NCBI GenBank assembly: GCA_030123605.1 | Contig: CP126123.1 | Span: 434,001 to 498,000 of the forward strand | DNA length: 64,000 nt | Origin: Nitrospira sp. | GTDB lineage: Bacteria > Nitrospirota > Nitrospiria > Nitrospirales > Nitrospiraceae | Direction of reading: 5' to 3' | Shown here: positions 1-64,000 of the stretch, in pieces | How positions within the stretch are numbered: the stretch's first letter is position 1 | Layout of the letters: each line of letters opens with the position of its first letter | The notes under the pieces: generated by a model | Seen by the model: the letters and a program-made list of their open reading frames with translations, nothing else | What the model was told of the DNA's origin: nothing | Databases searched by the model: none | Program-made: the position numbers and the translations under genes

Positions 1-665
1 TCGCCAAGATCGACCAAGCGGATCTCTTCGTGGCGCTGGACAATGTGCAGTTCAAGAAAAACGAATGGCAGAATCGAAACCGGGTCCGTACGGCTCAAGG
101 CCAGCAATGGCTCACGGTGCCGGTCCTCCACCGTTTCGGTCAGCGGGTGAACGAGGTCGGCATCAATACCACGGTGAATTGGAAAGCGCGACACCTGCGC
201 GCGCTGGAGCTGCATTACGCGCGCGCCCGTTATCGAGAGCCTTACCTCAGTGAACTGCGCGATCTGTATGATGCACCTTGGACGAACCTGAGCGAACTCA
301 ACTTGGCCGTCCTGCGCTGGCTGATGCGATCGTTCCACATCACGACCCCGATCCGTCTCGCGTCGGCCTATGACCTGCGGGAGGAGGCTACCGATCGCCT
401 CATCGATATCTGCCTCACCGTCGGAGCCGATCGGTACCTCTGCGGTCCGGGAGCCGAGGCGTATATGGACCGACCACGTTTTCTGGCCTCCGGGCTTCGG
501 CTGGAAATACAGTATTTTTATCATCCCTTCTACGTACAATGTTACGATCCGTTCATGCCAGCTCTGTCGGCCATCGATCTTCTTTTCTGCCATGGATCGG
601 AAGCAGGAACGCTCTTGCGGCAGGCACGGCAGACGCAGGATGCGCGGGCGGCGATCGAAGCGTGA
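1..665 (+). CDS. WbqC-like family protein, 5' partial
   Basis: The reading frame is open from the left edge (first full codon at base 3) to a TGA at 663-665, so the N-terminus lies outside the window. The visible part, with DNVQFKKNEWQNRNR near its start and LCGPGAEAYMD in the middle, resembles the WbqC-like family (PF08889), which is found in O-antigen and surface-glycan clusters and has no firmly established reaction. It is followed 11 bases later by a PIG-L deacetylase and then by aminotransferase and glycan-lipid transferase genes, which fits a role in glycan modification. Family call from recognition; function inferred from context. Confidence 0.75.
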   Translation, partial: AKIDQADLFVALDNVQFKKNEWQNRNRVRTAQGQQWLTVPVLHRFGQRVNEVGINTTVNWKARHLRALELHYARARYREPYLSELRDLYDAPWTNLSELNLAVLRWLMRSFHITTPIRLASAYDLREEATDRLIDICLTVGADRYLCGPGAEAYMDRPRFLASGLRLEIQYFYHPFYVQCYDPFMPALSAIDLLFCHGSEAGTLLRQARQTQDARAAIEA

Positions 666-676
666 GGGAGGACGGA

Positions 677-1321
677 ATGGGACAGCGATCGGTCGACCCT
701 ATGCGGATCCTGGCGCTCGGTGCTCACCCGGACGATATCGAGGCCGGGTGCGGCGGCACGCTCGTCAAGTATGCCCAGAACGGGCACAGAATCTTCCTGA
801 TGATCATGACCGACGGCAGTCAAGGCGCCTCGTCGAAAATCCGCAAACGCGAGCAGGTCCAAGCGGCCCGGCTGCTCTGCGCGGAGAAGATCTATTGGGG
901 AGGATATCCCGACACGGAAGTGCCACTCGACCGTGAGGTGATCCAGAAGGTGGAACGGGTCGTCGATGCGGTCAAGCCGCATTTCATCTTCGTCAACTAC
1001 CACGACGACACCCATCAGGATCACCGGCATCTCGCCGTCAGCACCGTGACGGCCACGCGCTACACCAAGAACGTGTTGTTCTATGAGGGCCCCACCACGC
1101 AGAATTTCGCGCCGACCGTGTTCGTGGACATCGACCAGGTGCTTGAAGAAAAGGTCGCCGCGATTCAGGCCCATACCTCGCAGGTCAAAAAGACCAACAT
1201 CGAAGATGTGAGCATCGTCGATGTGATCCGTTCCGCGGCCCATTTCCGCGGCATTCAAGGACGCGTCAAAAACGCCGAGGGTTTTATTCCGCTGCGCCTG
1301 TTCATTAATATCGACCCGTGA
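677..1321 (+). CDS. PIG-L/LmbE family deacetylase
   Basis: This 214-residue protein has the LmbE/PIG-L signature ALGAHPDDIEAGCGG near the N-terminus and HQDHRHLA further on; the His, Asp-Asp and later His residues are the zinc ligands and catalytic residues of the family. Such enzymes remove N-acetyl groups from GlcNAc-type substrates in glycan or glycolipid synthesis. I chose ATG 677 because GAGGGAGGAC precedes it at good spacing; an upstream in-frame extension would overlap the WbqC-like gene and is not conserved-looking. The substrate is unknown. The gene sits between the WbqC-like gene and a DegT aminotransferase, consistent with amino-sugar tailoring. Confidence 0.85.
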   Translation: MGQRSVDPMRILALGAHPDDIEAGCGGTLVKYAQNGHRIFLMIMTDGSQGASSKIRKREQVQAARLLCAEKIYWGGYPDTEVPLDREVIQKVERVVDAVKPHFIFVNYHDDTHQDHRHLAVSTVTATRYTKNVLFYEGPTTQNFAPTVFVDIDQVLEEKVAAIQAHTSQVKKTNIEDVSIVDVIRSAAHFRGIQGRVKNAEGFIPLRLFINIDP

Positions 1322-1325
1322 TGCG

Positions 1326-2393
1326 ATGCCGATGATCCCGCACTCCAGACCCACCTTGGGACCGGAAGAAATCCGTGCCGTCGCCGACGTGCTGCGATCC
1401 GGGCAGGTGGCCGAAGGCCCGGCGGTCGCGCAGTTCGAGCGGGGCATGGCGGCCTATTTCGGCCTGCGAGGCGGCGTCGCCGTCGCTTCCGGCACGGTTG
1501 CGCTGGAAGTCGCGTTGCGTGCGCTCGGGGTCGCGCACGGCGACAATGTCATTCTCCCCAGTTACGTCTGCTCGGCCCCCTGGCTGGCGGTGCAGCGTGT
1601 CGGCGCGCAAGCCAGAATCGTGGACATCGATCCGGTGACCTACAATCTGGATCCGCAGAAAGTCCGCAAGGCACGTACGTCGCGGACACGCGCGGTGATC
1701 GTTCCGCACCTGTTCGGGTTGCCGGCGGACCTCACGTCATTGCAATCCCTGGGCATTCCCCTGATCGAGGATTGCGCACAGACCTTGGGCGCCACAGAGC
1801 AGGGGCGCGCGGTCGGCACGGTCGGCCTGCTGACCGTCTGTTCGTTCTACGCCACCAAGCTCCTCTGCACCGGAGAGGGCGGGATGGTGTTGTCCAACGA
1901 CGAGGTGTTGCTCGAACGGGCGCGTGCGCTTCGCGAGTATGATCAGGCACCGTCGCTCAATGCCGCGGCCTTCAACTGCAAGATGACGGATCTGCAGGCG
2001 GCACTGGGAACGGTGCAGTTGAACCAACTGGGAACCTTCCTTGAACGGCGGGCCTCGCTGGCCGCAGTCTATCGAGAGACGTTACCGACGGACATCTTCA
2101 CCCTGCCTGCCGTCCCCTCCGGCCGCACCCATTGTTATTACCGTTTCGTGGTGCGGCTCCCCAAAGGGTTGCAGTCGCCGGATGAACTGACGACCTACCT
2201 CTCGCGGGTGGCTCATCGGGGAGTGCAATGCCGCAAGCCGGTGTTCCGTCCCTTGCATCGGTATCTTGAGTTGCCGGATTTTCAGGCCAGCGATGAGGTC
2301 GATGGGACGGCCATCTCCTTGCCGATTCACCCCTCCATGACGGAAGACGAGGTCAGGTTGGTCGCACAGATTCTACGGGAAGAACTCAGGTGA
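1326..2393 (+). CDS. DegT/DnrJ/EryC1/StrS family aminotransferase
   Basis: The 355-residue product has the fold-type-I PLP enzyme pattern of the DegT/StrS family: GTVALEVALRALG in the cofactor-binding region, LIEDCAQTLGA with the PLP-pyridine aspartate, and SFYATKLLCTGEGGM with the presumed Schiff-base lysine at about residue 178. These enzymes transaminate keto-sugars bound to nucleotides. The start ATG 1326 follows the deacetylase stop by four bases, and the stop overlaps the next gene's GTG, so the genes are translationally coupled. The exact sugar substrate cannot be read from sequence. Confidence 0.88.
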   Translation: MPMIPHSRPTLGPEEIRAVADVLRSGQVAEGPAVAQFERGMAAYFGLRGGVAVASGTVALEVALRALGVAHGDNVILPSYVCSAPWLAVQRVGAQARIVDIDPVTYNLDPQKVRKARTSRTRAVIVPHLFGLPADLTSLQSLGIPLIEDCAQTLGATEQGRAVGTVGLLTVCSFYATKLLCTGEGGMVLSNDEVLLERARALREYDQAPSLNAAAFNCKMTDLQAALGTVQLNQLGTFLERRASLAAVYRETLPTDIFTLPAVPSGRTHCYYRFVVRLPKGLQSPDELTTYLSRVAHRGVQCRKPVFRPLHRYLELPDFQASDEVDGTAISLPIHPSMTEDEVRLVAQILREELR

Positions 2394-3556
2394 AACCGAT
2401 GGAGACCGACTTCACCGCGCCCTACTATCCGACGAAGCGGCGACCGTTGGCACCCGTGGCAATTGTCGCGATGCTGGGGACCCTCGCCCTCGCGATGCAC
2501 TGGATTCGAGAGCTGTTCATCGTGCAGGGGTTGCGGTGGCTCTATGTGCTGCTGTTCGCCTTTTTGGGAGCAGGCGCCTTCACTCCGATCCTGGTGCAGG
2601 CGGGCCGCCGATGGGGCCTCATGGACCTGCCTTCTGAACGGCGGGCGCATGGGTTGCCGACGCCTCGTTTGGGCGGCATCGCGGTCTATTTCGGCTTCAT
2701 CGCCTCCGTGTTGTTGAACTCCATCGTGCCGGACGGCATGCTCGGCATCCTCCTCGCCGGGACCTTGCTCCTGATCGTCGGGGTCCTTGACGACCTGCGG
2801 GAACTCTCCGCGCCGGTCAAACTCCTGGCCCAGGCGGTTGCGGCATGCATCGTGATCGTCACCGGCAAGGTCCTCACACTGTTTCCCGCGGGGCCGCTGG
2901 GCGACGTGGCCAATGTGGCACTCACGTTATTCTGGATCATCGGCATCACCAACGCCTTCAACTTCTTCGACGGCATGGACGGCCTGGCGACCGGGCTTGC
3001 GATGCTCATGGCCGGATTCATGGGGCTGGTGGCGTTTGAAACCGATCAACCGGGGCTGGGTTGGCTCTCCATCGCAGTCATCGGCGCCTGTATGGGATTT
3101 CTTCCCTACAACTTTCGTGGCACGCACCCGGCGTTGATTTTTCTCGGCGACGGCGGCTCGACCTTTCTCGGCTTTACCTTGGCCTGCCTGGCGGTCAAGG
3201 GCAATTGGGCGGACAACAATCCGATCGTTTCCTTCAGCAACCCCTTGTTGATCTTCGGCGTGCTGATCTACGACATGGTCCACATTACCGTGGAGCGTAT
3301 TGCGACGGGTAAGGTGAAGACGATCCACGAGTGGTTGGCCTATGTCGGCAAGGATCATTTGCACCATCGCCTGGAGCGGGCACTCGGCAGCCGCCAAGCC
3401 AGCATCGCCATGATCTTCACCATCACCACCTGCCTTGGCCTGTCCGCGCTGGCCTTGCGCCATGCCGGTACCGGCGAGGCGTTCCTGCTCTTGACCCAAG
3501 CCTGCCTGATCGTCATGATGGTCACGATTCTCGAGCTGTCCACGAGACGGCGGTAG
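2390..3556 (+). CDS. WecA/MraY-type undecaprenyl-phosphate sugar-1-phosphate transferase
   Basis: This polytopic membrane protein of up to 388 residues belongs to the glycosyltransferase 4 family that attaches a HexNAc-1-phosphate to undecaprenyl phosphate. The hallmarks are VGVLDDLREL, NAFNFFDGMDGLA with the catalytic acidic residues, FLGDGGS, and a histidine-rich DHLHHRL segment on the cytoplasmic side. The start is either GTG 2390, overlapping the aminotransferase stop, or ATG 2399; the AGG-rich stretch upstream suits the latter a little better. As the last gene of this cluster it probably initiates a glycan separate from the exopolysaccharide made further downstream. Confidence 0.85.
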   Translation: MKPMETDFTAPYYPTKRRPLAPVAIVAMLGTLALAMHWIRELFIVQGLRWLYVLLFAFLGAGAFTPILVQAGRRWGLMDLPSERRAHGLPTPRLGGIAVYFGFIASVLLNSIVPDGMLGILLAGTLLLIVGVLDDLRELSAPVKLLAQAVAACIVIVTGKVLTLFPAGPLGDVANVALTLFWIIGITNAFNFFDGMDGLATGLAMLMAGFMGLVAFETDQPGLGWLSIAVIGACMGFLPYNFRGTHPALIFLGDGGSTFLGFTLACLAVKGNWADNNPIVSFSNPLLIFGVLIYDMVHITVERIATGKVKTIHEWLAYVGKDHLHHRLERALGSRQASIAMIFTITTCLGLSALALRHAGTGEAFLLLTQACLIVMMVTILELSTRRR

Positions 3557-3589
3557 GGTTTCCTCTCATAATCAACGGAGTCTGTACCC

Positions 3590-4621
3590 ATGGTCCCCAC
3601 TGTCGAGTGGAAAGACGGTGCTGTGCGTCTGCTGGATCAGAGCCGGTTGCCGACGCAGGTCGAGTTCATCGACTGCCGCGACTATCGCGCCGTGGCACTG
3701 GCCATCCGCGAGTTGAAGGTTCGCGGCGCCCCGGCGATCGGGGTGACGGCAGCCATGGGAGTGGCGTTGGGGGCTCGTTCGTTGAAGCAGACAAGGTACG
3801 GGGAGTTCGAGCGGGCGGTCGCAGAGATCTGCGACCATTTGGCTGCGTCCCGGCCCACCGCCGTGAATCTCTTCTGGGCCATCGCCCGGATGAAACAGAA
3901 AGTGGCGACGCTCCGTGATCAATCCCCGGCGGTCATTCAAGAAGCGTTGATCAACGAATCTCAAGCGATTCTTGAGGAAGACATCGCGCTCTGCAAAGCC
4001 ATGGGACAACATGGCGCTTCGTTGATTCAGCACGGCCAGACCATCCTGACCCATTGCAATGCCGGAGCGTTGGCGACGGCGGGATACGGGACTGCGCTCG
4101 GTGTCGTTCGGGCGGCCTGGGAACAGGGAAAACAGATCCGTGTCATCGCCGACGAAACCAGGCCGGTCCTCCAAGGCGCGCGCCTCACGGCTTGGGAACT
4201 GATGCAGGACAAGATTCCCGTCACGTTGATTACGGACAACATGGCCGGCACGCTGATGCGGCAGGGTAAGATCCATGTCTGTGTCGTCGGGGCGGACCGC
4301 ATCGCCGTCAACGGGGATGTCGCCAACAAAATCGGCACCTACTCTGTGGCGGTGCTGGCGCAGGCGCACAAGATTCCATTCTACGTAGCGGCTCCGTATT
4401 CGACCATCGACCTCAACAGCAAAACCGGCGCCGACATCCCCATCGAAGAACGCAATCCCCTTGAAATCACATCGATGCACGGCAGCCATCCGGTCGCGCC
4501 TGAAGGGGTGGAGGTGTACAACCCCGCCTTCGATGTGACTCCCGCCGAGCTGATCACCGGCATCATCACGGAACGGGGAGTGTTCAAGCCGAGAAGGCTC
4601 GCGGACGTCTTCCGGTCCTAG
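3590..4621 (+). CDS. mtnA: S-methyl-5-thioribose-1-phosphate isomerase
   Basis: The 343-residue product matches MtnA over its length, with [13 protein letters not shown] near residue 45, the catalytic cysteine in [10 protein letters not shown] and the catalytic aspartate in [16 protein letters not shown]. It converts methylthioribose 1-phosphate to methylthioribulose 1-phosphate in the methionine salvage pathway. ATG 3590 is the natural start, giving the usual N-terminal VEWKDGAV. The gene stands apart from the glycan cluster upstream by 33 bases and may share its transcript. No other methionine salvage gene is in the window. Confidence 0.95.
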
Positions 4622-4667
4622 CGGAAGGCCTGTATCCTTCTCGCTTCTTCATTATCGGCCCGTTACC

Positions 4668-4697
4668 TTGCCAGCACTTCCGACGCTTCTTTATAAT
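4668..4697 (+). promoter_or_regulatory. Candidate sigma-70 promoter for ndk
   Basis: TTGCCA at 4668-4673 and a perfect TATAAT at 4692-4697 are separated by 18 bases, in the 141-base gap between mtnA and ndk. The leader to the ndk ATG would be about 60 bases. Confidence 0.6.
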
Positions 4698-4762
4698 GCC
4701 GCAAGAGTTTTTTTCGAAGGCCATCGTGCCGATATTTTCTAGCTGAAGGAGCCAGATGACCC

Positions 4763-5182
4763 ATGAGTGAACGTACCCTTGCGATCATCAAGCCGGACGC
4801 GGTGAAGAAGCACGCGATCGGCGACATCATCAATCGATACGAGAAGGCGGGGCTGAAGCCGGTGGCCATGCGGCTGACGCAGCTGTCGAAAGCGACGGCC
4901 CAGGGCTTTTACGCCGTGCACAAGGCCAGACCCTTCTTCGACAGCCTGTGCACCTTCATGTCTTCGGGGCCCTGCGTGGTGCTGGTGTTGCAGGGGGACA
5001 ATGCGATCAAGGTCAACCGCGAACTCATGGGCGCGACCGATCCGGCCAAGGCGGAAAACGGTACCATCCGTGCGGCCCATGGAGCGAATATCGAATTCAA
5101 CGCCGTCCATGGATCGGATGGACCGGACACGGCCAAATTCGAGATTGGGTATTTCTTTTCCGAAATGGAGTTGGTCGGGTAG
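4763..5182 (+). CDS. ndk: Nucleoside diphosphate kinase
   Basis: The 139-residue protein is a full-length Ndk. It starts with the family's [10 protein letters not shown] and has the phospho-histidine in NAVHGSD near residue 116. It transfers the gamma phosphate of ATP to nucleoside diphosphates in the cytoplasm. GAAGGAGCC lies upstream of ATG 4763, and a strong sigma-70-like promoter precedes it. The following lipoprotein gene starts only a few bases after the stop, so the two may be cotranscribed. Confidence 0.97.
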
Positions 5183-5189
5183 GGGCGCG

Positions 5190-6740
5190 TTGAGCGCGGA
5201 CATTCCTCACGCAATCGATGCTCGACGGTTCCCCCCCGACCGTCAAGCCGGTCTCTGTCGGCTGGTCCTGACGGTGATGGCGCTGATCTGTGCCGGTTGT
5301 GCGGAGACGCCGCCGACTCCGGTCGCACAGCCGATCGACAACCCGGCGATCGAGACCGAGGGAAGGTTGTGGTACCAAGCCTCCACCGCCTTCTCCGACG
5401 GTCGGTATTCCGCCGCCATCCATCTCTACGAACGGTATCTCGCGACCTATCCCAAATCCCGCCGCGCCGCGGAAGCCCATTGGGAGTTAGGGCAGTCCTA
5501 CGAACAGATGGGCGAGGTGACGGCCGCGGTGAAAGAATACCGCACCTTGGCCGGTCCCGAGGGCGCGTCCGCGTCCACCGTGAGTTCCTACGCCGATCGC
5601 GCCTCGCATCGAATCGAGACCTTGCGCAATCAGACGGCCTTGTCGAGCGGCGCCAAGTCCGGCCATACGGCCCTCTATGTCCCCTTCAATAATCTACCGC
5701 CGATGTCTCACGTCGAATCCTGGGTGCGGCAGTTGAATGCGCAGGGGATCAGCGCCATTCTGTTGGACGCGACTCCCGACTCGTCCTTCACAAGGCCTGC
5801 TGTCCCAATCGGTTCCGCCTCGACAGGTCCGTCGTCAGACGAGAAAGGAGGTGCGTTGTTCGCCACGTCTCGCAGTCCCATCCTTGTCGACTGGTACAGT
5901 GTGATCGTGCCGCAAGCCCACGAGCTGGGTCTGTCCGTCTATGCGGTCATCGACCTGTTTCATTCGCCCCTCTCAGACCGCCGTCCGGATTCTTTGATGC
6001 GCATCTACGATCCAACCAGACGCAAGATCTATCCCTGGAGGCAGTTCGACCTGCTGACTTCCTCCGTCCAGCAACCGATGGCTCAGTTTTTGCTGGACCT
6101 GGCAAAGAGTGGAGTGGACGGGATGGTCTTTCGCGCCAGGGCCGAGAATAGTTTTGCGTATGAAGTGAGCGACGGCGTGCTGCGCCGATTCGAAACCCAT
6201 TTCCAGCAGCCGGCTTCCGATGTGGCGCAAGCCCTTCGCGAGCACATGGCACTGCGTCCGAATGAGGCGGCGCCGGCCTCCGACAAAACCCTCTGGCGCT
6301 GGGTGGGGTGGAAGGCGCGCCAGGAACTCGAGGTGTTGGCACGGTTCAGGGCCTATCTTCAAAAGGCCTTCCCGCGCCTGCGTCTGATGATCGAGATCCA
6401 TCCGGAGGCCCTGTCGAATCCGTCTTTCGCCCTGGTGAATTACGGGGAAGATGCGGCGGAAGCGCGTCGGCGTGGATTCGATCTGTTGTTGGGAGGGCCA
6501 TCCCGCGAGGCTTCCGATGTCCGATCGTTCGCGGGGTCGTACAAGGGATGGAGTCGCGATGTCGTGCAGGAAGCGAAAGGCGAACCGCAAACACTTCCGC
6601 AAGGATGGGTGTTGCTCCGCACACCGGCCGAGCATGGAGGCGGGATGTTCACGGGGCTCGCGCAGCAGGCCGACGAGTTACGTACACCGGACATTCGCCA
6701 TCTCGTCTTTGTACCGAACGCGAGTGAACCGGTTCCTTGA
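5190..6740 (+). CDS. Putative lipoprotein: TPR-like N-terminus plus TIM-barrel (PgaB C-terminal-like) domain
   Basis: About 516 residues if read from TTG 5190. Residues 20-40 form a hydrophobic stretch ending in ALICAGC, a plausible lipobox. Residues 50-130 look like tetratricopeptide repeats of the BamD/YbgF type (AAIHLYERYLATYPKSRRA, then HWELGQSYEQMGEVTAA). The rest resembles the glycoside-hydrolase-like barrel seen in the C-terminal half of PgaB, with LNAQGISAILLDA, a VDGMVFRA strand and RLMIEIHP. It may bind or trim a polysaccharide at the outer membrane. Start is uncertain because no strong ribosome site is visible. The domain match is pattern recognition, not a database result. Confidence 0.55.
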   Translation: MSADIPHAIDARRFPPDRQAGLCRLVLTVMALICAGCAETPPTPVAQPIDNPAIETEGRLWYQASTAFSDGRYSAAIHLYERYLATYPKSRRAAEAHWELGQSYEQMGEVTAAVKEYRTLAGPEGASASTVSSYADRASHRIETLRNQTALSSGAKSGHTALYVPFNNLPPMSHVESWVRQLNAQGISAILLDATPDSSFTRPAVPIGSASTGPSSDEKGGALFATSRSPILVDWYSVIVPQAHELGLSVYAVIDLFHSPLSDRRPDSLMRIYDPTRRKIYPWRQFDLLTSSVQQPMAQFLLDLAKSGVDGMVFRARAENSFAYEVSDGVLRRFETHFQQPASDVAQALREHMALRPNEAAPASDKTLWRWVGWKARQELEVLARFRAYLQKAFPRLRLMIEIHPEALSNPSFALVNYGEDAAEARRRGFDLLLGGPSREASDVRSFAGSYKGWSRDVVQEAKGEPQTLPQGWVLLRTPAEHGGGMFTGLAQQADELRTPDIRHLVFVPNASEPVP

Positions 6741-6765
6741 CAAAGCGTCCCGCAGCTTTTACGAT
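6737..6765 (+). promoter_or_regulatory. Candidate sigma-70 promoter for gcvH-lpdA
   Basis: A perfect TTGACA at 6737-6742 is followed after 17 bases by TACGAT at 6760-6765. The -35 box overlaps the stop codon of the upstream lipoprotein gene. The leader to gcvH would be about 90 bases. Confidence 0.6.
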
Positions 6766-6860
6766 CCGGCGGCATCATCGGGCGAGGACAGCGTTTCCCA
6801 TGCAGGTGCGCGCAGGGTCATCCCACGCGGAACATTTCAGTAACCGCCGAGAGGAGTGTC

Positions 6861-7247
6861 ATGATACCGTCCAATCTCCGCTACCACCAGGAACATGAAT
6901 GGGCCCGCGTCGAAGGCAAGCAGGCGACGATCGGCATCAGCCATTTTGCCCAGGATGCGTTGGGCGACATCGTCTTCATCGACCTCCCGAAAGTCGGCAC
7001 GACGCTCACGGCCGGCCAGCAGATCGGCGAGGTGGAATCGACCAAAACCACCTCTACCATCTACACACCGGTCAGCGGGACGGTCACGAAGATCAACGCA
7101 GACCTCAAGGACCATCCAGAGGCCGTCAATTCCGATCCCTACGGCAAAGGTTGGATGGCCGTGATCGATCTCACGGCCCCGACCGAGGTGGATCAGCTCA
7201 TGTCCGCCGCCCAGTACGAAGAGTTTTTGAGCAAACAGAAACACTAA
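6861..7247 (+). CDS. gcvH: Glycine cleavage system H protein
   Basis: This 128-residue protein is a complete H protein, starting with a typical LRYHQEHEWARVEG and carrying the lipoyl-lysine at Lys62 in EVESTKTTS. H protein shuttles the aminomethyl group between the P, T and L proteins, and can also carry lipoate in lipoate relay systems. GAGGAGTGTC precedes ATG 6861. It is paired with a dihydrolipoyl dehydrogenase 23 bases downstream; the P and T proteins are not in the window, so a stand-alone lipoate-carrier role is also possible. Confidence 0.95.
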   Translation: MIPSNLRYHQEHEWARVEGKQATIGISHFAQDALGDIVFIDLPKVGTTLTAGQQIGEVESTKTTSTIYTPVSGTVTKINADLKDHPEAVNSDPYGKGWMAVIDLTAPTEVDQLMSAAQYEEFLSKQKH

Positions 7248-7270
7248 CTTACCGTCTCATCGGATCGGAT

Positions 7271-8692
7271 ATGAAACACCTCGCGATTCTTGGAGCCGGT
7301 CCCGGCGGGTACGTAGCGGCGATCCGTGCGGCCCAGCTGGGGGCGCGTGTGACCGTGATCGAGAACCAGGCGCTCGGCGGCGTCTGTCTGAACTGCGGCT
7401 GCATCCCGAGCAAAGCCCTGTTGTCGGTCGTAGAACTCGGCGATAAGGCCAAGAGGGCCAAGGAGGTCGGTCTCCTCCTCGACGGCCCCATCACCTACGA
7501 TCCCGCGGCCATGGTCGCCCGAAAAAACAAAGTGGTGTCGATGCTCGTCAAGGGGATCGCCACACTCTTCAAAACCTGGAATATCGAACATGTGGAAGGA
7601 ACCGGTGCATTGCTGGACGCCGGCACGATTCGCGTCGCCAAACAGGACGGCAGCGACGTTCAGATTATGGCCGATGGGGTGGTCATCGCCACCGGCTCCT
7701 CTTGGCCGAACCTGCCGCTCTTTCCCATCGACGGAACCAGGATCATCACGAGCAAGCAGGCTTTGGATCTCGATCGAATCCCCGCGAGCCTGTTGATCGT
7801 CGGCGGAGGGGTGGAAGGCTGTGAGTTCGCCTCCCTCTATAGTGGGCTCGGGACACAGGTGACCCTGGTCGAACTTCTGCCGCGCCTGTTGCCGCTGGAG
7901 GATGAAGAGATCAGCCAGTTGACGGAACGTGAGATGAAAAAGCGGGGTGTGGAGGTTCGAACCGGTGTCACGGTCGATAGCATCGTCAAGCAGCCGGACT
8001 CGGTGACGGCCCGTTTGCGCGACGGACTGTCGCTCAATGTGGAGCAGGTGTTGGTCTCGGTGGGGCGTGGGTTCAACTCGCGCGGCATCGGGTTGGAGAA
8101 AGTCGGAGTACGGGTGGGGACGCGCGGCGAAATCGTCGTGAACGACCGGATGGAGACGAACGTACCGGGCGTCTACGCGATCGGCGACGTGGTCGGCAAG
8201 GCGATGTTGGCGCATGTCGCGTCGGCGCAGGGAAAAGTGGCGGTAGAAAATTTTCTGGGCTGCCCTCGCTCGATCGACTATGAGGTCATCCCGACGGGCA
8301 TCTTTACGTTACCTGAAATCGGACGGGTTGGACTCACCGAACAAGAAGCCCGGGACCGCTGTCTTGCGGCAGGGAAAGATCCACAGCAGGCGCTCAAGAT
8401 CGGACGGTTCCGTTATGGCGGGTTGGGAAAAGCGCAGGCCACGGGAGACATTCAAGGGTTGGTGAAGGTCATTGCCGATGCGGAGACGGATCGGATTCTC
8501 GGCGCCCACATCCTCGGCGCCCATGCGACCGATTTGATTCACGAAGCGGCCTTGGCGATGCAAGTGGGCGCCACCGCCTCCCGAGTCGCCGATATGATTC
8601 ACGCGCACCCGACATTCGCTGAGGGCCTCATGGAGGCCATGGAGGATGTCCATGGCCTGGCCATTCATTTGGCGCGTAAGCGAGAGGCCTGA
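7271..8692 (+). CDS. lpdA: Dihydrolipoyl dehydrogenase
   Basis: The 473-residue FAD enzyme shows the N-terminal GAGPGGY dinucleotide-binding motif, the redox disulfide Cys39/Cys44 in CLNCGCIPSK, a second Rossmann motif GGGVEGCEFAS for NAD, the FAD motif VYAIGDVVG and the C-terminal His-Glu pair in HAHPTFAE. It reoxidises dihydrolipoyl groups, here most likely those of the adjacent H protein. Long frames extend upstream of ATG 7271 but run through gcvH in another frame and are not real. The extra cysteine between the two redox cysteines is unusual but leaves the motif intact. Confidence 0.95.
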   Translation: MKHLAILGAGPGGYVAAIRAAQLGARVTVIENQALGGVCLNCGCIPSKALLSVVELGDKAKRAKEVGLLLDGPITYDPAAMVARKNKVVSMLVKGIATLFKTWNIEHVEGTGALLDAGTIRVAKQDGSDVQIMADGVVIATGSSWPNLPLFPIDGTRIITSKQALDLDRIPASLLIVGGGVEGCEFASLYSGLGTQVTLVELLPRLLPLEDEEISQLTEREMKKRGVEVRTGVTVDSIVKQPDSVTARLRDGLSLNVEQVLVSVGRGFNSRGIGLEKVGVRVGTRGEIVVNDRMETNVPGVYAIGDVVGKAMLAHVASAQGKVAVENFLGCPRSIDYEVIPTGIFTLPEIGRVGLTEQEARDRCLAAGKDPQQALKIGRFRYGGLGKAQATGDIQGLVKVIADAETDRILGAHILGAHATDLIHEAALAMQVGATASRVADMIHAHPTFAEGLMEAMEDVHGLAIHLARKREA

Positions 8693-8777
8693 TGGCATCA
8701 GTGATGCCCTGAACCATTGCACCAGCGATTCCGTCACATGCATCATCGTCACACCGGCCATCTGATTCAACGTTGAT

Positions 8778-9317
8778 ATGGTGCAATCGTTCCTCATCAA
8801 GCTCGTGATGCTGGCCGTGACGCTGGGCGTATTGCTGTGGATCGGCGCTGTGACACCGGAGAGGCAGGTGGTGAAGCGATCGGCTCAACCGGGCACCCTG
8901 CCGAGTTCGACCGTACCACAACAGCTCACGAGCCGTTTGCAGGCGGTGAGTCTTCCGGCTGGTACAGTGAGTCCTCTGCCGGACCTATCGGATCGTGACG
9001 CCTCACCGAAGGCAGAGGAATCTGAATCACCGACCGCGGTCAATGGACTGCCCGGCGAATCACGTGCGGCGACTCAGAACCAGTCGCGCCGGATCGATCT
9101 CAACCAGGCAAGCCTTTCGGATCTGGAGGCCTTGCCCGGCATCGGTCCCAAATTGGCGCAGCGAGTGGTCGAGTATCGTACCCTGCGCGGTCCCTTCAAA
9201 AAAGTGGAAGATCTGCGTGAGGTGAAGGGGATCGGCCGCAAGAAGTTCGACCGCCTGCGTCCCCATGTCCTGGTAACCAATACCAGATCGCTTTCTCCAC
9301 ACAAAGGAACGCTGTGA
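8778..9317 (+). CDS. ComEA-like helix-hairpin-helix protein
   Basis: The 179-residue protein has one N-terminal membrane segment ([20 protein letters not shown]), a low-complexity spacer, and a C-terminal ComEA domain at about residues 102-165 with two helix-hairpin-helix motifs ([16 protein letters not shown] and [12 protein letters not shown]). Proteins of this kind bind double-stranded DNA outside the inner membrane during natural transformation. Its stop overlaps the GTG start of tyrS. No other competence gene is in the window, so the role in DNA uptake is inferred from the family only. Confidence 0.85.
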
Positions 9318-10531
9318 CACCTCTTACGCAACAACTCGACCTCATTCTTCGAGGAGTGGTCGAGGTGATTCAGCAGAGCGAGTTGGAATCGAAGGTGGCC
9401 CGTTCGATCAAGGAACAACGTCCGTTGCGAATCAAGGCGGGGTTCGATCCCACGGCGCCGGATCTCCATCTCGGCCATACGGTTCTGATCCACAAGCTCA
9501 AGCACTTTCAGGACCTCGGGCATCAGGTGATCTTTCTCATCGGCGACTTCACCGGTATGATCGGCGACCCCACCGGTCAGTCGGAGACCCGTGTCGCGCT
9601 CTCGAAAGAAAAGGTGTTGGAAAATGCCAAGACCTACGAACGTCAGATTTTCAAGATCTTGGATCCCAAGAAGACGCAGGTGGAATTCAACAGCCGCTGG
9701 ATGAGCACGATGACGGCCGACGGGCTGATCGAGCTGAGCGCCCACTACAACGTGGCCCGCATGTTGGAACGCGAAGACTTTCACAAACGCTACACAGAGC
9801 AAAAGCCGATCAGCATCCACGAGTTCATGTATCCCTTGATCCAGGGGTATGACTCCGTGGCGCTCAAGGCCGACGTGGAACTGGGCGGCACGGACCAGAA
9901 GTTCAATCTCCTGATGGGGCGCGACCTGCAGCGTGACTATGGGCAGGAGGCGCAGGTGGTCATTACCATGCCGCTGCTGGAAGGCACCGACGGAGTACGT
10001 AAGATGAGCAAGAGCGTCGGCAACTACATTGCGCTGGAGGACAAGCCCGCCGACATGTTCGGGAAACTCATGTCGATCAGCGATGCGCTCATGTATCGCT
10101 ATTACGAACTGTTGACCAGCGAGGATTTGGCTATGGTCAAGGCTGGCCACCCTATGGAAGCGAAACAATCACTGGCCGAACACATTGTCGCGCGTTACCA
10201 CGGGGCTGAGGCCGGACGAGAAGCCAGGGGGCTGTTCCAGCAGAAGTTTCAAGCGCGCGAGTTTCCGGAGCAACCGGATGCGCAGGTACAGCTCACATCC
10301 TCAGATGTGAAAGATGCCGCCGCTCCGTCGATCGGCCTGGTGGATTTGGTCGCGAAGACCGGGTTGGTACCGAGCAAGAGTGAAGCCAGGCGGTTGATCG
10401 TCCAGGGTGGGGTGGAAGTCGACGAACAGAAACTCACCGATGCGAACGCCGCTGTCGTCTTGATCGCCGGGAAGCCGCTCCGCCTGCGGATCGGGCGCCG
10501 CAAGTTTGCGGTGGCGGAATATAAGGGCTAG
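9314..10531 (+). CDS. tyrS: Tyrosine--tRNA ligase
   Basis: The 405-residue protein is a class I synthetase of the TyrS/TyrZ branch. It has the HLGH form of the HIGH motif ([12 protein letters not shown]), KMSKS in [10 protein letters not shown], and a C-terminal S4 RNA-binding domain from about residue 340. It charges tRNA-Tyr. Translation probably starts at GTG 9314, coupled to the ComEA-like gene, with AAAGGAAC as ribosome site. A tRNA-Gly gene follows. Confidence 0.96.
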
Positions 10532-10542
10532 CTGAGGTTACC

Positions 10543-10571
10543 TTGACTTAGGTCGAACGTCGGCGTAGGAT
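10543..10571 (+). promoter_or_regulatory. Candidate promoter for tRNA-Gly
   Basis: TTGACT at 10543-10548 and TAGGAT at 10566-10571 are 17 bases apart, just after tyrS. A start near 10579 would lie about 14 bases before the mature tRNA. Confidence 0.55.
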
Positions 10572-10592
10572 TCGGCTCCTCTACATTGAGGG

Positions 10593-10667
10593 GCGGGCGT
10601 AGCTCAGTGGTAGAGTCCTTGCTTCCCAAGCAAGTTGTCGTGGGTTCAAATCCCATCGCCCGCTCCA
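10593..10667 (+). tRNA. tRNA-Gly (anticodon CCC)
   Basis: A full cloverleaf can be folded. The acceptor stem GCGGGCG pairs with CGCCCGC, the D arm contains AGCTCAGTGGTAGAG, the anticodon stem CTTGC/GCAAG carries the loop TTCCCAA (anticodon CCC), and the T arm contains GGGTTCAAATCCC. The discriminator T and a genomically encoded CCA follow. It reads GGG glycine codons. Confidence 0.97.
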
Positions 10668-10760
10668 TACCTCGCTTGCCCCGATCGGTAGCCCCCTCTA
10701 ATCGATTGTGACGGCCGGATAAAGTCCTCCGGTGGTTCACTCCTTCTTACACAAGGCTCC

Positions 10761-10890
10761 TAGCAGGATGCGCAAAAAGGACGTCCAGCAAGGCCGCAGT
10801 GAGCGAAGATACAAGGTGTACGCGTGTCGGTACGGGGAGCCTCTGAGCGCGGCGAGAACGCTGCTGGCGGACTTTTTCCGCATCCTGCTA
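10761..10890 (+). repeat. 130-bp palindromic element
   Basis: The element begins TAGCAGGATGCG and ends with its exact 12-base complement CGCATCCTGCTA. Pairing continues inward with few mismatches (GCAAAAAGGACGTCCAGC on the left, GCTGGCGGACTTTTTCC on the right), giving a long imperfect stem with a central loop of about 60 bases. It has no coding content, looks like a REP/MITE-type dispersed repeat, and could form a stable RNA hairpin. It sits in the gap between tRNA-Gly and a converging regulator gene. I did not see a second copy in this window. Confidence 0.7.
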
Positions 10891-10950
10891 AGAGTATTCT
10901 GCAAATGTTCTCAGGAAGTACGAATGGCCTGAGGAGTCCTGTCCTGGCAG

Positions 10951-11661
10951 CTATGCCAAAGCCGGTGGCCGTACCAACCCCTGTTGGTGTGCCCTGATTA
11001 GGAGTTTCTGGCGATTGGAGACGCCGAGTTTGTCGAAGATGTTGGTGAGGTGATGTCGGACCGTGATGCTTGAAATACATAGTCGGTCTGCAATGTCTTT
11101 ATTGGAAAGGCCCTCGCTGATCAAGCGAACAACTTCACGTTCCCGTTCTGTCAATCCATCCGGCCACTTGGGCAGGTCAGGTGTTCGGGTGGATGAGGCC
11201 GGAATAATGGAAAGGGTGCTACTCAACTCCAACTGAGTCGGCCGGTTTCCGATCGGCATTGTGAGCGTTGTCGTCCTGTGGGCAAGGTACTCGATTGTGG
11301 CGACCAAGACAGGTGATGGTTGCATTCTCAGCACAAGGCCGTCTACTCCGCAGGCAAAGGCCTGATGGATCTTTTCAGACTCATCGATTCCAGCCAGGAG
11401 AATAATTTTGATTGCCGGGGCTGTCGTCTTGATCGTTTGAATCAAGTCCGGGACCGCTCGCTCAATCTCTGTATCGAAAATCACAATGTGCGGATGTTCG
11501 CCAGTTAGAATATCCTCGAAGCTCGTCCCATTCGCGCTCTGGCCGATCAAGCGTATCCATTTTTCGTCCTCGACAATCCGTTGCAAACCAAGCCGCAGAA
11601 GATAGTTGCTGCTCACGATCGCCACAACCGTCATGGCTCTGCTTTGCTCGATTCTGCTCAT
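10951..11661 (-). CDS. LuxR-type regulator with degenerate receiver domain
   Basis: From ATG 11661, preceded by a strong AGGAGGACTG, the protein has 236 residues. The N-terminal half has the layout of a NarL/FixJ receiver, and FDTE could supply the phospho-aspartate. However, the acidic pair expected after the first strand is replaced by IVSSN, and the conserved lysine region reads GLVLRMQP instead of a lysine motif. The C-terminal half is a clear LuxR helix-turn-helix (LTEREREVVRLISEGLSNKDIA, then ITVRHHLTNIFDKLGVSNR). It probably controls transcription without ordinary phosphorylation. It is the last gene before the exopolysaccharide locus and faces away from it, so regulation of that locus is a reasonable guess. 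Confidence 0.85.
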   Translation of the reverse strand: MSRIEQSRAMTVVAIVSSNYLLRLGLQRIVEDEKWIRLIGQSANGTSFEDILTGEHPHIVIFDTEIERAVPDLIQTIKTTAPAIKIILLAGIDESEKIHQAFACGVDGLVLRMQPSPVLVATIEYLAHRTTTLTMPIGNRPTQLELSSTLSIIPASSTRTPDLPKWPDGLTEREREVVRLISEGLSNKDIADRLCISSITVRHHLTNIFDKLGVSNRQKLLIRAHQQGLVRPPALA

Positions 11662-12273
11662 CAGTCCTCCTGACCGAAATTTATTCTCCACATAGCGCTA
11701 AACGTCCGGAAAGTATCTCCCGCAGTTAATGATAAAGGTACGTAGTATAGGCTAGGTTAAACATGTGATTGAACCATCCTGCACCGCGGGATAATCGCAT
11801 ACCAGCCACGGTCCAAGCAATGGAAAATGTATGTAATGAGGTAGCAAAAAGGTATTGCTGGTAAACATTTTCCTCCGATCGACTGTCGTGAGGTCGTAAA
11901 AACTGTGAGTGTACATTAGTGTCCAACGACGAGCATACGAGGACTCTCTCTAGTGAGCTTACCAGGGCGTCCTTTTGAGGGTTGGATTGCAGGGATGCAA
12001 AATCGCAGCAGAATTAATACTGGTAATTGATCAGGTCACATTCGTGAACAATGGTCGGCATGTTGATCAGCACAAACGTACGAGTATGACCTACCTCATC
12101 CTACGCGATGAACGGCACTAATATCCGATGTTATGTGTCGCGTCATCGCTGTATAAGTGTCGCCCGTCAGTGGTCGGCATTGCGATGGATATGTGGGGAG
12201 GAATGGACCGAGGCCTATCCGCATGGTCATGCACAAAGTTGCACGTTTGGATGTGCGGAAAACACAGTGACGT
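11662..12273. other. Long intergenic region upstream of exopolysaccharide locus
   Basis: About 610 bases, visibly richer in A and T than the flanking genes, without a convincing gene. A 66-codon minus-strand frame (11726-11926) and several overlapping short frames show no recognisable protein. The region must hold the divergent promoters for the LuxR-type regulator on the left and for the IS3 OrfA-like gene and perhaps the polysaccharide genes on the right. Confidence 0.5.
12063..12090 (+). promoter_or_regulatory. Weak candidate promoter upstream of exopolysaccharide locus
   Basis: TTGATC at 12063-12068 and TATGAC at 12085-12090 are spaced by 16 bases and point toward the locus. The match is modest and other starts in this AT-rich stretch are possible. 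Confidence 0.3.
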
Positions 12274-12546
12274 ATGCTGTCTCGATTCACTGAAGAAAAA
12301 CAAATTCAGATCCTCAAGGAAGGCCGTGTCGAGGGGATTGGGCGCGTATGCAGGAAGTATCGGATCTCCGTCAGCACGTTTTATCGCTGGCGGGCAAAGC
12401 ACGTTGCGATAACTCTGGACCCTGTTCGCTACCTGCGATCCTTGCAACTTGAGAATCGGCGTCTGAAGCATCGTGTGGCTGAATTGTCCCTGGACTACAC
12501 TGTTCTCCGATCTGCCCTGGTCAACGATCGAGGTAGCGAATGTTAG
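12274..12546 (+). CDS. IS3 OrfA-like helix-turn-helix protein (orphan)
   Basis: The 90-residue product begins RFTEEKQIQILKEGR and continues with a helix-turn-helix (GRVCRKYRISVSTFYRWRAK) and a leucine-zipper-like tail (LRSLQLENRRLKHRVAELSLD). This is the architecture of OrfA of IS3-family elements. No OrfB integrase frame follows and I see no terminal inverted repeats around it, so it is either a relic of an element or a captured DNA-binding protein. It lies about 150 bases before the first polysaccharide gene and on the same strand, so it could act as a local regulator; that is speculative. Confidence 0.7.
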   Translation: MLSRFTEEKQIQILKEGRVEGIGRVCRKYRISVSTFYRWRAKHVAITLDPVRYLRSLQLENRRLKHRVAELSLDYTVLRSALVNDRGSEC

Positions 12547-12697
12547 CGGTTCACGTAGTTTCGAGTGAGGTTACGCTGCTATCGGCAACGAAGGGTGTGT
12601 GGCAGATAGGCGGCTATGCAGCCTCTACATTGTTTCCGAGGGTCTTGCTATGGGATGTGAGGGCAGCTGTGTCCCTCTTGATGACGAGGGCCATCGC

Positions 12698-14431
12698 ATG
12701 AAGGCCGTGATCATGGAAAGCGCCCCATGGATCGGAACAATGCTGGCGTTTCCAGTTGGAAACGAGCTGTTGATCGGCCACCTGTTGTTGGCTCTCAAGC
12801 AGCACGGTGTCAGCGAAGTTGCGGTGGTGTCGTGTGAGCAGGATCCGTCCGTACAAGAACTGGTGTGTCGAACGGGTCGTGCCTGCGGCATGACTGTGTT
12901 GTGGCGGACGGAGCCTGTCTATCGAGGAACCGCAGGTGGCTTGCAGGCGGTGGAAGACTTTCTCGACATCCCGACCTTCCTGGCCATTCATGCCAATGTG
13001 TATTTACGCGATCTGGACCTGGCGGCTGCGCTTTCCGCGCATGAATCACATAAGGCCGGCATTACGTTGGTCGCTCAGCGCATGATGGGCAACGGCGATG
13101 ACCTGGAGAGTATCGAAGTGGATCCGACGGGGCTCGTCTCCCGGGTCAATATTCTACATTGGTCACGGAACCGTCGGAGCCAACTCACACCCTGTGGGGT
13201 ATACGTATTCAACCGTGAGATCCTTCCGCTTATCCCTCGGGACGAATATTTTGATGTGAACGAGCAGCTTGTGCCGTTGGTACGAAGCCGCGGCGGGTCG
13301 ATTCGTGTCCACCAAATCCCGGGGCGCGTGAGCACGATCACGGGACCGGAGGATTTTCTATGGTTGAACCGTGAGATTTTGCTCAAAGACGTCCAGCCCA
13401 GTGTGTGCGGCGACAGTCGTCACAGTGGTATGGACGATATTGTCATCGGAGAAAACTCGGATATTTCGCCGCGTTCCTTCTTATTGGGTCCTCTGGTGAT
13501 CGGTCCAAATTGTGTAGTGGAAGATTATGTGCACCTGATTGGGCCTGCGGTGATCGGTCCGACCTCTCACTTGGAAAAGGGAAGCCTCGTTCGCGAAAGT
13601 GTGCTTCGGTCGGGCACGCGGGTACAGGGAAATGCCAGGGTGGAATTTTCTGTGGTGGCCGGCGACGAGACTGTTCCCGAGGGCATGCGCCTTCGGAGCA
13701 CCTTCTGGACCACGGTGAAGCCGGTCATGTATGAGTCGCATGGATCGTTGTCACAGGCGGCAGCGGGCAGGTCTATTCAACGGGTGAGGTGCGCTCAACG
13801 GTCTCCCGCAAAAGTGCAGGGTGACAACGGTCAACGATCGGTATATGGCCTCGTCAAATCCATGGTTGATCGCATGGGCGCCGCTGCCGGGATGATTCTC
13901 GTGAGTCCGCTCATGGCGTTGATCGCACTCGCGATCAAGTTGGATTCCCCAGGTCCGGTGGTTTTCTCTCAAAAGCGCTGCGGCAAGAATGGTAAGGAGT
14001 TTTGGATGCACAAGTTCAGAACCATGGTCCCGGATGCCGAGCAACGCCAGAAAGACTTGCGGGCGCACAATACGGTCGATGGACCGATGTTCAAATTGGA
14101 GGAAGATCCTCGCATTACCCGTATGGGCAAGATTCTTCGCAAGACCAGCCTTGATGAGTTGCCGCAATTGTTGAATGTCTTGAGGGGAGAGATGAGTCTT
14201 GTCGGCCCTCGACCGCTTGCTTATGACGAAATGAAATTCTGTCCGACATGGCGTGATGCGCGGTTGAGCGTGCTTCCTGGGTTGACGGGGCTCTGGCAGG
14301 TGAAGGCGCGTAATCGAAATCGATTCTCGGAGTGGATTCGATACGATCTCGAGTATGTCCGCGCGCATTCGCTGATGCTGGATTTGTACATTCTCATTCG
14401 GACCGCTCGGGTGCTGTTGAAAGGAGTGTGA
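12698..14431 (+). CDS. Degenerate nucleotidyltransferase fused to undecaprenyl-phosphate sugar phosphotransferase
   Basis: About 577 residues from ATG 12698 (GAGGG 7 bases upstream); ATG 12650 is also possible. Residues 1-230 have the fold pattern of sugar-phosphate nucleotidyltransferases (MKAVIM, FPVGNELLIGHLLLAL, YRGTAGGLQAVEDFL). The GGxGTRL loop is replaced by ESAPWIGTML and the metal-binding Gly-Asp by Ala99-Asn100. Residues 245-345 look like left-handed beta-helix repeats (VIGENSDISP, LVIGPNCVVEDYV). From about residue 385 there is a membrane helix and a complete bacterial sugar transferase domain (KFRTM, KTSLDELPQLLNVLRGEMSL, VGPRPL, LPGLTGLWQVKARNR). The last part would start the exopolysaccharide by loading a sugar phosphate on undecaprenyl phosphate. 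The first part is probably catalytically dead and may be a binding or regulatory domain. Confidence 0.85.
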   Translation: MKAVIMESAPWIGTMLAFPVGNELLIGHLLLALKQHGVSEVAVVSCEQDPSVQELVCRTGRACGMTVLWRTEPVYRGTAGGLQAVEDFLDIPTFLAIHANVYLRDLDLAAALSAHESHKAGITLVAQRMMGNGDDLESIEVDPTGLVSRVNILHWSRNRRSQLTPCGVYVFNREILPLIPRDEYFDVNEQLVPLVRSRGGSIRVHQIPGRVSTITGPEDFLWLNREILLKDVQPSVCGDSRHSGMDDIVIGENSDISPRSFLLGPLVIGPNCVVEDYVHLIGPAVIGPTSHLEKGSLVRESVLRSGTRVQGNARVEFSVVAGDETVPEGMRLRSTFWTTVKPVMYESHGSLSQAAAGRSIQRVRCAQRSPAKVQGDNGQRSVYGLVKSMVDRMGAAAGMILVSPLMALIALAIKLDSPGPVVFSQKRCGKNGKEFWMHKFRTMVPDAEQRQKDLRAHNTVDGPMFKLEEDPRITRMGKILRKTSLDELPQLLNVLRGEMSLVGPRPLAYDEMKFCPTWRDARLSVLPGLTGLWQVKARNRNRFSEWIRYDLEYVRAHSLMLDLYILIRTARVLLKGV

Positions 14432-16665
14432 TGAACGTGCCGTACCCAACAGGGATCCCCGAAGCGAAATCCGTCGCGGTTCCGAACCGGTCGGCGTTTG
14501 GTCTGAGAGAACATCTGATCACCGTGTTTCGTCAGAAACGCATGCTGCTCACGATTATCGGAGTGGCGACCATCGTAGCCGGTCCGGGCTCATTTCTGAT
14601 GACCAATATTTACAGTGCCGAGGTTCGACTCCTCATCCAGAATGCGCGGACCCCTTTCAGCATGAGCACCCCATTGACGGGGCAGGTTTTCACACCTTCC
14701 GACATCACACAAAAAGATGATGTGGCGACGGAGGTACAAATCTTCACCAGCCCGATTTTGTTGGATAAATTGGTCGACTATTTCGGAAATGAACGGGTGT
14801 TGGCGTCTATGCGAGGGCGCTGGGACTGGGTTGCCGAACTACCGAAATCCGTCTTCAAGCAACTGGCCGGTCTGCCGCCGTTCGCCCAAGCATTGGCGAC
14901 GATCGGGTATGAGCCCAAGCCGGAGAACTTGCACTATCAAGCGGTGCAAAAAATTCGGGCTCATTTGAATGTGGAAGGAGTGCGGCAAACTCACGTGTTT
15001 GTTGCAAGCCTCGACTCTCCTGATCCGGAGTTTTCCGCGGATGCGCTCAATGCGTTGGTCGGCATCTATATGGATCACCAGCTGTCGGTCCGTAAAGGCA
15101 AGGGTGCCCGCGAATTCTTCGACGAGCAGACGAAGCAGATGCGCGGTGAGTTGCAGCAGGCAGAACTCCGGTTGCAGGCCTTTAAAGACAAATGGAACAT
15201 CGTCTCTATTGAAGATCAGAAGCGGCATCTCTTACAGCAAGTGACGCACACCGAAGCTGCGCTTCGTGAGAGTCAGGTGCAGGTCGCAGAAACGGAAGTG
15301 CGCATCACCAAACTGAAGGAACGGCTGGCAGGACAACAGGAGGCCATTCCGCTCACGAATGTCTCGGAGCGAAATCCGATGCTGGATCAACTCAAAAATC
15401 GGTTGATGCAGATGGAATTGGAGTATTCCCAGTACGTACCGGACAGTCCGGCTGCTGCAGAACTTGTGCGGGAAATTGCCGCCGTGCGTGCACGCCTACA
15501 GGCGGAGAGTTCGAAGGTCACCGGGGCAGCCACATCCGGTCTCAATCAAAACTATCAGGAGTTGAAGCGCACCCTGGTCATGGAGGAGGGGCGTCGAGAA
15601 AGCTTGCGGCCCCGCCTTTCTGAGTTGACCAAGCAATTCAAATCTTACCGAGATTCTCTCAATACCTTGGATCAGCGAGAGATGGAATTGCAGGGGCTGA
15701 TGCGGGAGGTCAAGGTCAAGCAAGAAGCGTTCGACATTTATCTCAAGAAGGAAGAAGAGTCTCGGATCAATGAGGTGTTGGATCGCAAGGGAATTTCCAA
15801 CGTGAACGCAATCGAACATGCCACCCCTCCGCAGAAACCCGTTCGGCCTCGCAAGTTTCTTAATCTCGTGATTGGACTGTTGATCGGATTGATCGGAGGA
15901 TTCGGATCGGCTTACGTTTCTGAGTATATGCGCCGAACGTTCGTCACCCGCGAGGAAGTGGAAGACTCTCTCGGGCGGCCTGTGCTCGCGGCGTTACCAC
16001 TCGTCCGTCCCGGAACGTTTGATGCGGGGAGTTTCGATCTTGAGTTACGACAGGCCGCCCAGTACGTCATTCGTTCCTATCATGAACGCGGCCTGAGAAC
16101 GTTGCTTGTCACGAGTGCCCTCCGCGGTGAAGGCCGATCGCATGTGGCCGGTGCCCTTGCGCAAGTGCTCAGCGAACAGAAGTTTCGCATGCTGCTCATC
16201 ACCTTTGAGGATGCCGAGTCAGAGAAACGAGCGACGAGCCATGTCGCTGCGGCTGTGAAGCAAGGATCAGCTGCCAGCCGTCTGCTCCAGGATATTCCCG
16301 AGCCGACTGATCGTCCGCATCTCCATCGATTGCGTGTTCGCTACAAAGAAGAGACGGCGCTGGAGTTTGCCGAATATCTTACCGAGGTGGCCAAGACAAT
16401 GCGCGATCGTTTTGATCTGATTGTGATCGACGGCCCGGCGTTGACCTCTTTCCCTGAAATGCGGCTGGCCATTGCGGGAATCGACGGTACCATTTTGGTC
16501 ATTGAGGCGGAACGGACGGTGTCGGTGGCGGCGGCCAGGACGATGGCGGCGATTGAGACGGCAGGCGGGCACTTGCTGGGACTTGTGTTGAACAAACGGC
16601 GATATATCATCCCGGACTGGATTTACGGTCGGTGGTTGGCGGCCGGCGAGAGGGAGGGCGTATGA
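14431..16665 (+). CDS. Wzz/GNVR polysaccharide co-polymerase with degenerate BY-kinase domain
   Basis: From ATG 14431, coupled to the previous stop, the protein has 744 residues. It has a membrane segment at about 38-60, a long periplasmic coiled-coil region at 220-460, a second membrane segment at about 485-510, and a cytoplasmic ATPase-like domain. Such proteins set chain length and, in the Wzc type, autophosphorylate on tyrosine. Here the Walker A loop reads ALRGEGRSH with Arg569 in place of the essential lysine, the A' motif is LLITFEDAE rather than LLIDADLR, and there is no C-terminal tyrosine cluster. Walker B (DLIVIDGPAL) survives. I read it as a co-polymerase whose kinase domain no longer hydrolyses ATP normally. 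Confidence 0.88.
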   Translation: MNVPYPTGIPEAKSVAVPNRSAFGLREHLITVFRQKRMLLTIIGVATIVAGPGSFLMTNIYSAEVRLLIQNARTPFSMSTPLTGQVFTPSDITQKDDVATEVQIFTSPILLDKLVDYFGNERVLASMRGRWDWVAELPKSVFKQLAGLPPFAQALATIGYEPKPENLHYQAVQKIRAHLNVEGVRQTHVFVASLDSPDPEFSADALNALVGIYMDHQLSVRKGKGAREFFDEQTKQMRGELQQAELRLQAFKDKWNIVSIEDQKRHLLQQVTHTEAALRESQVQVAETEVRITKLKERLAGQQEAIPLTNVSERNPMLDQLKNRLMQMELEYSQYVPDSPAAAELVREIAAVRARLQAESSKVTGAATSGLNQNYQELKRTLVMEEGRRESLRPRLSELTKQFKSYRDSLNTLDQREMELQGLMREVKVKQEAFDIYLKKEEESRINEVLDRKGISNVNAIEHATPPQKPVRPRKFLNLVIGLLIGLIGGFGSAYVSEYMRRTFVTREEVEDSLGRPVLAALPLVRPGTFDAGSFDLELRQAAQYVIRSYHERGLRTLLVTSALRGEGRSHVAGALAQVLSEQKFRMLLITFEDAESEKRATSHVAAAVKQGSAASRLLQDIPEPTDRPHLHRLRVRYKEETALEFAEYLTEVAKTMRDRFDLIVIDGPALTSFPEMRLAIAGIDGTILVIEAERTVSVAAARTMAAIETAGGHLLGLVLNKRRYIIPDWIYGRWLAAGEREGV

Positions 16666-17456
16666 GTGACTCGATCGCGGGAGTAATGCAGGTCGATGAC
16701 AAAATGGCTCCTGTGGAGGGGTTCGTTCGAGAAGACGGGTGGTATGCGCCGTATGACTATTGGCTCACCCTATGGGGCCTCTACGATCTCTACGCCTATG
16801 CGCTGACATTGCTTGGTGATGTGAAAGGCAAAGTCCTGTTGGATTGCGGCTGCGGCCCCGGTCACACGTCGGTGATGCTTGCGAAACGTGGCGCGACGGT
16901 CACCGCTTTCGATACCGCCGCCGGGCAGTTGGATACGGCGCGCAGCCTTGCCCAAGCGAATGGAGTGAACGTGACGTTCTTATGCAAACCCTTCGAGGAG
17001 TTGGATTTTTCGGACGAAAGTTTCGACGTCGTGTTCGGCACATTCGTCTTGCACCACGTGGATCTTCTTAAGGCCAGCCGGCAATTGGTGCGCGTCCTGA
17101 AGCCGGGGGGGAAAGCGGTGTTCATCGAAAACTCCGCGCTCAATCCACTGCTCATGGTGGCCAGAAGCAAGGTGTGTGGACGTTTCGGAGTCCCGCAATA
17201 TAGCGATGATCACGAGCATCCGCTCACCCGTCGCGACATTGCGACGTTGCAGAGCGCCTTTCCCGGCGCCTGCACCATTCATTTTCCGAGCCTCCTCTTC
17301 TTTCGGTTGCTCGATTTCTATCTGCTCAAGAAACGTTGGTCCTGGATGACGGCCCTGCTTGGATATTGCGATCACCTCCTTGGATCGATTCCGTTCGTGC
17401 GTCGGTACGGCTATCTCCAGATCGTCGAGTTGAGAAAGGTAACGGGTCGTGGGTAG
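16662..17456 (+). CDS. Class I SAM-dependent methyltransferase
   Basis: The 264-residue cytoplasmic protein has motif I of class I methyltransferases (VLLDCGCGPGHTSVML), the acidic residue after strand 2 (VTAFDTAAGQLDTA), motif II FDVVFGTFVLHHV and motif III VLKPGGKAVFIEN. ATG 16662 overlaps the Wzz stop and follows GAGAGGGAGGG. In this operon the likely substrate is a lipid-linked or nucleotide-linked sugar, but no specificity can be read from sequence. Confidence 0.88.
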   Translation: MSDSIAGVMQVDDKMAPVEGFVREDGWYAPYDYWLTLWGLYDLYAYALTLLGDVKGKVLLDCGCGPGHTSVMLAKRGATVTAFDTAAGQLDTARSLAQANGVNVTFLCKPFEELDFSDESFDVVFGTFVLHHVDLLKASRQLVRVLKPGGKAVFIENSALNPLLMVARSKVCGRFGVPQYSDDHEHPLTRRDIATLQSAFPGACTIHFPSLLFFRLLDFYLLKKRWSWMTALLGYCDHLLGSIPFVRRYGYLQIVELRKVTGRG

Positions 17457-18723
17457 CAAGATGTCCAGAGCCAGACAGAGATTTTTTCGCGGACTGTTGC
17501 TTCTGTGCGGACTCTTTTTGATTGCAGTGGACGCCCGGCCTTCACCCTCGACTGAGGCGGTGGCTGGTTGTCGGACCGAGGCGCCTGCGTTGAAGCAGAA
17601 TCGAATTTCAGCAGCAGATCATGTCACCCTGGCCTCACCCTCGAACGGCGCCTACATCGGTTTATACAGCATCGGCACGATATCAGAGGACCGGATTCGA
17701 TTCACGGCGAACAGCGGACATCGGCCCGCCATCGTGTTTACCTTTCATGATTGGGTCTCCGAGGACGACTGGGCCTCGCCCTCGCCGCATTTCAGGACCT
17801 TTACCGATCCGTTGGAATCTTCCTCGGTCAGTCCACTTCAACTGGCCGAGCAGGTCAGAAACGAGGGAGGCGTACTGGCGGTGGCCTGGGCCATTCAGTG
17901 TTGCGACTGGGAGTCCTACTTGTTCTGGTACGGGTTCCGGAAACCGACGGTGACGGTCGATCGCCTCTTGCGGGGTGATTTCGATCCATACATCACGAGT
18001 GTGGCCCGCCAGATCAAGACATACGGACATCCGATCATGCTGACCCTGTTCAGCGAATTCAACTACCAGGGGATGATGGGGTTCGGTGAACAGGGCGAAA
18101 CGCGGTTGGACGACGTCAATCATGTGTGCCGGTTGTACGGAGATCCGACATGGCCGGACGGGCCGGAGCGTATCAGAGACGCCTTCATTTATGTCATCGA
18201 TAGGTTTCGAAAAGAAGATGTCCGAAATGTGACCTGGTTCATGTACGCCGGATCCCACTATATGAATACTCGTCATGAGGATTACTCCCCATGGCTGCAC
18301 CCTCAGTACTTCTATCCTGGAGACGACTACATCGACTGGGTAGGACAGAGTGTGTATTTTGTCGATCCTCGAGCCGTTCCCAAACTCCGACAGCAGGAAC
18401 TCGCCACGTCCGTCTCGGAGGCATTGGCGCCTGGGTATGCCGCTTGGGGGGCGGTGACTGATCGGCCGTTGTTTCTCCCTGAGTTCGGGGTGTTGGGAGA
18501 TAAGACACGCAGTCGGGCGCGTGTAATAGAGGAGGTATTCCGCGACGTATTGCCGCAATTCCCTCGAGTGCGGGCGATCACGCTCGCTGATTTCAAAATT
18601 GCCGAAGACTACTACGAAGTGCCCAGGTTCGGCACTTTCGAGGATGAAACGAGGGCGTGGAGGCGAGCGGTTCGTGAGAACCCTCGTTACCTCAAGCAAG
18701 CCTCTTTCAAAGGCGGAGAGTAG
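17449..18723 (+). CDS. Secreted GH26-like glycoside hydrolase
   Basis: Up to 424 residues; the start is GTG 17449 or ATG 17461. The N-terminus is a signal peptide or anchor (FFRGLLLLCGLFLIAVDA). The body has the layout of clan A (beta/alpha)8 hydrolases of the GH26 kind: GAYIGLYSIG, a strand ending in MLTLFSEFNYQG that would carry the acid/base glutamate, and PLFLPEFGVLGD that would carry the nucleophile. It shares this layout, though little sequence, with the second secreted hydrolase at 34677-36071. Placed inside the polysaccharide locus it may trim or release the polymer in the periplasm, as PslG- or PelA-type hydrolases do. Confidence 0.7.
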   Translation: MGSKMSRARQRFFRGLLLLCGLFLIAVDARPSPSTEAVAGCRTEAPALKQNRISAADHVTLASPSNGAYIGLYSIGTISEDRIRFTANSGHRPAIVFTFHDWVSEDDWASPSPHFRTFTDPLESSSVSPLQLAEQVRNEGGVLAVAWAIQCCDWESYLFWYGFRKPTVTVDRLLRGDFDPYITSVARQIKTYGHPIMLTLFSEFNYQGMMGFGEQGETRLDDVNHVCRLYGDPTWPDGPERIRDAFIYVIDRFRKEDVRNVTWFMYAGSHYMNTRHEDYSPWLHPQYFYPGDDYIDWVGQSVYFVDPRAVPKLRQQELATSVSEALAPGYAAWGAVTDRPLFLPEFGVLGDKTRSRARVIEEVFRDVLPQFPRVRAITLADFKIAEDYYEVPRFGTFEDETRAWRRAVRENPRYLKQASFKGGE

Positions 18724-18730
18724 GCCGACC

Positions 18731-20116
18731 ATGGCGCTGAACCGCTCTTCGAAATGGCTGTGGCTCTGTGTGGTCTTCGCCTTGTGTTTTACGCTGCGCG
18801 TCGGCGTTGGCGCGGTCATCGACGCGACTGTGACGGTCATCAAACGGGCTGATGTCTATTCAGACATTGCCGCGAACCTGGTGCGGGGGCATGGCTTCGT
18901 GGCTGAGGCCGGAGGTGAGCCCATCATTTGGCGCGCTCCGCTCTATCCTGCGTTTTTGGCGGCCGTCTATGCGCTCTTCGGAGAGCAGAACGAAACGGGT
19001 GTATTTCTCGTCCAGTGCGCGTTGGATTCGGTCACCAGCGTTTTGATTTTCTATATGGGCGTGCGCTTATTTGGTGAGACCGTCGGATTGCTCTCTGCCG
19101 TGAGCTTTGCGGTGCATCCACTTTCGGCGTATTACTCGCTCCGACTCCTGCCCGAGTCGCTCTTTACTCTGACGTTCACGGCCGTCATTGCGGCCTGGAT
19201 CTCGGCGGTGGCCACCCGACGTTTCATGGCCTACATGGTCGTCGGCGCATTGATCGCCGTTACATCACTGGTGAAACCGGTGGCGCTGGGCTTGTGGCCG
19301 CTGCTAGCAGCATACGCCATTTGTCGGTTGCGTGACGAACCGAGTCGCGCACTGACCTCGGCTACTGCGTTGACCCTTGCTTGCCTGATAGTGTTGGTTC
19401 CATGGGCTCTTCGGAACTATCGCGTGACGGGCGAAATAGTCGCCGTAGCAACCGGGGGGGGCTACGCTCTCTGGCTCGGTAATCAAATGGTGAGTGAAGG
19501 CAAGGAGGACTGGGAAGTCGATGAAACGACCCGGGCGCACCTGTTCGAACGGCGCGACGCAATAATTATGAGGACTGAGCCAGCGGATCAAGCCTTCACT
19601 CCTGTCTCCAATTACCCGTTGATCCGATCGGCTACGCAGCCGGTTCATATTTCGGTCCCTGAAGATCATGCGTTTTTTCTGGCCGCCTGGCGGGAAATCG
19701 CTTCCCATCCGTTCGACACTATGTTGTTGACGGTTCGAAAACTGTTCAGATTTTTTTTCAAGGTTTTTCTTCCCGAGAATCGCTGGGCGCAATCCTACAT
19801 TATTTTGTTTCAATCCCTCTTCTTGGGCGTGGCCAGTCTGGGCATGCTGGAGGCGAGGCGACAGGGGGTCATGGTGTTCGCGTTGATCCTGCCGATCTTA
19901 TTCCTTGCGGCCGTTTATTCGATGACATTTTCCACTATTCGCTACAGCATTCCGACTATTCCGATCTTAAGCATTCTGTCGGCCGCCGGCTTGCGAGCGA
20001 TCGTACATGCACTGAACGAGCGATGGGGCTTGTCGCTCGGCGTGTCCTGGGTCCGTTGGTTGCGGGCTGCGCCGGTCGGCGCGATGGTGAGATCCTATCG
20101 GGAGACTCGCTTGTGA
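18731..20116 (+). CDS. ArnT/PMT-like membrane glycosyltransferase (GT39/GT83 type)
   Basis: From ATG 18731 the product has 461 residues and many hydrophobic helices. The first extracytoplasmic loop holds RADVYSDIAANLVRGHG, where these GT-C enzymes keep their catalytic aspartate, followed by IIWRAPLYPAFLAAVYALFG, typical of the dolichyl-phosphate-mannose mannosyltransferase and ArnT group. It would add a sugar from a lipid-phosphate donor on the periplasmic side. The donor and acceptor are unknown. It is transcribed with the hydrolase just upstream. Confidence 0.8.
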   Translation: MALNRSSKWLWLCVVFALCFTLRVGVGAVIDATVTVIKRADVYSDIAANLVRGHGFVAEAGGEPIIWRAPLYPAFLAAVYALFGEQNETGVFLVQCALDSVTSVLIFYMGVRLFGETVGLLSAVSFAVHPLSAYYSLRLLPESLFTLTFTAVIAAWISAVATRRFMAYMVVGALIAVTSLVKPVALGLWPLLAAYAICRLRDEPSRALTSATALTLACLIVLVPWALRNYRVTGEIVAVATGGGYALWLGNQMVSEGKEDWEVDETTRAHLFERRDAIIMRTEPADQAFTPVSNYPLIRSATQPVHISVPEDHAFFLAAWREIASHPFDTMLLTVRKLFRFFFKVFLPENRWAQSYIILFQSLFLGVASLGMLEARRQGVMVFALILPILFLAAVYSMTFSTIRYSIPTIPILSILSAAGLRAIVHALNERWGLSLGVSWVRWLRAAPVGAMVRSYRETRL

Positions 20117-20159
20117 CGACGCCTGCGATATGGAACGGTTTTGCCGAGGGTAGGAACCG

Positions 20160-21392
20160 ATGATGAAACCGATTCGAGTTCTGATCATCCGCAATTGCCG
20201 TGGAATCACCGGTATGACCGGCGGAGAGACGTATCTCCTCTCCTTGCTGAAAGGCTTCGATCCGAAAAAAATTCGTTGCCTGTTGGTGTGTATCGTGAAT
20301 CCTGCCTTGGGCGAAACCACCTGGCTGAAGGAATTGAAGCAGACGGGGTTTGAGCATGTCACGATCCCGATTGGGAATCCCTTCAACCTGAGTGATGTCT
20401 ATGCGGTCAGCTCGTTGATCAAGACCTTCCAGGCTGATGTCGTGCATGCGTTGGATCATCGCTCCGATTTGGTCGGGATTCTCAGCGCGAGATTGACCGG
20501 CCGTCCGGTCGTCGCCTCGTTCCTGGGCTGGGTGAATTTTGAGAAAGGAGCCTGGCGAGCGACGGTTTATCCCTGGATCGATCGGCAGATCCTCAAGCGG
20601 TTGGATGCGGTGATTATCGATTCGGTCGCGATCGGCACAGAATTAAAGATGCGTGAGCATGATCCGCCTGTGGTTGCGATTCGAAACGGCATCGATACCG
20701 CATGGTTCGATCCCCAACGTGCGCTCACCCCTTCCTCCGTGACCGACTTTGCCAAAGACGGCGATTTTGTCTTCGGGATGGTAGGACGTATTCATCCGGT
20801 GAAAGGTCACTTGAATTTCTTGAAGGCGGCGAGGGCGGTCCTGGATCGCTACCCTCGCAGCCGATTCGTGATTGTGGGAACGATGCTTCCGGGATTCGAG
20901 TCGTATCGACAGGCGCTCGTGGATTCGATCGCCGAGCTGAGTCTGGGAGGAGCTGTGTTCATGGCGCATGTTTCGCTGGCTGAAATCCCCGCGGTATTTT
21001 CCAGCCTGGATGTATTGGTGGCGCCGTCTTTTGCCGAAAGTTTCAGCTTTACGATTCTAGAAGGTATGGCGATGGAAAAGCCCGTGGTGACTTCTGATGT
21101 CGGAGGAGCCGGTGAAATGATCACTCATGGCGAAACAGGGTATCTCATACCCGTCGATGATGTATCTCGGTTGGCTGAGACCATGCTTATGCTGAGAGGC
21201 GCCCCCGAGAAGGTGCGGGAAGTAGGCAAGCGTGCGCGCAAGAAGGTTGTCAACGACTTGGGAATCGAGGCAATGGCGGCCCGAACCCAGGAGGTGTACC
21301 TTAGGCTGATCGAGTTTAAGGCTAAGAAGTCGACTAGTTCCGGAGACCGATTTCGATTGCGTGAACAGTTGGCCACGATCAGCGCTAAGTAA
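20160..21392 (+). CDS. Glycosyltransferase family 4
   Basis: The 410-residue protein is a GT-B enzyme of family 4. It has a glycine-rich N-terminal loop in GITGMTGGETYLLSLL, VVHALDHRSDLVG, the central AIRNGIDTAWF, and the donor-binding EX7E motif in SFAESFSFTILEGMAMEKPVV. ATG 20160 or 20163 follows GAGGGTAGGAACCG. It transfers a sugar from a nucleotide donor to the growing lipid-linked repeat unit in the cytoplasm. Confidence 0.88.
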   Translation: MMKPIRVLIIRNCRGITGMTGGETYLLSLLKGFDPKKIRCLLVCIVNPALGETTWLKELKQTGFEHVTIPIGNPFNLSDVYAVSSLIKTFQADVVHALDHRSDLVGILSARLTGRPVVASFLGWVNFEKGAWRATVYPWIDRQILKRLDAVIIDSVAIGTELKMREHDPPVVAIRNGIDTAWFDPQRALTPSSVTDFAKDGDFVFGMVGRIHPVKGHLNFLKAARAVLDRYPRSRFVIVGTMLPGFESYRQALVDSIAELSLGGAVFMAHVSLAEIPAVFSSLDVLVAPSFAESFSFTILEGMAMEKPVVTSDVGGAGEMITHGETGYLIPVDDVSRLAETMLMLRGAPEKVREVGKRARKKVVNDLGIEAMAARTQEVYLRLIEFKAKKSTSSGDRFRLREQLATISAK

Positions 21393-21422
21393 CTCGTCGC
21401 CAATATCCGGAGTGAATGTATT

Positions 21423-22385
21423 GTGACCATGAAAATTCTGATTACCGGTTCGCAAGGGTTTCTCGGTAGAAGCCTTGCGCACTATGCCGTCAACAAAGGG
21501 CTTCAAGTGCTGGGTGTGGCACGATCGGAACCCAAGAGTCTGATTCCTGGAATGGAGTTCACACGTTGTGGGTTGGATACTGTCGGCTTTGTCGACGTGC
21601 TCAACGGCTTCACTCCGGATGTCGTGGTTCATGCGGCCGGTTCTGCATCGGTGGGGTATTCGTTTCAACAGCCGCGAGAGGATTTTCTCATGGCGGTTGA
21701 GACGTGGGCTTCGGTGCTGGACGCGGTACGTAAAGCAGAGGGTAACCCTTTGGTGATCTTTCCGTCGAGCGCTTCCGTCTATGGGAATCCGACTCGGTTG
21801 CCCGTACCCGAAGCCGCCGGGCTTCGACCCATTTCACCGTATGGATTTCATAAGGTCATTTGCGAGCAACTGGCGCAAGAGTATGCCCATTGCTTCGGGT
21901 TGAATGTGGTGGCGGCCCGGTTGTTCTCCACCATTGGCCCATTTCAGCAGCGTTTATTGGTCTGGGAACTATTTCGTCAAGCGATCGACGATAACCCGTA
22001 TCTGACCATTCAAGGCACGGGGATGGAAACCCGTGATTTTCTGCATATCGACGACATCTGTCGCTATTTCTTGGGCATCGTAGATCGTGAGCCGAAAGGG
22101 TTTTGGGCGGTGAACGTCGCTTCGGGCGAGTCTACGTCGGTGAGAAGGATGGCGGAAATCGTGACGCGCCTTGTGGGTAGCACCCAAGCCATCGTCACTT
22201 TGAACAAAGATTTGCGGGGTGATCCCAAACAATGGCAGGCCGATACAACGCTGTTGCAAGAACTCGTGCCGTATCAGGCGCCGAACATTACTAACGGCTT
22301 AGAGGATTGTGTGCGGCATTGGCTGTCGGAGTTGTCGCCAGCGGTCGAGCCGGAGATGCGTTGTAGTGTGGAGGGTCGCTCTTGA
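21423..22385 (+). CDS. NAD-dependent epimerase/dehydratase (extended SDR)
   Basis: About 320 residues from GTG 21423, or 318 from ATG 21429. The N-terminus has the NAD-binding glycine motif TGSQGFLG. The active site is seen as the serine in PSSASVYGN and the YxxxK pair in SPYGFHKVI, and ETRDFLHIDD is the usual substrate-side segment. Members of this family epimerise, dehydrate or reduce nucleotide sugars; which reaction is done here is unclear. It is followed by the flippase gene. Confidence 0.85.
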   Translation: MTMKILITGSQGFLGRSLAHYAVNKGLQVLGVARSEPKSLIPGMEFTRCGLDTVGFVDVLNGFTPDVVVHAAGSASVGYSFQQPREDFLMAVETWASVLDAVRKAEGNPLVIFPSSASVYGNPTRLPVPEAAGLRPISPYGFHKVICEQLAQEYAHCFGLNVVAARLFSTIGPFQQRLLVWELFRQAIDDNPYLTIQGTGMETRDFLHIDDICRYFLGIVDREPKGFWAVNVASGESTSVRRMAEIVTRLVGSTQAIVTLNKDLRGDPKQWQADTTLLQELVPYQAPNITNGLEDCVRHWLSELSPAVEPEMRCSVEGRS

Positions 22386-22489
22386 TCGGTCGTCGGCGAC
22401 AAAGAGCACGGCGCCATGACGAGAAGCTGGTGTCGGGATGCGGCTGTGTGTATCGGTTAACCGGTTCGAAGGGGATGGTGTAGGCGGAC

Positions 22490-23800
22490 ATGCAGGTGTT
22501 GCGTTCGGGGGCGAAGGCGCTGTCGCAGCAGACCGCCCTGGTGTTTGCCGGAAAAATGACCGGAGCCTGTCTGGGGTTTGTGATGAGCCTGCTCGTCGCC
22601 CGCTGGATGGGGCCGGAAGAGTTCGGATTATTTTCTCTGTTCATCGTGATCCTGATATTTGGCAATGACGTTCTTGGAGATGGGTTGAGCCCGGGAGTTG
22701 TGCGATTTTATTCCATGTATCGGTGTCCAGATCCCTCCAAGGCGGCTGAAGTGCTTACCAATGCGTTGGCGCTGCGCTTGTTGCTCGGCATTCCGGTTGT
22801 TGTGGTCGGTGTAACCGTGGGATTGCAATATACGGAACGGGTGTTTCATAGCCAGTCGTACGTGGCCCCCGTGGTGTTGGGCCTGGTCGGCTCCTTTGGC
22901 GCGGCCTTGTGGAGTTTCAATCTCTCGGTGTGGCAGGCCCGTGAAGAATTCGGGACCTACGGGGTGATGGTCGCGCTGATAAATGTGCTGAGGATCCTCA
23001 GTCTGCCGGTGTTGTTCCTGGGAGGGTATCTCACACTGGGGGGAATCATGGGGTCCCATGTGTTGGTTTATTTCCTCTGTGCGCTATCCGGTCTCTGGGT
23101 GCTGCGCAGGAACTTGGGACATGTTCGCGTCAACGGCGAATTGTTGCGGGAACTCTTTGGATTCAGTAAGTGGCCGGCGATGGCCAGCCTCTGTTTTATC
23201 CTTCAAGTGAACCTGGGCGTTCCGGTCCTCAGCTCTGTTGTGAACGCCCGCGAAGCGGGACTGTATGGGGCCGGATCCTCCCTATTAATGGGAGTGGATT
23301 TCCTGACGGTCAGTCTTCTGACGACATTGCTTCCCAAGGTTAGCCGGTTGACGGGGATTGAACAGTGCCGTGTTTACGTGCGGCGCTCGTTTCCAGCCTA
23401 TGCACTCATTGCCGCGGCAATCCTTCCGGTGCTGTTTTTCGCGCGTCCGATTGTCATTGGGTTATTCGGCCTGGCTTATGAAGGCACTATCGAGGTCTTT
23501 CAGGTCTTGTTTGTTGGAACGCTAGGAACATTGGTGACACATCCCTTGTATCTGGTGCTCTATACGATGGATCGCCCACAACTGCACACGTTATCAGGGA
23601 TCGTAGGATTGATTGCTTGGCTGTTGGCCGGCTTCTGGCTCATTCCGCAATTCGGCGCCGTCGGAGCTGCGTGGACGACGTTGTGTTCTCGACTTGTTCA
23701 ATCCTTCATGATCGTTGTCATTCTTTGGCATGCATTGGGATTCGGCGGATCGTCGAGGGTGGCGGCGCGCTCGGTCATGCCGGATGTAAGAGGATCATGA
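22490..23800 (+). CDS. Wzx-type polysaccharide flippase
   Basis: This 436-residue polytopic protein (about 12 to 14 hydrophobic helices) has the pattern of the MATE/PST flippase group, including KMTGACLGFVMSLLVARWMG near the N-terminus and GPEEFGLFSL after it. It would move undecaprenyl-linked repeat units across the inner membrane. Its stop overlaps the start of the Wzy-like gene, as often seen for the flippase-polymerase pair. Confidence 0.88.
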   Translation: MQVLRSGAKALSQQTALVFAGKMTGACLGFVMSLLVARWMGPEEFGLFSLFIVILIFGNDVLGDGLSPGVVRFYSMYRCPDPSKAAEVLTNALALRLLLGIPVVVVGVTVGLQYTERVFHSQSYVAPVVLGLVGSFGAALWSFNLSVWQAREEFGTYGVMVALINVLRILSLPVLFLGGYLTLGGIMGSHVLVYFLCALSGLWVLRRNLGHVRVNGELLRELFGFSKWPAMASLCFILQVNLGVPVLSSVVNAREAGLYGAGSSLLMGVDFLTVSLLTTLLPKVSRLTGIEQCRVYVRRSFPAYALIAAAILPVLFFARPIVIGLFGLAYEGTIEVFQVLFVGTLGTLVTHPLYLVLYTMDRPQLHTLSGIVGLIAWLLAGFWLIPQFGAVGAAWTTLCSRLVQSFMIVVILWHALGFGGSSRVAARSVMPDVRGS

Positions 23801-25230
23801 AACCGAACGAGCCGACATATACCATTCCTGCGCTGGTGGGGGCGACGTTGGGCGCGTCGGTGTTGGCGCTCTCGACCAAGGCCCTGGCCATCGTGATTGC
23901 CGGTAGTGCGTTCCTCGGGATGACTGCATCGGCGGTCTTTCCGTATTACATTCTCGTGGCCACTATTCCCGTGCAAGTTGATCTGCTGGGGGGACTGACG
24001 GTCACAAAACTGATTACGCCGTTGGCTATAGGTATGGTGACCATCAATGCGCTGATTCATCGCGGACCTTGGCCAGTGCTTTTACGATGGCCGGCTGGTT
24101 ACCTTGTCGCCGTGTTCTTTCTTGCCTCGTTGCTGTCCCTGGTTTTTGCGGAGAGCCTGATTGAATTGCCAGGCGAAGCGGCAAAGATCCCGGTCTACGG
24201 GGCACTCTTTTTCTTCACTCTGACCTTCAATCGACACCCGGATGATGTGCGTCGATTGCTCTGGGTGATTACCATTACGGGTGTGGGGGAGGCACTCATT
24301 ACGGCGGCCCAGGTCCACTATGGTTTTGTGATGCCAGGCGACTGGCGAAGGAACGTCGGTTTGCCAAGTCAAGGGGGAGTAGACGGGGCGTTTATGTCTA
24401 TCTCTGAGGGAAAGGTTCGTGCTGAGGGTACCACCGCCCATCCGATTTTTCTCGCAAGCTTCTTCCTGATGGCCATGCCCTGCACCGCATTCCTGCTTTT
24501 TCAAGAGAAGCATCCATGGGTGAAGGCTTCACTTGGGGCCATGCTCAGCCTCATGGCCTATGCGTGGTTTTACACTTTTGCCAGAAGCTCGGTCATCGGC
24601 TTCGCGCTTTTGATTCTGGTTGGCCTGTGGTTGCAGTTCAAGCTCGTGAGGAAGCTGTCCTTCATTATGCTCTTGCTGGCGCTTGCCGGGGGACTCAGTT
24701 ATCAGGCCGTCTCGGAATGGTTTCAAGTCGGGGTACAAACCATAGAGAGTCAGAGCCTCTTCGGCAAGGCTGATCTAAACGAAGGCAGCGGAAGTTTCGC
24801 ATTTCGACGGGAGTCGATCGTCGGTGGTTGGAATCTGTTTGTGGCGCACCCTTGGTTTGGCGTCGGATTCGGGCAAGCCATCAATCACTACGTCAAATAT
24901 TTACCGGCGTGGGCCGACCACTATTATCACCCTGCTGTGATCCATAACATGTTCCTTGAAGTAGCGAGCGAGCTCGGGGTGTTTTCATTGTCAGCGCTCA
25001 TTGGGTTGTGGGTGTTGGCCTTCATGAGCTTGAAGCAGGGGCTTCAGAATCCTGATGTACGGCCCTACGCTGTTCTATTAAGCAGCATTCTTGCGGGGCA
25101 GATGATTTTTCTGATGATCACCCCGATGGTGCGCGAAATTTGGCTGACCTTGCCGATGGCTATAGCGATCGGACACATGGCAAAGAACCACACGCGCGAG
25201 ATTGTCAGCTTGCCGTGTCGACAGATGTGA
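23797..25230 (+). CDS. Wzy/O-antigen ligase family polymerase
   Basis: From ATG 23797 (overlapping the flippase stop) the protein has 477 residues with about ten or more membrane helices. A large hydrophilic loop near the middle contains EGTTAHPIFLASFF, and a later loop has GVGFGQAINHYVKY, both typical of the Wzy_C/O-antigen ligase family. With Wzx and Wzz in the same operon it is best read as the polymerase of the repeat units. Confidence 0.85.
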   Translation: MKPNEPTYTIPALVGATLGASVLALSTKALAIVIAGSAFLGMTASAVFPYYILVATIPVQVDLLGGLTVTKLITPLAIGMVTINALIHRGPWPVLLRWPAGYLVAVFFLASLLSLVFAESLIELPGEAAKIPVYGALFFFTLTFNRHPDDVRRLLWVITITGVGEALITAAQVHYGFVMPGDWRRNVGLPSQGGVDGAFMSISEGKVRAEGTTAHPIFLASFFLMAMPCTAFLLFQEKHPWVKASLGAMLSLMAYAWFYTFARSSVIGFALLILVGLWLQFKLVRKLSFIMLLLALAGGLSYQAVSEWFQVGVQTIESQSLFGKADLNEGSGSFAFRRESIVGGWNLFVAHPWFGVGFGQAINHYVKYLPAWADHYYHPAVIHNMFLEVASELGVFSLSALIGLWVLAFMSLKQGLQNPDVRPYAVLLSSILAGQMIFLMITPMVREIWLTLPMAIAIGHMAKNHTREIVSLPCRQM

Positions 25231-25300
25231 GTTCGTGCTCAGCAACAACGGATAGTTGCCCGTGCGAATGGCTTGTCGGTAAGCATGAAATGAGGACACA

Positions 25301-26305
25301 ATGAGAATTCGCGTCAGTGTTGTCATTCCCGCTTACAACGCCACGAAAACGATCGGCGATGGCTTGCAGTCATTCGCCCGTCAGTCATTTCAAACAGCCG
25401 AAGTTGAAATTATCGTTGTCGACGATGGATCGACCGACGGCACTCCTGAATATCTCGAGGTCTATGCCAAGAGTTGGGGACCAGAGCAGCCCCGATTGCG
25501 TGTGATGCGGCAGGCGCATCAAGGCCCAGCGGCTGCACGGAACTTGGGCGCAGCAGCGGCTGAAGGAGAATTTCTTCTGTTCACCGACGCCGACTGCGTG
25601 CCGCATATCGATTGGATCAAGGAAATGGTGGCGCCGTTTCACTCACCAAGTATTGCCGCAGTGAAAGGCGCCTACAAGACAAAGCAACGGAGCCTCGTCG
25701 CCCGATTTGCGCAAGCCGAGTTCGATGCACGGTACCGCAAGCTGGCCACGGAAGAATTTGTGGATGTGGTCTTCTCCTACTCGGCAGGATTTCGTCGCGA
25801 CGTGTTTCGATCCATCGGCGGATTCGACATCAGTTTTCCCGTTGCCGACAACGAAGACACGGACCTTTCGTATCGGGTCGCGACCGCCGGTTATAAGATC
25901 AAGTTCAATCCGGCGGCGATTATCTATCATCAACATCCAGCGACACTGAAACAGTATCTGAGGAAAAAACATAGCCGAGCCTATTGGCGGGTGATGGTGT
26001 ACAAACGGTTTCCAGGTAAGGCCATCCGTGATTCCTACACTCCGCAAACCCTCAAGCTTCAGATCGGCTCGGTTGTGCTGGCGGTGGGGGCGATTGCGTT
26101 GATGCCGCTGGTGCCTAGTGCCACCTATGTTGCGGCACTGGCGAGCGGGCTTTTCACGGTCACCGCGTTGCCGTTTCTGTGGCAACTGCCTCGCGAGGAT
26201 CCTGGATTGCGATTGGCCGCGCCTTTCCTGTTAGTGTGTCGGGCCGCCGTTATGGCAACTGGGTTGATGCGAAGTGTGCCGTTATTGATGAGTAAGACCA
26301 ACTAA
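25301..26305 (+). CDS. Glycosyltransferase family 2
   Basis: The 334-residue protein has a GT-A fold family 2 domain at its N-terminus: SVVIPAYNATKTI, IVVDDGSTDGT and LLFTDADCVPH, the last with the metal-binding DxD-like motif. The C-terminus has two or three hydrophobic segments that would anchor it in the inner membrane. It adds a sugar to the lipid-linked intermediate. Confidence 0.9.
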   Translation: MRIRVSVVIPAYNATKTIGDGLQSFARQSFQTAEVEIIVVDDGSTDGTPEYLEVYAKSWGPEQPRLRVMRQAHQGPAAARNLGAAAAEGEFLLFTDADCVPHIDWIKEMVAPFHSPSIAAVKGAYKTKQRSLVARFAQAEFDARYRKLATEEFVDVVFSYSAGFRRDVFRSIGGFDISFPVADNEDTDLSYRVATAGYKIKFNPAAIIYHQHPATLKQYLRKKHSRAYWRVMVYKRFPGKAIRDSYTPQTLKLQIGSVVLAVGAIALMPLVPSATYVAALASGLFTVTALPFLWQLPREDPGLRLAAPFLLVCRAAVMATGLMRSVPLLMSKTN

Positions 26306-26334
26306 GATTCATGCTACCGAGGGGGAGACAAGTT

Positions 26335-26937
26335 ATGCGACGTATTGTGCACACAAGCTGGGCTGTTTGTTTCATGGTGCTGTGTCTGACGACTGTCACG
26401 CACGCATCCGAAACCGAGCAGGTTCTGACTCCGTCTGTAGATGCGGGTTGGAACGGTCCATTTCGATTGGGCGCGGGTGATGTCCTCAATGTGTTCATTT
26501 GGAAGCACAAAGAACTGTCGACCATGGTCACCGTCCGTCCGGACGGAAAAATCAATTACCCATTGATCGGCGAGATTGAGGCCAAGGGACTCACATTGAG
26601 TGAGATTGAGGAGCGGATCAATAAGCAACTGAAGCAGCACATCCAAGATCCGCAGGTCACGGTGATCTTGGAGGCAACGCACAGTTTTCGCATCTTCGTC
26701 TTGGGTGAAGTGATGCAGCCGGGCGTCTTTGATCTCAAGGGACCGGTGACCATCATTCAGGCGTTAGCCATGGCCCGTGGGCTTACCACGTTTGCGTCGC
26801 GGAACAAGATTTTCATCGTCAATCCTGCGCGCGGCAACGAGCAACGCATTCCGTTCAGTTACAGCAAGTTCGTTCAGGGGGAAGATACGAATCAGAATGT
26901 GATGCTTCGGCCTGGGGACACGGTGATCGTGCCGTAG
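26335..26937 (+). CDS. Short OPX (Wza-like) polysaccharide export protein
   Basis: From ATG 26335, with GAGGGGGAG upstream, the product has 200 residues. It has a signal peptide ending near THASE, a polysaccharide export domain (FRLGAGDVLNVFIWKH, VTVRPDGKINYPLIGEI) and one SLBB domain (RIFVLGEVMQPGVFDLKGP). It lacks the later SLBB repeat and the C-terminal outer-membrane helix of classical Wza. The next gene is a predicted outer-membrane barrel, suggesting that the two together form the export channel. Confidence 0.9.
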   Translation: MRRIVHTSWAVCFMVLCLTTVTHASETEQVLTPSVDAGWNGPFRLGAGDVLNVFIWKHKELSTMVTVRPDGKINYPLIGEIEAKGLTLSEIEERINKQLKQHIQDPQVTVILEATHSFRIFVLGEVMQPGVFDLKGPVTIIQALAMARGLTTFASRNKIFIVNPARGNEQRIPFSYSKFVQGEDTNQNVMLRPGDTVIVP

Positions 26938-26979
26938 TGTCGGCGATATCTGAACAATCTGAGACGAAATCGAAGTCGA

Positions 26980-28332
26980 GTGTTACAAAGAATGCCGTGT
27001 CTGGTCACACCTGCCAGTAGCGTGAGCAGGCGAGATATTGCGCTGCAAGGTGTACGGGGGGCGGTCGAGTCGGCTTTCCGCTGGTTGTGTCTACCGGTGG
27101 CTAGAATGGCCTTGGTTGCAGGCGTATGCGGGATTCCGTCGATGCTTTTCGCACAGGAATCGGACAACCCGGAGTTTGTTCGGCCGCAGCGTGAGTTCGG
27201 TGAATTGCCGTCCTGGCAGAATCAGATGAGCTATGACCGGATGCCGACATCGGAAAAATTGCTCCTGGGTGCTCCGATTCGTCGCGAGGGGTTTACGCCT
27301 CGACTCTCGGTCACCGAAGAGTATACGAACAACGTCTTTTTCACGGCGCACAACCGTGGCACCGATTACATCACAAAAACTGCCCCGGGGTTGGGGTATC
27401 GGACATCTGGCCGGGACGGACAACTTTCCGTAGATTATTCGGTCGAATCCAGGGTCTACGCGAATAACACGAATCAGAATCGAGTTGTGTCGCGGCAGAA
27501 TGGGGAGTTGTTCGGACTCTGGCATCTTTCCGATCGGACGTCGCTGACTCTGTTCGATCGTTTCGAGTCATTCCAAGATCCAACGGAACAGCAAGTACCC
27601 GGTGTACTGGGCGCATTTGGACGCACCTCGATCAATATCGGAGCCTTGATGATGAGGCACCGTCTCACTCCGTCCGTTGATCTCTTGGCGAACTATGGAA
27701 ATTTTCTCTGGTCCGTCGATGCGCCGGGAGCAATCAATAGCAATACTCATGAAGGGGAACTGGGCGCCAGAGTGCGGGAGACGCAGTGGGGGCGTACCAC
27801 CGTAAAGTACAGGTTTCGATTTTTTGACTTTCAGCAGGGGCGTGATTTTCAGTCGCATTCCGCGTTGGTGGCCCAGGAAGTTGATTTGTCCGAAACGCTC
27901 GTTATGAGTGGCACGATCGGTGCGGTACGAGTCGGGCCGAATCCTTCGAAAGTGGATGTCCTTGCCCAGGCTTCAATCAAAAAATCGATCGGAGATGCGC
28001 TGTACGAGCTGAGTTATATGCGCGATGTGTTTCCCCCCTCGGGCGGACTCAGTCAGCCGTTGGTCGGAGATTTTGTGCGTGCGACGGCAAAGATACGACT
28101 CGCGAATAATTTTCTCTTCGATGCGGGGCTGACGTGGATTCTGACGAGCACCAATTCGAATGATTTGACGGTGCATACATTGAAATGGAATGCCGGCATT
28201 TCATACACGCCAGTCTCCTGGCTTGTGGCCCGGTTGGGGTACGATATGTTCGACCAGCGAGAAGACATTTTAGGCATGTCCGCCAATCGTCTTGCAAACA
28301 AGGTCAGTCTTCGAATGATCGCGACATTCTGA
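26980..28332 (+). CDS. Outer-membrane beta-barrel of exopolysaccharide locus
   Basis: Up to 450 residues; the start is uncertain (GTG 26980, ATG 26992 or a later GTG) because the signal sequence ending at SMLFAQ has a long N-terminal extension. The body is a series of alternating amphipathic strands (LSVTEEYTNNVFFTA, GQLSVDYSVESRVYAN, TTVKYRFRFFDF) ending in VSLRMIATF, the aromatic C-terminal signature of an outer-membrane barrel. It resembles the barrel proteins associated with PEP-CTERM/XrtA-type polysaccharide loci. It likely provides the outer-membrane pore for the short OPX protein encoded just before it. Confidence 0.8.
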   Translation: MLQRMPCLVTPASSVSRRDIALQGVRGAVESAFRWLCLPVARMALVAGVCGIPSMLFAQESDNPEFVRPQREFGELPSWQNQMSYDRMPTSEKLLLGAPIRREGFTPRLSVTEEYTNNVFFTAHNRGTDYITKTAPGLGYRTSGRDGQLSVDYSVESRVYANNTNQNRVVSRQNGELFGLWHLSDRTSLTLFDRFESFQDPTEQQVPGVLGAFGRTSINIGALMMRHRLTPSVDLLANYGNFLWSVDAPGAINSNTHEGELGARVRETQWGRTTVKYRFRFFDFQQGRDFQSHSALVAQEVDLSETLVMSGTIGAVRVGPNPSKVDVLAQASIKKSIGDALYELSYMRDVFPPSGGLSQPLVGDFVRATAKIRLANNFLFDAGLTWILTSTNSNDLTVHTLKWNAGISYTPVSWLVARLGYDMFDQREDILGMSANRLANKVSLRMIATF

Positions 28333-28405
28333 CGCTGTGCGTGTGCTGCGGAAGCGGTGAAATCCGGTGAGGCTCTGCATGCAGCGTAGTACGGTGTAAG
28401 ACCAT

Positions 28406-29557
28406 ATGGAAACAGTGAGTGACGGACTTCGCATCCTCTTTATTGCGCCGGCTCCACGCGCCGGGACGGTGCAGTACACCCACAACTTGGCCAATGCGCT
28501 GGCGGAGCGGGGGCATCGCGTCACGCTGGTTACGGGTATTGGATTCGAATTGGCAGACTATCCGAGAAAGTATAAAGCGTTGGAGGTCTTTGATCGGTAT
28601 AAGCCCAGGCCGTTGCGATTCTGCTGGTTTGTCTGGCATTGCCTGACCTTCCGACCGCAAATTATCCATCTGCAAGGGGCGCAACATCCGGCCGTGTATA
28701 TTCTTCTATGGGCTATCTTGCGGCTCTTGAGCAGCACCTCGTTCGTCTATACCCCCCAGGACGTCTTGCCCAACTCATTGCGGCCCTATCATATCCGCGC
28801 ATTCCGTTTTCTCTATGCCCGCATGCGACATGTGTTTCTCAATGCCAAACAGAATGAACCGCTGGTCGTCAATCATTTTGCGGTGCCGCGTGACCGGATC
28901 ACGGTGCTTCCGATTGCCGACCTCACGGCGTTTGTGCGGGAACACGTGGCCGGTGAGCCGCCGGACATTCCCGCCGCGTCACGGGTGGTGTTGTGTTTCG
29001 GATTGATTGAACCGAGGAAAGGGATCCACACGCTCCTTTCCGCCGCGCCGGAGGTGTTTCGGCAGGTCCCGGATGCCTTGTTGTTGATTGTCGGGAAACC
29101 GCTGATGGACATTGCGCCGTTGCAGCGGCAGCTGGCGGATTTGGGCTTGCAGGAACGGGTGCGATTGGTGCCGCAGTACGTGAGTTTTGCGCAGATGGCC
29201 GGCTATTTTACTGCCGCGCGGCTCTTGGTGCTGCCCTATGAAAACGGATGGAATAGTGGTGTCTTGGCTTCGGCCTTCGGATTCGGGAAACCCGTGATTG
29301 CGACTCGCGTGGGTGGATTCGATGAGGTCGTGAGCGACGGATCGACGGGGTTGCTTGTGCCCCCGAAGGACCCGGCAATGCTTGCGCAGGCGATCGTTCG
29401 ACTGTTGCACGATGATCTGCTGTATGCCCGTATGGTCACGAATGTTCGGCAGGCAGCAGCGGAGAATTCGTGGGAGGCGATAGCACGGATTACCGAGGCT
29501 CGGTATGCGGATGTAGTAGGGATCGGAGCGGATTGTGCAGTATCGCAAGCTCGGTAG
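28406..29557 (+). CDS. Glycosyltransferase family 4 (second)
   Basis: The 383-residue GT-B protein has ILFIAPAPRAGTVQYTHNLANAL at the start, FGLIEPRKGIHTLL in the central linker and VGGFDEVVSDGSTGLLVPP near the end. The usual second glutamate of the EX7E motif is not conserved: the segment reads ENGWNSGVLASAFG. This is seen in part of family 4 and need not mean loss of activity. It presumably adds another sugar to the repeat unit. It overlaps the next gene by 23 bases. Confidence 0.85.
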   Translation: METVSDGLRILFIAPAPRAGTVQYTHNLANALAERGHRVTLVTGIGFELADYPRKYKALEVFDRYKPRPLRFCWFVWHCLTFRPQIIHLQGAQHPAVYILLWAILRLLSSTSFVYTPQDVLPNSLRPYHIRAFRFLYARMRHVFLNAKQNEPLVVNHFAVPRDRITVLPIADLTAFVREHVAGEPPDIPAASRVVLCFGLIEPRKGIHTLLSAAPEVFRQVPDALLLIVGKPLMDIAPLQRQLADLGLQERVRLVPQYVSFAQMAGYFTAARLLVLPYENGWNSGVLASAFGFGKPVIATRVGGFDEVVSDGSTGLLVPPKDPAMLAQAIVRLLHDDLLYARMVTNVRQAAAENSWEAIARITEARYADVVGIGADCAVSQAR

Positions 29558-30401
29558 CACCGGCCTCATGCCGTCGGTGTTGGGATTCGGATGCTCGATG
29601 ATCGCTTCGCTCGCGACACGGTATTCGCGCGCCGAAGTGGAGGCGAGTCTTCGTGAGGCCAGGGAGGCTGGCATCACGTTTTTCGATACGGCCGACGTCT
29701 ATGGTCAGGGTGATAGTGAACGCCTGCTTGGGAAGCTGTTTCGAAGCGCAGGCGAAGGAATGATGTTTTGTACCAAAGCCGGGTTGACGGTCGGTTCGAT
29801 GGAACCGGTCGTGCGACTGATAAAGCCGGTTGCCAATTCGATCCTGCGGCGTTGGCGATCTGCACGAGTTGCGACGACGCAGGCGCGTCGTCGGCAGGAG
29901 CGACAGTGTTTTGACCCGGACTATCTTTCCGGACGAATCGAGGGAAGTTTGCGCCGTCTCAAGGTGGATCGGATCGATCTTTTCCTATTACACAATCCGC
30001 CTGTCGATGTTCCGCAGCGTGATGCGGTGTTCGAACGGCTGACCCGTTTCAAGGCACAAGGCAAACTGCGTTGGTTCGGCGTGTCCTGTCGGACATTGGC
30101 GGATGCTTCTGAATGGTTGGGGCTGCCGGAAGTCGCCTGTATACAAATTCCCATCGACCGTAGCCAAATGGAGGTAGCCATTCCAGTCTTGGAGCGGGCA
30201 CGTCTCCATCAGGTGGGCGTGATCGCTCGGGAGGTGTTTGCGCACGATGCGCTGGCCCAAGGGACCGTGTCGGATGCCTTCCGTCCGCTCGTTGAGCGTT
30301 CGGAAATGGGTGTCGTATTGGCGGGGATGAGCTGTCGCCGGCATGTGCAGGAGAATGTGCACGCGATGGACGTCGCGACGAGGTGTAGCCATGTTGCTTG
30401 A
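29535..30401 (+). CDS. Aldo/keto reductase
   Basis: The 288-residue protein starts at GTG 29535 and has the family's catalytic tetrad: Asp and Tyr in FFDTADVYG, Lys in FCTKAG and His in FLLHNPP. It is a cytoplasmic NAD(P)H-dependent reductase of unknown substrate. Its position inside an exopolysaccharide operon, directly before a GMC flavoprotein with which it nearly overlaps, suggests that the two act in sequence on a sugar or its lipid-linked form. Confidence 0.85.
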   Translation: MQYRKLGSTGLMPSVLGFGCSMIASLATRYSRAEVEASLREAREAGITFFDTADVYGQGDSERLLGKLFRSAGEGMMFCTKAGLTVGSMEPVVRLIKPVANSILRRWRSARVATTQARRRQERQCFDPDYLSGRIEGSLRRLKVDRIDLFLLHNPPVDVPQRDAVFERLTRFKAQGKLRWFGVSCRTLADASEWLGLPEVACIQIPIDRSQMEVAIPVLERARLHQVGVIAREVFAHDALAQGTVSDAFRPLVERSEMGVVLAGMSCRRHVQENVHAMDVATRCSHVA

Positions 30402-32049
30402 TGCAAGATCAATCTCCGCCGGAGACACCCTGACGGCCGATGTGTGCATTGTGGGGGCAGGCGCTGCCGGCATTACGTTGGCTCTGGAACTGATGGCTAC
30501 CGGTCTCAAGGTTATTGTATTGGAAGCCGGCGGGAAATCAAAAGCCGGGTCGAGTCAGAGCCTCTACCAGGGAGCACTGAACGATCCGGTTCGTCATCTG
30601 CCGTTGGATCAGGCTCGGTATCGCCAGCTCGGCGGCACCACATCTCTATGGGGTGGACGCTGCATTCCGTTCGATTCCCTCGACTTCGACCAACGCGAGT
30701 GGGTCTCGCATAGCGGCTGGCCTTTTGCATTAAAGGAAATGGACGGTTATTACCGACGTGCCCATGTGTATTGTGAGTGTGGCAAGTACGACTATCTCGT
30801 GTCGACCGCGTTGCCCGGCGCGACACCTTCGATGTTGCCGGGGTTTGAGGACGGGGATGTGAATACAGCCGGCATTGAGCGATGGAGTCCGCCGACGCAA
30901 TTCGGGAAGGTGTATCGCCCGATACTCACACGCGCGGACAACCTGCGTATCTTATTGCACGCTCTGGCTGTTGAATTGCAGACCTCAGGGGACGGCACGC
31001 GGATCGATTTGGTTGATGTGGGCACCTTCACCGGCCGTCGCTTCAAGGTTCGCGCGGGCACCACCGTGCTGGCCGGCGGCGGGTTGGAAACGACGCGGCT
31101 CCTGTTGGCTTCGCGACGGGTGCATCGAGAGGGGATCGGCAACCATTCGGATTGGTTGGGACGCGGGTATATGTCGCATATTCACGGCGTCATCGCGAGC
31201 GTCTCGCTCACGGCGGGGCAAGACGTCATGTTCGGGTACGAGGCTGATCCTGAAGGGGTATTCTGCCGACGTCGTATCGCTTTCTCGGAAGATGCTCAGC
31301 GTCGCCACCGCCTGTTGAATCTGTACATGCTGTTGGACCGACCCTTGTTGGGCGACCCCGGTCATGGTAATGCGGTCCTTTCTGCAACGTTTTTGCTCAA
31401 ACGCTTGTTGGGAGGGAGGCAGCAAGAGAAATTGGGGAAGGGGAAATTCTCCCTCTATTGGCGGCATATCAAGAATATCCTGACTGGTTCTCCCCAGGCT
31501 TTGTCGGTACTCCCAAAGTTCGGTCGTAAGCGGCTGCTCCAACGACGGCGGATTCCTTCGTTGTTGATGCGATCTCGGTCAAACACCTATTACCTCTACT
31601 TCCAGAGTGAGCAAATACCTCATCGAGACAACCGCGTGGTATTGGATGATGCGTGTGACGAATTCGGTATGCCCCGGTTGCGACTTCATTTCGAAGTCAC
31701 TGAGCAGGATAGACAGAGTGTGCAACGGGCACATGAGTTGATCGACCAGGAACTACGTCGGCAGAAATGCGGTTACTTGACCTATTTGGGAAGCGATGTG
31801 TCGCAGTTGCTGTGCGACGTGAAAGGGGTGCTGGGTCATCACATCGGAACCACGCGTATCTCCGCGGATCCCTCGTTGGGCGTGGTCGACGAGCAGTGCC
31901 GTGTGCATGGGATAGAAAATCTGTTCGTCGCCAGCAGTTCGGTGTTTCCGACATCCAGCCATGCAAATCCGACCTTGACGATCGTCGCCATGGCGCTGCG
32001 TCTCGCCGATCATCTCAAAGCGACACATTCTATTGTCACGCCAGCCTAA
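30391..32049 (+). CDS. GMC-family FAD oxidoreductase
   Basis: From ATG 30391 (GAGGTG upstream, overlapping the reductase stop by 11 bases) the protein has 552 residues. It has the FAD motif VCIVGAGAAGITLALELM, the family segment LGGTTSLWGGRCIPFD, and the C-terminal GMC_oxred_C signature (VFPTSSHANPTLTIVAMALR) in which His and Asn would form the active site. Such enzymes oxidise alcohols or sugars. In this operon it may oxidise a sugar hydroxyl, working with the aldo/keto reductase. The substrate is unknown and no obvious signal peptide is present. Confidence 0.87.
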   Translation: MLLDARSISAGDTLTADVCIVGAGAAGITLALELMATGLKVIVLEAGGKSKAGSSQSLYQGALNDPVRHLPLDQARYRQLGGTTSLWGGRCIPFDSLDFDQREWVSHSGWPFALKEMDGYYRRAHVYCECGKYDYLVSTALPGATPSMLPGFEDGDVNTAGIERWSPPTQFGKVYRPILTRADNLRILLHALAVELQTSGDGTRIDLVDVGTFTGRRFKVRAGTTVLAGGGLETTRLLLASRRVHREGIGNHSDWLGRGYMSHIHGVIASVSLTAGQDVMFGYEADPEGVFCRRRIAFSEDAQRRHRLLNLYMLLDRPLLGDPGHGNAVLSATFLLKRLLGGRQQEKLGKGKFSLYWRHIKNILTGSPQALSVLPKFGRKRLLQRRRIPSLLMRSRSNTYYLYFQSEQIPHRDNRVVLDDACDEFGMPRLRLHFEVTEQDRQSVQRAHELIDQELRRQKCGYLTYLGSDVSQLLCDVKGVLGHHIGTTRISADPSLGVVDEQCRVHGIENLFVASSSVFPTSSHANPTLTIVAMALRLADHLKATHSIVTPA

Positions 32050-32079
32050 GAAGTTATTTCTACGGGAAAGGGGAGCACT

Positions 32080-33093
32080 ATGTATTGGAAAAACAAACGC
32101 GTACTTGTCACCGGGGGCGCGGGTCAGATTGGATCCCATCTCGTGTCGCGGCTCGTTGCGGCAGGCGCGGAGGTGACCGTCGCGGATAATCTGTGGCGTG
32201 GAAAGAAGTCGAATCTGCTCGGGGAGAACGGGGTTCCGGTGATCGACATGGATCGCCGATTTTTGGAGCTGGACTTATGCGACTATCGGAGCTGTGAGCG
32301 GGCGACAGGCGGGCAGGATATCGTCTATCACCTGGCGGATGTGGTTGCCGGCATCAATTATGTGTTCGGTAACCAGTTCTCACTGTTCAATACAAATCTG
32401 ATTATCGATTCCAATATGTTGCGGGCGGCCATCGCCAACAAGGTATCGTCTTACGTGTATGTGGGAACCGCATGCAGTTATCCGGCTGAACGCCAGAGCA
32501 GATTGAACCCACCGCCCTTCAAGGAAGATGACGCCTATCCGGCTTCACCGGAGTCGTCTTATGGGTGGAGCAAGTTGATGGGGGAAATGGGATGTGATCT
32601 GGCTCGTAAAGAGAAGTTGTTGGATATCGGAATTCTTCGGTTTCATAACGTCTATGGACCGCACTGTGAAATGTCTCCTGAGAAATCGCAAGTCATTCCG
32701 TCGCTGATCCGCAAGGCCATCAGGCATCCGGACGAAGCATTCATGGTGTGGGGGTCTGGAAAACAGCGCCGCGCGTTCGTGTTTGTAAGCGATATTGTAG
32801 ATGCGCTGGTTTCAGTGGCCACGAAGGGCATGAATCAAGGCGTGATTCAGATCGGCCCTGATTACAGTACCTCGATTAAGGAGATTGCGGAACTGGTATG
32901 CGCTATTTCCGGAAAGCAGATCGATATCCGGTTCGACACCAGCAAGCCTGAAGGTGATGTTGACCGAGCCGCTGACTGGAGTCGCGCGCGCGACATTCTC
33001 GGTTGGTCACCCAAGACGAGTATTCAAGAAGGACTTGAACAGACGTTTGCCTGGTGTGAACGACAGGTATTCCAAGGCGTCGGGCGAGGCTGA
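32080..33093 (+). CDS. NAD-dependent epimerase, GDP-mannose 3,5-epimerase-like
   Basis: The 337-residue extended short-chain dehydrogenase has VTGGAGQIGSH for NAD binding, a serine-equivalent segment VGTACSYPAE, and YGWSKLMGE as the YxxxK site. The pattern FHNVYGPHC followed by VWGSGKQRRAFVFVSDIVDAL and a late KPEGDVDRAADWSRAR is most like plant and bacterial GDP-mannose 3,5-epimerases. The neighbouring gmd gene also acts on GDP-mannose, which supports this. A related epimerase activity cannot be excluded. Confidence 0.75.
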   Translation: MYWKNKRVLVTGGAGQIGSHLVSRLVAAGAEVTVADNLWRGKKSNLLGENGVPVIDMDRRFLELDLCDYRSCERATGGQDIVYHLADVVAGINYVFGNQFSLFNTNLIIDSNMLRAAIANKVSSYVYVGTACSYPAERQSRLNPPPFKEDDAYPASPESSYGWSKLMGEMGCDLARKEKLLDIGILRFHNVYGPHCEMSPEKSQVIPSLIRKAIRHPDEAFMVWGSGKQRRAFVFVSDIVDALVSVATKGMNQGVIQIGPDYSTSIKEIAELVCAISGKQIDIRFDTSKPEGDVDRAADWSRARDILGWSPKTSIQEGLEQTFAWCERQVFQGVGRG

Positions 33094-33193
33094 GGCATCT
33101 GGTTTCGATTTGGGCATGTCCGGCGTAGGCGAATAGCTGGTAACCCAGATGGGTATGAGTATCACAGTTGTAACAATGAAGTGAGGCAACACC

Positions 33194-34216
33194 GTGAAGA
33201 AAGCATTGATCACCGGCATCAGCGGGCAGGATGGGTCGTACCTCGCAGAGTTATTGTTGGCGAAAGGTTACGAGGTCCATGGCATTATCCGACGGTCCAG
33301 TTCCTTCAATACCGGCCGCATCGATGCGATCTATCAAGACCCGCATGTTGCCGAGCCGAGACTGAAGCTGGTCTATGGGGACCTCAACGATGCCAGTTCG
33401 CTCAATAAAGTTTTGCGCACGATTCAGCCGGATGAGATCTACAACCTGGGCGCACAGAGCCACGTGCGCGTGAGTTTCGATGTGCCTGAATATACCGCCG
33501 AGGTGACCGCACTGGGAACCGTCCGCCTATTGGAAGCCATTCGGGAATCAGGCATCCGACCCAAGTTTTATCAAGCTTCCTCGAGCGAGATGTTCGGAAA
33601 GGTGCAGGAGATTCCGCAACGGGAGAGCACGCCGTTCTATCCACGTAGTCCCTATGGAGCTGCCAAGGTCTACGCCCACTGGATTACGGTCAATTATCGT
33701 GAGGCGTACAATCTGTTTGCCTGTAGCGGCATTCTCTTTAACCATGAATCGCCTCGTCGAGGTGAAACCTTTGTGACTCGAAAAATTTCACGGGCGGCAG
33801 CACGAATCAAGCTGGGGTTGCAGCAGGAGCTGTATCTCGGGAATCTCGACGCAAAGCGCGACTGGGGGTTTGCCGGCGATTACGTGCAGGCGATGTGGAT
33901 GATGTTGCAAGCGGATCAACCGGATGACTATGTGATTGCGACCGGCGAAACCCATACGGTGAGGGAATTTCTCGATCGTACGTTCAGCTACCTCGACATG
34001 GATTGGACGCAATATGTGAAAATCGACCCGCGTTATTACCGCCCCACCGAGGTCGACCTGCTGATCGGGGATGCCTCGAAAGCGAAAAAGGTCTTGGGTT
34101 GGGAGCCGAAGGTGTCCTTTGAGGAACTCATCGTGATGATGGTTGAAGGTGATCTACGCGCCGAGCGGGATACTCTCAATGGGACGAGGGGAGCACGTCA
34201 ATCATGTCGTATTTGA
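33194..34216 (+). CDS. gmd: GDP-mannose 4,6-dehydratase
   Basis: The 340-residue protein is a full-length Gmd: [17 protein letters not shown] at the NADP site, the active-site segment [24 protein letters not shown] with the YxxxK pair, and [18 protein letters not shown]. It makes GDP-4-keto-6-deoxy-D-mannose. Start is GTG 33194 after GAAGTGAGG. The partner that normally follows, GDP-fucose synthase, is present only as a broken relic overlapping this gene's end, so the product may go to a different reductase or aminotransferase. Confidence 0.96.
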
Positions 34217-34375
34217 CCGACGAGCGAGTGGTGATGACGAGTGGAGCCAGGTTCTTAGGAACGATGGTGGTAGCACAGCTTCGGCAGCAGGGCTGTCGCG
34301 ACGTCGTAGTCCCACGAAGCCTCGACTATGATCTTGTGGCCATGAGTGCTGTCAGGCGGCTGTATGTGGATGCAA
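34204..34375 (+). pseudogene. fcl: N-terminal remnant of GDP-L-fucose synthase
   Basis: From ATG 34204, with GAGGGGAG upstream and overlapping gmd, about 57 residues resemble the start of GDP-fucose synthase: RVVMTSGARFLGTMVVAQL for the NAD loop, then VVVPRSLDYDL and AVRRLYVDA. Similarity stops at 34375. Even in the remnant the glycine-rich loop is altered (SGARFLG instead of GGAGFLG). The remaining 260 or so residues are missing; directly adjacent is an inverted transposase fragment. The frame continues in the data to 34518 as a chimera without meaning. Confidence 0.75.
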
Positions 34376-34376
34376 C

Positions 34377-34481
34377 TTCCGCCCACGGCACGACCCGGTT
34401 CATTTCGTCGAGAAACCGCTTCCGGCTGGTTGGCTTGCGATCCTGTTCAAAGGCGGCTTCGACAACGGTCTGTGGTGGCAT
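34377..34481 (-). pseudogene. N-terminal fragment of IS5-family transposase
   Basis: Read on the minus strand from ATG 34481, this encodes MPPQTVVEAAFEQ and then RKPTSRKRFLDEMNRVVPWAE, the characteristic N-terminal segment of one IS5-family transposase group. Similarity ends at 34377, two bases from the end of the fcl relic. It differs in type from the three IS427-like elements further right. The join looks like the scar of a deletion between an inserted IS and fcl. Confidence 0.7.
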
Positions 34482-34676
34482 GGGCGGCGCCTCCACAGAT
34501 GTGAGGCACCACCCTTAACACATCAAGCGGGAGGAATAAATCAGACCTTCCCTAAGCGAGCGTTCCCGTTTAGCACGGATATGCCTACCGGTTTGTCGTG
34601 AAACCGTAGGAGCGAGTCTGCTCGTCTGCGGATATCCCTATCTGCGATTGACTGGACACCGTCATGCATCTGCTGG

Positions 34677-36071
34677 CTACTTGACGCAGTTCGGGTGCAG
34701 GTTTCCATCCGACAGATACACACAAGAGTGAAACATGGCCGGATTCGCGGTGATTGTGTTTTTCAGGGCCGTGCCCTGCTGTGTTCCAGGACGGATCAGG
34801 CAGTCGAAGGGGAAGACACCGGGGATCATCCATGACGGATGCGCCGACCACATTGTGAAGCCGTTGATTTGCGGGTAGCCCGCAATGAGACGAGACAACC
34901 CGCTGGCGATTTTTTGTGCTGCCCAACTTGAATTCTGTTGAGTTCCGTCGGGAAATCCCAACTCCATAAAAAACACCGGCTTGCTTGGCGCCACCGTTTT
35001 CACCTCTCGCAATACCGCATCCAGTGCTGCGAAGTGATTGTCGATGGGGATGATATAATCTTGGGTGAGTCCGGGCCAGTCCTTCGCATAGTAGTCGATC
35101 ATGTAGAAGTTCAAGCTGACCCAGTCCACGTACGGATCACCGGGATAAAAATTAACGAACGCATGGCAACTTTGCAGGAGTTGCTTCGCATAGGTTTTGT
35201 CGACCGTCGACGGGAGGTCGTTAACATCATAGTCGATCTGGTTAATCTGGTTCACCGCCCAACCCATCGTGTCGAACGTCAGGAACTTCAAACCCTCTCG
35301 GCGAACGAAGAAATCGTAGTAATACCGTTGTGCTGCCTTGAGGCGTTCTACTCCGTCGCACACTTGAGGGGTTCCGATGTCGCTGTAGAGAGCACTGTAG
35401 GGAAGCGTGGACGGATTAAACTCATTAAACCCACGCTTGTTTTCAATCGCCCACTGTAACGATTTGTCACCGTCCGACCCGAAGCCTCCGAAGTAGTCCG
35501 CTCCGATCCCGTTGGGTTCACGTCCCGAAATAAAAAACGTCGGTTTTCCATACTGCCGAAGCTCACCGGCAAACCTTCGAAGTTCAGCGTCATAGACTCC
35601 GTTGAGCAATTTGTCGACCGTGAATCCTTCGGGCGCTTCTGATTCCCCCGGTGCAGGGTGGGTGTTGTAGGCTTGGACGACGATCACCTTTCCATCCTGC
35701 CAGGCGAGATTGGCGGCTTGCACGTCGAAATGAGGCTGTCCCGCTGTATCGTATCCGTTTGCCCAGGTCCCTCTATATTTCGACCACAGGGCGGTCTTGC
35801 GTCCGCTTGCCGATTCGAATGTCGCGATATCATTCTGGAGCCATTCGTATTGGCCCAAGTACAGGCCGCCTGTGGGAGGAGGAATGATCTTGAGGACTGA
35901 ATAGTCACGTGCGATCGTGGTTTGGCTCGTCGAGGCGGTGACAGGTTGCGTTTGTAACTGGCGTTTTCGAAATATGCGCGTTTTGGCTTCCGCCGGTATA
36001 GAGGCGTCGAACGAGACCCAGATGCTTACAAGAAAGCTGAGTGCGAGGATTGTTGCAAGGTGTGTTTTCAC
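34677..36071 (-). CDS. Secreted GH26-like glycoside hydrolase (second)
   Basis: Start GTG 36071, with GGAGGGCTTATC as a good ribosome site, gives 464 residues. An N-terminal signal peptide (THLATILALSFLVSIWVSF) is followed by a low-complexity linker and a (beta/alpha)8-like domain: GGLYLGQYEWL, a strand ending FFISGREPNGIGA that would carry the acid/base glutamate, VDWVSLNFYMIDYYA and PVFFMELGFPDGT with the likely nucleophile. The layout is that of GH26-type endo-glycanases. It converges on the exopolysaccharide operon and may act on the exported polymer. Two cysteines near the C-terminus could form a disulfide. Confidence 0.72.
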   Translation of the reverse strand: MKTHLATILALSFLVSIWVSFDASIPAEAKTRIFRKRQLQTQPVTASTSQTTIARDYSVLKIIPPPTGGLYLGQYEWLQNDIATFESASGRKTALWSKYRGTWANGYDTAGQPHFDVQAANLAWQDGKVIVVQAYNTHPAPGESEAPEGFTVDKLLNGVYDAELRRFAGELRQYGKPTFFISGREPNGIGADYFGGFGSDGDKSLQWAIENKRGFNEFNPSTLPYSALYSDIGTPQVCDGVERLKAAQRYYYDFFVRREGLKFLTFDTMGWAVNQINQIDYDVNDLPSTVDKTYAKQLLQSCHAFVNFYPGDPYVDWVSLNFYMIDYYAKDWPGLTQDYIIPIDNHFAALDAVLREVKTVAPSKPVFFMELGFPDGTQQNSSWAAQKIASGLSRLIAGYPQINGFTMWSAHPSWMIPGVFPFDCLIRPGTQQGTALKNTITANPAMFHSCVYLSDGNLHPNCVK

Positions 36072-36229
36072 GATAAGCCCTCCGAGTCCATAATTCAGAT
36101 ACTCAGCAAGGGTCGTACCATGCAGGATCAAGGGGCCAGGCTCAAAAAATCTAAGAAACGAATATCACTAAAGATAATAGGCTCTGTGTCAACGCACAAT
36201 TTTGAACAGTATGAGCGGGGGACCATTCA

Positions 36230-37073
36230 CTAGGGTCTGTCGACCTTTACTTGAGCCATACGTAGTTGGCTGCGAGCTGGACGAACGACAGGAAGGAGAG
36301 CGCAGTCTTGTCGTATCGCGTCGATCCGACGGAACTGCTTGAGGTTCCCAAACATCCATTCCACCAGATTGCGTTTCCACCAGGTTGCGTTCCTTGTACA
36401 GCCTATTGTCGTAGTCGCGGAGGATCGTTCGGTTCGATCTCGGAGGGATCACCACGACGGCTCCGGTCTGCTGAATCCAGGGGACCAGCTCATCTGCATC
36501 ATACCCTTTGTCGGCCAGCACGGCGGGAGCGTGGACGCCGTCCAGCAGCGCCTGGGCTTGTGTGCAGTCATGTCGTTCACCCCCGGTGACAATGAAGCGG
36601 AGCGGATTGCCCAACGCATCGCACACAGCATGAATTTTTGTGGTAAACCCGCCCCGGCTACGTCCTAAGGCCTGCGTCTGCTGCTGCCCCCTTTTGCGCC
36701 TGCGGCGTGTTGATGGCACGAATGATGGTGGCATCCATCATCAGCCATTCCGTGTCGGCATCAATCGCGAGGGTAGTGAACATCCTTTGCCAGATCCCTG
36801 CGGTCGCCCACCGTTGGAACCGTTGGTGGACCTCAGACCATCGATCGTACACAGGGGCAACGAACGCCAGGGTGCTCCGGTGCGACCGAACCACATGACA
36901 ACCTCGATAAAGCGGCGATTATTACCTGTGCGACCCACATCGCCAGCCTTGCCGGGGAGCGAGTCTTTGATCCGCTCCCACTGATCCTCGCGTAAATGCT
37001 TCGTATCGTCCATGAGAACCTCCTGGCTGGGGAGATTCTCGCGCAATGTTCACTAAATATCGACACACCCTAG
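36230..37073 (-). mobile_element. IS5-family (IS427-like) element 1, decayed
   Basis: The body (36234-37069) is bordered by imperfect inverted ends, GGTCTGTCGA on the left and TCGACACACC on the right, each flanked by CTAG (36230-36233 and 37070-37073), which would be the target duplication. The transposase inside is broken by several frameshifts. The right-hand CTAG is shared with element 2. Confidence 0.85.
36247..37013 (-). pseudogene. IS427-like transposase, multiply frameshifted
   Basis: Read from ATG 37013 on the minus strand, pieces of a normal transposase lie in different frames: KHLREDQWERIKDSLPGKAG, then VYDRWSEVHQRFQRWATAG, then LMMDATIIRA with the first catalytic Asp, then FTTKIHAVCDALGNPLRF and VLADKGYDADE with the second Asp, and finally RYDKTALSFLSFVQLAANY ending at 36247. 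Besides the natural OrfA/OrfB shift there are at least three extra indels, including a short tandem duplication next to the catalytic glutamate (near 36385). It cannot make a working enzyme. Confidence 0.85.
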
Positions 37074-37114
37074 GGCGTGTCGTCAAATTGAGTGCTGTGT
37101 AGTAAATTGCGGGA

Positions 37115-37486
37115 ATGATACGACGTTATGGGTTACGCGACGACCAATGGGAGCGCATCGGTGTGTTGCTCCCCGGCCGGGTTGGCCAAGTCGGTCGCCC
37201 GGCGGCGGACAATCGGCTCTTCGTTGAAGCGGTTCTCTACCGCTACCGCGCCGGCATTCCCTGGCGCGACTTACCGGAGCGGTTTGGTGACTGGAAGAAT
37301 GCCCATCGCCGGTTTAGTCGCTGGGCGGAGCGTGGGGTGTGGGAGCGGGTGTTTCGGCAGCTGAGTCGTGATGCGGATAACGAGTATGCGATGATCGACA
37401 GCACGATTGTGCGGGCTCATCAGCACAGCGCTGGCGCGCGAAAAAAAACGGGCCGCAAGCCATTGGGCGGAGCAAAGGCGGGTTGA
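37115..37486 (+). CDS. IS427-like transposase OrfA
   Basis: The 123-residue N-terminal part of a DDE transposase has a DUF4096-type start (YGLRDDQWERIGVLLPGRVG) and YAMIDSTIVRAHQHSAGA with the first catalytic aspartate. A run of eight A residues at about 37440-37447 is the probable site of a -1 ribosomal frameshift that would fuse it with OrfB (frame 2 to frame 1); without the shift it ends at 37486. Confidence 0.9.
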   Translation: MIRRYGLRDDQWERIGVLLPGRVGQVGRPAADNRLFVEAVLYRYRAGIPWRDLPERFGDWKNAHRRFSRWAERGVWERVFRQLSRDADNEYAMIDSTIVRAHQHSAGARKKTGRKPLGGAKAG

Positions 37487-37872
37487 GTACCAAGATTCAT
37501 GCGACGGTGGATGCCTTGGGTAATCCGCTCGGCGTTCATCTGTCAGCGGGCCAGGCCAGTGATCTGGAGGGCGCAGATGTGTTGCTCCCGCAGCTACACG
37601 CTCCCATTTTGATTGCTGACAAGGGATACGATGCAGATGCGCGTGTGATCGAACCGTTGACAGCGCGCGGCACACAGGCCGTCATTCCGCCACGGTGCAA
37701 TCGTCACACGCTGCGAACGTATGACCGTACCTTGTACACGGCACGGCATGTGATCGAGAACTTCTTTGCCAAACTCAAGCAGTTCCGCTGCATCGCCACC
37801 CGCTATGACAAAACGGCCCGGAACTTCTTGGCGGCCCTGCACCTTACCGCCTCAGTCATTTGGCTAATTTGA
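37483..37872 (+). CDS. IS427-like transposase OrfB
   Basis: The 129-codon second frame (first possible start TTG 37483) holds the rest of the catalytic core: STKIHATVDALGNPLGV, ILIADKGYDADAR with the second Asp, and HVIENFFAKLKQFRCIATRY with the Glu. Its frame stays open upstream through the A run, where it reads IGRSKGGLSTK as in uninterrupted relatives. It is probably made only as a frameshift fusion with OrfA. No disabling change is visible. Confidence 0.9.
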   Translation: MSTKIHATVDALGNPLGVHLSAGQASDLEGADVLLPQLHAPILIADKGYDADARVIEPLTARGTQAVIPPRCNRHTLRTYDRTLYTARHVIENFFAKLKQFRCIATRYDKTARNFLAALHLTASVIWLI

Positions 37873-37960
37873 CGACACGCCCTAGGTTCTGTTGACATTC
37901 AAGCTTCCCTCGCGCTGTGACTTGTGCTTCACTGTTCAACGCCCAAGGGAGGGGTTGTGA

Positions 37961-38332
37961 ATGGCGAGACGCGAGTTACGGGATGATCAATGGAGGCCCA
38001 TCAAGGACTTGTTGCCTGGCAAGGCGAGCGATCCGGGGCGGACGGCGACGGATAACCGAACATGTGTGGATGCCGTGCTATGGATCGCACGGACCGGTGC
38101 GCCCGGGCGTGAGTTGCCGAAGCAGTTCGGGGTATGGAACAGCGTATTCCAGCGGTATAACCGGTGGTCGAGGGCGGGCGTGTGGGAGCGGATGTTTCGC
38201 CAGCTGTCCGGTGATCCGGACGTTGCGTACGTGATGATCGACTCCACCAGCGTCCGTGCTCACCAGCATTCCGCTGGCGCAAAAGGGGGACTCAAGAGAC
38301 GGAGGCCCTTGGTCGTTCGAAGGGCGGGTTGA
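37961..38332 (+). CDS. IS427-like transposase OrfA (element 3)
   Basis: The 123-residue protein begins ARRELRDDQWRPIKDLLPG and has YVMIDSTSVRAHQHSAGAKG with the first catalytic aspartate. The AAAAGGGGG stretch near 38281-38289 is a likely slippery site for -1 frameshifting into OrfB. Confidence 0.9.
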   Translation: MARRELRDDQWRPIKDLLPGKASDPGRTATDNRTCVDAVLWIARTGAPGRELPKQFGVWNSVFQRYNRWSRAGVWERMFRQLSGDPDVAYVMIDSTSVRAHQHSAGAKGGLKRRRPLVVRRAG

Positions 38333-38715
38333 CCACCACAATCCACACCGCTGTTGATGGTCTTGGCAATCCGCTCCGCTTCATCTTGACGCCGGGGCAG
38401 GCCTCGGATTATACGCAGGCCGAGCCGTTACTGGCGGGATTTCCCGCGCAACACGTCATTGCCGACAAGGGCTACGACAGCCCAAAGATCGTCGAGGCCG
38501 TTGGACGTTCGGGGGCACAGGCCGTCATCCCGCCACGCTCCTGCCTCAAGAACCCTCGCGATACCGACTTCGCCATGTACGCCGAACGCTACCGTATCGA
38601 ATGCTGCTTCAACAAGCTCAAGCACTACCGCGCCGTCGCGACCCGCTCCGCCAAGCGCGCTCGCAACTTCGTCAGTCTCATCTATCTTGCCGCTTCCATG
38701 CTCTGGTTGAAATGA
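38329..38715 (+). CDS. IS427-like transposase OrfB (element 3)
   Basis: The 128-codon frame carries TTIHTAVDGLGNPLRF, HVIADKGYDSPK with the second catalytic Asp and RYRIECCFNKLKHYRAVATR with the Glu. It is the same architecture as element 2 and appears complete, so the element could be active. Confidence 0.9.
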   Translation: MTTTIHTAVDGLGNPLRFILTPGQASDYTQAEPLLAGFPAQHVIADKGYDSPKIVEAVGRSGAQAVIPPRSCLKNPRDTDFAMYAERYRIECCFNKLKHYRAVATRSAKRARNFVSLIYLAASMLWLK

Positions 38716-38777
38716 ATGTCAACAGAACCTAGGCATTGTCGTCGGAGTATCTGCTTGGAGTGAAAAAGATGGTCTCA

Positions 38778-39149
38778 TTACGATTCCTCCGGCTCCTCTC
38801 CCGGTATGCATTCCGTCGGCATGAGTTCGCCGCCGTGGAAGTGCGACAATTGCTTCCAGCCGATCAGCACCGCCTTGTCGTCGAAGGTGAGGAGGTATTG
38901 ATCGCACCATATCCCTGGTGAGGTAAACCGGTTCCCGGACTGCTGCTCCTGCACCTCATAGACCCACACTGATTTCCCGTATTCAGCCTTCCGGATGGCG
39001 TGAGGGACGCCCAGTTCCTGGCGTACCTCAGCTTGGGTTGCCCGACCCTTGACCGAATCCAGATAGGCGGCTTCCTTGTTTTGGAAGATGCTGCAGGCTG
39101 CCATCAAGAAGGCAGCGGTCAGGATGCCAAGGGGCCGGTTGATCTTCAT
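38778..39149 (-). CDS. Small lipoprotein, BamE/SmpA-like layout
   Basis: From ATG 39149 (AAGGAG upstream; ATG 39152 directly before it is also possible) the product has 123 residues. The signal peptide ends in a good lipobox, FLMAACS. The rest resembles the SmpA/BamE fold: an N-terminal helix (YLDSVKGRATQAEVRQELG) followed by GKSVWVYEVQEQ and strand-rich sequence. This fold is shared by many unrelated small lipoproteins, so the function is open. The IS array ends 46 bases beyond the stop. Confidence 0.7.
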   Translation of the reverse strand: MKINRPLGILTAAFLMAACSIFQNKEAAYLDSVKGRATQAEVRQELGVPHAIRKAEYGKSVWVYEVQEQQSGNRFTSPGIWCDQYLLTFDDKAVLIGWKQLSHFHGGELMPTECIPGEEPEES

Positions 39150-39367
39150 CATGGCTCCTTCCGGTTCGAACATGGCAGGCGCGGATTTATCCGCGGGATG
39201 ATCGGAGAGATTGTACACCGGTGGCGTCGATCCGTCTTGTGGGCGACCGATACCGGAGAGGAAAGATGATGATCTGAAAAATCACCGTGAAGGCACGCAC
39301 GAGCGGAGGCATGCCCGACGTGCGTTGCGACGAAAGATCGACGGGAACAAGGAAGAGCGCAGGACCG

Positions 39368-39559
39368 TCAGACGGCTTTCTTGACCAGGCCGGACCGCAG
39401 GCAGCGGGTGCAGACGCGGATGCGCAAGGCCGAACCGTTCACGAGTGCCTTCACACGTTGCAGGTTGGGATTGAAGACGCGCTTGGTCTTGTTGTTCGCA
39501 TGACTGACGTTGTTTCCGGTTTGATGCTTTTTCCCGCAGAGATCACACGCAAATGCCAC
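39368..39559 (-). CDS. rpmB: 50S ribosomal protein L28
   Basis: The 63-residue protein is a complete L28 beginning with an [20 protein letters not shown] pattern and ending [14 protein letters not shown]. The two CxxC pairs (CDLC, CTRC) mark the zinc-binding form. I place the start at GTG 39559, with AGGAGTAGGGTC as ribosome site; the longer frame upstream is not conserved. A promoter is visible 65 bases upstream. Confidence 0.95.
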
Positions 39560-39623
39560 GACCCTACTCCTTTGTTGCTGCGCCTCTCGATGACTGACGA
39601 TCACTGGTCCTCAAACGTCCGGG

Positions 39624-39653
39624 ATGCTACCATAGCGCGGCGGCTCATGACAA
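39624..39653 (-). promoter_or_regulatory. Candidate sigma-70 promoter for rpmB
   Basis: On the minus strand TTGTCA (39653-39648) and TAGCAT (39629-39624) are spaced by 18 bases. This fits transcription of rpmB. Confidence 0.5.
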
Positions 39654-39733
39654 GCTGCCGTGGTGAATTCATACGCTGCCTCGACCCTTCTCCTTTCATC
39701 TCGGTCGGCAACACTCCCAGCGAGGATTCGGAC

Positions 39734-39991
39734 ATGGATCAGGTCACGTTCATCGGATTGCTCGCAGGCACCCTCACCACCATCGCGTTCATCCCTCAAC
39801 TCCAGCAGACCTGGCGTACCCGCTCGGCGCGAGACGTCTCCTTGGGAATGTTGTTGACCTTCACGACAGGGGTCTTTCTCTGGTTGGTCTATGGACTCCT
39901 GCTCGGCGCCCTTCCGATCATCCTGGCGAACCTGATTACCTTGGTACTGACCTTGGCCATTCTCATCTTGAAACTGTGGTACCGCTCGTAG
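39734..39991 (+). CDS. SemiSWEET-type sugar transporter
   Basis: From ATG 39734 the product has 85 residues with three membrane helices. The first holds the PQ-loop pattern AGTLTTIAFIPQLQQTWRT, and the last two are LLTFTTGVFLWLVYGLLLG and IILANLITLVLTLAILILKL. This is the single triple-helix unit of bacterial SemiSWEETs, which dimerise to form a sugar facilitator in the inner membrane. A longer frame upstream overlaps the rpmB promoter and is not credible. The substrate is unknown. Confidence 0.88.
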   Translation: MDQVTFIGLLAGTLTTIAFIPQLQQTWRTRSARDVSLGMLLTFTTGVFLWLVYGLLLGALPIILANLITLVLTLAILILKLWYRS

Positions 39992-40039
39992 GTGCTCTCT
40001 CGTTTCATGGGGGAGCGGTTTGGCAAGGGCAAGTTTCGC

Positions 40040-40069
40040 TTGACAAGGTTGCTTCGGCTCTCCTAGAGT
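40040..40069 (+). promoter_or_regulatory. Candidate promoter for btuFCD operon
   Basis: A perfect TTGACA (40040-40045) and TAGAGT (40064-40069), 18 bases apart, lie immediately upstream of a cobalamin riboswitch. Transcription from about 40076 would include the whole aptamer. Confidence 0.6.
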
Positions 40070-40087
40070 TCCTCTCGTTCATATAAG

Positions 40088-40231
40088 CCTTGGGTCAAGG
40101 GAAGAGGGTGCAAGGCCCTCGCGGTCCCGCCGCTGTAACTGGGGACGAAACCCGCAGGCGCCACTGTTCATTCGGTGAACGGGAAGGCGCGGGGAGTAGG
40201 ACGAACCATAAGCCAGAAGACCTGCCCGAGG
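40088..40231 (+). promoter_or_regulatory. Cobalamin riboswitch 1
   Basis: The conserved core is plain: GGGTGCAAGGCCCTCGCGGT, GCCGCTGTAACTGGGGACG, CGCCACTG, a short 13-base loop, then CGGGAAGGCG and the B12 box AGCCAGAAGACCTGCC. It ends about 47 bases before the btuF start, so translational control through the btuF leader is likely. Confidence 0.93.
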
Positions 40232-40277
40232 AGAGACCCTTTATTCCCTCGTGGGCTGGGGAATAGGCGAGGATACG

Positions 40278-41348
40278 ATGCGGGTGTCATCCTCAGGGTT
40301 CTTTCAGGCCCTGGGGATTTTTTATTTGCGCGCCGCTCGAACCCTTTGCTTCCGCCCGTTCGTGATCACACTCGTCGGAATCGTCTGGTATGCCTTTCTA
40401 CTATGCTCCACCGGTGCTCTCGGGGATTCGCCCGAGGATCCGACCGTGATGAAACGTCGCCAACAGGGCATCCTCACGGGAATGCCGTTCATGGCGAACA
40501 TCACGCCGCGCACGTTCGTCGACGATGCGGGGCGAAAGCTCTATGTCGCCAAGGTTCCCAGCCGGGTCGTCTCGCTGGCGCCGAGCATCACGGAGATGTT
40601 GTTCGCGTTGGGGCTGGATGAACAGATCGTCGGCGTGACGGAGTTCTGTGATTTTCCCGCCGCAGCGTCGACCAAACCGAAAGTCGGCTATGCCAATCCC
40701 AACCTCGAGTCCCTCCTGGCGCTCCGTCCCGACATGGTCATAGCCCCGCGTGAATTTTCGCGTGCGAACATCCTGGCCAAGCTGGATGAGCTGAAGGTGC
40801 CGGTCTTTCTGATCGAGGCCTCGTCGCTGGAGAACATCTTCTCCCATATTCACCAACTGGGGCGAATTTTCGATCGTTCCACGTCGGCCCATGCCGTGAC
40901 GCTTGCCATGCGCCGGCGCATGGCCGAGATCAGCAGTCTGGTCGAACCGTTGCCGCGCCGGAGGGTCCTCTATGTGCTCAATAGCCGGCCGCTGATCACC
41001 GTCGGACCTGGCAGCTACATCCATCAGATGATCGGTCTGGCTGGAGGCGTCAACATCGCGTCCGAGGCGTCGGCTCCTTATCCAAGGCTCGAGATGGAAA
41101 CCGTGCTGAAAGAGAACCCCGAGGTGATCATCTTCCCGATGGGGTCGGTTGAAACGGTGCCGCGCAGCGAACAGCAGGAATGGCGGCGCTGGACGACCCT
41201 GTCTGCCGTGCAGCAGCAGCATCTGCGTGAGGTGTCGGCCGACGCGCTCAACCGTCCCGGTCCGCGCGTCATGGAGGGGTTGGCGCAGCTCGCCAGGGTG
41301 ATCCATCCCGAGGCATTTCCCTCCGACACGGCCCCCCTTCGTCCATGA
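40278..41348 (+). CDS. btuF: Corrinoid ABC transporter substrate-binding protein
   Basis: From ATG 40278 (GCGAGGAT upstream) the product has 356 residues. After an N-terminal hydrophobic signal or anchor (FVITLVGIVWYAFLLCSTG) it shows the periplasmic-binding fold of the helical-backbone metal receptor family: RVVSLAPSITEMLFALGLDE, GVTEFCDFP and LLALRPDMVIAPREFS. The riboswitch in front and the permease and ATPase behind it make corrinoid the likely ligand. The distance from the signal to the domain (about 60 residues) is longer than in E. coli BtuF. Confidence 0.88.
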   Translation: MRVSSSGFFQALGIFYLRAARTLCFRPFVITLVGIVWYAFLLCSTGALGDSPEDPTVMKRRQQGILTGMPFMANITPRTFVDDAGRKLYVAKVPSRVVSLAPSITEMLFALGLDEQIVGVTEFCDFPAAASTKPKVGYANPNLESLLALRPDMVIAPREFSRANILAKLDELKVPVFLIEASSLENIFSHIHQLGRIFDRSTSAHAVTLAMRRRMAEISSLVEPLPRRRVLYVLNSRPLITVGPGSYIHQMIGLAGGVNIASEASAPYPRLEMETVLKENPEVIIFPMGSVETVPRSEQQEWRRWTTLSAVQQQHLREVSADALNRPGPRVMEGLAQLARVIHPEAFPSDTAPLRP

Positions 41349-42499
41349 TGTCCTCCGCCGGCCGCCCCACGTCGCCCGCTCCACAACCCCCGCTGACCTC
41401 GCCGTCGGTATCTTCCACGCCCACTCACACCATCGGGTGTGATCGACTGTTCCAGGGTGCGATTCTGACCCCATCACGTTGGTGCGCCATCATGGGCGGC
41501 CTCTCCCTCGCGGCCATCCTGCTCGCACTAGTCTGCCTGCAACTCGGGACGCAATACATCGGGTTGGGGCGCATCGCGCAGTTGGTCGCATCCTCGTTCT
41601 TTGGTCTGTCCGGTGATCAGGAGACCCTCGACACGACCGGCGTGATTCTGTTGCAGGTCCGGTTGCCGAGAATGTTTTTGGGATTTGTGGTGGGAGTGTG
41701 CCTGGCGTCGGTCGGTGTGGCCTTGCAAGCCCTGCTCCGGAATCCATTGGCCGACCCCTATGTGCTCGGCGTGTCGAGCGGTGCGGCGTTGGGGGTGGCA
41801 GTGGCGGTGTTGTTCGGGATCGGGACGACCCTGCTCGCCCTGTCCGCGCTGCCGCTCTGTGGGTTTCTTGGCGGATTGCTGGCTCTGCTTGTCGTCTACC
41901 GCATGGCCGTCACCTACGACCGCCTGCCGATCCATTCGGTGCTGTTGGCGGGAGTGATCCTCAACGCCATTTTCTCAGCCCTGATCATGTTCATCACCTC
42001 GATCATGGAACCCAACCGTTCCTTCGGCATGATGGCCTGGCTCATGGGGTCCCTCCAGGCACCGGCTTTTCCGGCACTGGCTGCGCTCTCGATCTATTTG
42101 TTCGTCGGGTTGGTGCTGCTTTTCAAACAGGTCCGTGTCCTGAACATCCTCGCCTTGGGCGAGGAGCCTGCGCGTTCTCTGGGGATCGAAACGGAACGGA
42201 CCAAACGGTTCATTTTTCTCATCTCGGCTCTGTTGACCGGAGCCGTGGTGTCGGTCAGCGGCATGATCGGGTTCATCGGCATGGTTATTCCCCACGCGGT
42301 GCGATTGATGGTGGGGGCGGACCATCGCCTGCTCCTGCCGGCCTCGGCGCTGGTGGGGGGGATGTTTTTGATGGCGGCAGACACGATTGCCAGAACCGCC
42401 TTTGTGCCGTCGGAAGTTCCCGTCGGAATCATCACGGCCTTGGCAGGCGGTCCGTTCTTCGTGTACCTCCTGGTCTGGCGAAAGGATCGGTTGGCTTGA
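41345..42499 (+). CDS. btuC: Corrinoid ABC transporter permease
   Basis: The 384-residue protein is a FecCD-family permease with about ten membrane helices. Recognisable segments are QVRLPRMFLGFVVGVCLAS, GVALQALLRNPLADPYVLG with the usual GxxxQxxxxNPLAxP signature, and IGFIGMVIPHAVRLMVG near the end. ATG 41345 overlaps the btuF stop. The first 60 residues before helix 1 are hydrophilic and probably not conserved. It forms the channel of the BtuCDF importer. Confidence 0.92.
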   Translation: MMSSAGRPTSPAPQPPLTSPSVSSTPTHTIGCDRLFQGAILTPSRWCAIMGGLSLAAILLALVCLQLGTQYIGLGRIAQLVASSFFGLSGDQETLDTTGVILLQVRLPRMFLGFVVGVCLASVGVALQALLRNPLADPYVLGVSSGAALGVAVAVLFGIGTTLLALSALPLCGFLGGLLALLVVYRMAVTYDRLPIHSVLLAGVILNAIFSALIMFITSIMEPNRSFGMMAWLMGSLQAPAFPALAALSIYLFVGLVLLFKQVRVLNILALGEEPARSLGIETERTKRFIFLISALLTGAVVSVSGMIGFIGMVIPHAVRLMVGADHRLLLPASALVGGMFLMAADTIARTAFVPSEVPVGIITALAGGPFFVYLLVWRKDRLA

Positions 42500-43395
42500 A
42501 TACTTCCGTCGGCCGGAATCCTCCCGCAGCCGCTGTCGGTCCTTCCGGGCAACCGGCTGCCCACGCCTACGATGTGCGTCATGTGCATTTCTGTTACGGC
42601 AGGCCCGGCGCGCAGGATGTGCGGTGGGTGCTCCGGGATGTGAGCTTGCAGGTCGAGTCTGGTGAGATTCTCGGCATCGTCGGTCCCAACGGATCGGGGA
42701 AGACCTCGTTGTTGAAACTGTTGGCGAAACTTGCCGTCCCTCAACAGGGAACCATCGCGTTATTCGCACAGAACCTGATCGATCTCTCGCAGGAGGAGGG
42801 TGCGAGAACGGTGGCTTTCGTCCCGCAAGAGAGCGCACAACTGTTCCCCTTCACGGTAGCGGAAACGGTGTTGATGGGACGATTTCCTCACCGCCGACGG
42901 ACGCGATGGAATCTGGGGTTCGGCTGGGAGCATCGGGATGATTGCGCGGCGGCGGCCGAGGCGATGGCCACCATGGACATCGCTCACCTTGCGCCACGGA
43001 CCGTGACCGATCTTTCCGGCGGCGAACGCCAACGTACCATGGTCGCACGTGCCCTCGCCCAAGCGCCCCGTATTCTGCTGCTCGATGAGCCGACCGCATT
43101 CCTCGACCTTCAACATCAAATCGAGATTTGCTCGGTCCTGCGTCGTTTGAGTGACGAACGAGGTCTGACTGTCGTGATCGTGTCGCATGACTTGAACCTG
43201 GCCAGTCAATATTGCGATCGGATCGTGATGATGAAAGAGGGGGCGGTCTGTTCGATGGGAACGCCTTCGGAGGTGATGCAGGTCGATGTACTGCGAAAGG
43301 TCTATGGCTGTGAGGTCTTGATCGATCCACATCCGGAGTCCGGGCTCCCGCGGATCACGTTGCCGCGGCAGTTCGTGCCCTTCAGGAACGGCTGA
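42496..43395 (+). CDS. btuD: Corrinoid ABC transporter ATP-binding protein
   Basis: About 299 residues from TTG 42496, which overlaps the btuC stop; no better start is visible before the domain begins at about residue 28. It has Walker A GPNGSGKTSL, the Q-loop VPQES, the signature LSGGERQR, Walker B ILLLDEPTAF and the switch histidine in VSHDLN. It powers the importer. A long frame in the same phase upstream is only the shadow of btuC. Confidence 0.92.
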   Translation: MNTSVGRNPPAAAVGPSGQPAAHAYDVRHVHFCYGRPGAQDVRWVLRDVSLQVESGEILGIVGPNGSGKTSLLKLLAKLAVPQQGTIALFAQNLIDLSQEEGARTVAFVPQESAQLFPFTVAETVLMGRFPHRRRTRWNLGFGWEHRDDCAAAAEAMATMDIAHLAPRTVTDLSGGERQRTMVARALAQAPRILLLDEPTAFLDLQHQIEICSVLRRLSDERGLTVVIVSHDLNLASQYCDRIVMMKEGAVCSMGTPSEVMQVDVLRKVYGCEVLIDPHPESGLPRITLPRQFVPFRNG

Positions 43396-43469
43396 CAGTG
43401 TTGCGGGATGGGTTCGTGCCCGGCCCACCCGTATGACTGAACAGGGGTACGAGGTCAATTGGAGAGAGG

Positions 43470-43700
43470 CGTGTCAGGAAGACGCCGTCAGCGTCAGGGG
43501 AAGATGGTGCAAAACCATCACGGTGCCGCCACTGTAAGCGGGGAGTGACCCTGCATTGGGCCACTGTCTGGGAACACTCAGAGCCATCGGAAGTCAGCAG
43601 TCAGTCAACACCTGACCGCTGAAAGCCGAGAGCCGAATGTTTCGAAGACGGGAAGGCGCAGGGAAACGATGAGCCGCAAGTCAGGAGACCCAACTGACGG
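43470..43700 (+). promoter_or_regulatory. Cobalamin riboswitch 2 with long peripheral insert
   Basis: The core elements are AGGGGAAGATGGTGCAAAAC, CACGGTGCCGCCACTGTAAG, GGGCCACTG, CGGGAAGGCGCAGGG and the B12 box CCGCAAGTCAGGAGACC. Between CCACTG (43561-43566) and CGGGAAGG (from 43649) lie 82 bases, against 13 in riboswitch 1; they contain a further hairpin (CAGCAGTCAG with CTGACCGCTG). It precedes the receptor gene by about 45 bases. Confidence 0.92.
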
Positions 43701-43740
43701 TTGTTTCGACTGATCCCTTCGAGCGAAAGGGAGATGCAGC

Positions 43741-45723
43741 ATGTTGCGTGCGATTGAGGAGTGGTCCCTCGGGTGTGCCGTCGTGTGTCTCGCATCCGTA
43801 TTGTCGTTTTGGGTCGGTACATCGTTCGCCCAAGGGCCGGTCGAACCGGAACCGGTCGTGGAGACCCAAGAAGTCGTGATCTCAGCCACGAAGACTCCGG
43901 TGCCGGTGAGTCAGGTGACCAGCGCGGTGCAAATCATCACCGAAGAGGACATGAAAAAACAAAACATCCGGAGCGTGATCGATGCGCTTCAATTGGCTCA
44001 GGGGGTCGCTATCTTCTCGAACGGCGGACCGGGCACGGAGGCCAACGCCAGGATTCGCGGAGGCAATTCAAGTCAGACGCTGGTGCTCATCGACGGCGCG
44101 ATCGTCAACAGCGGGACCTTGGGCAGTTATGATTTTTCCAACCTGCGGACCGACAACATCGAGCGCATCGAGATTTTACGCGGCGCACAGAGCATGTTGT
44201 GGGGGTCGGATGCGATGGGGGGCGTCATCAACATCGTGACGAAGAGGGGCCAGGGGCCGCTCTCCGCCGGCGGGTTTCTGGAATACGGATCCTTCGCTTC
44301 CTTGCGCGAAGGCGGAAACCTCTCCGGGAAGAAGGGTATCGTCGATTACAGTGTGACGCTCTCCCGCTGGGACACCTCCAGTTTTTCTGCGGTCAATTAC
44401 CGGCGCGGCGCCTTCGAGCGCGACGGCTACCATAACTGGCAGGGATCGGGCCGGATCGGGGTGGATCTCCCGCGCGACGGGCGGCTCGACTTCACCATGC
44501 GTTGGATGAATTCCGACGTCGGGCTCGATAACCTGTCGGCGACCGCTCCGAGCGATGTCTTCGGGTCGAAGAGCCGGACGCAGCAGTATGTGTTCAGCGG
44601 CAGTTACGAACAGCCCATCACGAGTTGGTGGAGCCAGAAGTTGACGTTGGCGCGGTCGCAGGAAGCCTCGTTGTTTCTGCCGGGCACCCTGCAGCGCAAT
44701 GTCGTCAGCGGTGTGTTCAGTACGCCGTTCGGGACTCCGAACGAAACCCGCGTGCTCGCCAACCGGTTGGAGTGGCAGCATAACGTTCAAGTCACCAAAC
44801 TGTTGCTGCTCACCGCCGGCTATCAATTTCGTGAACAGCAGGGCGAGAACGACACCGGGCTCACCAACCGCATCCTGAGTTCCAACGCCGGGTTCGCCCA
44901 GGCGCAATTCAACCTCTGGGATCGGGTCTTCGCGACCGCCGGGATCAGGCAAGACAGTTACAATGTGTTCGGCGATGCCACCACCTACCGGCTGACCGGC
45001 GGATATCTTCTCAAAGAAACCGACACCAAATTCCGCGCCGGGTATTCCACCGGATTTCGGGCGCCCAGCATGAACGAATTGTTTTTCCCCAACTTCGGTA
45101 ATCCCAATCTGGGGCCGGAAAAGAACCAGAGTATGGACGTGGGGGTCGATCAGTATTTCTTCTCCAAGCAACTCAAGTTCACCGGGGGGTTCTTTTGGAA
45201 TCGTTACCGAAACCTGATCATCACGACGTTCGATCCGGTCTTTTGCGCGCCGTTCAGCACATTCGGCTTCTGTCCGCAGCAACTGGGTGAGGCCTCCACC
45301 AAGGGATGGGAGGCCGGCGTGTCCTATACCTATTCCAGCGACAGGCCCTTCTTGAAGAACGTCATCCTGCAGGCTCAATATACCAACACGCTCACACGTG
45401 ATGTGAATACCCACAGCCGTCTCCCTCGATGGCCCACCGATCAGTGGAGTACCATGGTCAGCTACCAACCGATCGATCCTCTGTGGATCACGGTGACCGG
45501 TCGCTATGTCGGATCACGGTTCAATACGACCGGAGACCGGCAGAATTTGTCGGCGTTCGATGTCTGGTCATTGGCTGTGACCTACGATGTGACCAAGCAG
45601 GTGCAGGCCTATCTCCGGGCCGAGAACCTGTTCAACGAGAAGTACGAAGAGATCGCAAGTGCCGGCACGCCGATTCGTTCAATTTTCGGCGGCCTGCGCT
45701 TCACGTTGGGCGGCAAGGCATGA
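43741..45723 (+). CDS. btuB: TonB-dependent receptor, BtuB-like
   Basis: The 660-residue protein has a signal peptide (VCLASVLSFWVGTSFAQ), a TonB box region (ETQEVVISATKT), a plug domain (QNIRSVIDALQLAQGVAIF, ARIRGGNSSQTLVLIDGAIV, LRGAQSMLWGSDAMGGVINI) and a 22-strand-type barrel that ends GGLRFTLGG. The riboswitch directly upstream and the cobalamin genes downstream point to a corrinoid as cargo. The ATG 43741 start follows GAAAGGGAGATG. The final residue is not aromatic, which is a little unusual for this family. Confidence 0.92.
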   Translation: MLRAIEEWSLGCAVVCLASVLSFWVGTSFAQGPVEPEPVVETQEVVISATKTPVPVSQVTSAVQIITEEDMKKQNIRSVIDALQLAQGVAIFSNGGPGTEANARIRGGNSSQTLVLIDGAIVNSGTLGSYDFSNLRTDNIERIEILRGAQSMLWGSDAMGGVINIVTKRGQGPLSAGGFLEYGSFASLREGGNLSGKKGIVDYSVTLSRWDTSSFSAVNYRRGAFERDGYHNWQGSGRIGVDLPRDGRLDFTMRWMNSDVGLDNLSATAPSDVFGSKSRTQQYVFSGSYEQPITSWWSQKLTLARSQEASLFLPGTLQRNVVSGVFSTPFGTPNETRVLANRLEWQHNVQVTKLLLLTAGYQFREQQGENDTGLTNRILSSNAGFAQAQFNLWDRVFATAGIRQDSYNVFGDATTYRLTGGYLLKETDTKFRAGYSTGFRAPSMNELFFPNFGNPNLGPEKNQSMDVGVDQYFFSKQLKFTGGFFWNRYRNLIITTFDPVFCAPFSTFGFCPQQLGEASTKGWEAGVSYTYSSDRPFLKNVILQAQYTNTLTRDVNTHSRLPRWPTDQWSTMVSYQPIDPLWITVTGRYVGSRFNTTGDRQNLSAFDVWSLAVTYDVTKQVQAYLRAENLFNEKYEEIASAGTPIRSIFGGLRFTLGGKA

Positions 45724-45744
45724 GGAAGAGATGAGGAGCTTCTG

Positions 45745-47136
45745 ATGCAACGTCCTCGTCTGGTCGTTGCCGGTACCAATAGCGGCGCCGGCAAGACAAC
45801 CGTGACTCTGGCGCTCATGGCGGCGCTGAAGGCCAGGGGGCTGCTCGTCCAACCGTTCAAGGCAGGGCCGGACTTTATCGATCCGGGCCACCACCAGGTC
45901 GTGACCGGACGGCCCTCGCGCAACCTGGACGGCTGGATGTTGGGAGAAGCCCTCAACTGCAGCATCTTTGCCCGCGCCTCCGCCGACGCGGACCTGTCCA
46001 TCATCGAAGGGATGATGGGGCTCTTCGACGGCAGCTCACCGGTGACGGAGCGAGGCAGCACGGCCGAATTGGCGAAGCAGCTGAATGCGCCGGTTCTGTT
46101 GGTCATCGACGGCAGCGCGATGGCCCGATCCGCCGCCGCCATGGCGTCGGGGTACGCGACGTTCGACCCTGTGTTATCAGTGCGGGCGGTGCTCTTCAAT
46201 CGAGTCGGCAGTGAGGGCCATTACCGGCTGTTGCGAGAGGCGGTGGAAACGGAGACGGACCTGGCGGTCGTCGGTTACTTGCGCCCCGATGCGTCCGTGA
46301 CGATTCCGGATCGGCATCTGGGGCTGAGGACCGCCATCGAACTGGGGCGGAGCGATCTCTACGATCGGCTGGCACGGTCCGCAGCAGAGACGGTGGATCT
46401 GGATCTGGTGGAAGCCTTGGCCAGGTCCGCAGGTGCTGTTGTGGGTGACGCGACGGCGCCTGCCAGGGCAGGGCAGCAGTCGGTTCGTATCGGCTGCGCC
46501 TACGATGCAGCCTTTTGTTTTTATTACCAGGACAATCTGGAGCTGCTCGAAGCGGCGGGGGCGGAGATCGTGAAGTTTTCACCCTTACGCGATAGGGAAT
46601 TACCTGCCGTGGACCTGCTCTACTTCGGCGGCGGCTACCCGGAACTCTACGGTGAGGCTCTGGCTGCCAATACCACGATGCGAACCGCGGTTCGGACATT
46701 CGCCGAACAGGGCGGGGCCGTCTATGCCGAATGCGGCGGGCTCATGTACCTGACAGAGGCGATCCGCGACTGTGACGGCTTACGGTATGAAATGGCCGGG
46801 ATCTTTCCGGCAGAGGCGGTCATGCGCAAGGCCGGCCTCACGTTAGGCTACCGGACGGTCGAGGTAACTCAGCCCTGTCTCCTTGGCCAGCCCGGCATGT
46901 CGCTGCGCGGGCATGAGTTCCATTATTCCGCGCTGGAATCGAAGGGCCCATTGCACTACGCCTGCAGCCTATCGGACGCTGAGGGCACATCGATCGGTCA
47001 GGACGGGTTGAGGGAGGGCAATACCCTCGCCCTCTATAGTCACTTGCACTTCGGGAGCCATCCGGAAGTCGCATCGGAGCTCCTGGCCGCCGCGCGTGGA
47101 TCACGAAGGACCGTTTCTTCTATTGGAAAGGTGTGA
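45745..47136 (+). CDS. cbiA: Cobyrinate a,c-diamide synthase
   Basis: The 463-residue protein has the N-terminal ATP-binding domain (AGTNSGAGKTTVTLALMAAL, FKAGPDFIDPGHH) and a C-terminal class I-type glutamine amidotransferase domain with the nucleophile cysteine in YAECGGLMYLTEA. It amidates cobyrinate at positions a and c using glutamine. This is the earliest step encoded in the window and acts on the corrin ring itself, so the cell either completes a ring made by genes elsewhere or salvages incomplete corrinoids. Confidence 0.95.
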   Translation: MQRPRLVVAGTNSGAGKTTVTLALMAALKARGLLVQPFKAGPDFIDPGHHQVVTGRPSRNLDGWMLGEALNCSIFARASADADLSIIEGMMGLFDGSSPVTERGSTAELAKQLNAPVLLVIDGSAMARSAAAMASGYATFDPVLSVRAVLFNRVGSEGHYRLLREAVETETDLAVVGYLRPDASVTIPDRHLGLRTAIELGRSDLYDRLARSAAETVDLDLVEALARSAGAVVGDATAPARAGQQSVRIGCAYDAAFCFYYQDNLELLEAAGAEIVKFSPLRDRELPAVDLLYFGGGYPELYGEALAANTTMRTAVRTFAEQGGAVYAECGGLMYLTEAIRDCDGLRYEMAGIFPAEAVMRKAGLTLGYRTVEVTQPCLLGQPGMSLRGHEFHYSALESKGPLHYACSLSDAEGTSIGQDGLREGNTLALYSHLHFGSHPEVASELLAAARGSRRTVSSIGKV

Positions 47137-47137
47137 G

Positions 47138-47737
47138 ATGACGGATCGGCAGGACCATCAAGCCAGGATGCAGCGATTGAAAGCCTCGGTGGATCGCAGG
47201 ATCGAAGCGGCGCAGAAAGAGAAGGGCCTCCTGATCGTCTACACCGGTGCGGGCAAGGGGAAGACCACCGCTGCGTTCGGGATGGCGCTGCGCTGTGTCG
47301 GCCATGGCATGAAGGTGGCGGTCGTGCAGTTCATCAAGGGCGCCATCGATACGGCGGAGGAGCGGGTGTTGAAGTCGTTCGGCGACCGGGTGGCGTTTCT
47401 TCGCATGGGGGAGGGGTATACCTGGGAGACGCAGGATCGCGAGCGTGACATTCAATTTGCGCAGCGGGCCTGGGCACGGGTCTGCGGGTTTCTGGACGAT
47501 CCCTCTTACGCGATGGTGATTTTGGACGAGTTCAACATTGCGCTCAACCATGGGTATGTGGCCGTCGGCGAAGTCCTGTCGCGTTTGCAGCAACGCCCGC
47601 CCATGCAACATGTGATCGTGACAGGCCGGGGGGCTCCTGCCGAACTGATCGAGGCTGCGGATCTCGTGACCGAGATGAAGCAGGTGAAACATCCGTTCCG
47701 CAAAGGCATCAAGGCGCAGGCGGGGGTGGAATTTTGA
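47138..47737 (+). CDS. cobO: Cob(I)yrinic acid a,c-diamide adenosyltransferase (CobA/CobO/BtuR type)
   Basis: From ATG 47138, two bases after the cbiA stop, the product has 199 residues. It has the P-loop VYTGAGKGKTTAAFGMALR, VVQFIKGAIDT, and DEFNIALNHGYV, all typical of the CobA/CobO/BtuR family. It puts the adenosyl group on cobalt. A second, unrelated adenosyltransferase of the PduO type is encoded 900 bases downstream. Confidence 0.94.
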   Translation: MTDRQDHQARMQRLKASVDRRIEAAQKEKGLLIVYTGAGKGKTTAAFGMALRCVGHGMKVAVVQFIKGAIDTAEERVLKSFGDRVAFLRMGEGYTWETQDRERDIQFAQRAWARVCGFLDDPSYAMVILDEFNIALNHGYVAVGEVLSRLQQRPPMQHVIVTGRGAPAELIEAADLVTEMKQVKHPFRKGIKAQAGVEF

Positions 47738-47745
47738 GAGGACCG

Positions 47746-47949
47746 GTGACCAAGACCTGCGAACATTGCGGCCGGCCGTTCTCCTGTGGCGGCTATCAAT
47801 GTTGGTGTGGAACAGTCGGCATCACAGAAGTGCAGATGGATTGGATTGCGGCGCGTTTTGAGGATTGCCTCTGTCCTACCTGCTTGAAGCAAGTCGCGAG
47901 CGGTGCCATCGGACCAAACGTTTCGCAGAGCGATCCCCATGGCGCGTGA
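47746..47949 (+). CDS. Cysteine-rich CWC family protein
   Basis: From GTG 47746 (GAGAGGACC upstream; TTG 47734 also possible) the product has about 67 residues. It has the pattern CEHCGRPFSCGGYQCWC, the signature of the cysteine-rich CWC family (PF14375), and a second pair in CLCPTCLK. These cysteines could bind zinc or another metal. The function of the family is not known to me. It lies between cobO and bluB and overlaps bluB by 11 bases. Confidence 0.8.
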   Translation: MTKTCEHCGRPFSCGGYQCWCGTVGITEVQMDWIAARFEDCLCPTCLKQVASGAIGPNVSQSDPHGA

Positions 47950-48715
47950 CGAGCGAGAGATGGCGGTACGATCCTCAGGCGATTGTCAGGAACCGTTTTC
48001 CAGCGCCGAGCGTGAGGCGGTCTATCGGGCGATTTTCGAGCGTCGGGATGTCCGTCGAAATTTTCTGCCGACGCCGATTCCCGACGAGGTCCTCACGCGC
48101 TTGCTGAACGCCGCACACCATGCAGGATCGGTGGGGTTCATGCAGCCCTGGGATTTTGTCGTCGTGCGTGCGCATGAGACGAAGCGCGCGGTGAAGCAAC
48201 TCTTCGACAAGACGAATAAAGCGGCGGCTCTGCGGTACAAGAAACCTCGTGCGGAACTCTACCGGAGCCTCAAACTGGAAGGCATCGAAGAATCATCGGT
48301 CAACCTCTGCGTGACCTGCAGCAGGCAACGAGGCGGTCCTCATGTGCTTGGACGTTCGACCGTGCGGGATACCGATCTGTACAGCACCTGCTGCGCCATT
48401 CAGAATCTCTGGCTGGCGGCGCGGGTAGAGGGGATTGGGGTCGGGTGGGTGAGTATCTTGAATCATGCCGCGCTGAAACGAGTCCTCGACATTCCGAGGT
48501 CGGTCAAGGTGCTGGCCTACCTCTGCCTCGGCTATGTGTCTGAATTTTCAGCGAGGCCTGATCTTGAAACGACCGGCTGGCGGGCCAGACTTCCGGTGGA
48601 GGATCTGGTGCACTATGAGGCATGGGGCAATCGAAGGGGGAGGAAGGGGAGAACAGCAGGATGCGAATCACCAAGGTCTATACGAGAACCGGCGATGCGG
48701 GCCAAACGAGACTAG
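47939..48715 (+). CDS. bluB: 5,6-dimethylbenzimidazole synthase
   Basis: The product (258 residues from ATG 47939, or 251 from ATG 47960) is a flavin-dependent BluB of the nitroreductase fold. It shows FERRDVRRNFLPTPIPDEVL, AHHAGSVGFMQPWDFVVV and CCAIQNLWLAARVEGIGVGWVS, which are characteristic of the family. It cleaves reduced FMN with oxygen to give the lower-ligand base. The last 25 or so residues after EAWGNRRGRKG are rich in Arg and overlap the next gene by 55 bases; they are probably not conserved. Confidence 0.93.
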   Translation: MARDEREMAVRSSGDCQEPFSSAEREAVYRAIFERRDVRRNFLPTPIPDEVLTRLLNAAHHAGSVGFMQPWDFVVVRAHETKRAVKQLFDKTNKAAALRYKKPRAELYRSLKLEGIEESSVNLCVTCSRQRGGPHVLGRSTVRDTDLYSTCCAIQNLWLAARVEGIGVGWVSILNHAALKRVLDIPRSVKVLAYLCLGYVSEFSARPDLETTGWRARLPVEDLVHYEAWGNRRGRKGRTAGCESPRSIREPAMRAKRD

Positions 48716-49257
48716 CGGGAGGGCAGCAGGTCTGGAAAGACTGTTTGCGTGTCGAGGCCTACGGTACGGTGGATGAATTGAATGCATCGGTTGGGTTGGT
48801 GCGGGCGATGAACGCCGACGCCATGACGAAGTCGGCCGCCTCGACGCAACTCGAAGAGGACTTGCGCTGGGTCCAAAACAAGTTGTTCGATGTCGGCAGC
48901 ATTCTCGCCACGGCGCCGGGGCAGACATTCAGCAACATGCCGACGGTCACGGCCCAGGACGTCACGAAGCTTGAGCGTCTGATCGATCGCTGCCAGAAGG
49001 ATTTGGCGCCGCTCAAGGAATTCATCCTTCCCGGCGGGGGGAAGGTGTCGGCGACGCTCCATCAGGCGCGGACGATTTGCCGCCGGGCCGAGCGGATCTG
49101 TATCCGGTTGACGCGCGAGGAACCGGTCGCGGCAGAGCTCAACAAATACTTGAACCGTCTGAGCGACGCCCTGTTCGTCCTGGCTCGGTGGGTGGCAAAG
49201 ACCCAGGGGGAACCGGAATTTCTGTGGCAACGGGATACCGGTGCGACCGACGAGTGA
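48661..49257 (+). CDS. Cob(I)alamin adenosyltransferase, PduO type
   Basis: From ATG 48661, with GGAGGAAGGGGAG upstream, the product has 198 residues and is of the PduO-type ATR family: KVYTRTGDAGQTRLAGG with the ATP-binding residues, AYGTVDELNASVGLVRA, and the C-terminal RRAERICIRLTREEP. It adenosylates cob(I)alamin and can deliver the cofactor directly to enzymes. Together with CobO it gives the cell two unrelated adenosyltransferases. Confidence 0.93.
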   Translation: MRITKVYTRTGDAGQTRLAGGQQVWKDCLRVEAYGTVDELNASVGLVRAMNADAMTKSAASTQLEEDLRWVQNKLFDVGSILATAPGQTFSNMPTVTAQDVTKLERLIDRCQKDLAPLKEFILPGGGKVSATLHQARTICRRAERICIRLTREEPVAAELNKYLNRLSDALFVLARWVAKTQGEPEFLWQRDTGATDE

Positions 49258-49261
49258 GTGG

Positions 49262-49798
49262 ATGACCAAGAAGGCGAACACAGGGTCGCGGCTCATTTTG
49301 GTGGTGGGCGGGGCGGCATCAGGAAAAAGCCACACGGCGCTTGAACAGGCGGGACGGACCGGCCCGAAGGCCTTCGTGGCGACCGGGGAGGCCCTCGACG
49401 GTGAAATGGCGGATCGCATCGCGCGGCATCGCGCGACCCGTTCCGCCGACTGGGTAACGGCGGAGGTGCCGCGCGAGCTGGCGGTCTGGTTTCGATCGGA
49501 AGGCAAGGCTTATCGTACGATCGTCGTGGATTGCCTGACACTGTGGTTGAGCAATCTGCGCGGGCGTCGTGTCACAAGTATGGCCATCATCGAGCGGGTC
49601 GATGAGCTGCTGCAGGCCATTCGTGCCGTTCCGGCCCGGGTGGTGCTGGTCAGCAACGAATTGGGATTCGGTCTGGTGCCGGCCAACCGCAGTGCGCGCG
49701 CGTTTCGCGATCTGGCCGGTCGCGTGAATCAGCAGGTGGCCGATGCGGCAGACGAAGTCTATCTCGTCTGCTGCGGCCAATTGCTCAAGCTCAAGTGA
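49262..49798 (+). CDS. cobU: Adenosylcobinamide kinase/guanylyltransferase
   Basis: From ATG 49262 the protein has 178 residues. It has a P-loop (VVGGAASGKSHTALEQA), RHRATRSADWVTAEVP with the guanylylated histidine region, and SNELGFGLVPANRSARAFRDL, the typical late CobU/CobP block. It phosphorylates adenosylcobinamide and converts it to the GDP derivative, feeding CobS. Confidence 0.95.
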   Translation: MTKKANTGSRLILVVGGAASGKSHTALEQAGRTGPKAFVATGEALDGEMADRIARHRATRSADWVTAEVPRELAVWFRSEGKAYRTIVVDCLTLWLSNLRGRRVTSMAIIERVDELLQAIRAVPARVVLVSNELGFGLVPANRSARAFRDLAGRVNQQVADAADEVYLVCCGQLLKLK

Positions 49799-49813
49799 TA
49801 GGGGAGAGAGGCG

Positions 49814-50866
49814 ATGGCGCTGGAGGAGGTGTTGACTCGGATTCGGCCGCTTGATGCTGATGTCTCGATCAAGGTGCGGGCTCGGCTTGACCGGCTGACG
49901 AAACCTCAAGGCAGTCTGGGCCGGCTCGAAGAATTGGCTGCGCGTTATGCCGCCATCACCGGTGAGGTGAAACCGAGCATCCCGCGTGGGGCGGTGTTCA
50001 CCTTCGCCGCAGATCATGGCGTCGCGATCGAAGGGGTGAGCGCCTATCCACGTGAGGTGACACCGCAGATGGTGTTGAACTTCCTCCGAGGCGGTGCCGC
50101 GATCAATGTGTTGGCTCGCCATGTGGGAGTCGAGGTACGGGTCGTGGATATCGGCGTGGCCTACGAATTCGGCGTCGTGCCGGGACTCATTCGGAAAAAG
50201 ATCATGGCGGCAACGAAGAACCTGTCGGTCGAACCGGCGATGGGTCGCGAACAGGCCAGGGAGGCGCTGCAGGTCGGCGTCGATCTGGCAACCGAGGCAT
50301 CACGCGAAGGAATCGGCTTGATCGGGACCGGCGATATGGGCATCGGTAACACCACGCCGAGCGCGGCGATCACGGCGGTGATGACCGGCCGGACGGCGGC
50401 GGAGGTGACCGGTCGCGGAACTGGAATCGACGAGGCAGTCCATACTCACAAGGTCAGGGTCATTCAACAGGCTCTCGACCGGCACCGTCCGAACCGAGCC
50501 GATGCGCTGGATGTCCTGGCCAAGGTCGGCGGGTTGGAAATCGGCGGTCTGGCCGGACTCATGCTCGGCGCTGCGGCAGCGAGGGTGCCGGTGGTCTTGG
50601 ACGGGTTCATCGCCGGGGCCGCCGCGTTGATCGCCGTGGGATTGCAGCCTCGTTGCCGGGACTACCTGATCGCCTCGCATCGATCGGTGGAGCGGGGGCA
50701 TCAAGCGATCCTGGATCACCTTGGCCTGAAACCGCTCTTCGACCTTGACCTCCGGCTTGGTGAAGGCACGGGGGCTTGTCTGGGCATGGGCCTGATGCAG
50801 GCATCGATCAAGATCCTCACCGAGATGGCGACGTTTGATGAAGCCGGAGTATCGGAACGTGACTGA
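49814..50866 (+). CDS. cobT: Nicotinate-nucleotide--dimethylbenzimidazole phosphoribosyltransferase
   Basis: The 350-residue protein is a full-length CobT, with LTKPQGSLGRLEELAARYA near the N-terminus, GDMGIGNTTPSAAITAVMTG in the middle and LDLRLGEGTGACLGMGLMQ near the C-terminus with the catalytic glutamate. It makes alpha-ribazole phosphate from the base produced by BluB. GGGGAGAGGCG precedes ATG 49814. Confidence 0.96.
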   Translation: MALEEVLTRIRPLDADVSIKVRARLDRLTKPQGSLGRLEELAARYAAITGEVKPSIPRGAVFTFAADHGVAIEGVSAYPREVTPQMVLNFLRGGAAINVLARHVGVEVRVVDIGVAYEFGVVPGLIRKKIMAATKNLSVEPAMGREQAREALQVGVDLATEASREGIGLIGTGDMGIGNTTPSAAITAVMTGRTAAEVTGRGTGIDEAVHTHKVRVIQQALDRHRPNRADALDVLAKVGGLEIGGLAGLMLGAAAARVPVVLDGFIAGAAALIAVGLQPRCRDYLIASHRSVERGHQAILDHLGLKPLFDLDLRLGEGTGACLGMGLMQASIKILTEMATFDEAGVSERD

Positions 50867-51629
50867 CTTGGCCGCCATGACCAGACCCTTTGTCTTCGCC
50901 TGGCATTTTTTGACGGCGATCCCGATCAGCCGGAGCCATCATGAACCGACTGCCGCAGAGCTGGCCACGTCGATGGCCTGGTATTCGACGGTCGGCCTCA
51001 TGATCGGCGGCTTGCTCGCGCTGGCCGACGAGGGCTTGCACTGGTATCTGGCCGCTGAGGTCGTAAATGGACTGCTGGTCCTGCTGCTGGTGTTGCTGAC
51101 GCGAGGCCTGCATCAGGACGGTTTGGCGGACACATTGGACGGACTGGCCGGCGGTCGCACGCCGACCGACCGATTGCGCATCATGCGTGACCCTCGCATC
51201 GGAGCGCTTGGCGCCACGGGACTGTTTTTGTCGTTACTGTTGCGTTATGCCGGGTTGTTGGCTCTTCCCCAGGGACTCCGGCTGCCGGTGTTGTTCTGTA
51301 TGCCGGCGCTTGGCCGCTGGGCCATGGTGGCGGTCGCCTGGTCTTCTCCCTATGCGAGGAACGAAGGTGGGCTGGCCGCGCCGTTTCTCTCTCATTTGTC
51401 CGTGCAGCATGTCGCCCTGTCGAGCCTCGTCATGGTGGCGGCGCTTGCGGCCGGGTTGGGTGTCCCTGGGGCTGTTGCGACCATGGGAGGAGGACTGGTT
51501 CTGGTTGCCTTGGTGCGAAGCGCTTGTCGTGAATGGTTCGGCGGGGTGACGGGAGACCTGCTCGGCGCCACCAATGAATTGATCGAGATCCTCTTTCTGC
51601 TGCTGATCCCGCTGTTGGTGATGGGATGA
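50838..51629 (+). CDS. cobS: Adenosylcobinamide-GDP ribazoletransferase
   Basis: About 263 residues from ATG 50838, overlapping cobT by 29 bases. This is an integral membrane enzyme with several helices. The family pattern is seen in FLTAIPISRS, LTRGLHQDGLADTLDGLAGG with the acidic metal-binding residues, and RIMRDPRIGALGATGL. It joins the lower-ligand nucleotide to adenosylcobinamide-GDP at the inner membrane. Confidence 0.94.
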   Translation: MKPEYRNVTDLAAMTRPFVFAWHFLTAIPISRSHHEPTAAELATSMAWYSTVGLMIGGLLALADEGLHWYLAAEVVNGLLVLLLVLLTRGLHQDGLADTLDGLAGGRTPTDRLRIMRDPRIGALGATGLFLSLLLRYAGLLALPQGLRLPVLFCMPALGRWAMVAVAWSSPYARNEGGLAAPFLSHLSVQHVALSSLVMVAALAAGLGVPGAVATMGGGLVLVALVRSACREWFGGVTGDLLGATNELIEILFLLLIPLLVMG

Positions 51630-52579
51630 TGACCGGCGGTGATCTGTTGCTTGCGGCGGCGCTCGATGTGACGCTGGGGGACCCCCGCTGGTTGCCCCAT
51701 CCGGTCAGGGGGATGGGTGCCGTCATTACTTGGTTCGACGACCGAATCAGGAACCTGTGCCGGACCGAGCAGGCGCTACACATCGCAGGAATCGGACTCG
51801 CAATCGGGTTACCGGCGGCCGTCTATGTTGCCGTGACCTTCGTGATTGCGCAGGCGGAGTCGTTTTCGCCGCTGCTCGGCCACGCGGTGGAAATCGGATT
51901 GGCCTATACGACCCTCGCGGGGCGTGACCTGTTCGATCATGTTCAGGTGGTCGGCCGTGAATTGGCGCAGGGCAATCTTACCGGCGCACGCGACGCGGTC
52001 GCGATGATCGTGGGCCGCGACAGCGCCGACTTGACGGAACCTGACATCGTACGCGCGACGGTGGAGACGATCGCGGAAAGTACGTCCGACGGTATCATCG
52101 CGCCGCTTGTGTATCTGACACTCGGCGGTGCGCCGCTCGCGCTGGCCTATAAGGCGATCAATACGCTTGATTCGATGGTCGGTCACCGCGATGCCCGGTA
52201 CGAACATCTCGGGTGGGCCTCCGCCCGGCTCGACGACTTGGTGAATTGGATTCCCGCTCGTCTGACCGGCGGCTTCATCTCGTTGGCGACGGGATTGGCG
52301 ACCGGCCAATGGGAACGCGCGCGAGACAGTTGGTACCTATTGCATCGAGACGGGGATAACCACCCCAGCCCGAACAGCGGGAGGCCGGAAGCAGCCATGG
52401 CCGGTGCCTTGGGCGTTCAGCTCGGCGGTCGGAATTATTATGACGGGGTTCCTCACGACCGACCGTTGATCGGCGACGACAGGGCTCCATTGACGTCCGA
52501 CCATATCGCACAGGCATTGCACATCACGATCGTGGCTTCCGGATTGGGCCTGGGTTTCGCCCTGTTGTCGTTATGGTGA
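51626..52579 (+). CDS. cbiB: Adenosylcobinamide-phosphate synthase
   Basis: The 317-residue membrane protein is CbiB (CobD in the Pseudomonas naming). It has LLAAALDVTLGDPRWLPHPV, the region ESTSDGIIAPLVYLTLGG, NTLDSMVGHRDARYEHLG and RDGDNHPSPNSGRPEAAMAG, all diagnostic. It attaches the aminopropanol phosphate arm to adenosylcobyric acid. ATG 51626 or 51629 overlaps the cobS stop, so the genes are coupled. Confidence 0.95.
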   Translation: MMTGGDLLLAAALDVTLGDPRWLPHPVRGMGAVITWFDDRIRNLCRTEQALHIAGIGLAIGLPAAVYVAVTFVIAQAESFSPLLGHAVEIGLAYTTLAGRDLFDHVQVVGRELAQGNLTGARDAVAMIVGRDSADLTEPDIVRATVETIAESTSDGIIAPLVYLTLGGAPLALAYKAINTLDSMVGHRDARYEHLGWASARLDDLVNWIPARLTGGFISLATGLATGQWERARDSWYLLHRDGDNHPSPNSGRPEAAMAGALGVQLGGRNYYDGVPHDRPLIGDDRAPLTSDHIAQALHITIVASGLGLGFALLSLW

Positions 52580-53691
52580 GGATGTCGCGTATCGGTCACG
52601 GTGGGGATGTCCATGCTGCGGCTCGCGAGATGGGACGAGGATTTCATCGTCTCCTGGATTTCAGCGCCAGCATCAATCCCTTGGGACCATCGACCTCGGC
52701 GCTGCGGGCGTTCGGCCAGGCGACGCCTCTGCTTCGGCATTACCCCGATCCGACCTGTTGGGACCTGCGCCACGCGTTGGCCGCCCATTGGCGACGGCCT
52801 GCCGGTGAATTTTTGATCGGAAACGGTTCTACCGAGTTGATTCACCTGCTTCCCACGGCATTGCAGATTCGACACCTGCTGATCGTCGGGCCGACGTTTT
52901 CCGAATATGCCGCGGCGATAAAGAGGTGCGGAGGACGAGTCAGCATGGTGATGGCGAATCGTGCCGATGGGTATCGTCCGCCGATCGAAGACCTGCATGC
53001 TCTCTTGCACGGAATCACACGGGGCGGAAACGATCGCCTGCCCATCGATGCCTTGTTCCTCTGTAATCCGAATAGCCCGACGGGGCAGGTCTGCGAGGCA
53101 GCAGCGGTGAGGAGGCTGGCGCGCCTGGCAGCTCGTCGTGGCCTCTGGTTTCTCGTGGACGAAACGTTTGTCGAGTATTGTGGTGATGCATCGATTCTCT
53201 CGCAGGCCCTCCCTGCTCGTACGGTCGTGTTGCGCAGCTTTACCAAATTCTATGGCTTGCCGGGCCTGCGTGTGGGGTATGTGACGGCGAAGCCGCACAT
53301 CATTGCACGAATCGCAGCGTACCAGCCTCCCTGGTCCGTGAATATGCCGGCTCAGCGAGCCGCCAAGGCTGCTCTTCAGGATGTGCGGCATGCCGGGCAG
53401 AGTTTACGGTTCATGGATCAAGAGCGGGCGTGGTTGCTGAAAGGGTTGGAACGACTACCTGGTTGTTCGGTCTTTCCCTCTGCAGCGAATTTCATCCTGA
53501 TGGAGTTGCCGGTGGGTTTGAAGGCGGGAACGGCGGTGGCCGCCCTTCGCCGGCAAGGTCTCTTGATCAGGGATTGTTCACAGGTGCCGGGATTGAATAC
53601 TCGTTCGGTGCGGGTGGCGGTTCGAACGAGGGTCGAGAACGAACGTCTCTTGACGGCCCTCTCTCAAGCCCTTTGTGGCGATGGTGCATGA
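52573..53691 (+). CDS. cobD: L-threonine-O-3-phosphate decarboxylase
   Basis: The 372-residue PLP enzyme belongs to the histidinol-phosphate aminotransferase-like group. It has HGGDVHAAAREMG at its start, DFSASINPLGPS, FLCNPNSPTGQV with the PLP-anchoring Asn, and RSFTKFYGLPGLRVGY with the likely Schiff-base Lys225. The N-terminal HGG and the cobalamin neighbourhood favour CobD, which makes aminopropanol phosphate for CbiB, over HisC. Confidence 0.9.
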   Translation: MVRMSRIGHGGDVHAAAREMGRGFHRLLDFSASINPLGPSTSALRAFGQATPLLRHYPDPTCWDLRHALAAHWRRPAGEFLIGNGSTELIHLLPTALQIRHLLIVGPTFSEYAAAIKRCGGRVSMVMANRADGYRPPIEDLHALLHGITRGGNDRLPIDALFLCNPNSPTGQVCEAAAVRRLARLAARRGLWFLVDETFVEYCGDASILSQALPARTVVLRSFTKFYGLPGLRVGYVTAKPHIIARIAAYQPPWSVNMPAQRAAKAALQDVRHAGQSLRFMDQERAWLLKGLERLPGCSVFPSAANFILMELPVGLKAGTAVAALRRQGLLIRDCSQVPGLNTRSVRVAVRTRVENERLLTALSQALCGDGA

Positions 53692-54425
53692 TGGCCCCTC
53701 TCTCGACCTCTCATCGAATCGCTGAGGGGACCCTCGTCATCGACCTGGGAACTCGCATGCGGGTCTTGTCTTCCGCCCCGAGAGGAGGAGGACTTCGCAC
53801 GACCCGCTACATCCTGAATCACCAGGTTGCTCCCGATTCCGTCCGACAAGGCGCTGACGGACGACCGGAATCGGGCCGCCATTGGGGTGATCCAAGCCGC
53901 TATCTTCGGCGTGTGGCCGAGACGCTCGAAGTGGACCGGCATTGCGTCGGCCTCATGACGGCCGTTCCGATGAAGCAACTGGTAACCGGTCGCAGTATCC
54001 TGGGCGGAATCTGGGTTGAGTGTTTTGCAACGGTCGGTGTGACCAATGCGGTGCGGGCCGGCGAATCGCTTCGTCGCATGGATAACGAGCCGGCTGATCG
54101 TACGGTGGGCACGATCAATCTCATCCTGATCACGAATGCCTGTCTGGCTGCTCCGGCCCTGGTCTGTGCGGTGCAGGTCGTGACCGAGAGCAAGACCGGC
54201 TTGTTGCGCGACCATGCCGTTCCCAGTTGGACCGGTCGTTCCGGTGCAACGGGAACGGGAACGGATGCGGTGGTCGTCGCCTGTGCCCTGAAGGGGGCAG
54301 GGCCATGGTATCCCTATGCCGGGACCCATACCGAGATCGGATCCATGATCGGGCGAGTCACTGCTGAATGCCTCACGAGAGGCTTGGCTCGGGCGACGCA
54401 GTGGGCGGCGCAACATCGAAGCTAA
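53688..54425 (+). CDS. cbiZ: Adenosylcobinamide amidohydrolase
   Basis: About 245 residues from ATG 53688 (or 53691), overlapping cobD. It matches CbiZ by LSSAPRGGGLRTTRYILNHQ, VGLMTAVPMKQLV, CFATVGVTNAVRAG, INLILITNACL and AVVVACALKGAG-like TDAVVVACALKG segments. CbiZ removes the aminopropanol arm of adenosylcobinamide, or of corrinoids with a foreign lower ligand, giving adenosylcobyric acid for rebuilding. Its presence among late biosynthetic genes indicates salvage and remodelling. Confidence 0.93.
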   Translation: MMAPLSTSHRIAEGTLVIDLGTRMRVLSSAPRGGGLRTTRYILNHQVAPDSVRQGADGRPESGRHWGDPSRYLRRVAETLEVDRHCVGLMTAVPMKQLVTGRSILGGIWVECFATVGVTNAVRAGESLRRMDNEPADRTVGTINLILITNACLAAPALVCAVQVVTESKTGLLRDHAVPSWTGRSGATGTGTDAVVVACALKGAGPWYPYAGTHTEIGSMIGRVTAECLTRGLARATQWAAQHRS

Positions 54426-54452
54426 ACCATTCTCACCACTCGGCGACAGTCC

Positions 54453-56036
54453 ATGTCGAATGTCCCTCACACCAAAGCCATTGCGATCCTGGGGACCGGT
54501 TCCGATGTCGGGAAGAGTCTGGTCGCTTCCGGCTTGTGTCGGCTCCTGCATCGGGCCGGCGTTCGCGTCGCTCCGTTCAAGGCGCAGAACATGTCGTTGA
54601 ATTCCTTTGTCACATCGGAAGGCGGTGAGATCGGGCGTGCCCAGGCCCTGCAGGCCGAAGCCTGCGGGATTCCTCCTCATGTGGATATGAATCCCATCCT
54701 GCTCAAACCGGAATCGGATTCGAAGGCGCAGGTTATCGTACAGGGGAGGGTCTTTTCCACGCTGGATGCCCAGGCCTATTTCACACGGACCAGGAATTCC
54801 GCCTTGTTTCGCGCGGTGCAAGAGAGTTACGGGCGCCTGGCCTCGCAATATGAAGTCATCGTCATCGAGGGCGCAGGCAGTGCCGCGGAGGTCAATCTTC
54901 GCGACCGCGATCTGGTGAATTGGCCGGTCGTCGAGATGGCCGATGCCCAGGTGGTGTTGGTGGCGGACATCGATCGCGGCGGGGTGTTCGCTCAAATCGT
55001 CGGAACGCTCGACCTCATCGCCAAGGAAGAACGAGCGCGGGTGTGCGGCATCGTCATCAACAAGTTTCGCGGGGATGCGGTGCTCTTCGCCGATGGAGTC
55101 CGTTTCCTTACGGAACGAACGGGTATTCCGGTGTTGGGAGTGTTGCCGTTCTTGAGAGACCTTGCGCTCGATCAAGAGGACAGTCTCGACGTGGAAACAA
55201 GGCAGCGCGTCCCTTTCGAGTCGGACTCTGTCAACATCGCCGTGTTGCTGCTCCCGCATATGAGCAACTTCACCGATTTCAACGCCTTGGCCGAAGAGTC
55301 GGATGTGCGGTTGCGTTATGTGGCCGACCCAGAGGAGACGGCCGGGGCCGATGCCATCATGATTCCCGGTACAAAAATGACGCTGGCGGACCTTGAGTAC
55401 CTTCGCGCGAAGGGATTCGAACCGCTGTTGCAGTGCCATGTTCAAGGAGGAGGAGAATTGGTCGGCATCTGCGGGGGGTATCAGATGTTGGGGCGACGGA
55501 TCACCGATCCCGATGCTGTGGAATCAGGAGGTGCGGGAAGGGGCTTTGGGTTCTTAGACGTCACCACAATCATGATGCCGGACAAAATTACCGAGCAAGT
55601 CCAGGCCCATGCCCTGCACCTTAGCGGAACGGCTGCGCTGCCGGTTCGTGGCTATCTCATTCACATGGGGCGGACGGATCGTCATGGACTTCGACCTTGT
55701 TTTCGATTTCACTCGGCGGCGGATCCAGCCGAAGGATGCCGCGATGGAGAAGGGAGGCAAGACGATACGTATCTAGATGGGGCGGTGCGCGACGATGGCT
55801 TGGTCTGGGGAACCTATATCCATGGCTTGTTTGATCAGGCATCGTTTCGCCGGTCATGGCTGAACAGGTTGCGCAGCCGCAAGGGGCTTTCGGACGTCGA
55901 CCTTGCCCGTTCGCAGGTGGTAAATGATAGACGAACGAATGCGCTGGATCGATGGGCGGACCATGTCGAACAGCACCTTGACCTTGGCCCGATCTGGAAT
56001 CTGATGCGGCAGGAGGGGAGGGCCAAGCCCGCATGA
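54453..56036 (+). CDS. cobQ: Cobyric acid synthase
   Basis: The 527-residue protein has the ATP-binding domain (ILGTGSDVGKSLVASGLCRL, FKAQNMSLNSFVTSEGGEIG, VIEGAGSAAEVNLRDRD) and the C-terminal glutamine amidotransferase domain with its cysteine in VGICGGYQMLGRRI. It amidates adenosylcobyrinate a,c-diamide at four positions. ATG 54453 follows the cbiZ stop by 27 bases. It closes the cobalamin run on this strand; the next 460 bases contain no clear gene. Confidence 0.96.
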   Translation: MSNVPHTKAIAILGTGSDVGKSLVASGLCRLLHRAGVRVAPFKAQNMSLNSFVTSEGGEIGRAQALQAEACGIPPHVDMNPILLKPESDSKAQVIVQGRVFSTLDAQAYFTRTRNSALFRAVQESYGRLASQYEVIVIEGAGSAAEVNLRDRDLVNWPVVEMADAQVVLVADIDRGGVFAQIVGTLDLIAKEERARVCGIVINKFRGDAVLFADGVRFLTERTGIPVLGVLPFLRDLALDQEDSLDVETRQRVPFESDSVNIAVLLLPHMSNFTDFNALAEESDVRLRYVADPEETAGADAIMIPGTKMTLADLEYLRAKGFEPLLQCHVQGGGELVGICGGYQMLGRRITDPDAVESGGAGRGFGFLDVTTIMMPDKITEQVQAHALHLSGTAALPVRGYLIHMGRTDRHGLRPCFRFHSAADPAEGCRDGEGRQDDTYLDGAVRDDGLVWGTYIHGLFDQASFRRSWLNRLRSRKGLSDVDLARSQVVNDRRTNALDRWADHVEQHLDLGPIWNLMRQEGRAKPA

Positions 56037-56498
56037 TTCATGAGCGCTTCTACTGCACTCGCCGATCCGCTGTCGCGACCAGCCTGCAGCCGGCGGGCTC
56101 GCCAACCGGGAATGTCTCAGCTCGGTCCGTGGAGCCTGTCGTCACCGTCTACCTGAAAACGACCAAACTTTGGCGCGCCCGCCGAAATCTTGAACCAACC
56201 AATAAGGGTAGGATCATGTCCGAGCATAGTGGGTATAGTTGATCGTCCGCACCTAATCATTCACGAAATCACGGACTTCTTCGGTCTCTCCCTACTCCGT
56301 CTCTACAAACCTAAGTAATTGTTTTTTTGGGCACCGATCGTGCAAGGGCTCGACCGAGGCTGAGTTGCTCTGCACCGGAGCGATGGTGTTCTCAAAATTG
56401 TCAACGAGGAATTTTGCGCTATCTTTTGTTAGGGAACGTCAGAGAAATGTGCGTCGTGGCACGGTGCGGTGTGACCTGAAACAGGCGGAGGAGGGGGC
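56037..56498. other. Intergenic region between cobalamin and chemosensory genes
   Basis: No convincing gene; a 69-codon plus-strand frame (56033-56242) shows no recognisable protein and overlaps cobQ. The right half is AT-richer, with a run of seven T residues near 56325, and holds a candidate promoter at 56398-56425. Confidence 0.5.
56398..56425 (+). promoter_or_regulatory. Candidate promoter for chemosensory cluster
   Basis: TTGTCA (56398-56403) and TATCTT (56420-56425) are spaced by 16 bases, about 75 bases before the haem-protein ATG. The match is fair. Confidence 0.4.
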
Positions 56499-57233
56499 AT
56501 GGCGAACAATCTCATCAAGAAATCCATGGTTGCCGCGCTGTTGGTGAGCTGTGTCGGGACAGCCGGTCCTGCACTGGCCAATACTGAGGTGGAGACCGCT
56601 GAACTGCTCATCAAACTGTTGCAGGTCGGTCGTGGTGTGATTTCGGAACATCAAGCCACCATCAATGACGCCGGCAAAGGCGACAAGGGATTCACCGGCG
56701 ACTATGTCGCCAACCAAGTAATAGAGCGGTTTCGCAAGGCCACGAAAATCGATCTGAATCGCCCCAACGGCACGGCGCAGGGGCCGCTGTTCCTTGCCAT
56801 GGTGGAATCGGAGAAGGAAGTCATCGATGAGGCTCAACCGGTCATCAATAAGCAGGGAGTCGGTTTCAAGGGCATCATTCCTGCCGTGTTCGCCCGCAAG
56901 GCCGGTGAGCGGTTTTATCGTAAAACCGGCATTCGCATGAAATTGACCGGCGTCGACTATCGTTTCCCAGGCAATCGACCTGACGATTTTGAATCCGAAG
57001 TACTCCGGGTTTTTGCCGATACACGTCATCCCAAGGGGCAGCCGTACAGCAAAGCCACCATGTTCGACGGGAAGCCGGTGTTGCGGATGATGGATCCTGA
57101 GTATGCCGCCGCCTCTTGCCTCGGGTGCCACGGAAATCCCAAAGGCGAGCGCGACATCACGGGCGCCAAGAAAGAAGGGTGGAAAGAAGGCGACTTGGCC
57201 GGCGCCATCAGCATCATCATTCCGATGCGGTAG
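56499..57233 (+). CDS. Periplasmic haem-binding DUF3365/Tll0287-like protein
   Basis: The 244-residue protein has a signal peptide ending at GPALA and one haem c attachment site, CLGCH, near residue 208. The intervening region, with VIERFRKATKIDLNRP, GIRMKLTGVDYRFPGNRPDDFE and PVLRMMDPEYAAASCLGCHG, is typical of the Tll0287-like/DUF3365 domain, which is often a periplasmic redox or ligand sensor. GGCGGAGGAGGGGGC lies before ATG 56499. It is the first gene of a run of chemosensory genes, so it may feed a signal into that pathway. Confidence 0.85.
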   Translation: MANNLIKKSMVAALLVSCVGTAGPALANTEVETAELLIKLLQVGRGVISEHQATINDAGKGDKGFTGDYVANQVIERFRKATKIDLNRPNGTAQGPLFLAMVESEKEVIDEAQPVINKQGVGFKGIIPAVFARKAGERFYRKTGIRMKLTGVDYRFPGNRPDDFESEVLRVFADTRHPKGQPYSKATMFDGKPVLRMMDPEYAAASCLGCHGNPKGERDITGAKKEGWKEGDLAGAISIIIPMR

Positions 57234-57304
57234 CCGCTGCAACCTGATTCGATAGGGCATTCATTATGCACATTTAATCGGATTAAAAGAGGGAGGAAGC
57301 ACTC

Positions 57305-57667
57305 ATGAGCAAGATCGTTGTCGTCGATGACTCCTACGCCGAACTGCAGATGATCGAAGGATACCTCAAGTCTGCCAACCATACGGTCGTGTCCTACCCG
57401 AACACCGATAAACTCGAAGAGAAACTGGTGGTCGATAAGCCGGACCTGATCGTGTTGGATGTCGTCATGCCGGGACGCAACGGATTCCAGACCTGCCGGG
57501 ATCTCAAGAACGACGACCGCTTCAAAGGTATTCCGATCGTACTCTGTACCTCAAAGGGGCAGGAGAGCGACAAGTTTTGGGGGCAGCAACAGGGGGCGAA
57601 CGGCTATGTCGTGAAGCCCTTTAAGGCCGAAGATTTGGTGGCGGCCGTCAAGCGGGCACTGAACTAA
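57305..57667 (+). CDS. Single-domain response regulator, PilH/CheY-like
   Basis: The 120-residue receiver has all the key residues: the acidic pair in IVVVDDSYAE, the phospho-aspartate in LIVLDVVMPGRNG, the Thr in LCTSKG and the lysine in YVVKPFKAEDL. The sequence is closest in style to PilH/PilG-type regulators. AGAGGGAGGAAGC precedes ATG 57305. It is likely phosphorylated by the hybrid CheA encoded downstream. Confidence 0.92.
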   Translation: MSKIVVVDDSYAELQMIEGYLKSANHTVVSYPNTDKLEEKLVVDKPDLIVLDVVMPGRNGFQTCRDLKNDDRFKGIPIVLCTSKGQESDKFWGQQQGANGYVVKPFKAEDLVAAVKRALN

Positions 57668-57670
57668 CCC

Positions 57671-58207
57671 ATGGCCTCGGTTCCGGCGACCCATCCTCAA
57701 CCACTCGATCCATCCCCAGCCCAGGGGGTTTTCGGCACCTCGAGGCCGACTGCCGTGACGGCCGAAGGACCTCTGCGCATGTGCGTGCTGACGTTGGGGG
57801 GAGAGCTGTTCGCTGTCGATCTCCGTCATGTCAGCGAAGTGTTCGAGGTGGAATCCGTGACCGTCGTTCCGGGCATGCCAGCACTCCTGACGGGGGTAAC
57901 CAATCTCCGGGGCACGGTCATTTCTCTGGTCGATTTGCGGGGAAGCCTGGGCTTGGCCGCCGTCGATTCAGCCCTCCCTTTTGCGGTCGTCATCCGTCAG
58001 GGTTCCAGCCACATCGGGGTCCTTGTCGATCATGTGCCGGAGATTCGCACCGTCGCTCGTGAGGACTTGTTGCCGACTATACAGGGTGGGCCGGCCGGTG
58101 CGCGATCCTGTATATCGGCCGTCCTTCGCTTGGATGAACGCTTGGGAGGGGTTCTGGAGATCCATCAGGTCTTCGAACAAGTCGACGGAGGCGGCACCGG
58201 ATTGTAG
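57671..58207 (+). CDS. CheW-like chemotaxis coupling protein
   Basis: The 178-residue protein starts three bases after the regulator gene and has a CheW domain from about residue 35 to 165: MCVLTLGGELFAVDLRHVSEVFE, LTGVTNLRGTVISLVDLRG and ILVDHVPEIRTV-like GVLVDHVPEIRTV. It would link the receptor to the CheA kinase, in the manner of PilI. The N-terminal 30 residues are a non-conserved proline-rich stretch. Confidence 0.9.
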   Translation: MASVPATHPQPLDPSPAQGVFGTSRPTAVTAEGPLRMCVLTLGGELFAVDLRHVSEVFEVESVTVVPGMPALLTGVTNLRGTVISLVDLRGSLGLAAVDSALPFAVVIRQGSSHIGVLVDHVPEIRTVAREDLLPTIQGGPAGARSCISAVLRLDERLGGVLEIHQVFEQVDGGGTGL

Positions 58208-58311
58208 GCAGGATCACGAGCAACGACTCGAATCTTCGCGGGCGTGCGTGACCGGGGATCGTGCACCGGCTGCCGAACGCCGAGGGAAAAGCGAACAAGG
58301 AGGAGCGCACC

Positions 58312-60186
58312 ATGATCGGGCAAGGCGTCATGAATCGATTCCAAGACATGAAGACTCAAGCGAAACTGCTGCTCAGTTTTGGACTCGTCAGTTTCATCAT
58401 CATGATCATGGCCAGTGTCGGTGTGTTCACCCTGCGCCAACTGAGTACTCAGTCACAAACGCTGTACGTCGAATATACGGTGCCTCTGGCCGAATTTGCG
58501 CAGATGGGAACCGCGTTGACTAAACATCACCAGATCTTGCTGGATCTCGCGGCGTCGACCAAACAGGCCGACTTCACCCAGGAAGCGGTCAAGCTGGCTC
58601 CGTTGAAGGCGGAGATCGAAAAAGCGTTGAACAACTACAAAGCCACGACTTTGCGCGCCTCACGTTCAGGCCGGGACGAAACACGGGATCTGACCTTGTT
58701 CGAACCGGCACTGAAGAAATATTTTCAGGATGCGGACGGGGCCCTGAGCGCCATGGCGGACAGTTTCGATCGCACCACCTTGTCCTCCGCACAGGCCGAA
58801 CAAATGCGGGCCCTCGGTGTCCTGGCCTTGACCGTCAACCTGACGCCGTCCTTCGACAATGCCGTGAAGCGCCACAATGAGCAGGTCATCAGCATCGAGG
58901 CGGTCGCCAAGGATCTCAACGACGATGCGCAATCGTTGGCCTCCAGCGGGACGTTCATTCTGGTCGCCGGGGGCCTGATCGCCGTGGCCATGGGAATTTT
59001 CGTCGGATACCTGCTGGCCACGTTTCTGTCGCGCGGCATCGCGCACATCGCCAACGTCGCCACTCAGGCCGCTGGCGGCAATTTACAAGCCCGTGCCAAG
59101 ATCCAATCACATGACGAATTGGGACAGATGGCGACGGCGTTCAACTCTATGCTCGACCGTATTACGGCTCTCGTATCGACGGAGGAAGAGCGCGACACCA
59201 TGCAAAAACAGTTGATGCAATTTCTCGTGCTGGTCTCCGACGTCGGGAAGGGAGACCTGACGAAACGAGGTGAAGTGACGGCGGACATGTTCGGAAACCT
59301 AGCCGACGGGTTCAATCTCATGATCTCGCGTTTCGGCCAATTGCTGAAGCAGGTTCGTGAGGCGGCCGATCGTGTCAATAAGTCTGCCGGTACGCTGCGC
59401 GATTCAGCCGGTCAGATGTCCGGAACCGCCCGGATACAGGCGGAAGAGTCGGTGCGCACCCTGGGGGCGGTCGAACAATTGGCCGCCGGTATGCGTCAGG
59501 TGGCGACGACCGCCGGCGCGTCCTCTGATTCCGCCAAGCGGGTGCTTTCAGCGACAGAGCGCGGCAACGTCGCGGTGCAGGAAACCGTGCGCGACATGCA
59601 GAGCATCCGATCCGCGGTGCAACGTATGTCCAAGCAGGTGAAAGGTCTCGGAGACCGGTCGCTCGAAATTTCCCAAATCGTGTCCACGATCCGCGATATC
59701 GCCAATCAGACCAACCTGCTTGCACTGAACGCCGCCATTGAGGCGGCCGGTGCCGGTGAGGCCGGAGCGCGATTCGCCGTTGTTGCCGATCAGGTCAGAA
59801 AACTGGCGGAAAGCTCTACGCAGGCCACTCGTGAAATCGCCGATCTCGTGAAAGTGATTCAAACGGAAACGCAGGATGCGGTCGTCGCGATGGAACATGA
59901 AACACAGGCGGTGGAAGCCGGCTCGGCATCGGCGCTCAGGACCGGCGACGTGTTCGCCGAAATTTCAGACATCGCCAAACAGTCGTCTGAGTTGGCCCAC
60001 GACATTGCGAGTGCCGCATCCGAACAGACCACCTCGACGGAAAAAGTCGGTCGAGCCATCAAGGAATTCACCGGCGGTGCGGTAGCGACGCAGAAACAGA
60101 CGGAGTCGACCAGGCTCACGATCGAGGACATGGCGAAGTTGGCCGAAGGGCTCAACTCATCGGTCTCCCAGTTCAAGCTCGCGTAA
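58312..60186 (+). CDS. Methyl-accepting chemotaxis protein
   Basis: From ATG 58312 (AAGGAGGAGCG upstream) the protein has 624 residues. A first membrane helix ([21 protein letters not shown]) is followed by a periplasmic four-helix-type region to about residue 215, a second helix ([20 protein letters not shown]), a HAMP domain, and a long cytoplasmic signalling coiled coil. The tip is [19 protein letters not shown], with [21 protein letters not shown]. It senses a periplasmic signal and controls the hybrid CheA. The layout resembles PilJ. Confidence 0.93.
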
Positions 60187-60237
60187 GGAACGTTACTAGC
60201 GCGGTACTGTAAACCCGCTCGGAGGTCGAGTGGTTCA

Positions 60238-63200
60238 ATGAGTTCTGATTTTGATCGCGACCAGCTGGTGGCCATTTTCGTCGCCGAGGCCGGCGACGAT
60301 ATGGGACGGTTCTGGAAGGCTTTGCACCCGGAGGGAAAATCCTATCCGAAACCGGAGGAAGTGGCCGAGTACCATGCCGTCGGACATAAGCTGAAGGGGG
60401 CGGCGCTTCTCTATGGATTTCCTGGCCTCGGCAGCCTTGGGGCGTTGCTTGAGGAGACGCTGGAACGGACGTACGACATTTCCGCTGAGCGATGGCCGGC
60501 GATCCTCTTGCTGATTCGGGAAGTCGTGGCATCCTTCCGAAGCCAGGTCGAGCAGATCGGACGGGGCGGGAGCGAGAATCCGTCGGTCGTCGAAGAGTTC
60601 GTCCGGCGCTGTGCCGAATTGATGCCGGCTGATCCCAGTGACGTCTCCGTAAGTGTCGACGCGACTATGGATGGATCGACGGACGACTATTTCATTCCCA
60701 ACCTGGACCGCGAAGTCCTGTCCTATTTTTCTCCCGAGGCGGAAGAATATCTCCGCACCATCCAGATGCTGCTTCAGCGGCTGGAAACCGATCTACAGGA
60801 TCCTGAGGCCGTCCATCAGTTATATCGAGTGGCTCACACTCTGAAAGGGTCGGCCCATACCGTCGGGTTTCAGGTGGTCGGCGATGTCGCCCATCCGATC
60901 GAAACCTGCATGGTTGCGGTTCGAGAAGGGCGCGCGGTCATCGCCCCCCATTGGATAACGGCTATTCGGCAGGCGCTTCAGGTCATCCGTTCCCTTATGG
61001 AGCGAGATTCTCGACACCTGTCCCGCTTGAAGCGCGAGGTTCCACACATCAAGGCGCTGCTACTGGAGTTGGAAGAAGGAGTGAATCACGTTGAGACTGA
61101 CACAGCCGCGCCTGCTTGCCTTGAGACGACAACGCTGCAGGACGTGACGGTCGCTGCGACGTCTGCCAAAAACTCAGCGGTTCAGCCAGTGAGCGAGACT
61201 CGGGCCGATGTGCTTGCAGAAGGGTATCTGATCCCGACGCTCGACCCCGAGGTGATGTCTTATTTTTCTCCAGAAGCTCAGGAGTATTTGGAAACCCTTG
61301 AGGCTCACCTGTTGCGTGTGGACAGGGAAACCGCAAATCCTGAAACCATTCATGAACTTTTTCGCACGGCCCATACGCTCAAAGGGTCGGCCTATACCGT
61401 GGGGTTCCAGGCTATCGGGGACCTGACGCATCACATTGAGGATTTTATGGGAGCAGTCCGTGAGGGACAGCTCCATCTCCTCCCTGGGCATACGGACGTG
61501 TTGCTGCGGGCGATCGATATCATTCGGAGCTTGATGCGACGCGATCCTTCCACGCTGGGGCACATGAGACAACGGTTTTCCGCTTCACTGGAAGAGCTGA
61601 AGCAACTGGGGCATGTCCAGCCAGGACCCTGTGCGACACCCTCTGTCGTGCCGTCACCCTCGGAAACCGTTGGGATGGAAAATGTGCCGGAAGCGGTCGG
61701 AGCCGAACCGGTGAAGAGCGGCGACGGAAAAACCGCTGAGGAACGGGAGGTGATCCGTGTCAGTCGTGATCGCTTGGAACGTCTCCTGAATCTGGTCGGC
61801 GAACTGGTGATCGATCGTGGGCGCCTCGAACAGCGATTGCGGACGCTGGATCAACTGGCCTCCCAAGTGTTGGCCAACAAGAATCGATTGATCGACGTCG
61901 TTCGGACGTTTGAGGACAAACATACCTTCTCCTTTCAGCCGTCACCCAAGTCGTCGGGCGAGACGGTGCCGAAGCCCTTTCACGGCGTCAGTGATTTTGG
62001 GAGTTTGGAATTCGACAAATACGACGACTTCAACATCCTGGCTCGGCGAATCAGCGAAGTCACGGCGGATATCACCGAATCCATGTCACAGTTGAGCGGG
62101 TCGATCCACCGTGCACAGGACGACATGGGGCAGTTGCAGCAGTTGACGCTGGGGATGCGCGACGAAATCGCCCGGGCTCGAATGGTGCCGATCGGAACGC
62201 CCTTTACCAGGTTCCGCCGTGCGGCGCGTGAAATGGCACGCGCCACCGGCAAGGACGTCAATTTGGTGACCTCCGGCGAACATACCGAAATCGACACCGG
62301 CGTCGTCGAGCGTCTCGTCGATCCGCTCGTCCACCTGGTGAGGAACGCGGTCTACCACGGGATCGAGCCGGCCGACACCCGTCTCAGCCAAGGCAAACCA
62401 GCGGCCGGTACGGTCTATCTCCACGCGGCGCATCGGGGAAATTCGGTGATCCTCGAAGTCGAGGACGATGGCGCGGGCCTCGATATTGCGAAGATCAAGG
62501 CGAAGGCGGTCAAGTTGGGCCTTGTCAAACCGGACGTCGCCGCGTTCCTCCCTGAAAGTGAAGTCATCAAGTTCATCTTCCTTCCCGGTTTTTCCACTGC
62601 TGATACTGTCGGCGATCAAGCTGGCCGAGGGGTCGGCATGGACGTAGTCAAACGAGCCATCGAGACCATGAACGGTCACATCGAAGTGGAATCGGTGCGC
62701 GGGCAGGGCACGAAGTTTACGATGCATCTCCCGCTCACCCTCTTGATTGCGACCGCGCTGCTCGTCCGTGTCGAGAAGGACCGATATGCGATCCCTCTCC
62801 CCAGTGTACGCGAAGTGACGATGTCGGTCGCTTCCTCGATCCAGCACCTGGGCGGTCGGTCGGTGATGCAGATCGGTGATGAGGCCATTGAGGTGTTTCC
62901 GCTCGGCGCCCTCATTCGCCGGGAATCGGGCCTCGTTGATCGTTCCACCCCCGTGGTCGTCGTCAGAACCTCCGCTGGTCCGCTCGGTTGTGCCGTGGAC
63001 GAACTGTTGGGTCGGCAAGAAATCGTCATCAAGTCCCTGGGGGCGCTGAAACCCTATGAACGTTCCGTATTCGGAGGCGCCACCATCGATCCCGAGGGAC
63101 GGGTTGTCCTGGTCCTGGATGTCAGTCGGCTGGCGGTACGCGAATATCACCATGCGCTGTCGACTGGGGCTGACGATGCCGTCTCGTCTATACAGGATGA

Positions 63201-63621
63201 ACCGATTCAGCCTATCTCGGCGCAGTCTGTATCCAAACAGCTTCCCCTTTTGTTGATCGATGACTCGCTCAGTATCAGGAAATTCGTCGGACGCATGCTT
63301 GAGGCTGCCGGCTATACGGTCGAAACGGCGGTAGACGGCGAGGAAGGGTGCCGCAAAGCATCGATACAGAACTATCGGCTCATTATCACCGATCTCGAAA
63401 TGCCCAAGTTGAATGGGTATGAGGTGATCCAAGCACTTCGTGCGAGGCCTCAGACACGCGAGACACCGATCCTCGTGATGACCACGAGAGCCGGGGAAAA
63501 GCACCGCCAGATGGCCGTCAATGTGGGAGCGTCTGGTTATATCGCCAAACCGGTCGAAGAACGGGCCTTGATTCAAGAAGTGCAGCGGTGGACGGGCCAC
63601 GAAACCGGCGTCAGAAAATAG
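60238..63621 (+). CDS. cheA: Hybrid CheA-type histidine kinase with three Hpt domains
   Basis: This 1127-residue protein has three Hpt domains, with the likely phospho-histidines at His50 (HAVGHKLKGAALLYGF), His200 (RVAHTLKGSAHTVGF) and His379 (RTAHTLKGSAYTVGF). A dimerisation helix, the HATPase domain (HLVRNAVYHGIEPAD, VEDDGAGLDIAK, GRGVGMDVVKRAIE), a CheW-like regulatory domain, and a C-terminal receiver (LLLIDDSLSIRKF, phospho-acceptor Asp1052 in IITDLEMPK, Lys in IAKPVEE) follow. The design is that of ChpA/PilL-type kinases of type IV pilus chemosensory systems. ATG 60238 is 52 bases after the receptor gene. Confidence 0.95.
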   Translation: MSSDFDRDQLVAIFVAEAGDDMGRFWKALHPEGKSYPKPEEVAEYHAVGHKLKGAALLYGFPGLGSLGALLEETLERTYDISAERWPAILLLIREVVASFRSQVEQIGRGGSENPSVVEEFVRRCAELMPADPSDVSVSVDATMDGSTDDYFIPNLDREVLSYFSPEAEEYLRTIQMLLQRLETDLQDPEAVHQLYRVAHTLKGSAHTVGFQVVGDVAHPIETCMVAVREGRAVIAPHWITAIRQALQVIRSLMERDSRHLSRLKREVPHIKALLLELEEGVNHVETDTAAPACLETTTLQDVTVAATSAKNSAVQPVSETRADVLAEGYLIPTLDPEVMSYFSPEAQEYLETLEAHLLRVDRETANPETIHELFRTAHTLKGSAYTVGFQAIGDLTHHIEDFMGAVREGQLHLLPGHTDVLLRAIDIIRSLMRRDPSTLGHMRQRFSASLEELKQLGHVQPGPCATPSVVPSPSETVGMENVPEAVGAEPVKSGDGKTAEEREVIRVSRDRLERLLNLVGELVIDRGRLEQRLRTLDQLASQVLANKNRLIDVVRTFEDKHTFSFQPSPKSSGETVPKPFHGVSDFGSLEFDKYDDFNILARRISEVTADITESMSQLSGSIHRAQDDMGQLQQLTLGMRDEIARARMVPIGTPFTRFRRAAREMARATGKDVNLVTSGEHTEIDTGVVERLVDPLVHLVRNAVYHGIEPADTRLSQGKPAAGTVYLHAAHRGNSVILEVEDDGAGLDIAKIKAKAVKLGLVKPDVAAFLPESEVIKFIFLPGFSTADTVGDQAGRGVGMDVVKRAIETMNGHIEVESVRGQGTKFTMHLPLTLLIATALLVRVEKDRYAIPLPSVREVTMSVASSIQHLGGRSVMQIGDEAIEVFPLGALIRRESGLVDRSTPVVVVRTSAGPLGCAVDELLGRQEIVIKSLGALKPYERSVFGGATIDPEGRVVLVLDVSRLAVREYHHALSTGADDAVSSIQDEPIQPISAQSVSKQLPLLLIDDSLSIRKFVGRMLEAAGYTVETAVDGEEGCRKASIQNYRLIITDLEMPKLNGYEVIQALRARPQTRETPILVMTTRAGEKHRQMAVNVGASGYIAKPVEERALIQEVQRWTGHETGVRK

Positions 63622-63668
63622 GAACGTTTTGCCGATTCACTCTTTCGCTGGCACAATGAAAGTCACGC

Positions 63669-64000
63669 ATGGGACTTCGAGAACATAAGGCCGTCGCATC
63701 GTCCGGTGATCAGGCGATCAGGTTTCTGGTGGCACTCATCGGTCCCACGCACTTTGCCTTTCCCGCTCAGTGGGTATGCGGCATCATGACGTCGGTCGAG
63801 GCCGGTTCCGAAGGCCCCGTCCTCTGGGCTCACTTTTCCTACGAGTGGACCGATCTTTCCGGGCGCCTGACCATTGGACTCGCGGCGACGACTGCCGAAG
63901 CAAGAGTCGTGCTGTACGGCAATGAGCAGCGGTCACGAGCATTTGTGGTCCATGGGGTTTTGGGGCTTGTAGACGCGGAACGAACCCAGGTCCATCCGCT
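63669..64000 (+). CDS. CheW-like protein, 3' partial
   Basis: An open frame from ATG 63669 runs to the right edge without a stop. Translation gives IRFLVALIGPTHFAFPAQWV, then DLSGRLTIGLAATTAEARVV and AFVVHGVLGLVDAERTQVHP. The order of strands and the late VxGVLGLVD segment fit a divergent CheW domain. It follows the hybrid CheA by 48 bases and probably encodes a further coupling protein. The C-terminus is outside the window. Confidence 0.65.
   Translation, partial: MGLREHKAVASSGDQAIRFLVALIGPTHFAFPAQWVCGIMTSVEAGSEGPVLWAHFSYEWTDLSGRLTIGLAATTAEARVVLYGNEQRSRAFVVHGVLGLVDAERTQVHP

Follow-up and report, generated by a model that had tools for sequence, protein, structure and literature searches.

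A catalytically depleted nucleotidyltransferase-beta-helix module fused to a putative initiating phosphoglycosyl transferase in Nitrospirota

The window, the whole stretch of 64,000 nucleotides analysed here, carries a single unbroken frame of 577 aa (ATG at 12698, TGA at 14431) in which a nucleotidyltransferase (NTase) domain is followed by a left-handed beta-helix (LbH), a loose linker and a monotopic phosphoglycosyl transferase (PGT) (Table 1). The protein matched PF00483 NTP_transferase (E 1.6e-7), PF00132 Hexapep (8e-7) and PF02397 Bac_transf (2.5e-65; 219.8 bits against a gathering score of 27), all exceeding gathering scores, and a PHROGs search returned a single weak match to a family of unknown function. 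The ATG of the adjoining Wzz/GNVR gene overlaps the fusion stop codon (TGATG), and genes for a methyltransferase, GT4, epimerase, flippase, Wzy_C, GT2 and Poly_export follow further on. The fusion is therefore the first gene of an exopolysaccharide (EPS) operon, the position at which an initiating transferase is expected. Upstream (10951-12697) a minus-strand LuxR-type regulator faces away from the fusion over about 1 kb; in L119, L124 and L125 the fusion likewise has members of the same regulator cluster nearby. No recognised promoter or RNA element was found in the gap of about 1 kb between regulator and fusion. The promoter and terminator scan found nothing, and Rfam detected only a tRNA near the operon.

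Table 1. Coordinates of the fusion gene, its domains and diagnostic residues, and neighbouring operon features in the window.
Feature	Position	Strand	Basis
Whole fusion gene, 577 aa: pseudo-nucleotidyltransferase - LbH - phosphoglycosyl transferase	12698..14431	+	ORF, Pfam domains
NTase-fold domain, residues 1-230, catalytic residues lost	12698..13387	+	PF00483 E 1.6e-7; N-terminal model fold match; motif table
Residues 7-16 ESAPWIGTML, remnant of GGxGTRL phosphate loop	12716..12745	+	Motif comparison
R-G-T-A-G, residues 76-80, nucleobase loop kept, with an Arg typical of fusions in front	12923..12937	+	Alignment counts
Ala99-Asn100 replacing metal-binding Gly-Asp	12992..12997	+	Fusions N 21, S 2, D 0 of 23; stand-alone D 45/45
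Glu137 in place of stand-alone pocket Gly	13106..13108	+	E 21/22 fusions; G 43/45 stand-alone
H154-x-S-x-N-R-R, family-specific motif near sugar-binding Glu-Lys-Pro position	13157..13177	+	Residue counts in fusions
Thr213 where second metal Asp (W-x-D-x-G) expected	13334..13336	+	Fusions D 0/23; stand-alone D 40/45
Left-handed beta-helix (hexapeptide) domain, residues 247-335	13436..13702	+	PF00132; lowest dN/dS of four regions
Variable linker, residues 336-382, probably disordered	13703..13843	+	pLDDT <50 at 340-380; dN/dS 0.2-1.5
Monotopic PGT domain, residues 383-577	13844..14428	+	PF02397 2.5e-65; intact motifs; hydrophobic peak
Asp486-Glu487, PGT catalytic dyad	14153..14158	+	Invariant in 22 fusions
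Wzz/GNVR chain-length protein, next gene	14431..16665	+	PF02706, PF13807
Export and polymerisation part: flippase (Wzx type), Wzy_C protein, GT2, Poly_export/SLBB (Wza type)	22490..26937	+	Same operon

The C-terminal domain looks like an active PGT, as an earlier reading made from the sequence only had proposed. The KFRTM, SLDELPQ (containing the Asp-Glu dyad) and GPRP motifs are present in the window protein, and the dyad, KFRTM and GPRP are intact in 22/22 complete fusions, with minor changes flanking the dyad. Both sequence and model place one hydrophobic helix in the N-terminal part of the PGT (about residues 392-417). The large monotopic PGTs (WbaP/EpsZ class, PF02397 and PF13727) share this catalytic domain and an initiating role beside Wzz, but where they have an N-terminal four-helix transmembrane bundle and a CoA_binding_3-like domain, NTase-LbH is found here: the fusion protein lacks a PF13727 match, and no series of hydrophobic segments precedes residue 380. 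Bi-PGTs, in which a functional domain is fused to a monotopic PGT (PMC10942596), also carry an extra domain on the PGT core; unlike theirs, the extra domain of the fusion is without catalytic residues. The linker has no conserved Met, which makes it unlikely that the PGT is translated on its own from an internal start. PGT domains in very long frames (886-929 aa; L146, L148, L156 and L157) were seen in Nitrospira genomes without the fusion.

Modelling of the N-terminal half (NTase and LbH; mean pLDDT 78.2, pTM 0.67) assigned its predicted fold to the GMPase and UGPase class (Z 26), consistent with the NTase fold and beta-helix repeats recognised earlier. The best matches were tlr0611 (8x7s; Z 26.3, rmsd 6.7 over 318 residues), VTC1 (Z 26.3, rmsd 7.4 over 324 residues) and GMPPA/GMPPB chains (Z 25-26). 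NTase-only matches gave an rmsd of 2.3-3 over 207-230 residues, and the high full-length values probably reflect the NTase-LbH angle. In the model of the entire protein (mean pLDDT 72.8, pTM 0.47) the placement of NTase-LbH relative to the PGT is unreliable, and pLDDT is low at residues 154-159 and at the phosphate-loop remnant. tlr0611, a UTP--glucose-1-phosphate uridylyltransferase, is the closest solved homologue by profile (E 1e-46) and ties with VTC1 by fold, but it is about 20% identical and, unlike the fusion, has its catalytic motifs. Profile and fold also matched eIF2B gamma and epsilon, non-enzymatic NTase-LbH proteins that serve as scaffolds; these differ from the fusion in belonging to a translation factor with an unrelated partner. 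GMPPA/Arabidopsis KJC and GMPPB/VTC1 have the same architecture and fold, and GMPPA/KJC is in addition a catalytically inactive member, with a regulatory role. The fusion resembles it, at the sequence level, in combining NTase-LbH architecture with loss of catalysis. In contrast to these eukaryotic separate subunits, which act on a pyrophosphorylase, the window protein has no pyrophosphorylase partner fused to it and its NTase-LbH is covalently joined to a bacterial membrane PGT.

Although the fused domain has the NTase fold (PF00483; Z 23-26 to solved NTases), the motifs of an active sugar-phosphate nucleotidyltransferase, namely the GGxGTRL loop, the catalytic Lys, the Gly-Asp metal site and the second metal Asp, are absent from the fusion. 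When 23 fusions and 45 stand-alone homologues were aligned together, the phosphate-loop Arg was found in 2/23 fusions as opposed to 45/45 stand-alone proteins, the Lys of Pro-Lys in 0/23 and 45/45, the Asp of Gly-Asp in 0/23 and 45/45, and the second metal Asp in 0/23 and 40/45. The loop carrying the catalytic Pro-Lys, which would follow ESAPWIGTML, is deleted (an 8-column alignment gap), and the sugar-binding Glu-Lys-Pro is also gone. The nucleobase loop is retained, with G77 and G80 in 23/23 fusions, and lies within the block YRGTAGGLQAVEDFL at residues 75-89. The sequence-only reading had located ESAPWIGTML, this block and Ala99-Asn100 exactly where we find them and had described a former enzyme; the losses it listed hold, but it missed three more (the Pro-Lys loop deletion, the second metal Asp and Glu-Lys-Pro). 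Since the whole set of losses occurs in 23/23 fusions and 0/45 stand-alone homologues, it is not due to chance. Together these counts support the view that the N-terminal domain is a former nucleotidyltransferase that would be unable to work by the mechanism of its family.

Enzymes of consecutive pathway steps are commonly found fused, and a bifunctional protein that goes on producing its own NDP-sugar through a modified mechanism would fit the purifying selection described below. With Lys and both metal Asp residues missing in 23/23 fusions we regard this as very improbable. Eleven other NTP_transferase matches exceed the cut-off in the same genome, so catalysis does not depend on the fused domain. 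Within a few kb of the dead fused NTase, L116 (13513-14427) and L117 (14420-15211) encode separate NTases whose GGxGTR and PKP motifs are intact.

The same fusion occurs in 23 Nitrospirota genomes from several families and at least two classes, with 36-90% identity across the phylum; some carriers are nitrifiers of the genus Nitrospira. Ten further Nitrospira genomes have it at 73-90% identity over residues 1-331, the phylum sample contained it in another genus of the same family (L044, L045, L051) and in distant classes (L046-L050), and wider family and class searches added L093, L101, L102 and L103. A genome-contig scan with one fusion sequence gave matches in Nitrospira only. Among about 860 Nitrospirota genomes searched no fusion with an intact NTase was found, all intact-motif matches being short stand-alone frames. 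The sequence-only reading had named such intact fusions as the sign of a local mutation and had asked whether the losses are conserved; as they recur across the phylum, a local mutation does not account for them. Plasmid matches spanning most of the fusion (Nonomuraea, Rhodococcus) proved to be neighbouring separate genes. Decay of the phosphate loop is graded, with GGQNTRL or GGEGTTL in some distant fusions and outright loss in Nitrospira and its sister genus. Thus the metal and Lys losses are common to all fusions, and the loop deletion came later, in one branch.

In phylogenetic trees the fused PGT domains formed one clade (100/98), as did the fused NTase domains (100/100, apart from 45 others). 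Both trees have long branches, so that a single fusion event, though the most economical interpretation, is not proven. The nearest PGT outgroups include proteins from Granulicella (L077), Nitrospira (L130) and Nonomuraea (L076), of which the Nitrospira protein carries CoA_binding_3 (PF13727) and is thus a large PGT. Given this placement among the large PGTs, made with few outgroups and some long branches, NTase-LbH probably replaced their transmembrane and nucleotide-sensing module. In a Nitrospirota ancestor, a large PGT would have exchanged its N-terminal transmembrane bundle and its nucleotide-binding domain for an NTase-LbH unit of the UDP-glucose/GDP-mannose pyrophosphorylase kind.

The dead NTase domain is under purifying selection. 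In Nitrospira pairs dN/dS was 0.05-0.20 for the NTase part, 0.01-0.04 for the LbH and 0.05-0.10 for the PGT; the linker values, 0.2-1.5, are noisy estimates. A decaying remnant without function would be compatible with one fusion copy from a groundwater metagenome genome (L010/L038), which has an in-frame TAA at codon 36, either an assembly error or a real loss. For the family as a whole the selection data refute decay, low dN/dS being accompanied by near-invariant new residues over phylum-scale divergence, and we consider it extremely improbable. An active site long lost in a domain so strictly preserved suggests instead that the domain probably holds the starter enzyme together and/or regulates it.

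The LbH had the lowest dN/dS of the four regions in 9/9 Nitrospira pairs, below even the catalytic PGT, and as the most constrained part in this genus it speaks for assembly no less than for sensing. LbH domains mediate dimerisation in this pyrophosphorylase class and form the main dimer interface in GMPases (PMC9168903). These observations, and the disappearance of the phosphate, metal and sugar sites, would be expected of a pure scaffold, in which a ligand-free NTase-LbH di- or trimerises the PGT or docks an EPS enzyme (a glycosyltransferase or Wzz) through the beta-helix. Across the phylum, however, the LbH is less conserved than the PGT (mean identity 0.59 and 0.74), the nucleobase loop is kept in 23/23 fusions, and pocket-side residues R76, E137, H154, S156, R159 and R160 are near-invariant over about 30% identity; a pure scaffold is somewhat unlikely on balance.

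The remodelled pocket bears on what might be sensed. Arg76 is found in 20/22 fusions and is absent from the residues listed at that position in stand-alone homologues. H154 is present in 20/22, S156 in 21/22, R159 in 18/22 and R160 in 19/22, while Y184, D186, E189 and Q190 each occur in 22/22. Most of these near-invariant residues differ from the stand-alone proteins. The position of the H154 motif relative to Glu-Lys-Pro is approximate, because the variable region 150-165 cannot be aligned with certainty to the stand-alone proteins. The replaced residues could also reflect packing rather than a ligand site, which would count against a sensing role.

Two precedents for nucleotide-dependent control are available. 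One is GMPPA, an inactive protein to which GDP-mannose binds and which inhibits GMPPB (PMC11228364). The other is WbaP, where uridine nucleotides bind to an accessory domain that also stabilises the dimer, and where UMP inhibits the full-length enzyme (PMC10942596); this nucleotide-sensing domain seems to be the module replaced in the fusion. Both precedents, like the purifying selection, fit the sensor or scaffold that the sequence-only reading had put forward, a role we find plausible. Its more specific idea, GMPPA-like feedback sensing of an intact NDP-sugar, agrees with the fold, with the GMPase and UGPase as closest relatives, and with the kept nucleobase loop. Only G-T-A-G of the site is preserved, however: the sugar-contact Gly has become Glu, Glu-Lys-Pro is gone, the phosphate loop is shortened in Nitrospira and both metal Asp residues are lost. 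As the sugar, phosphate and metal sites are all replaced, sensing, if it occurs, is less likely to involve an intact NDP-sugar; an intact site is unlikely from the alignment, and we doubt this version.

The reading we favour, as fairly probable from sequence, selection and precedent, is that the fusion is the initiating PGT of a Wzx/Wzy-type EPS locus whose N-terminal module was replaced by a dead NTase-LbH with oligomerising and regulatory functions. The beta-helix would make the PGT oligomeric, and the NTase-LbH would gate it allosterically, the switch being a nucleotide or other small ligand in the remodelled pocket (nucleobase loop with R76, E137, H154, S156, R159 and R160) or, alternatively, a partner protein on the beta-helix. 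Switching of the PGT would meter the use of undecaprenyl phosphate. More tentatively, Nitrospirota may have exchanged the nucleotide-sensing module of the PGT for a domesticated dead pyrophosphorylase that senses a different metabolite in the remodelled pocket. If true, this would be an independently evolved gate on the first committed step of polymer synthesis. Little is yet understood about how bacteria control that step, at which surface polysaccharide synthesis competes for undecaprenyl phosphate, and a phylum-wide family with a dead nucleotide-sugar enzyme in place of the usual regulatory domain offers a natural comparison, with named residues. With it, pseudoenzymes of the GMPPA type would reach beyond eukaryotes, to an enzyme of the bacterial membrane.

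At the distant fusion loci L113, L120, L121 and L123 (and L114), a gene of one cluster adjoins or lies near the fusion; its L113 member is an AMP-binding (acyl-CoA-ligase-like) enzyme (PF00501), and none of the Nitrospira loci examined contains a gene of this cluster. The Wzz/GNVR protein of the window has a kinase-like C-terminus in which Walker A reads GEGRS rather than GEGKS/T. The same Lys-to-Arg exchange occurs in L118, L119, L124 and L125, while GEGKT is kept in L113 and L122, and judging from its sequence this protein may be another pseudoenzyme encoded by the operon.
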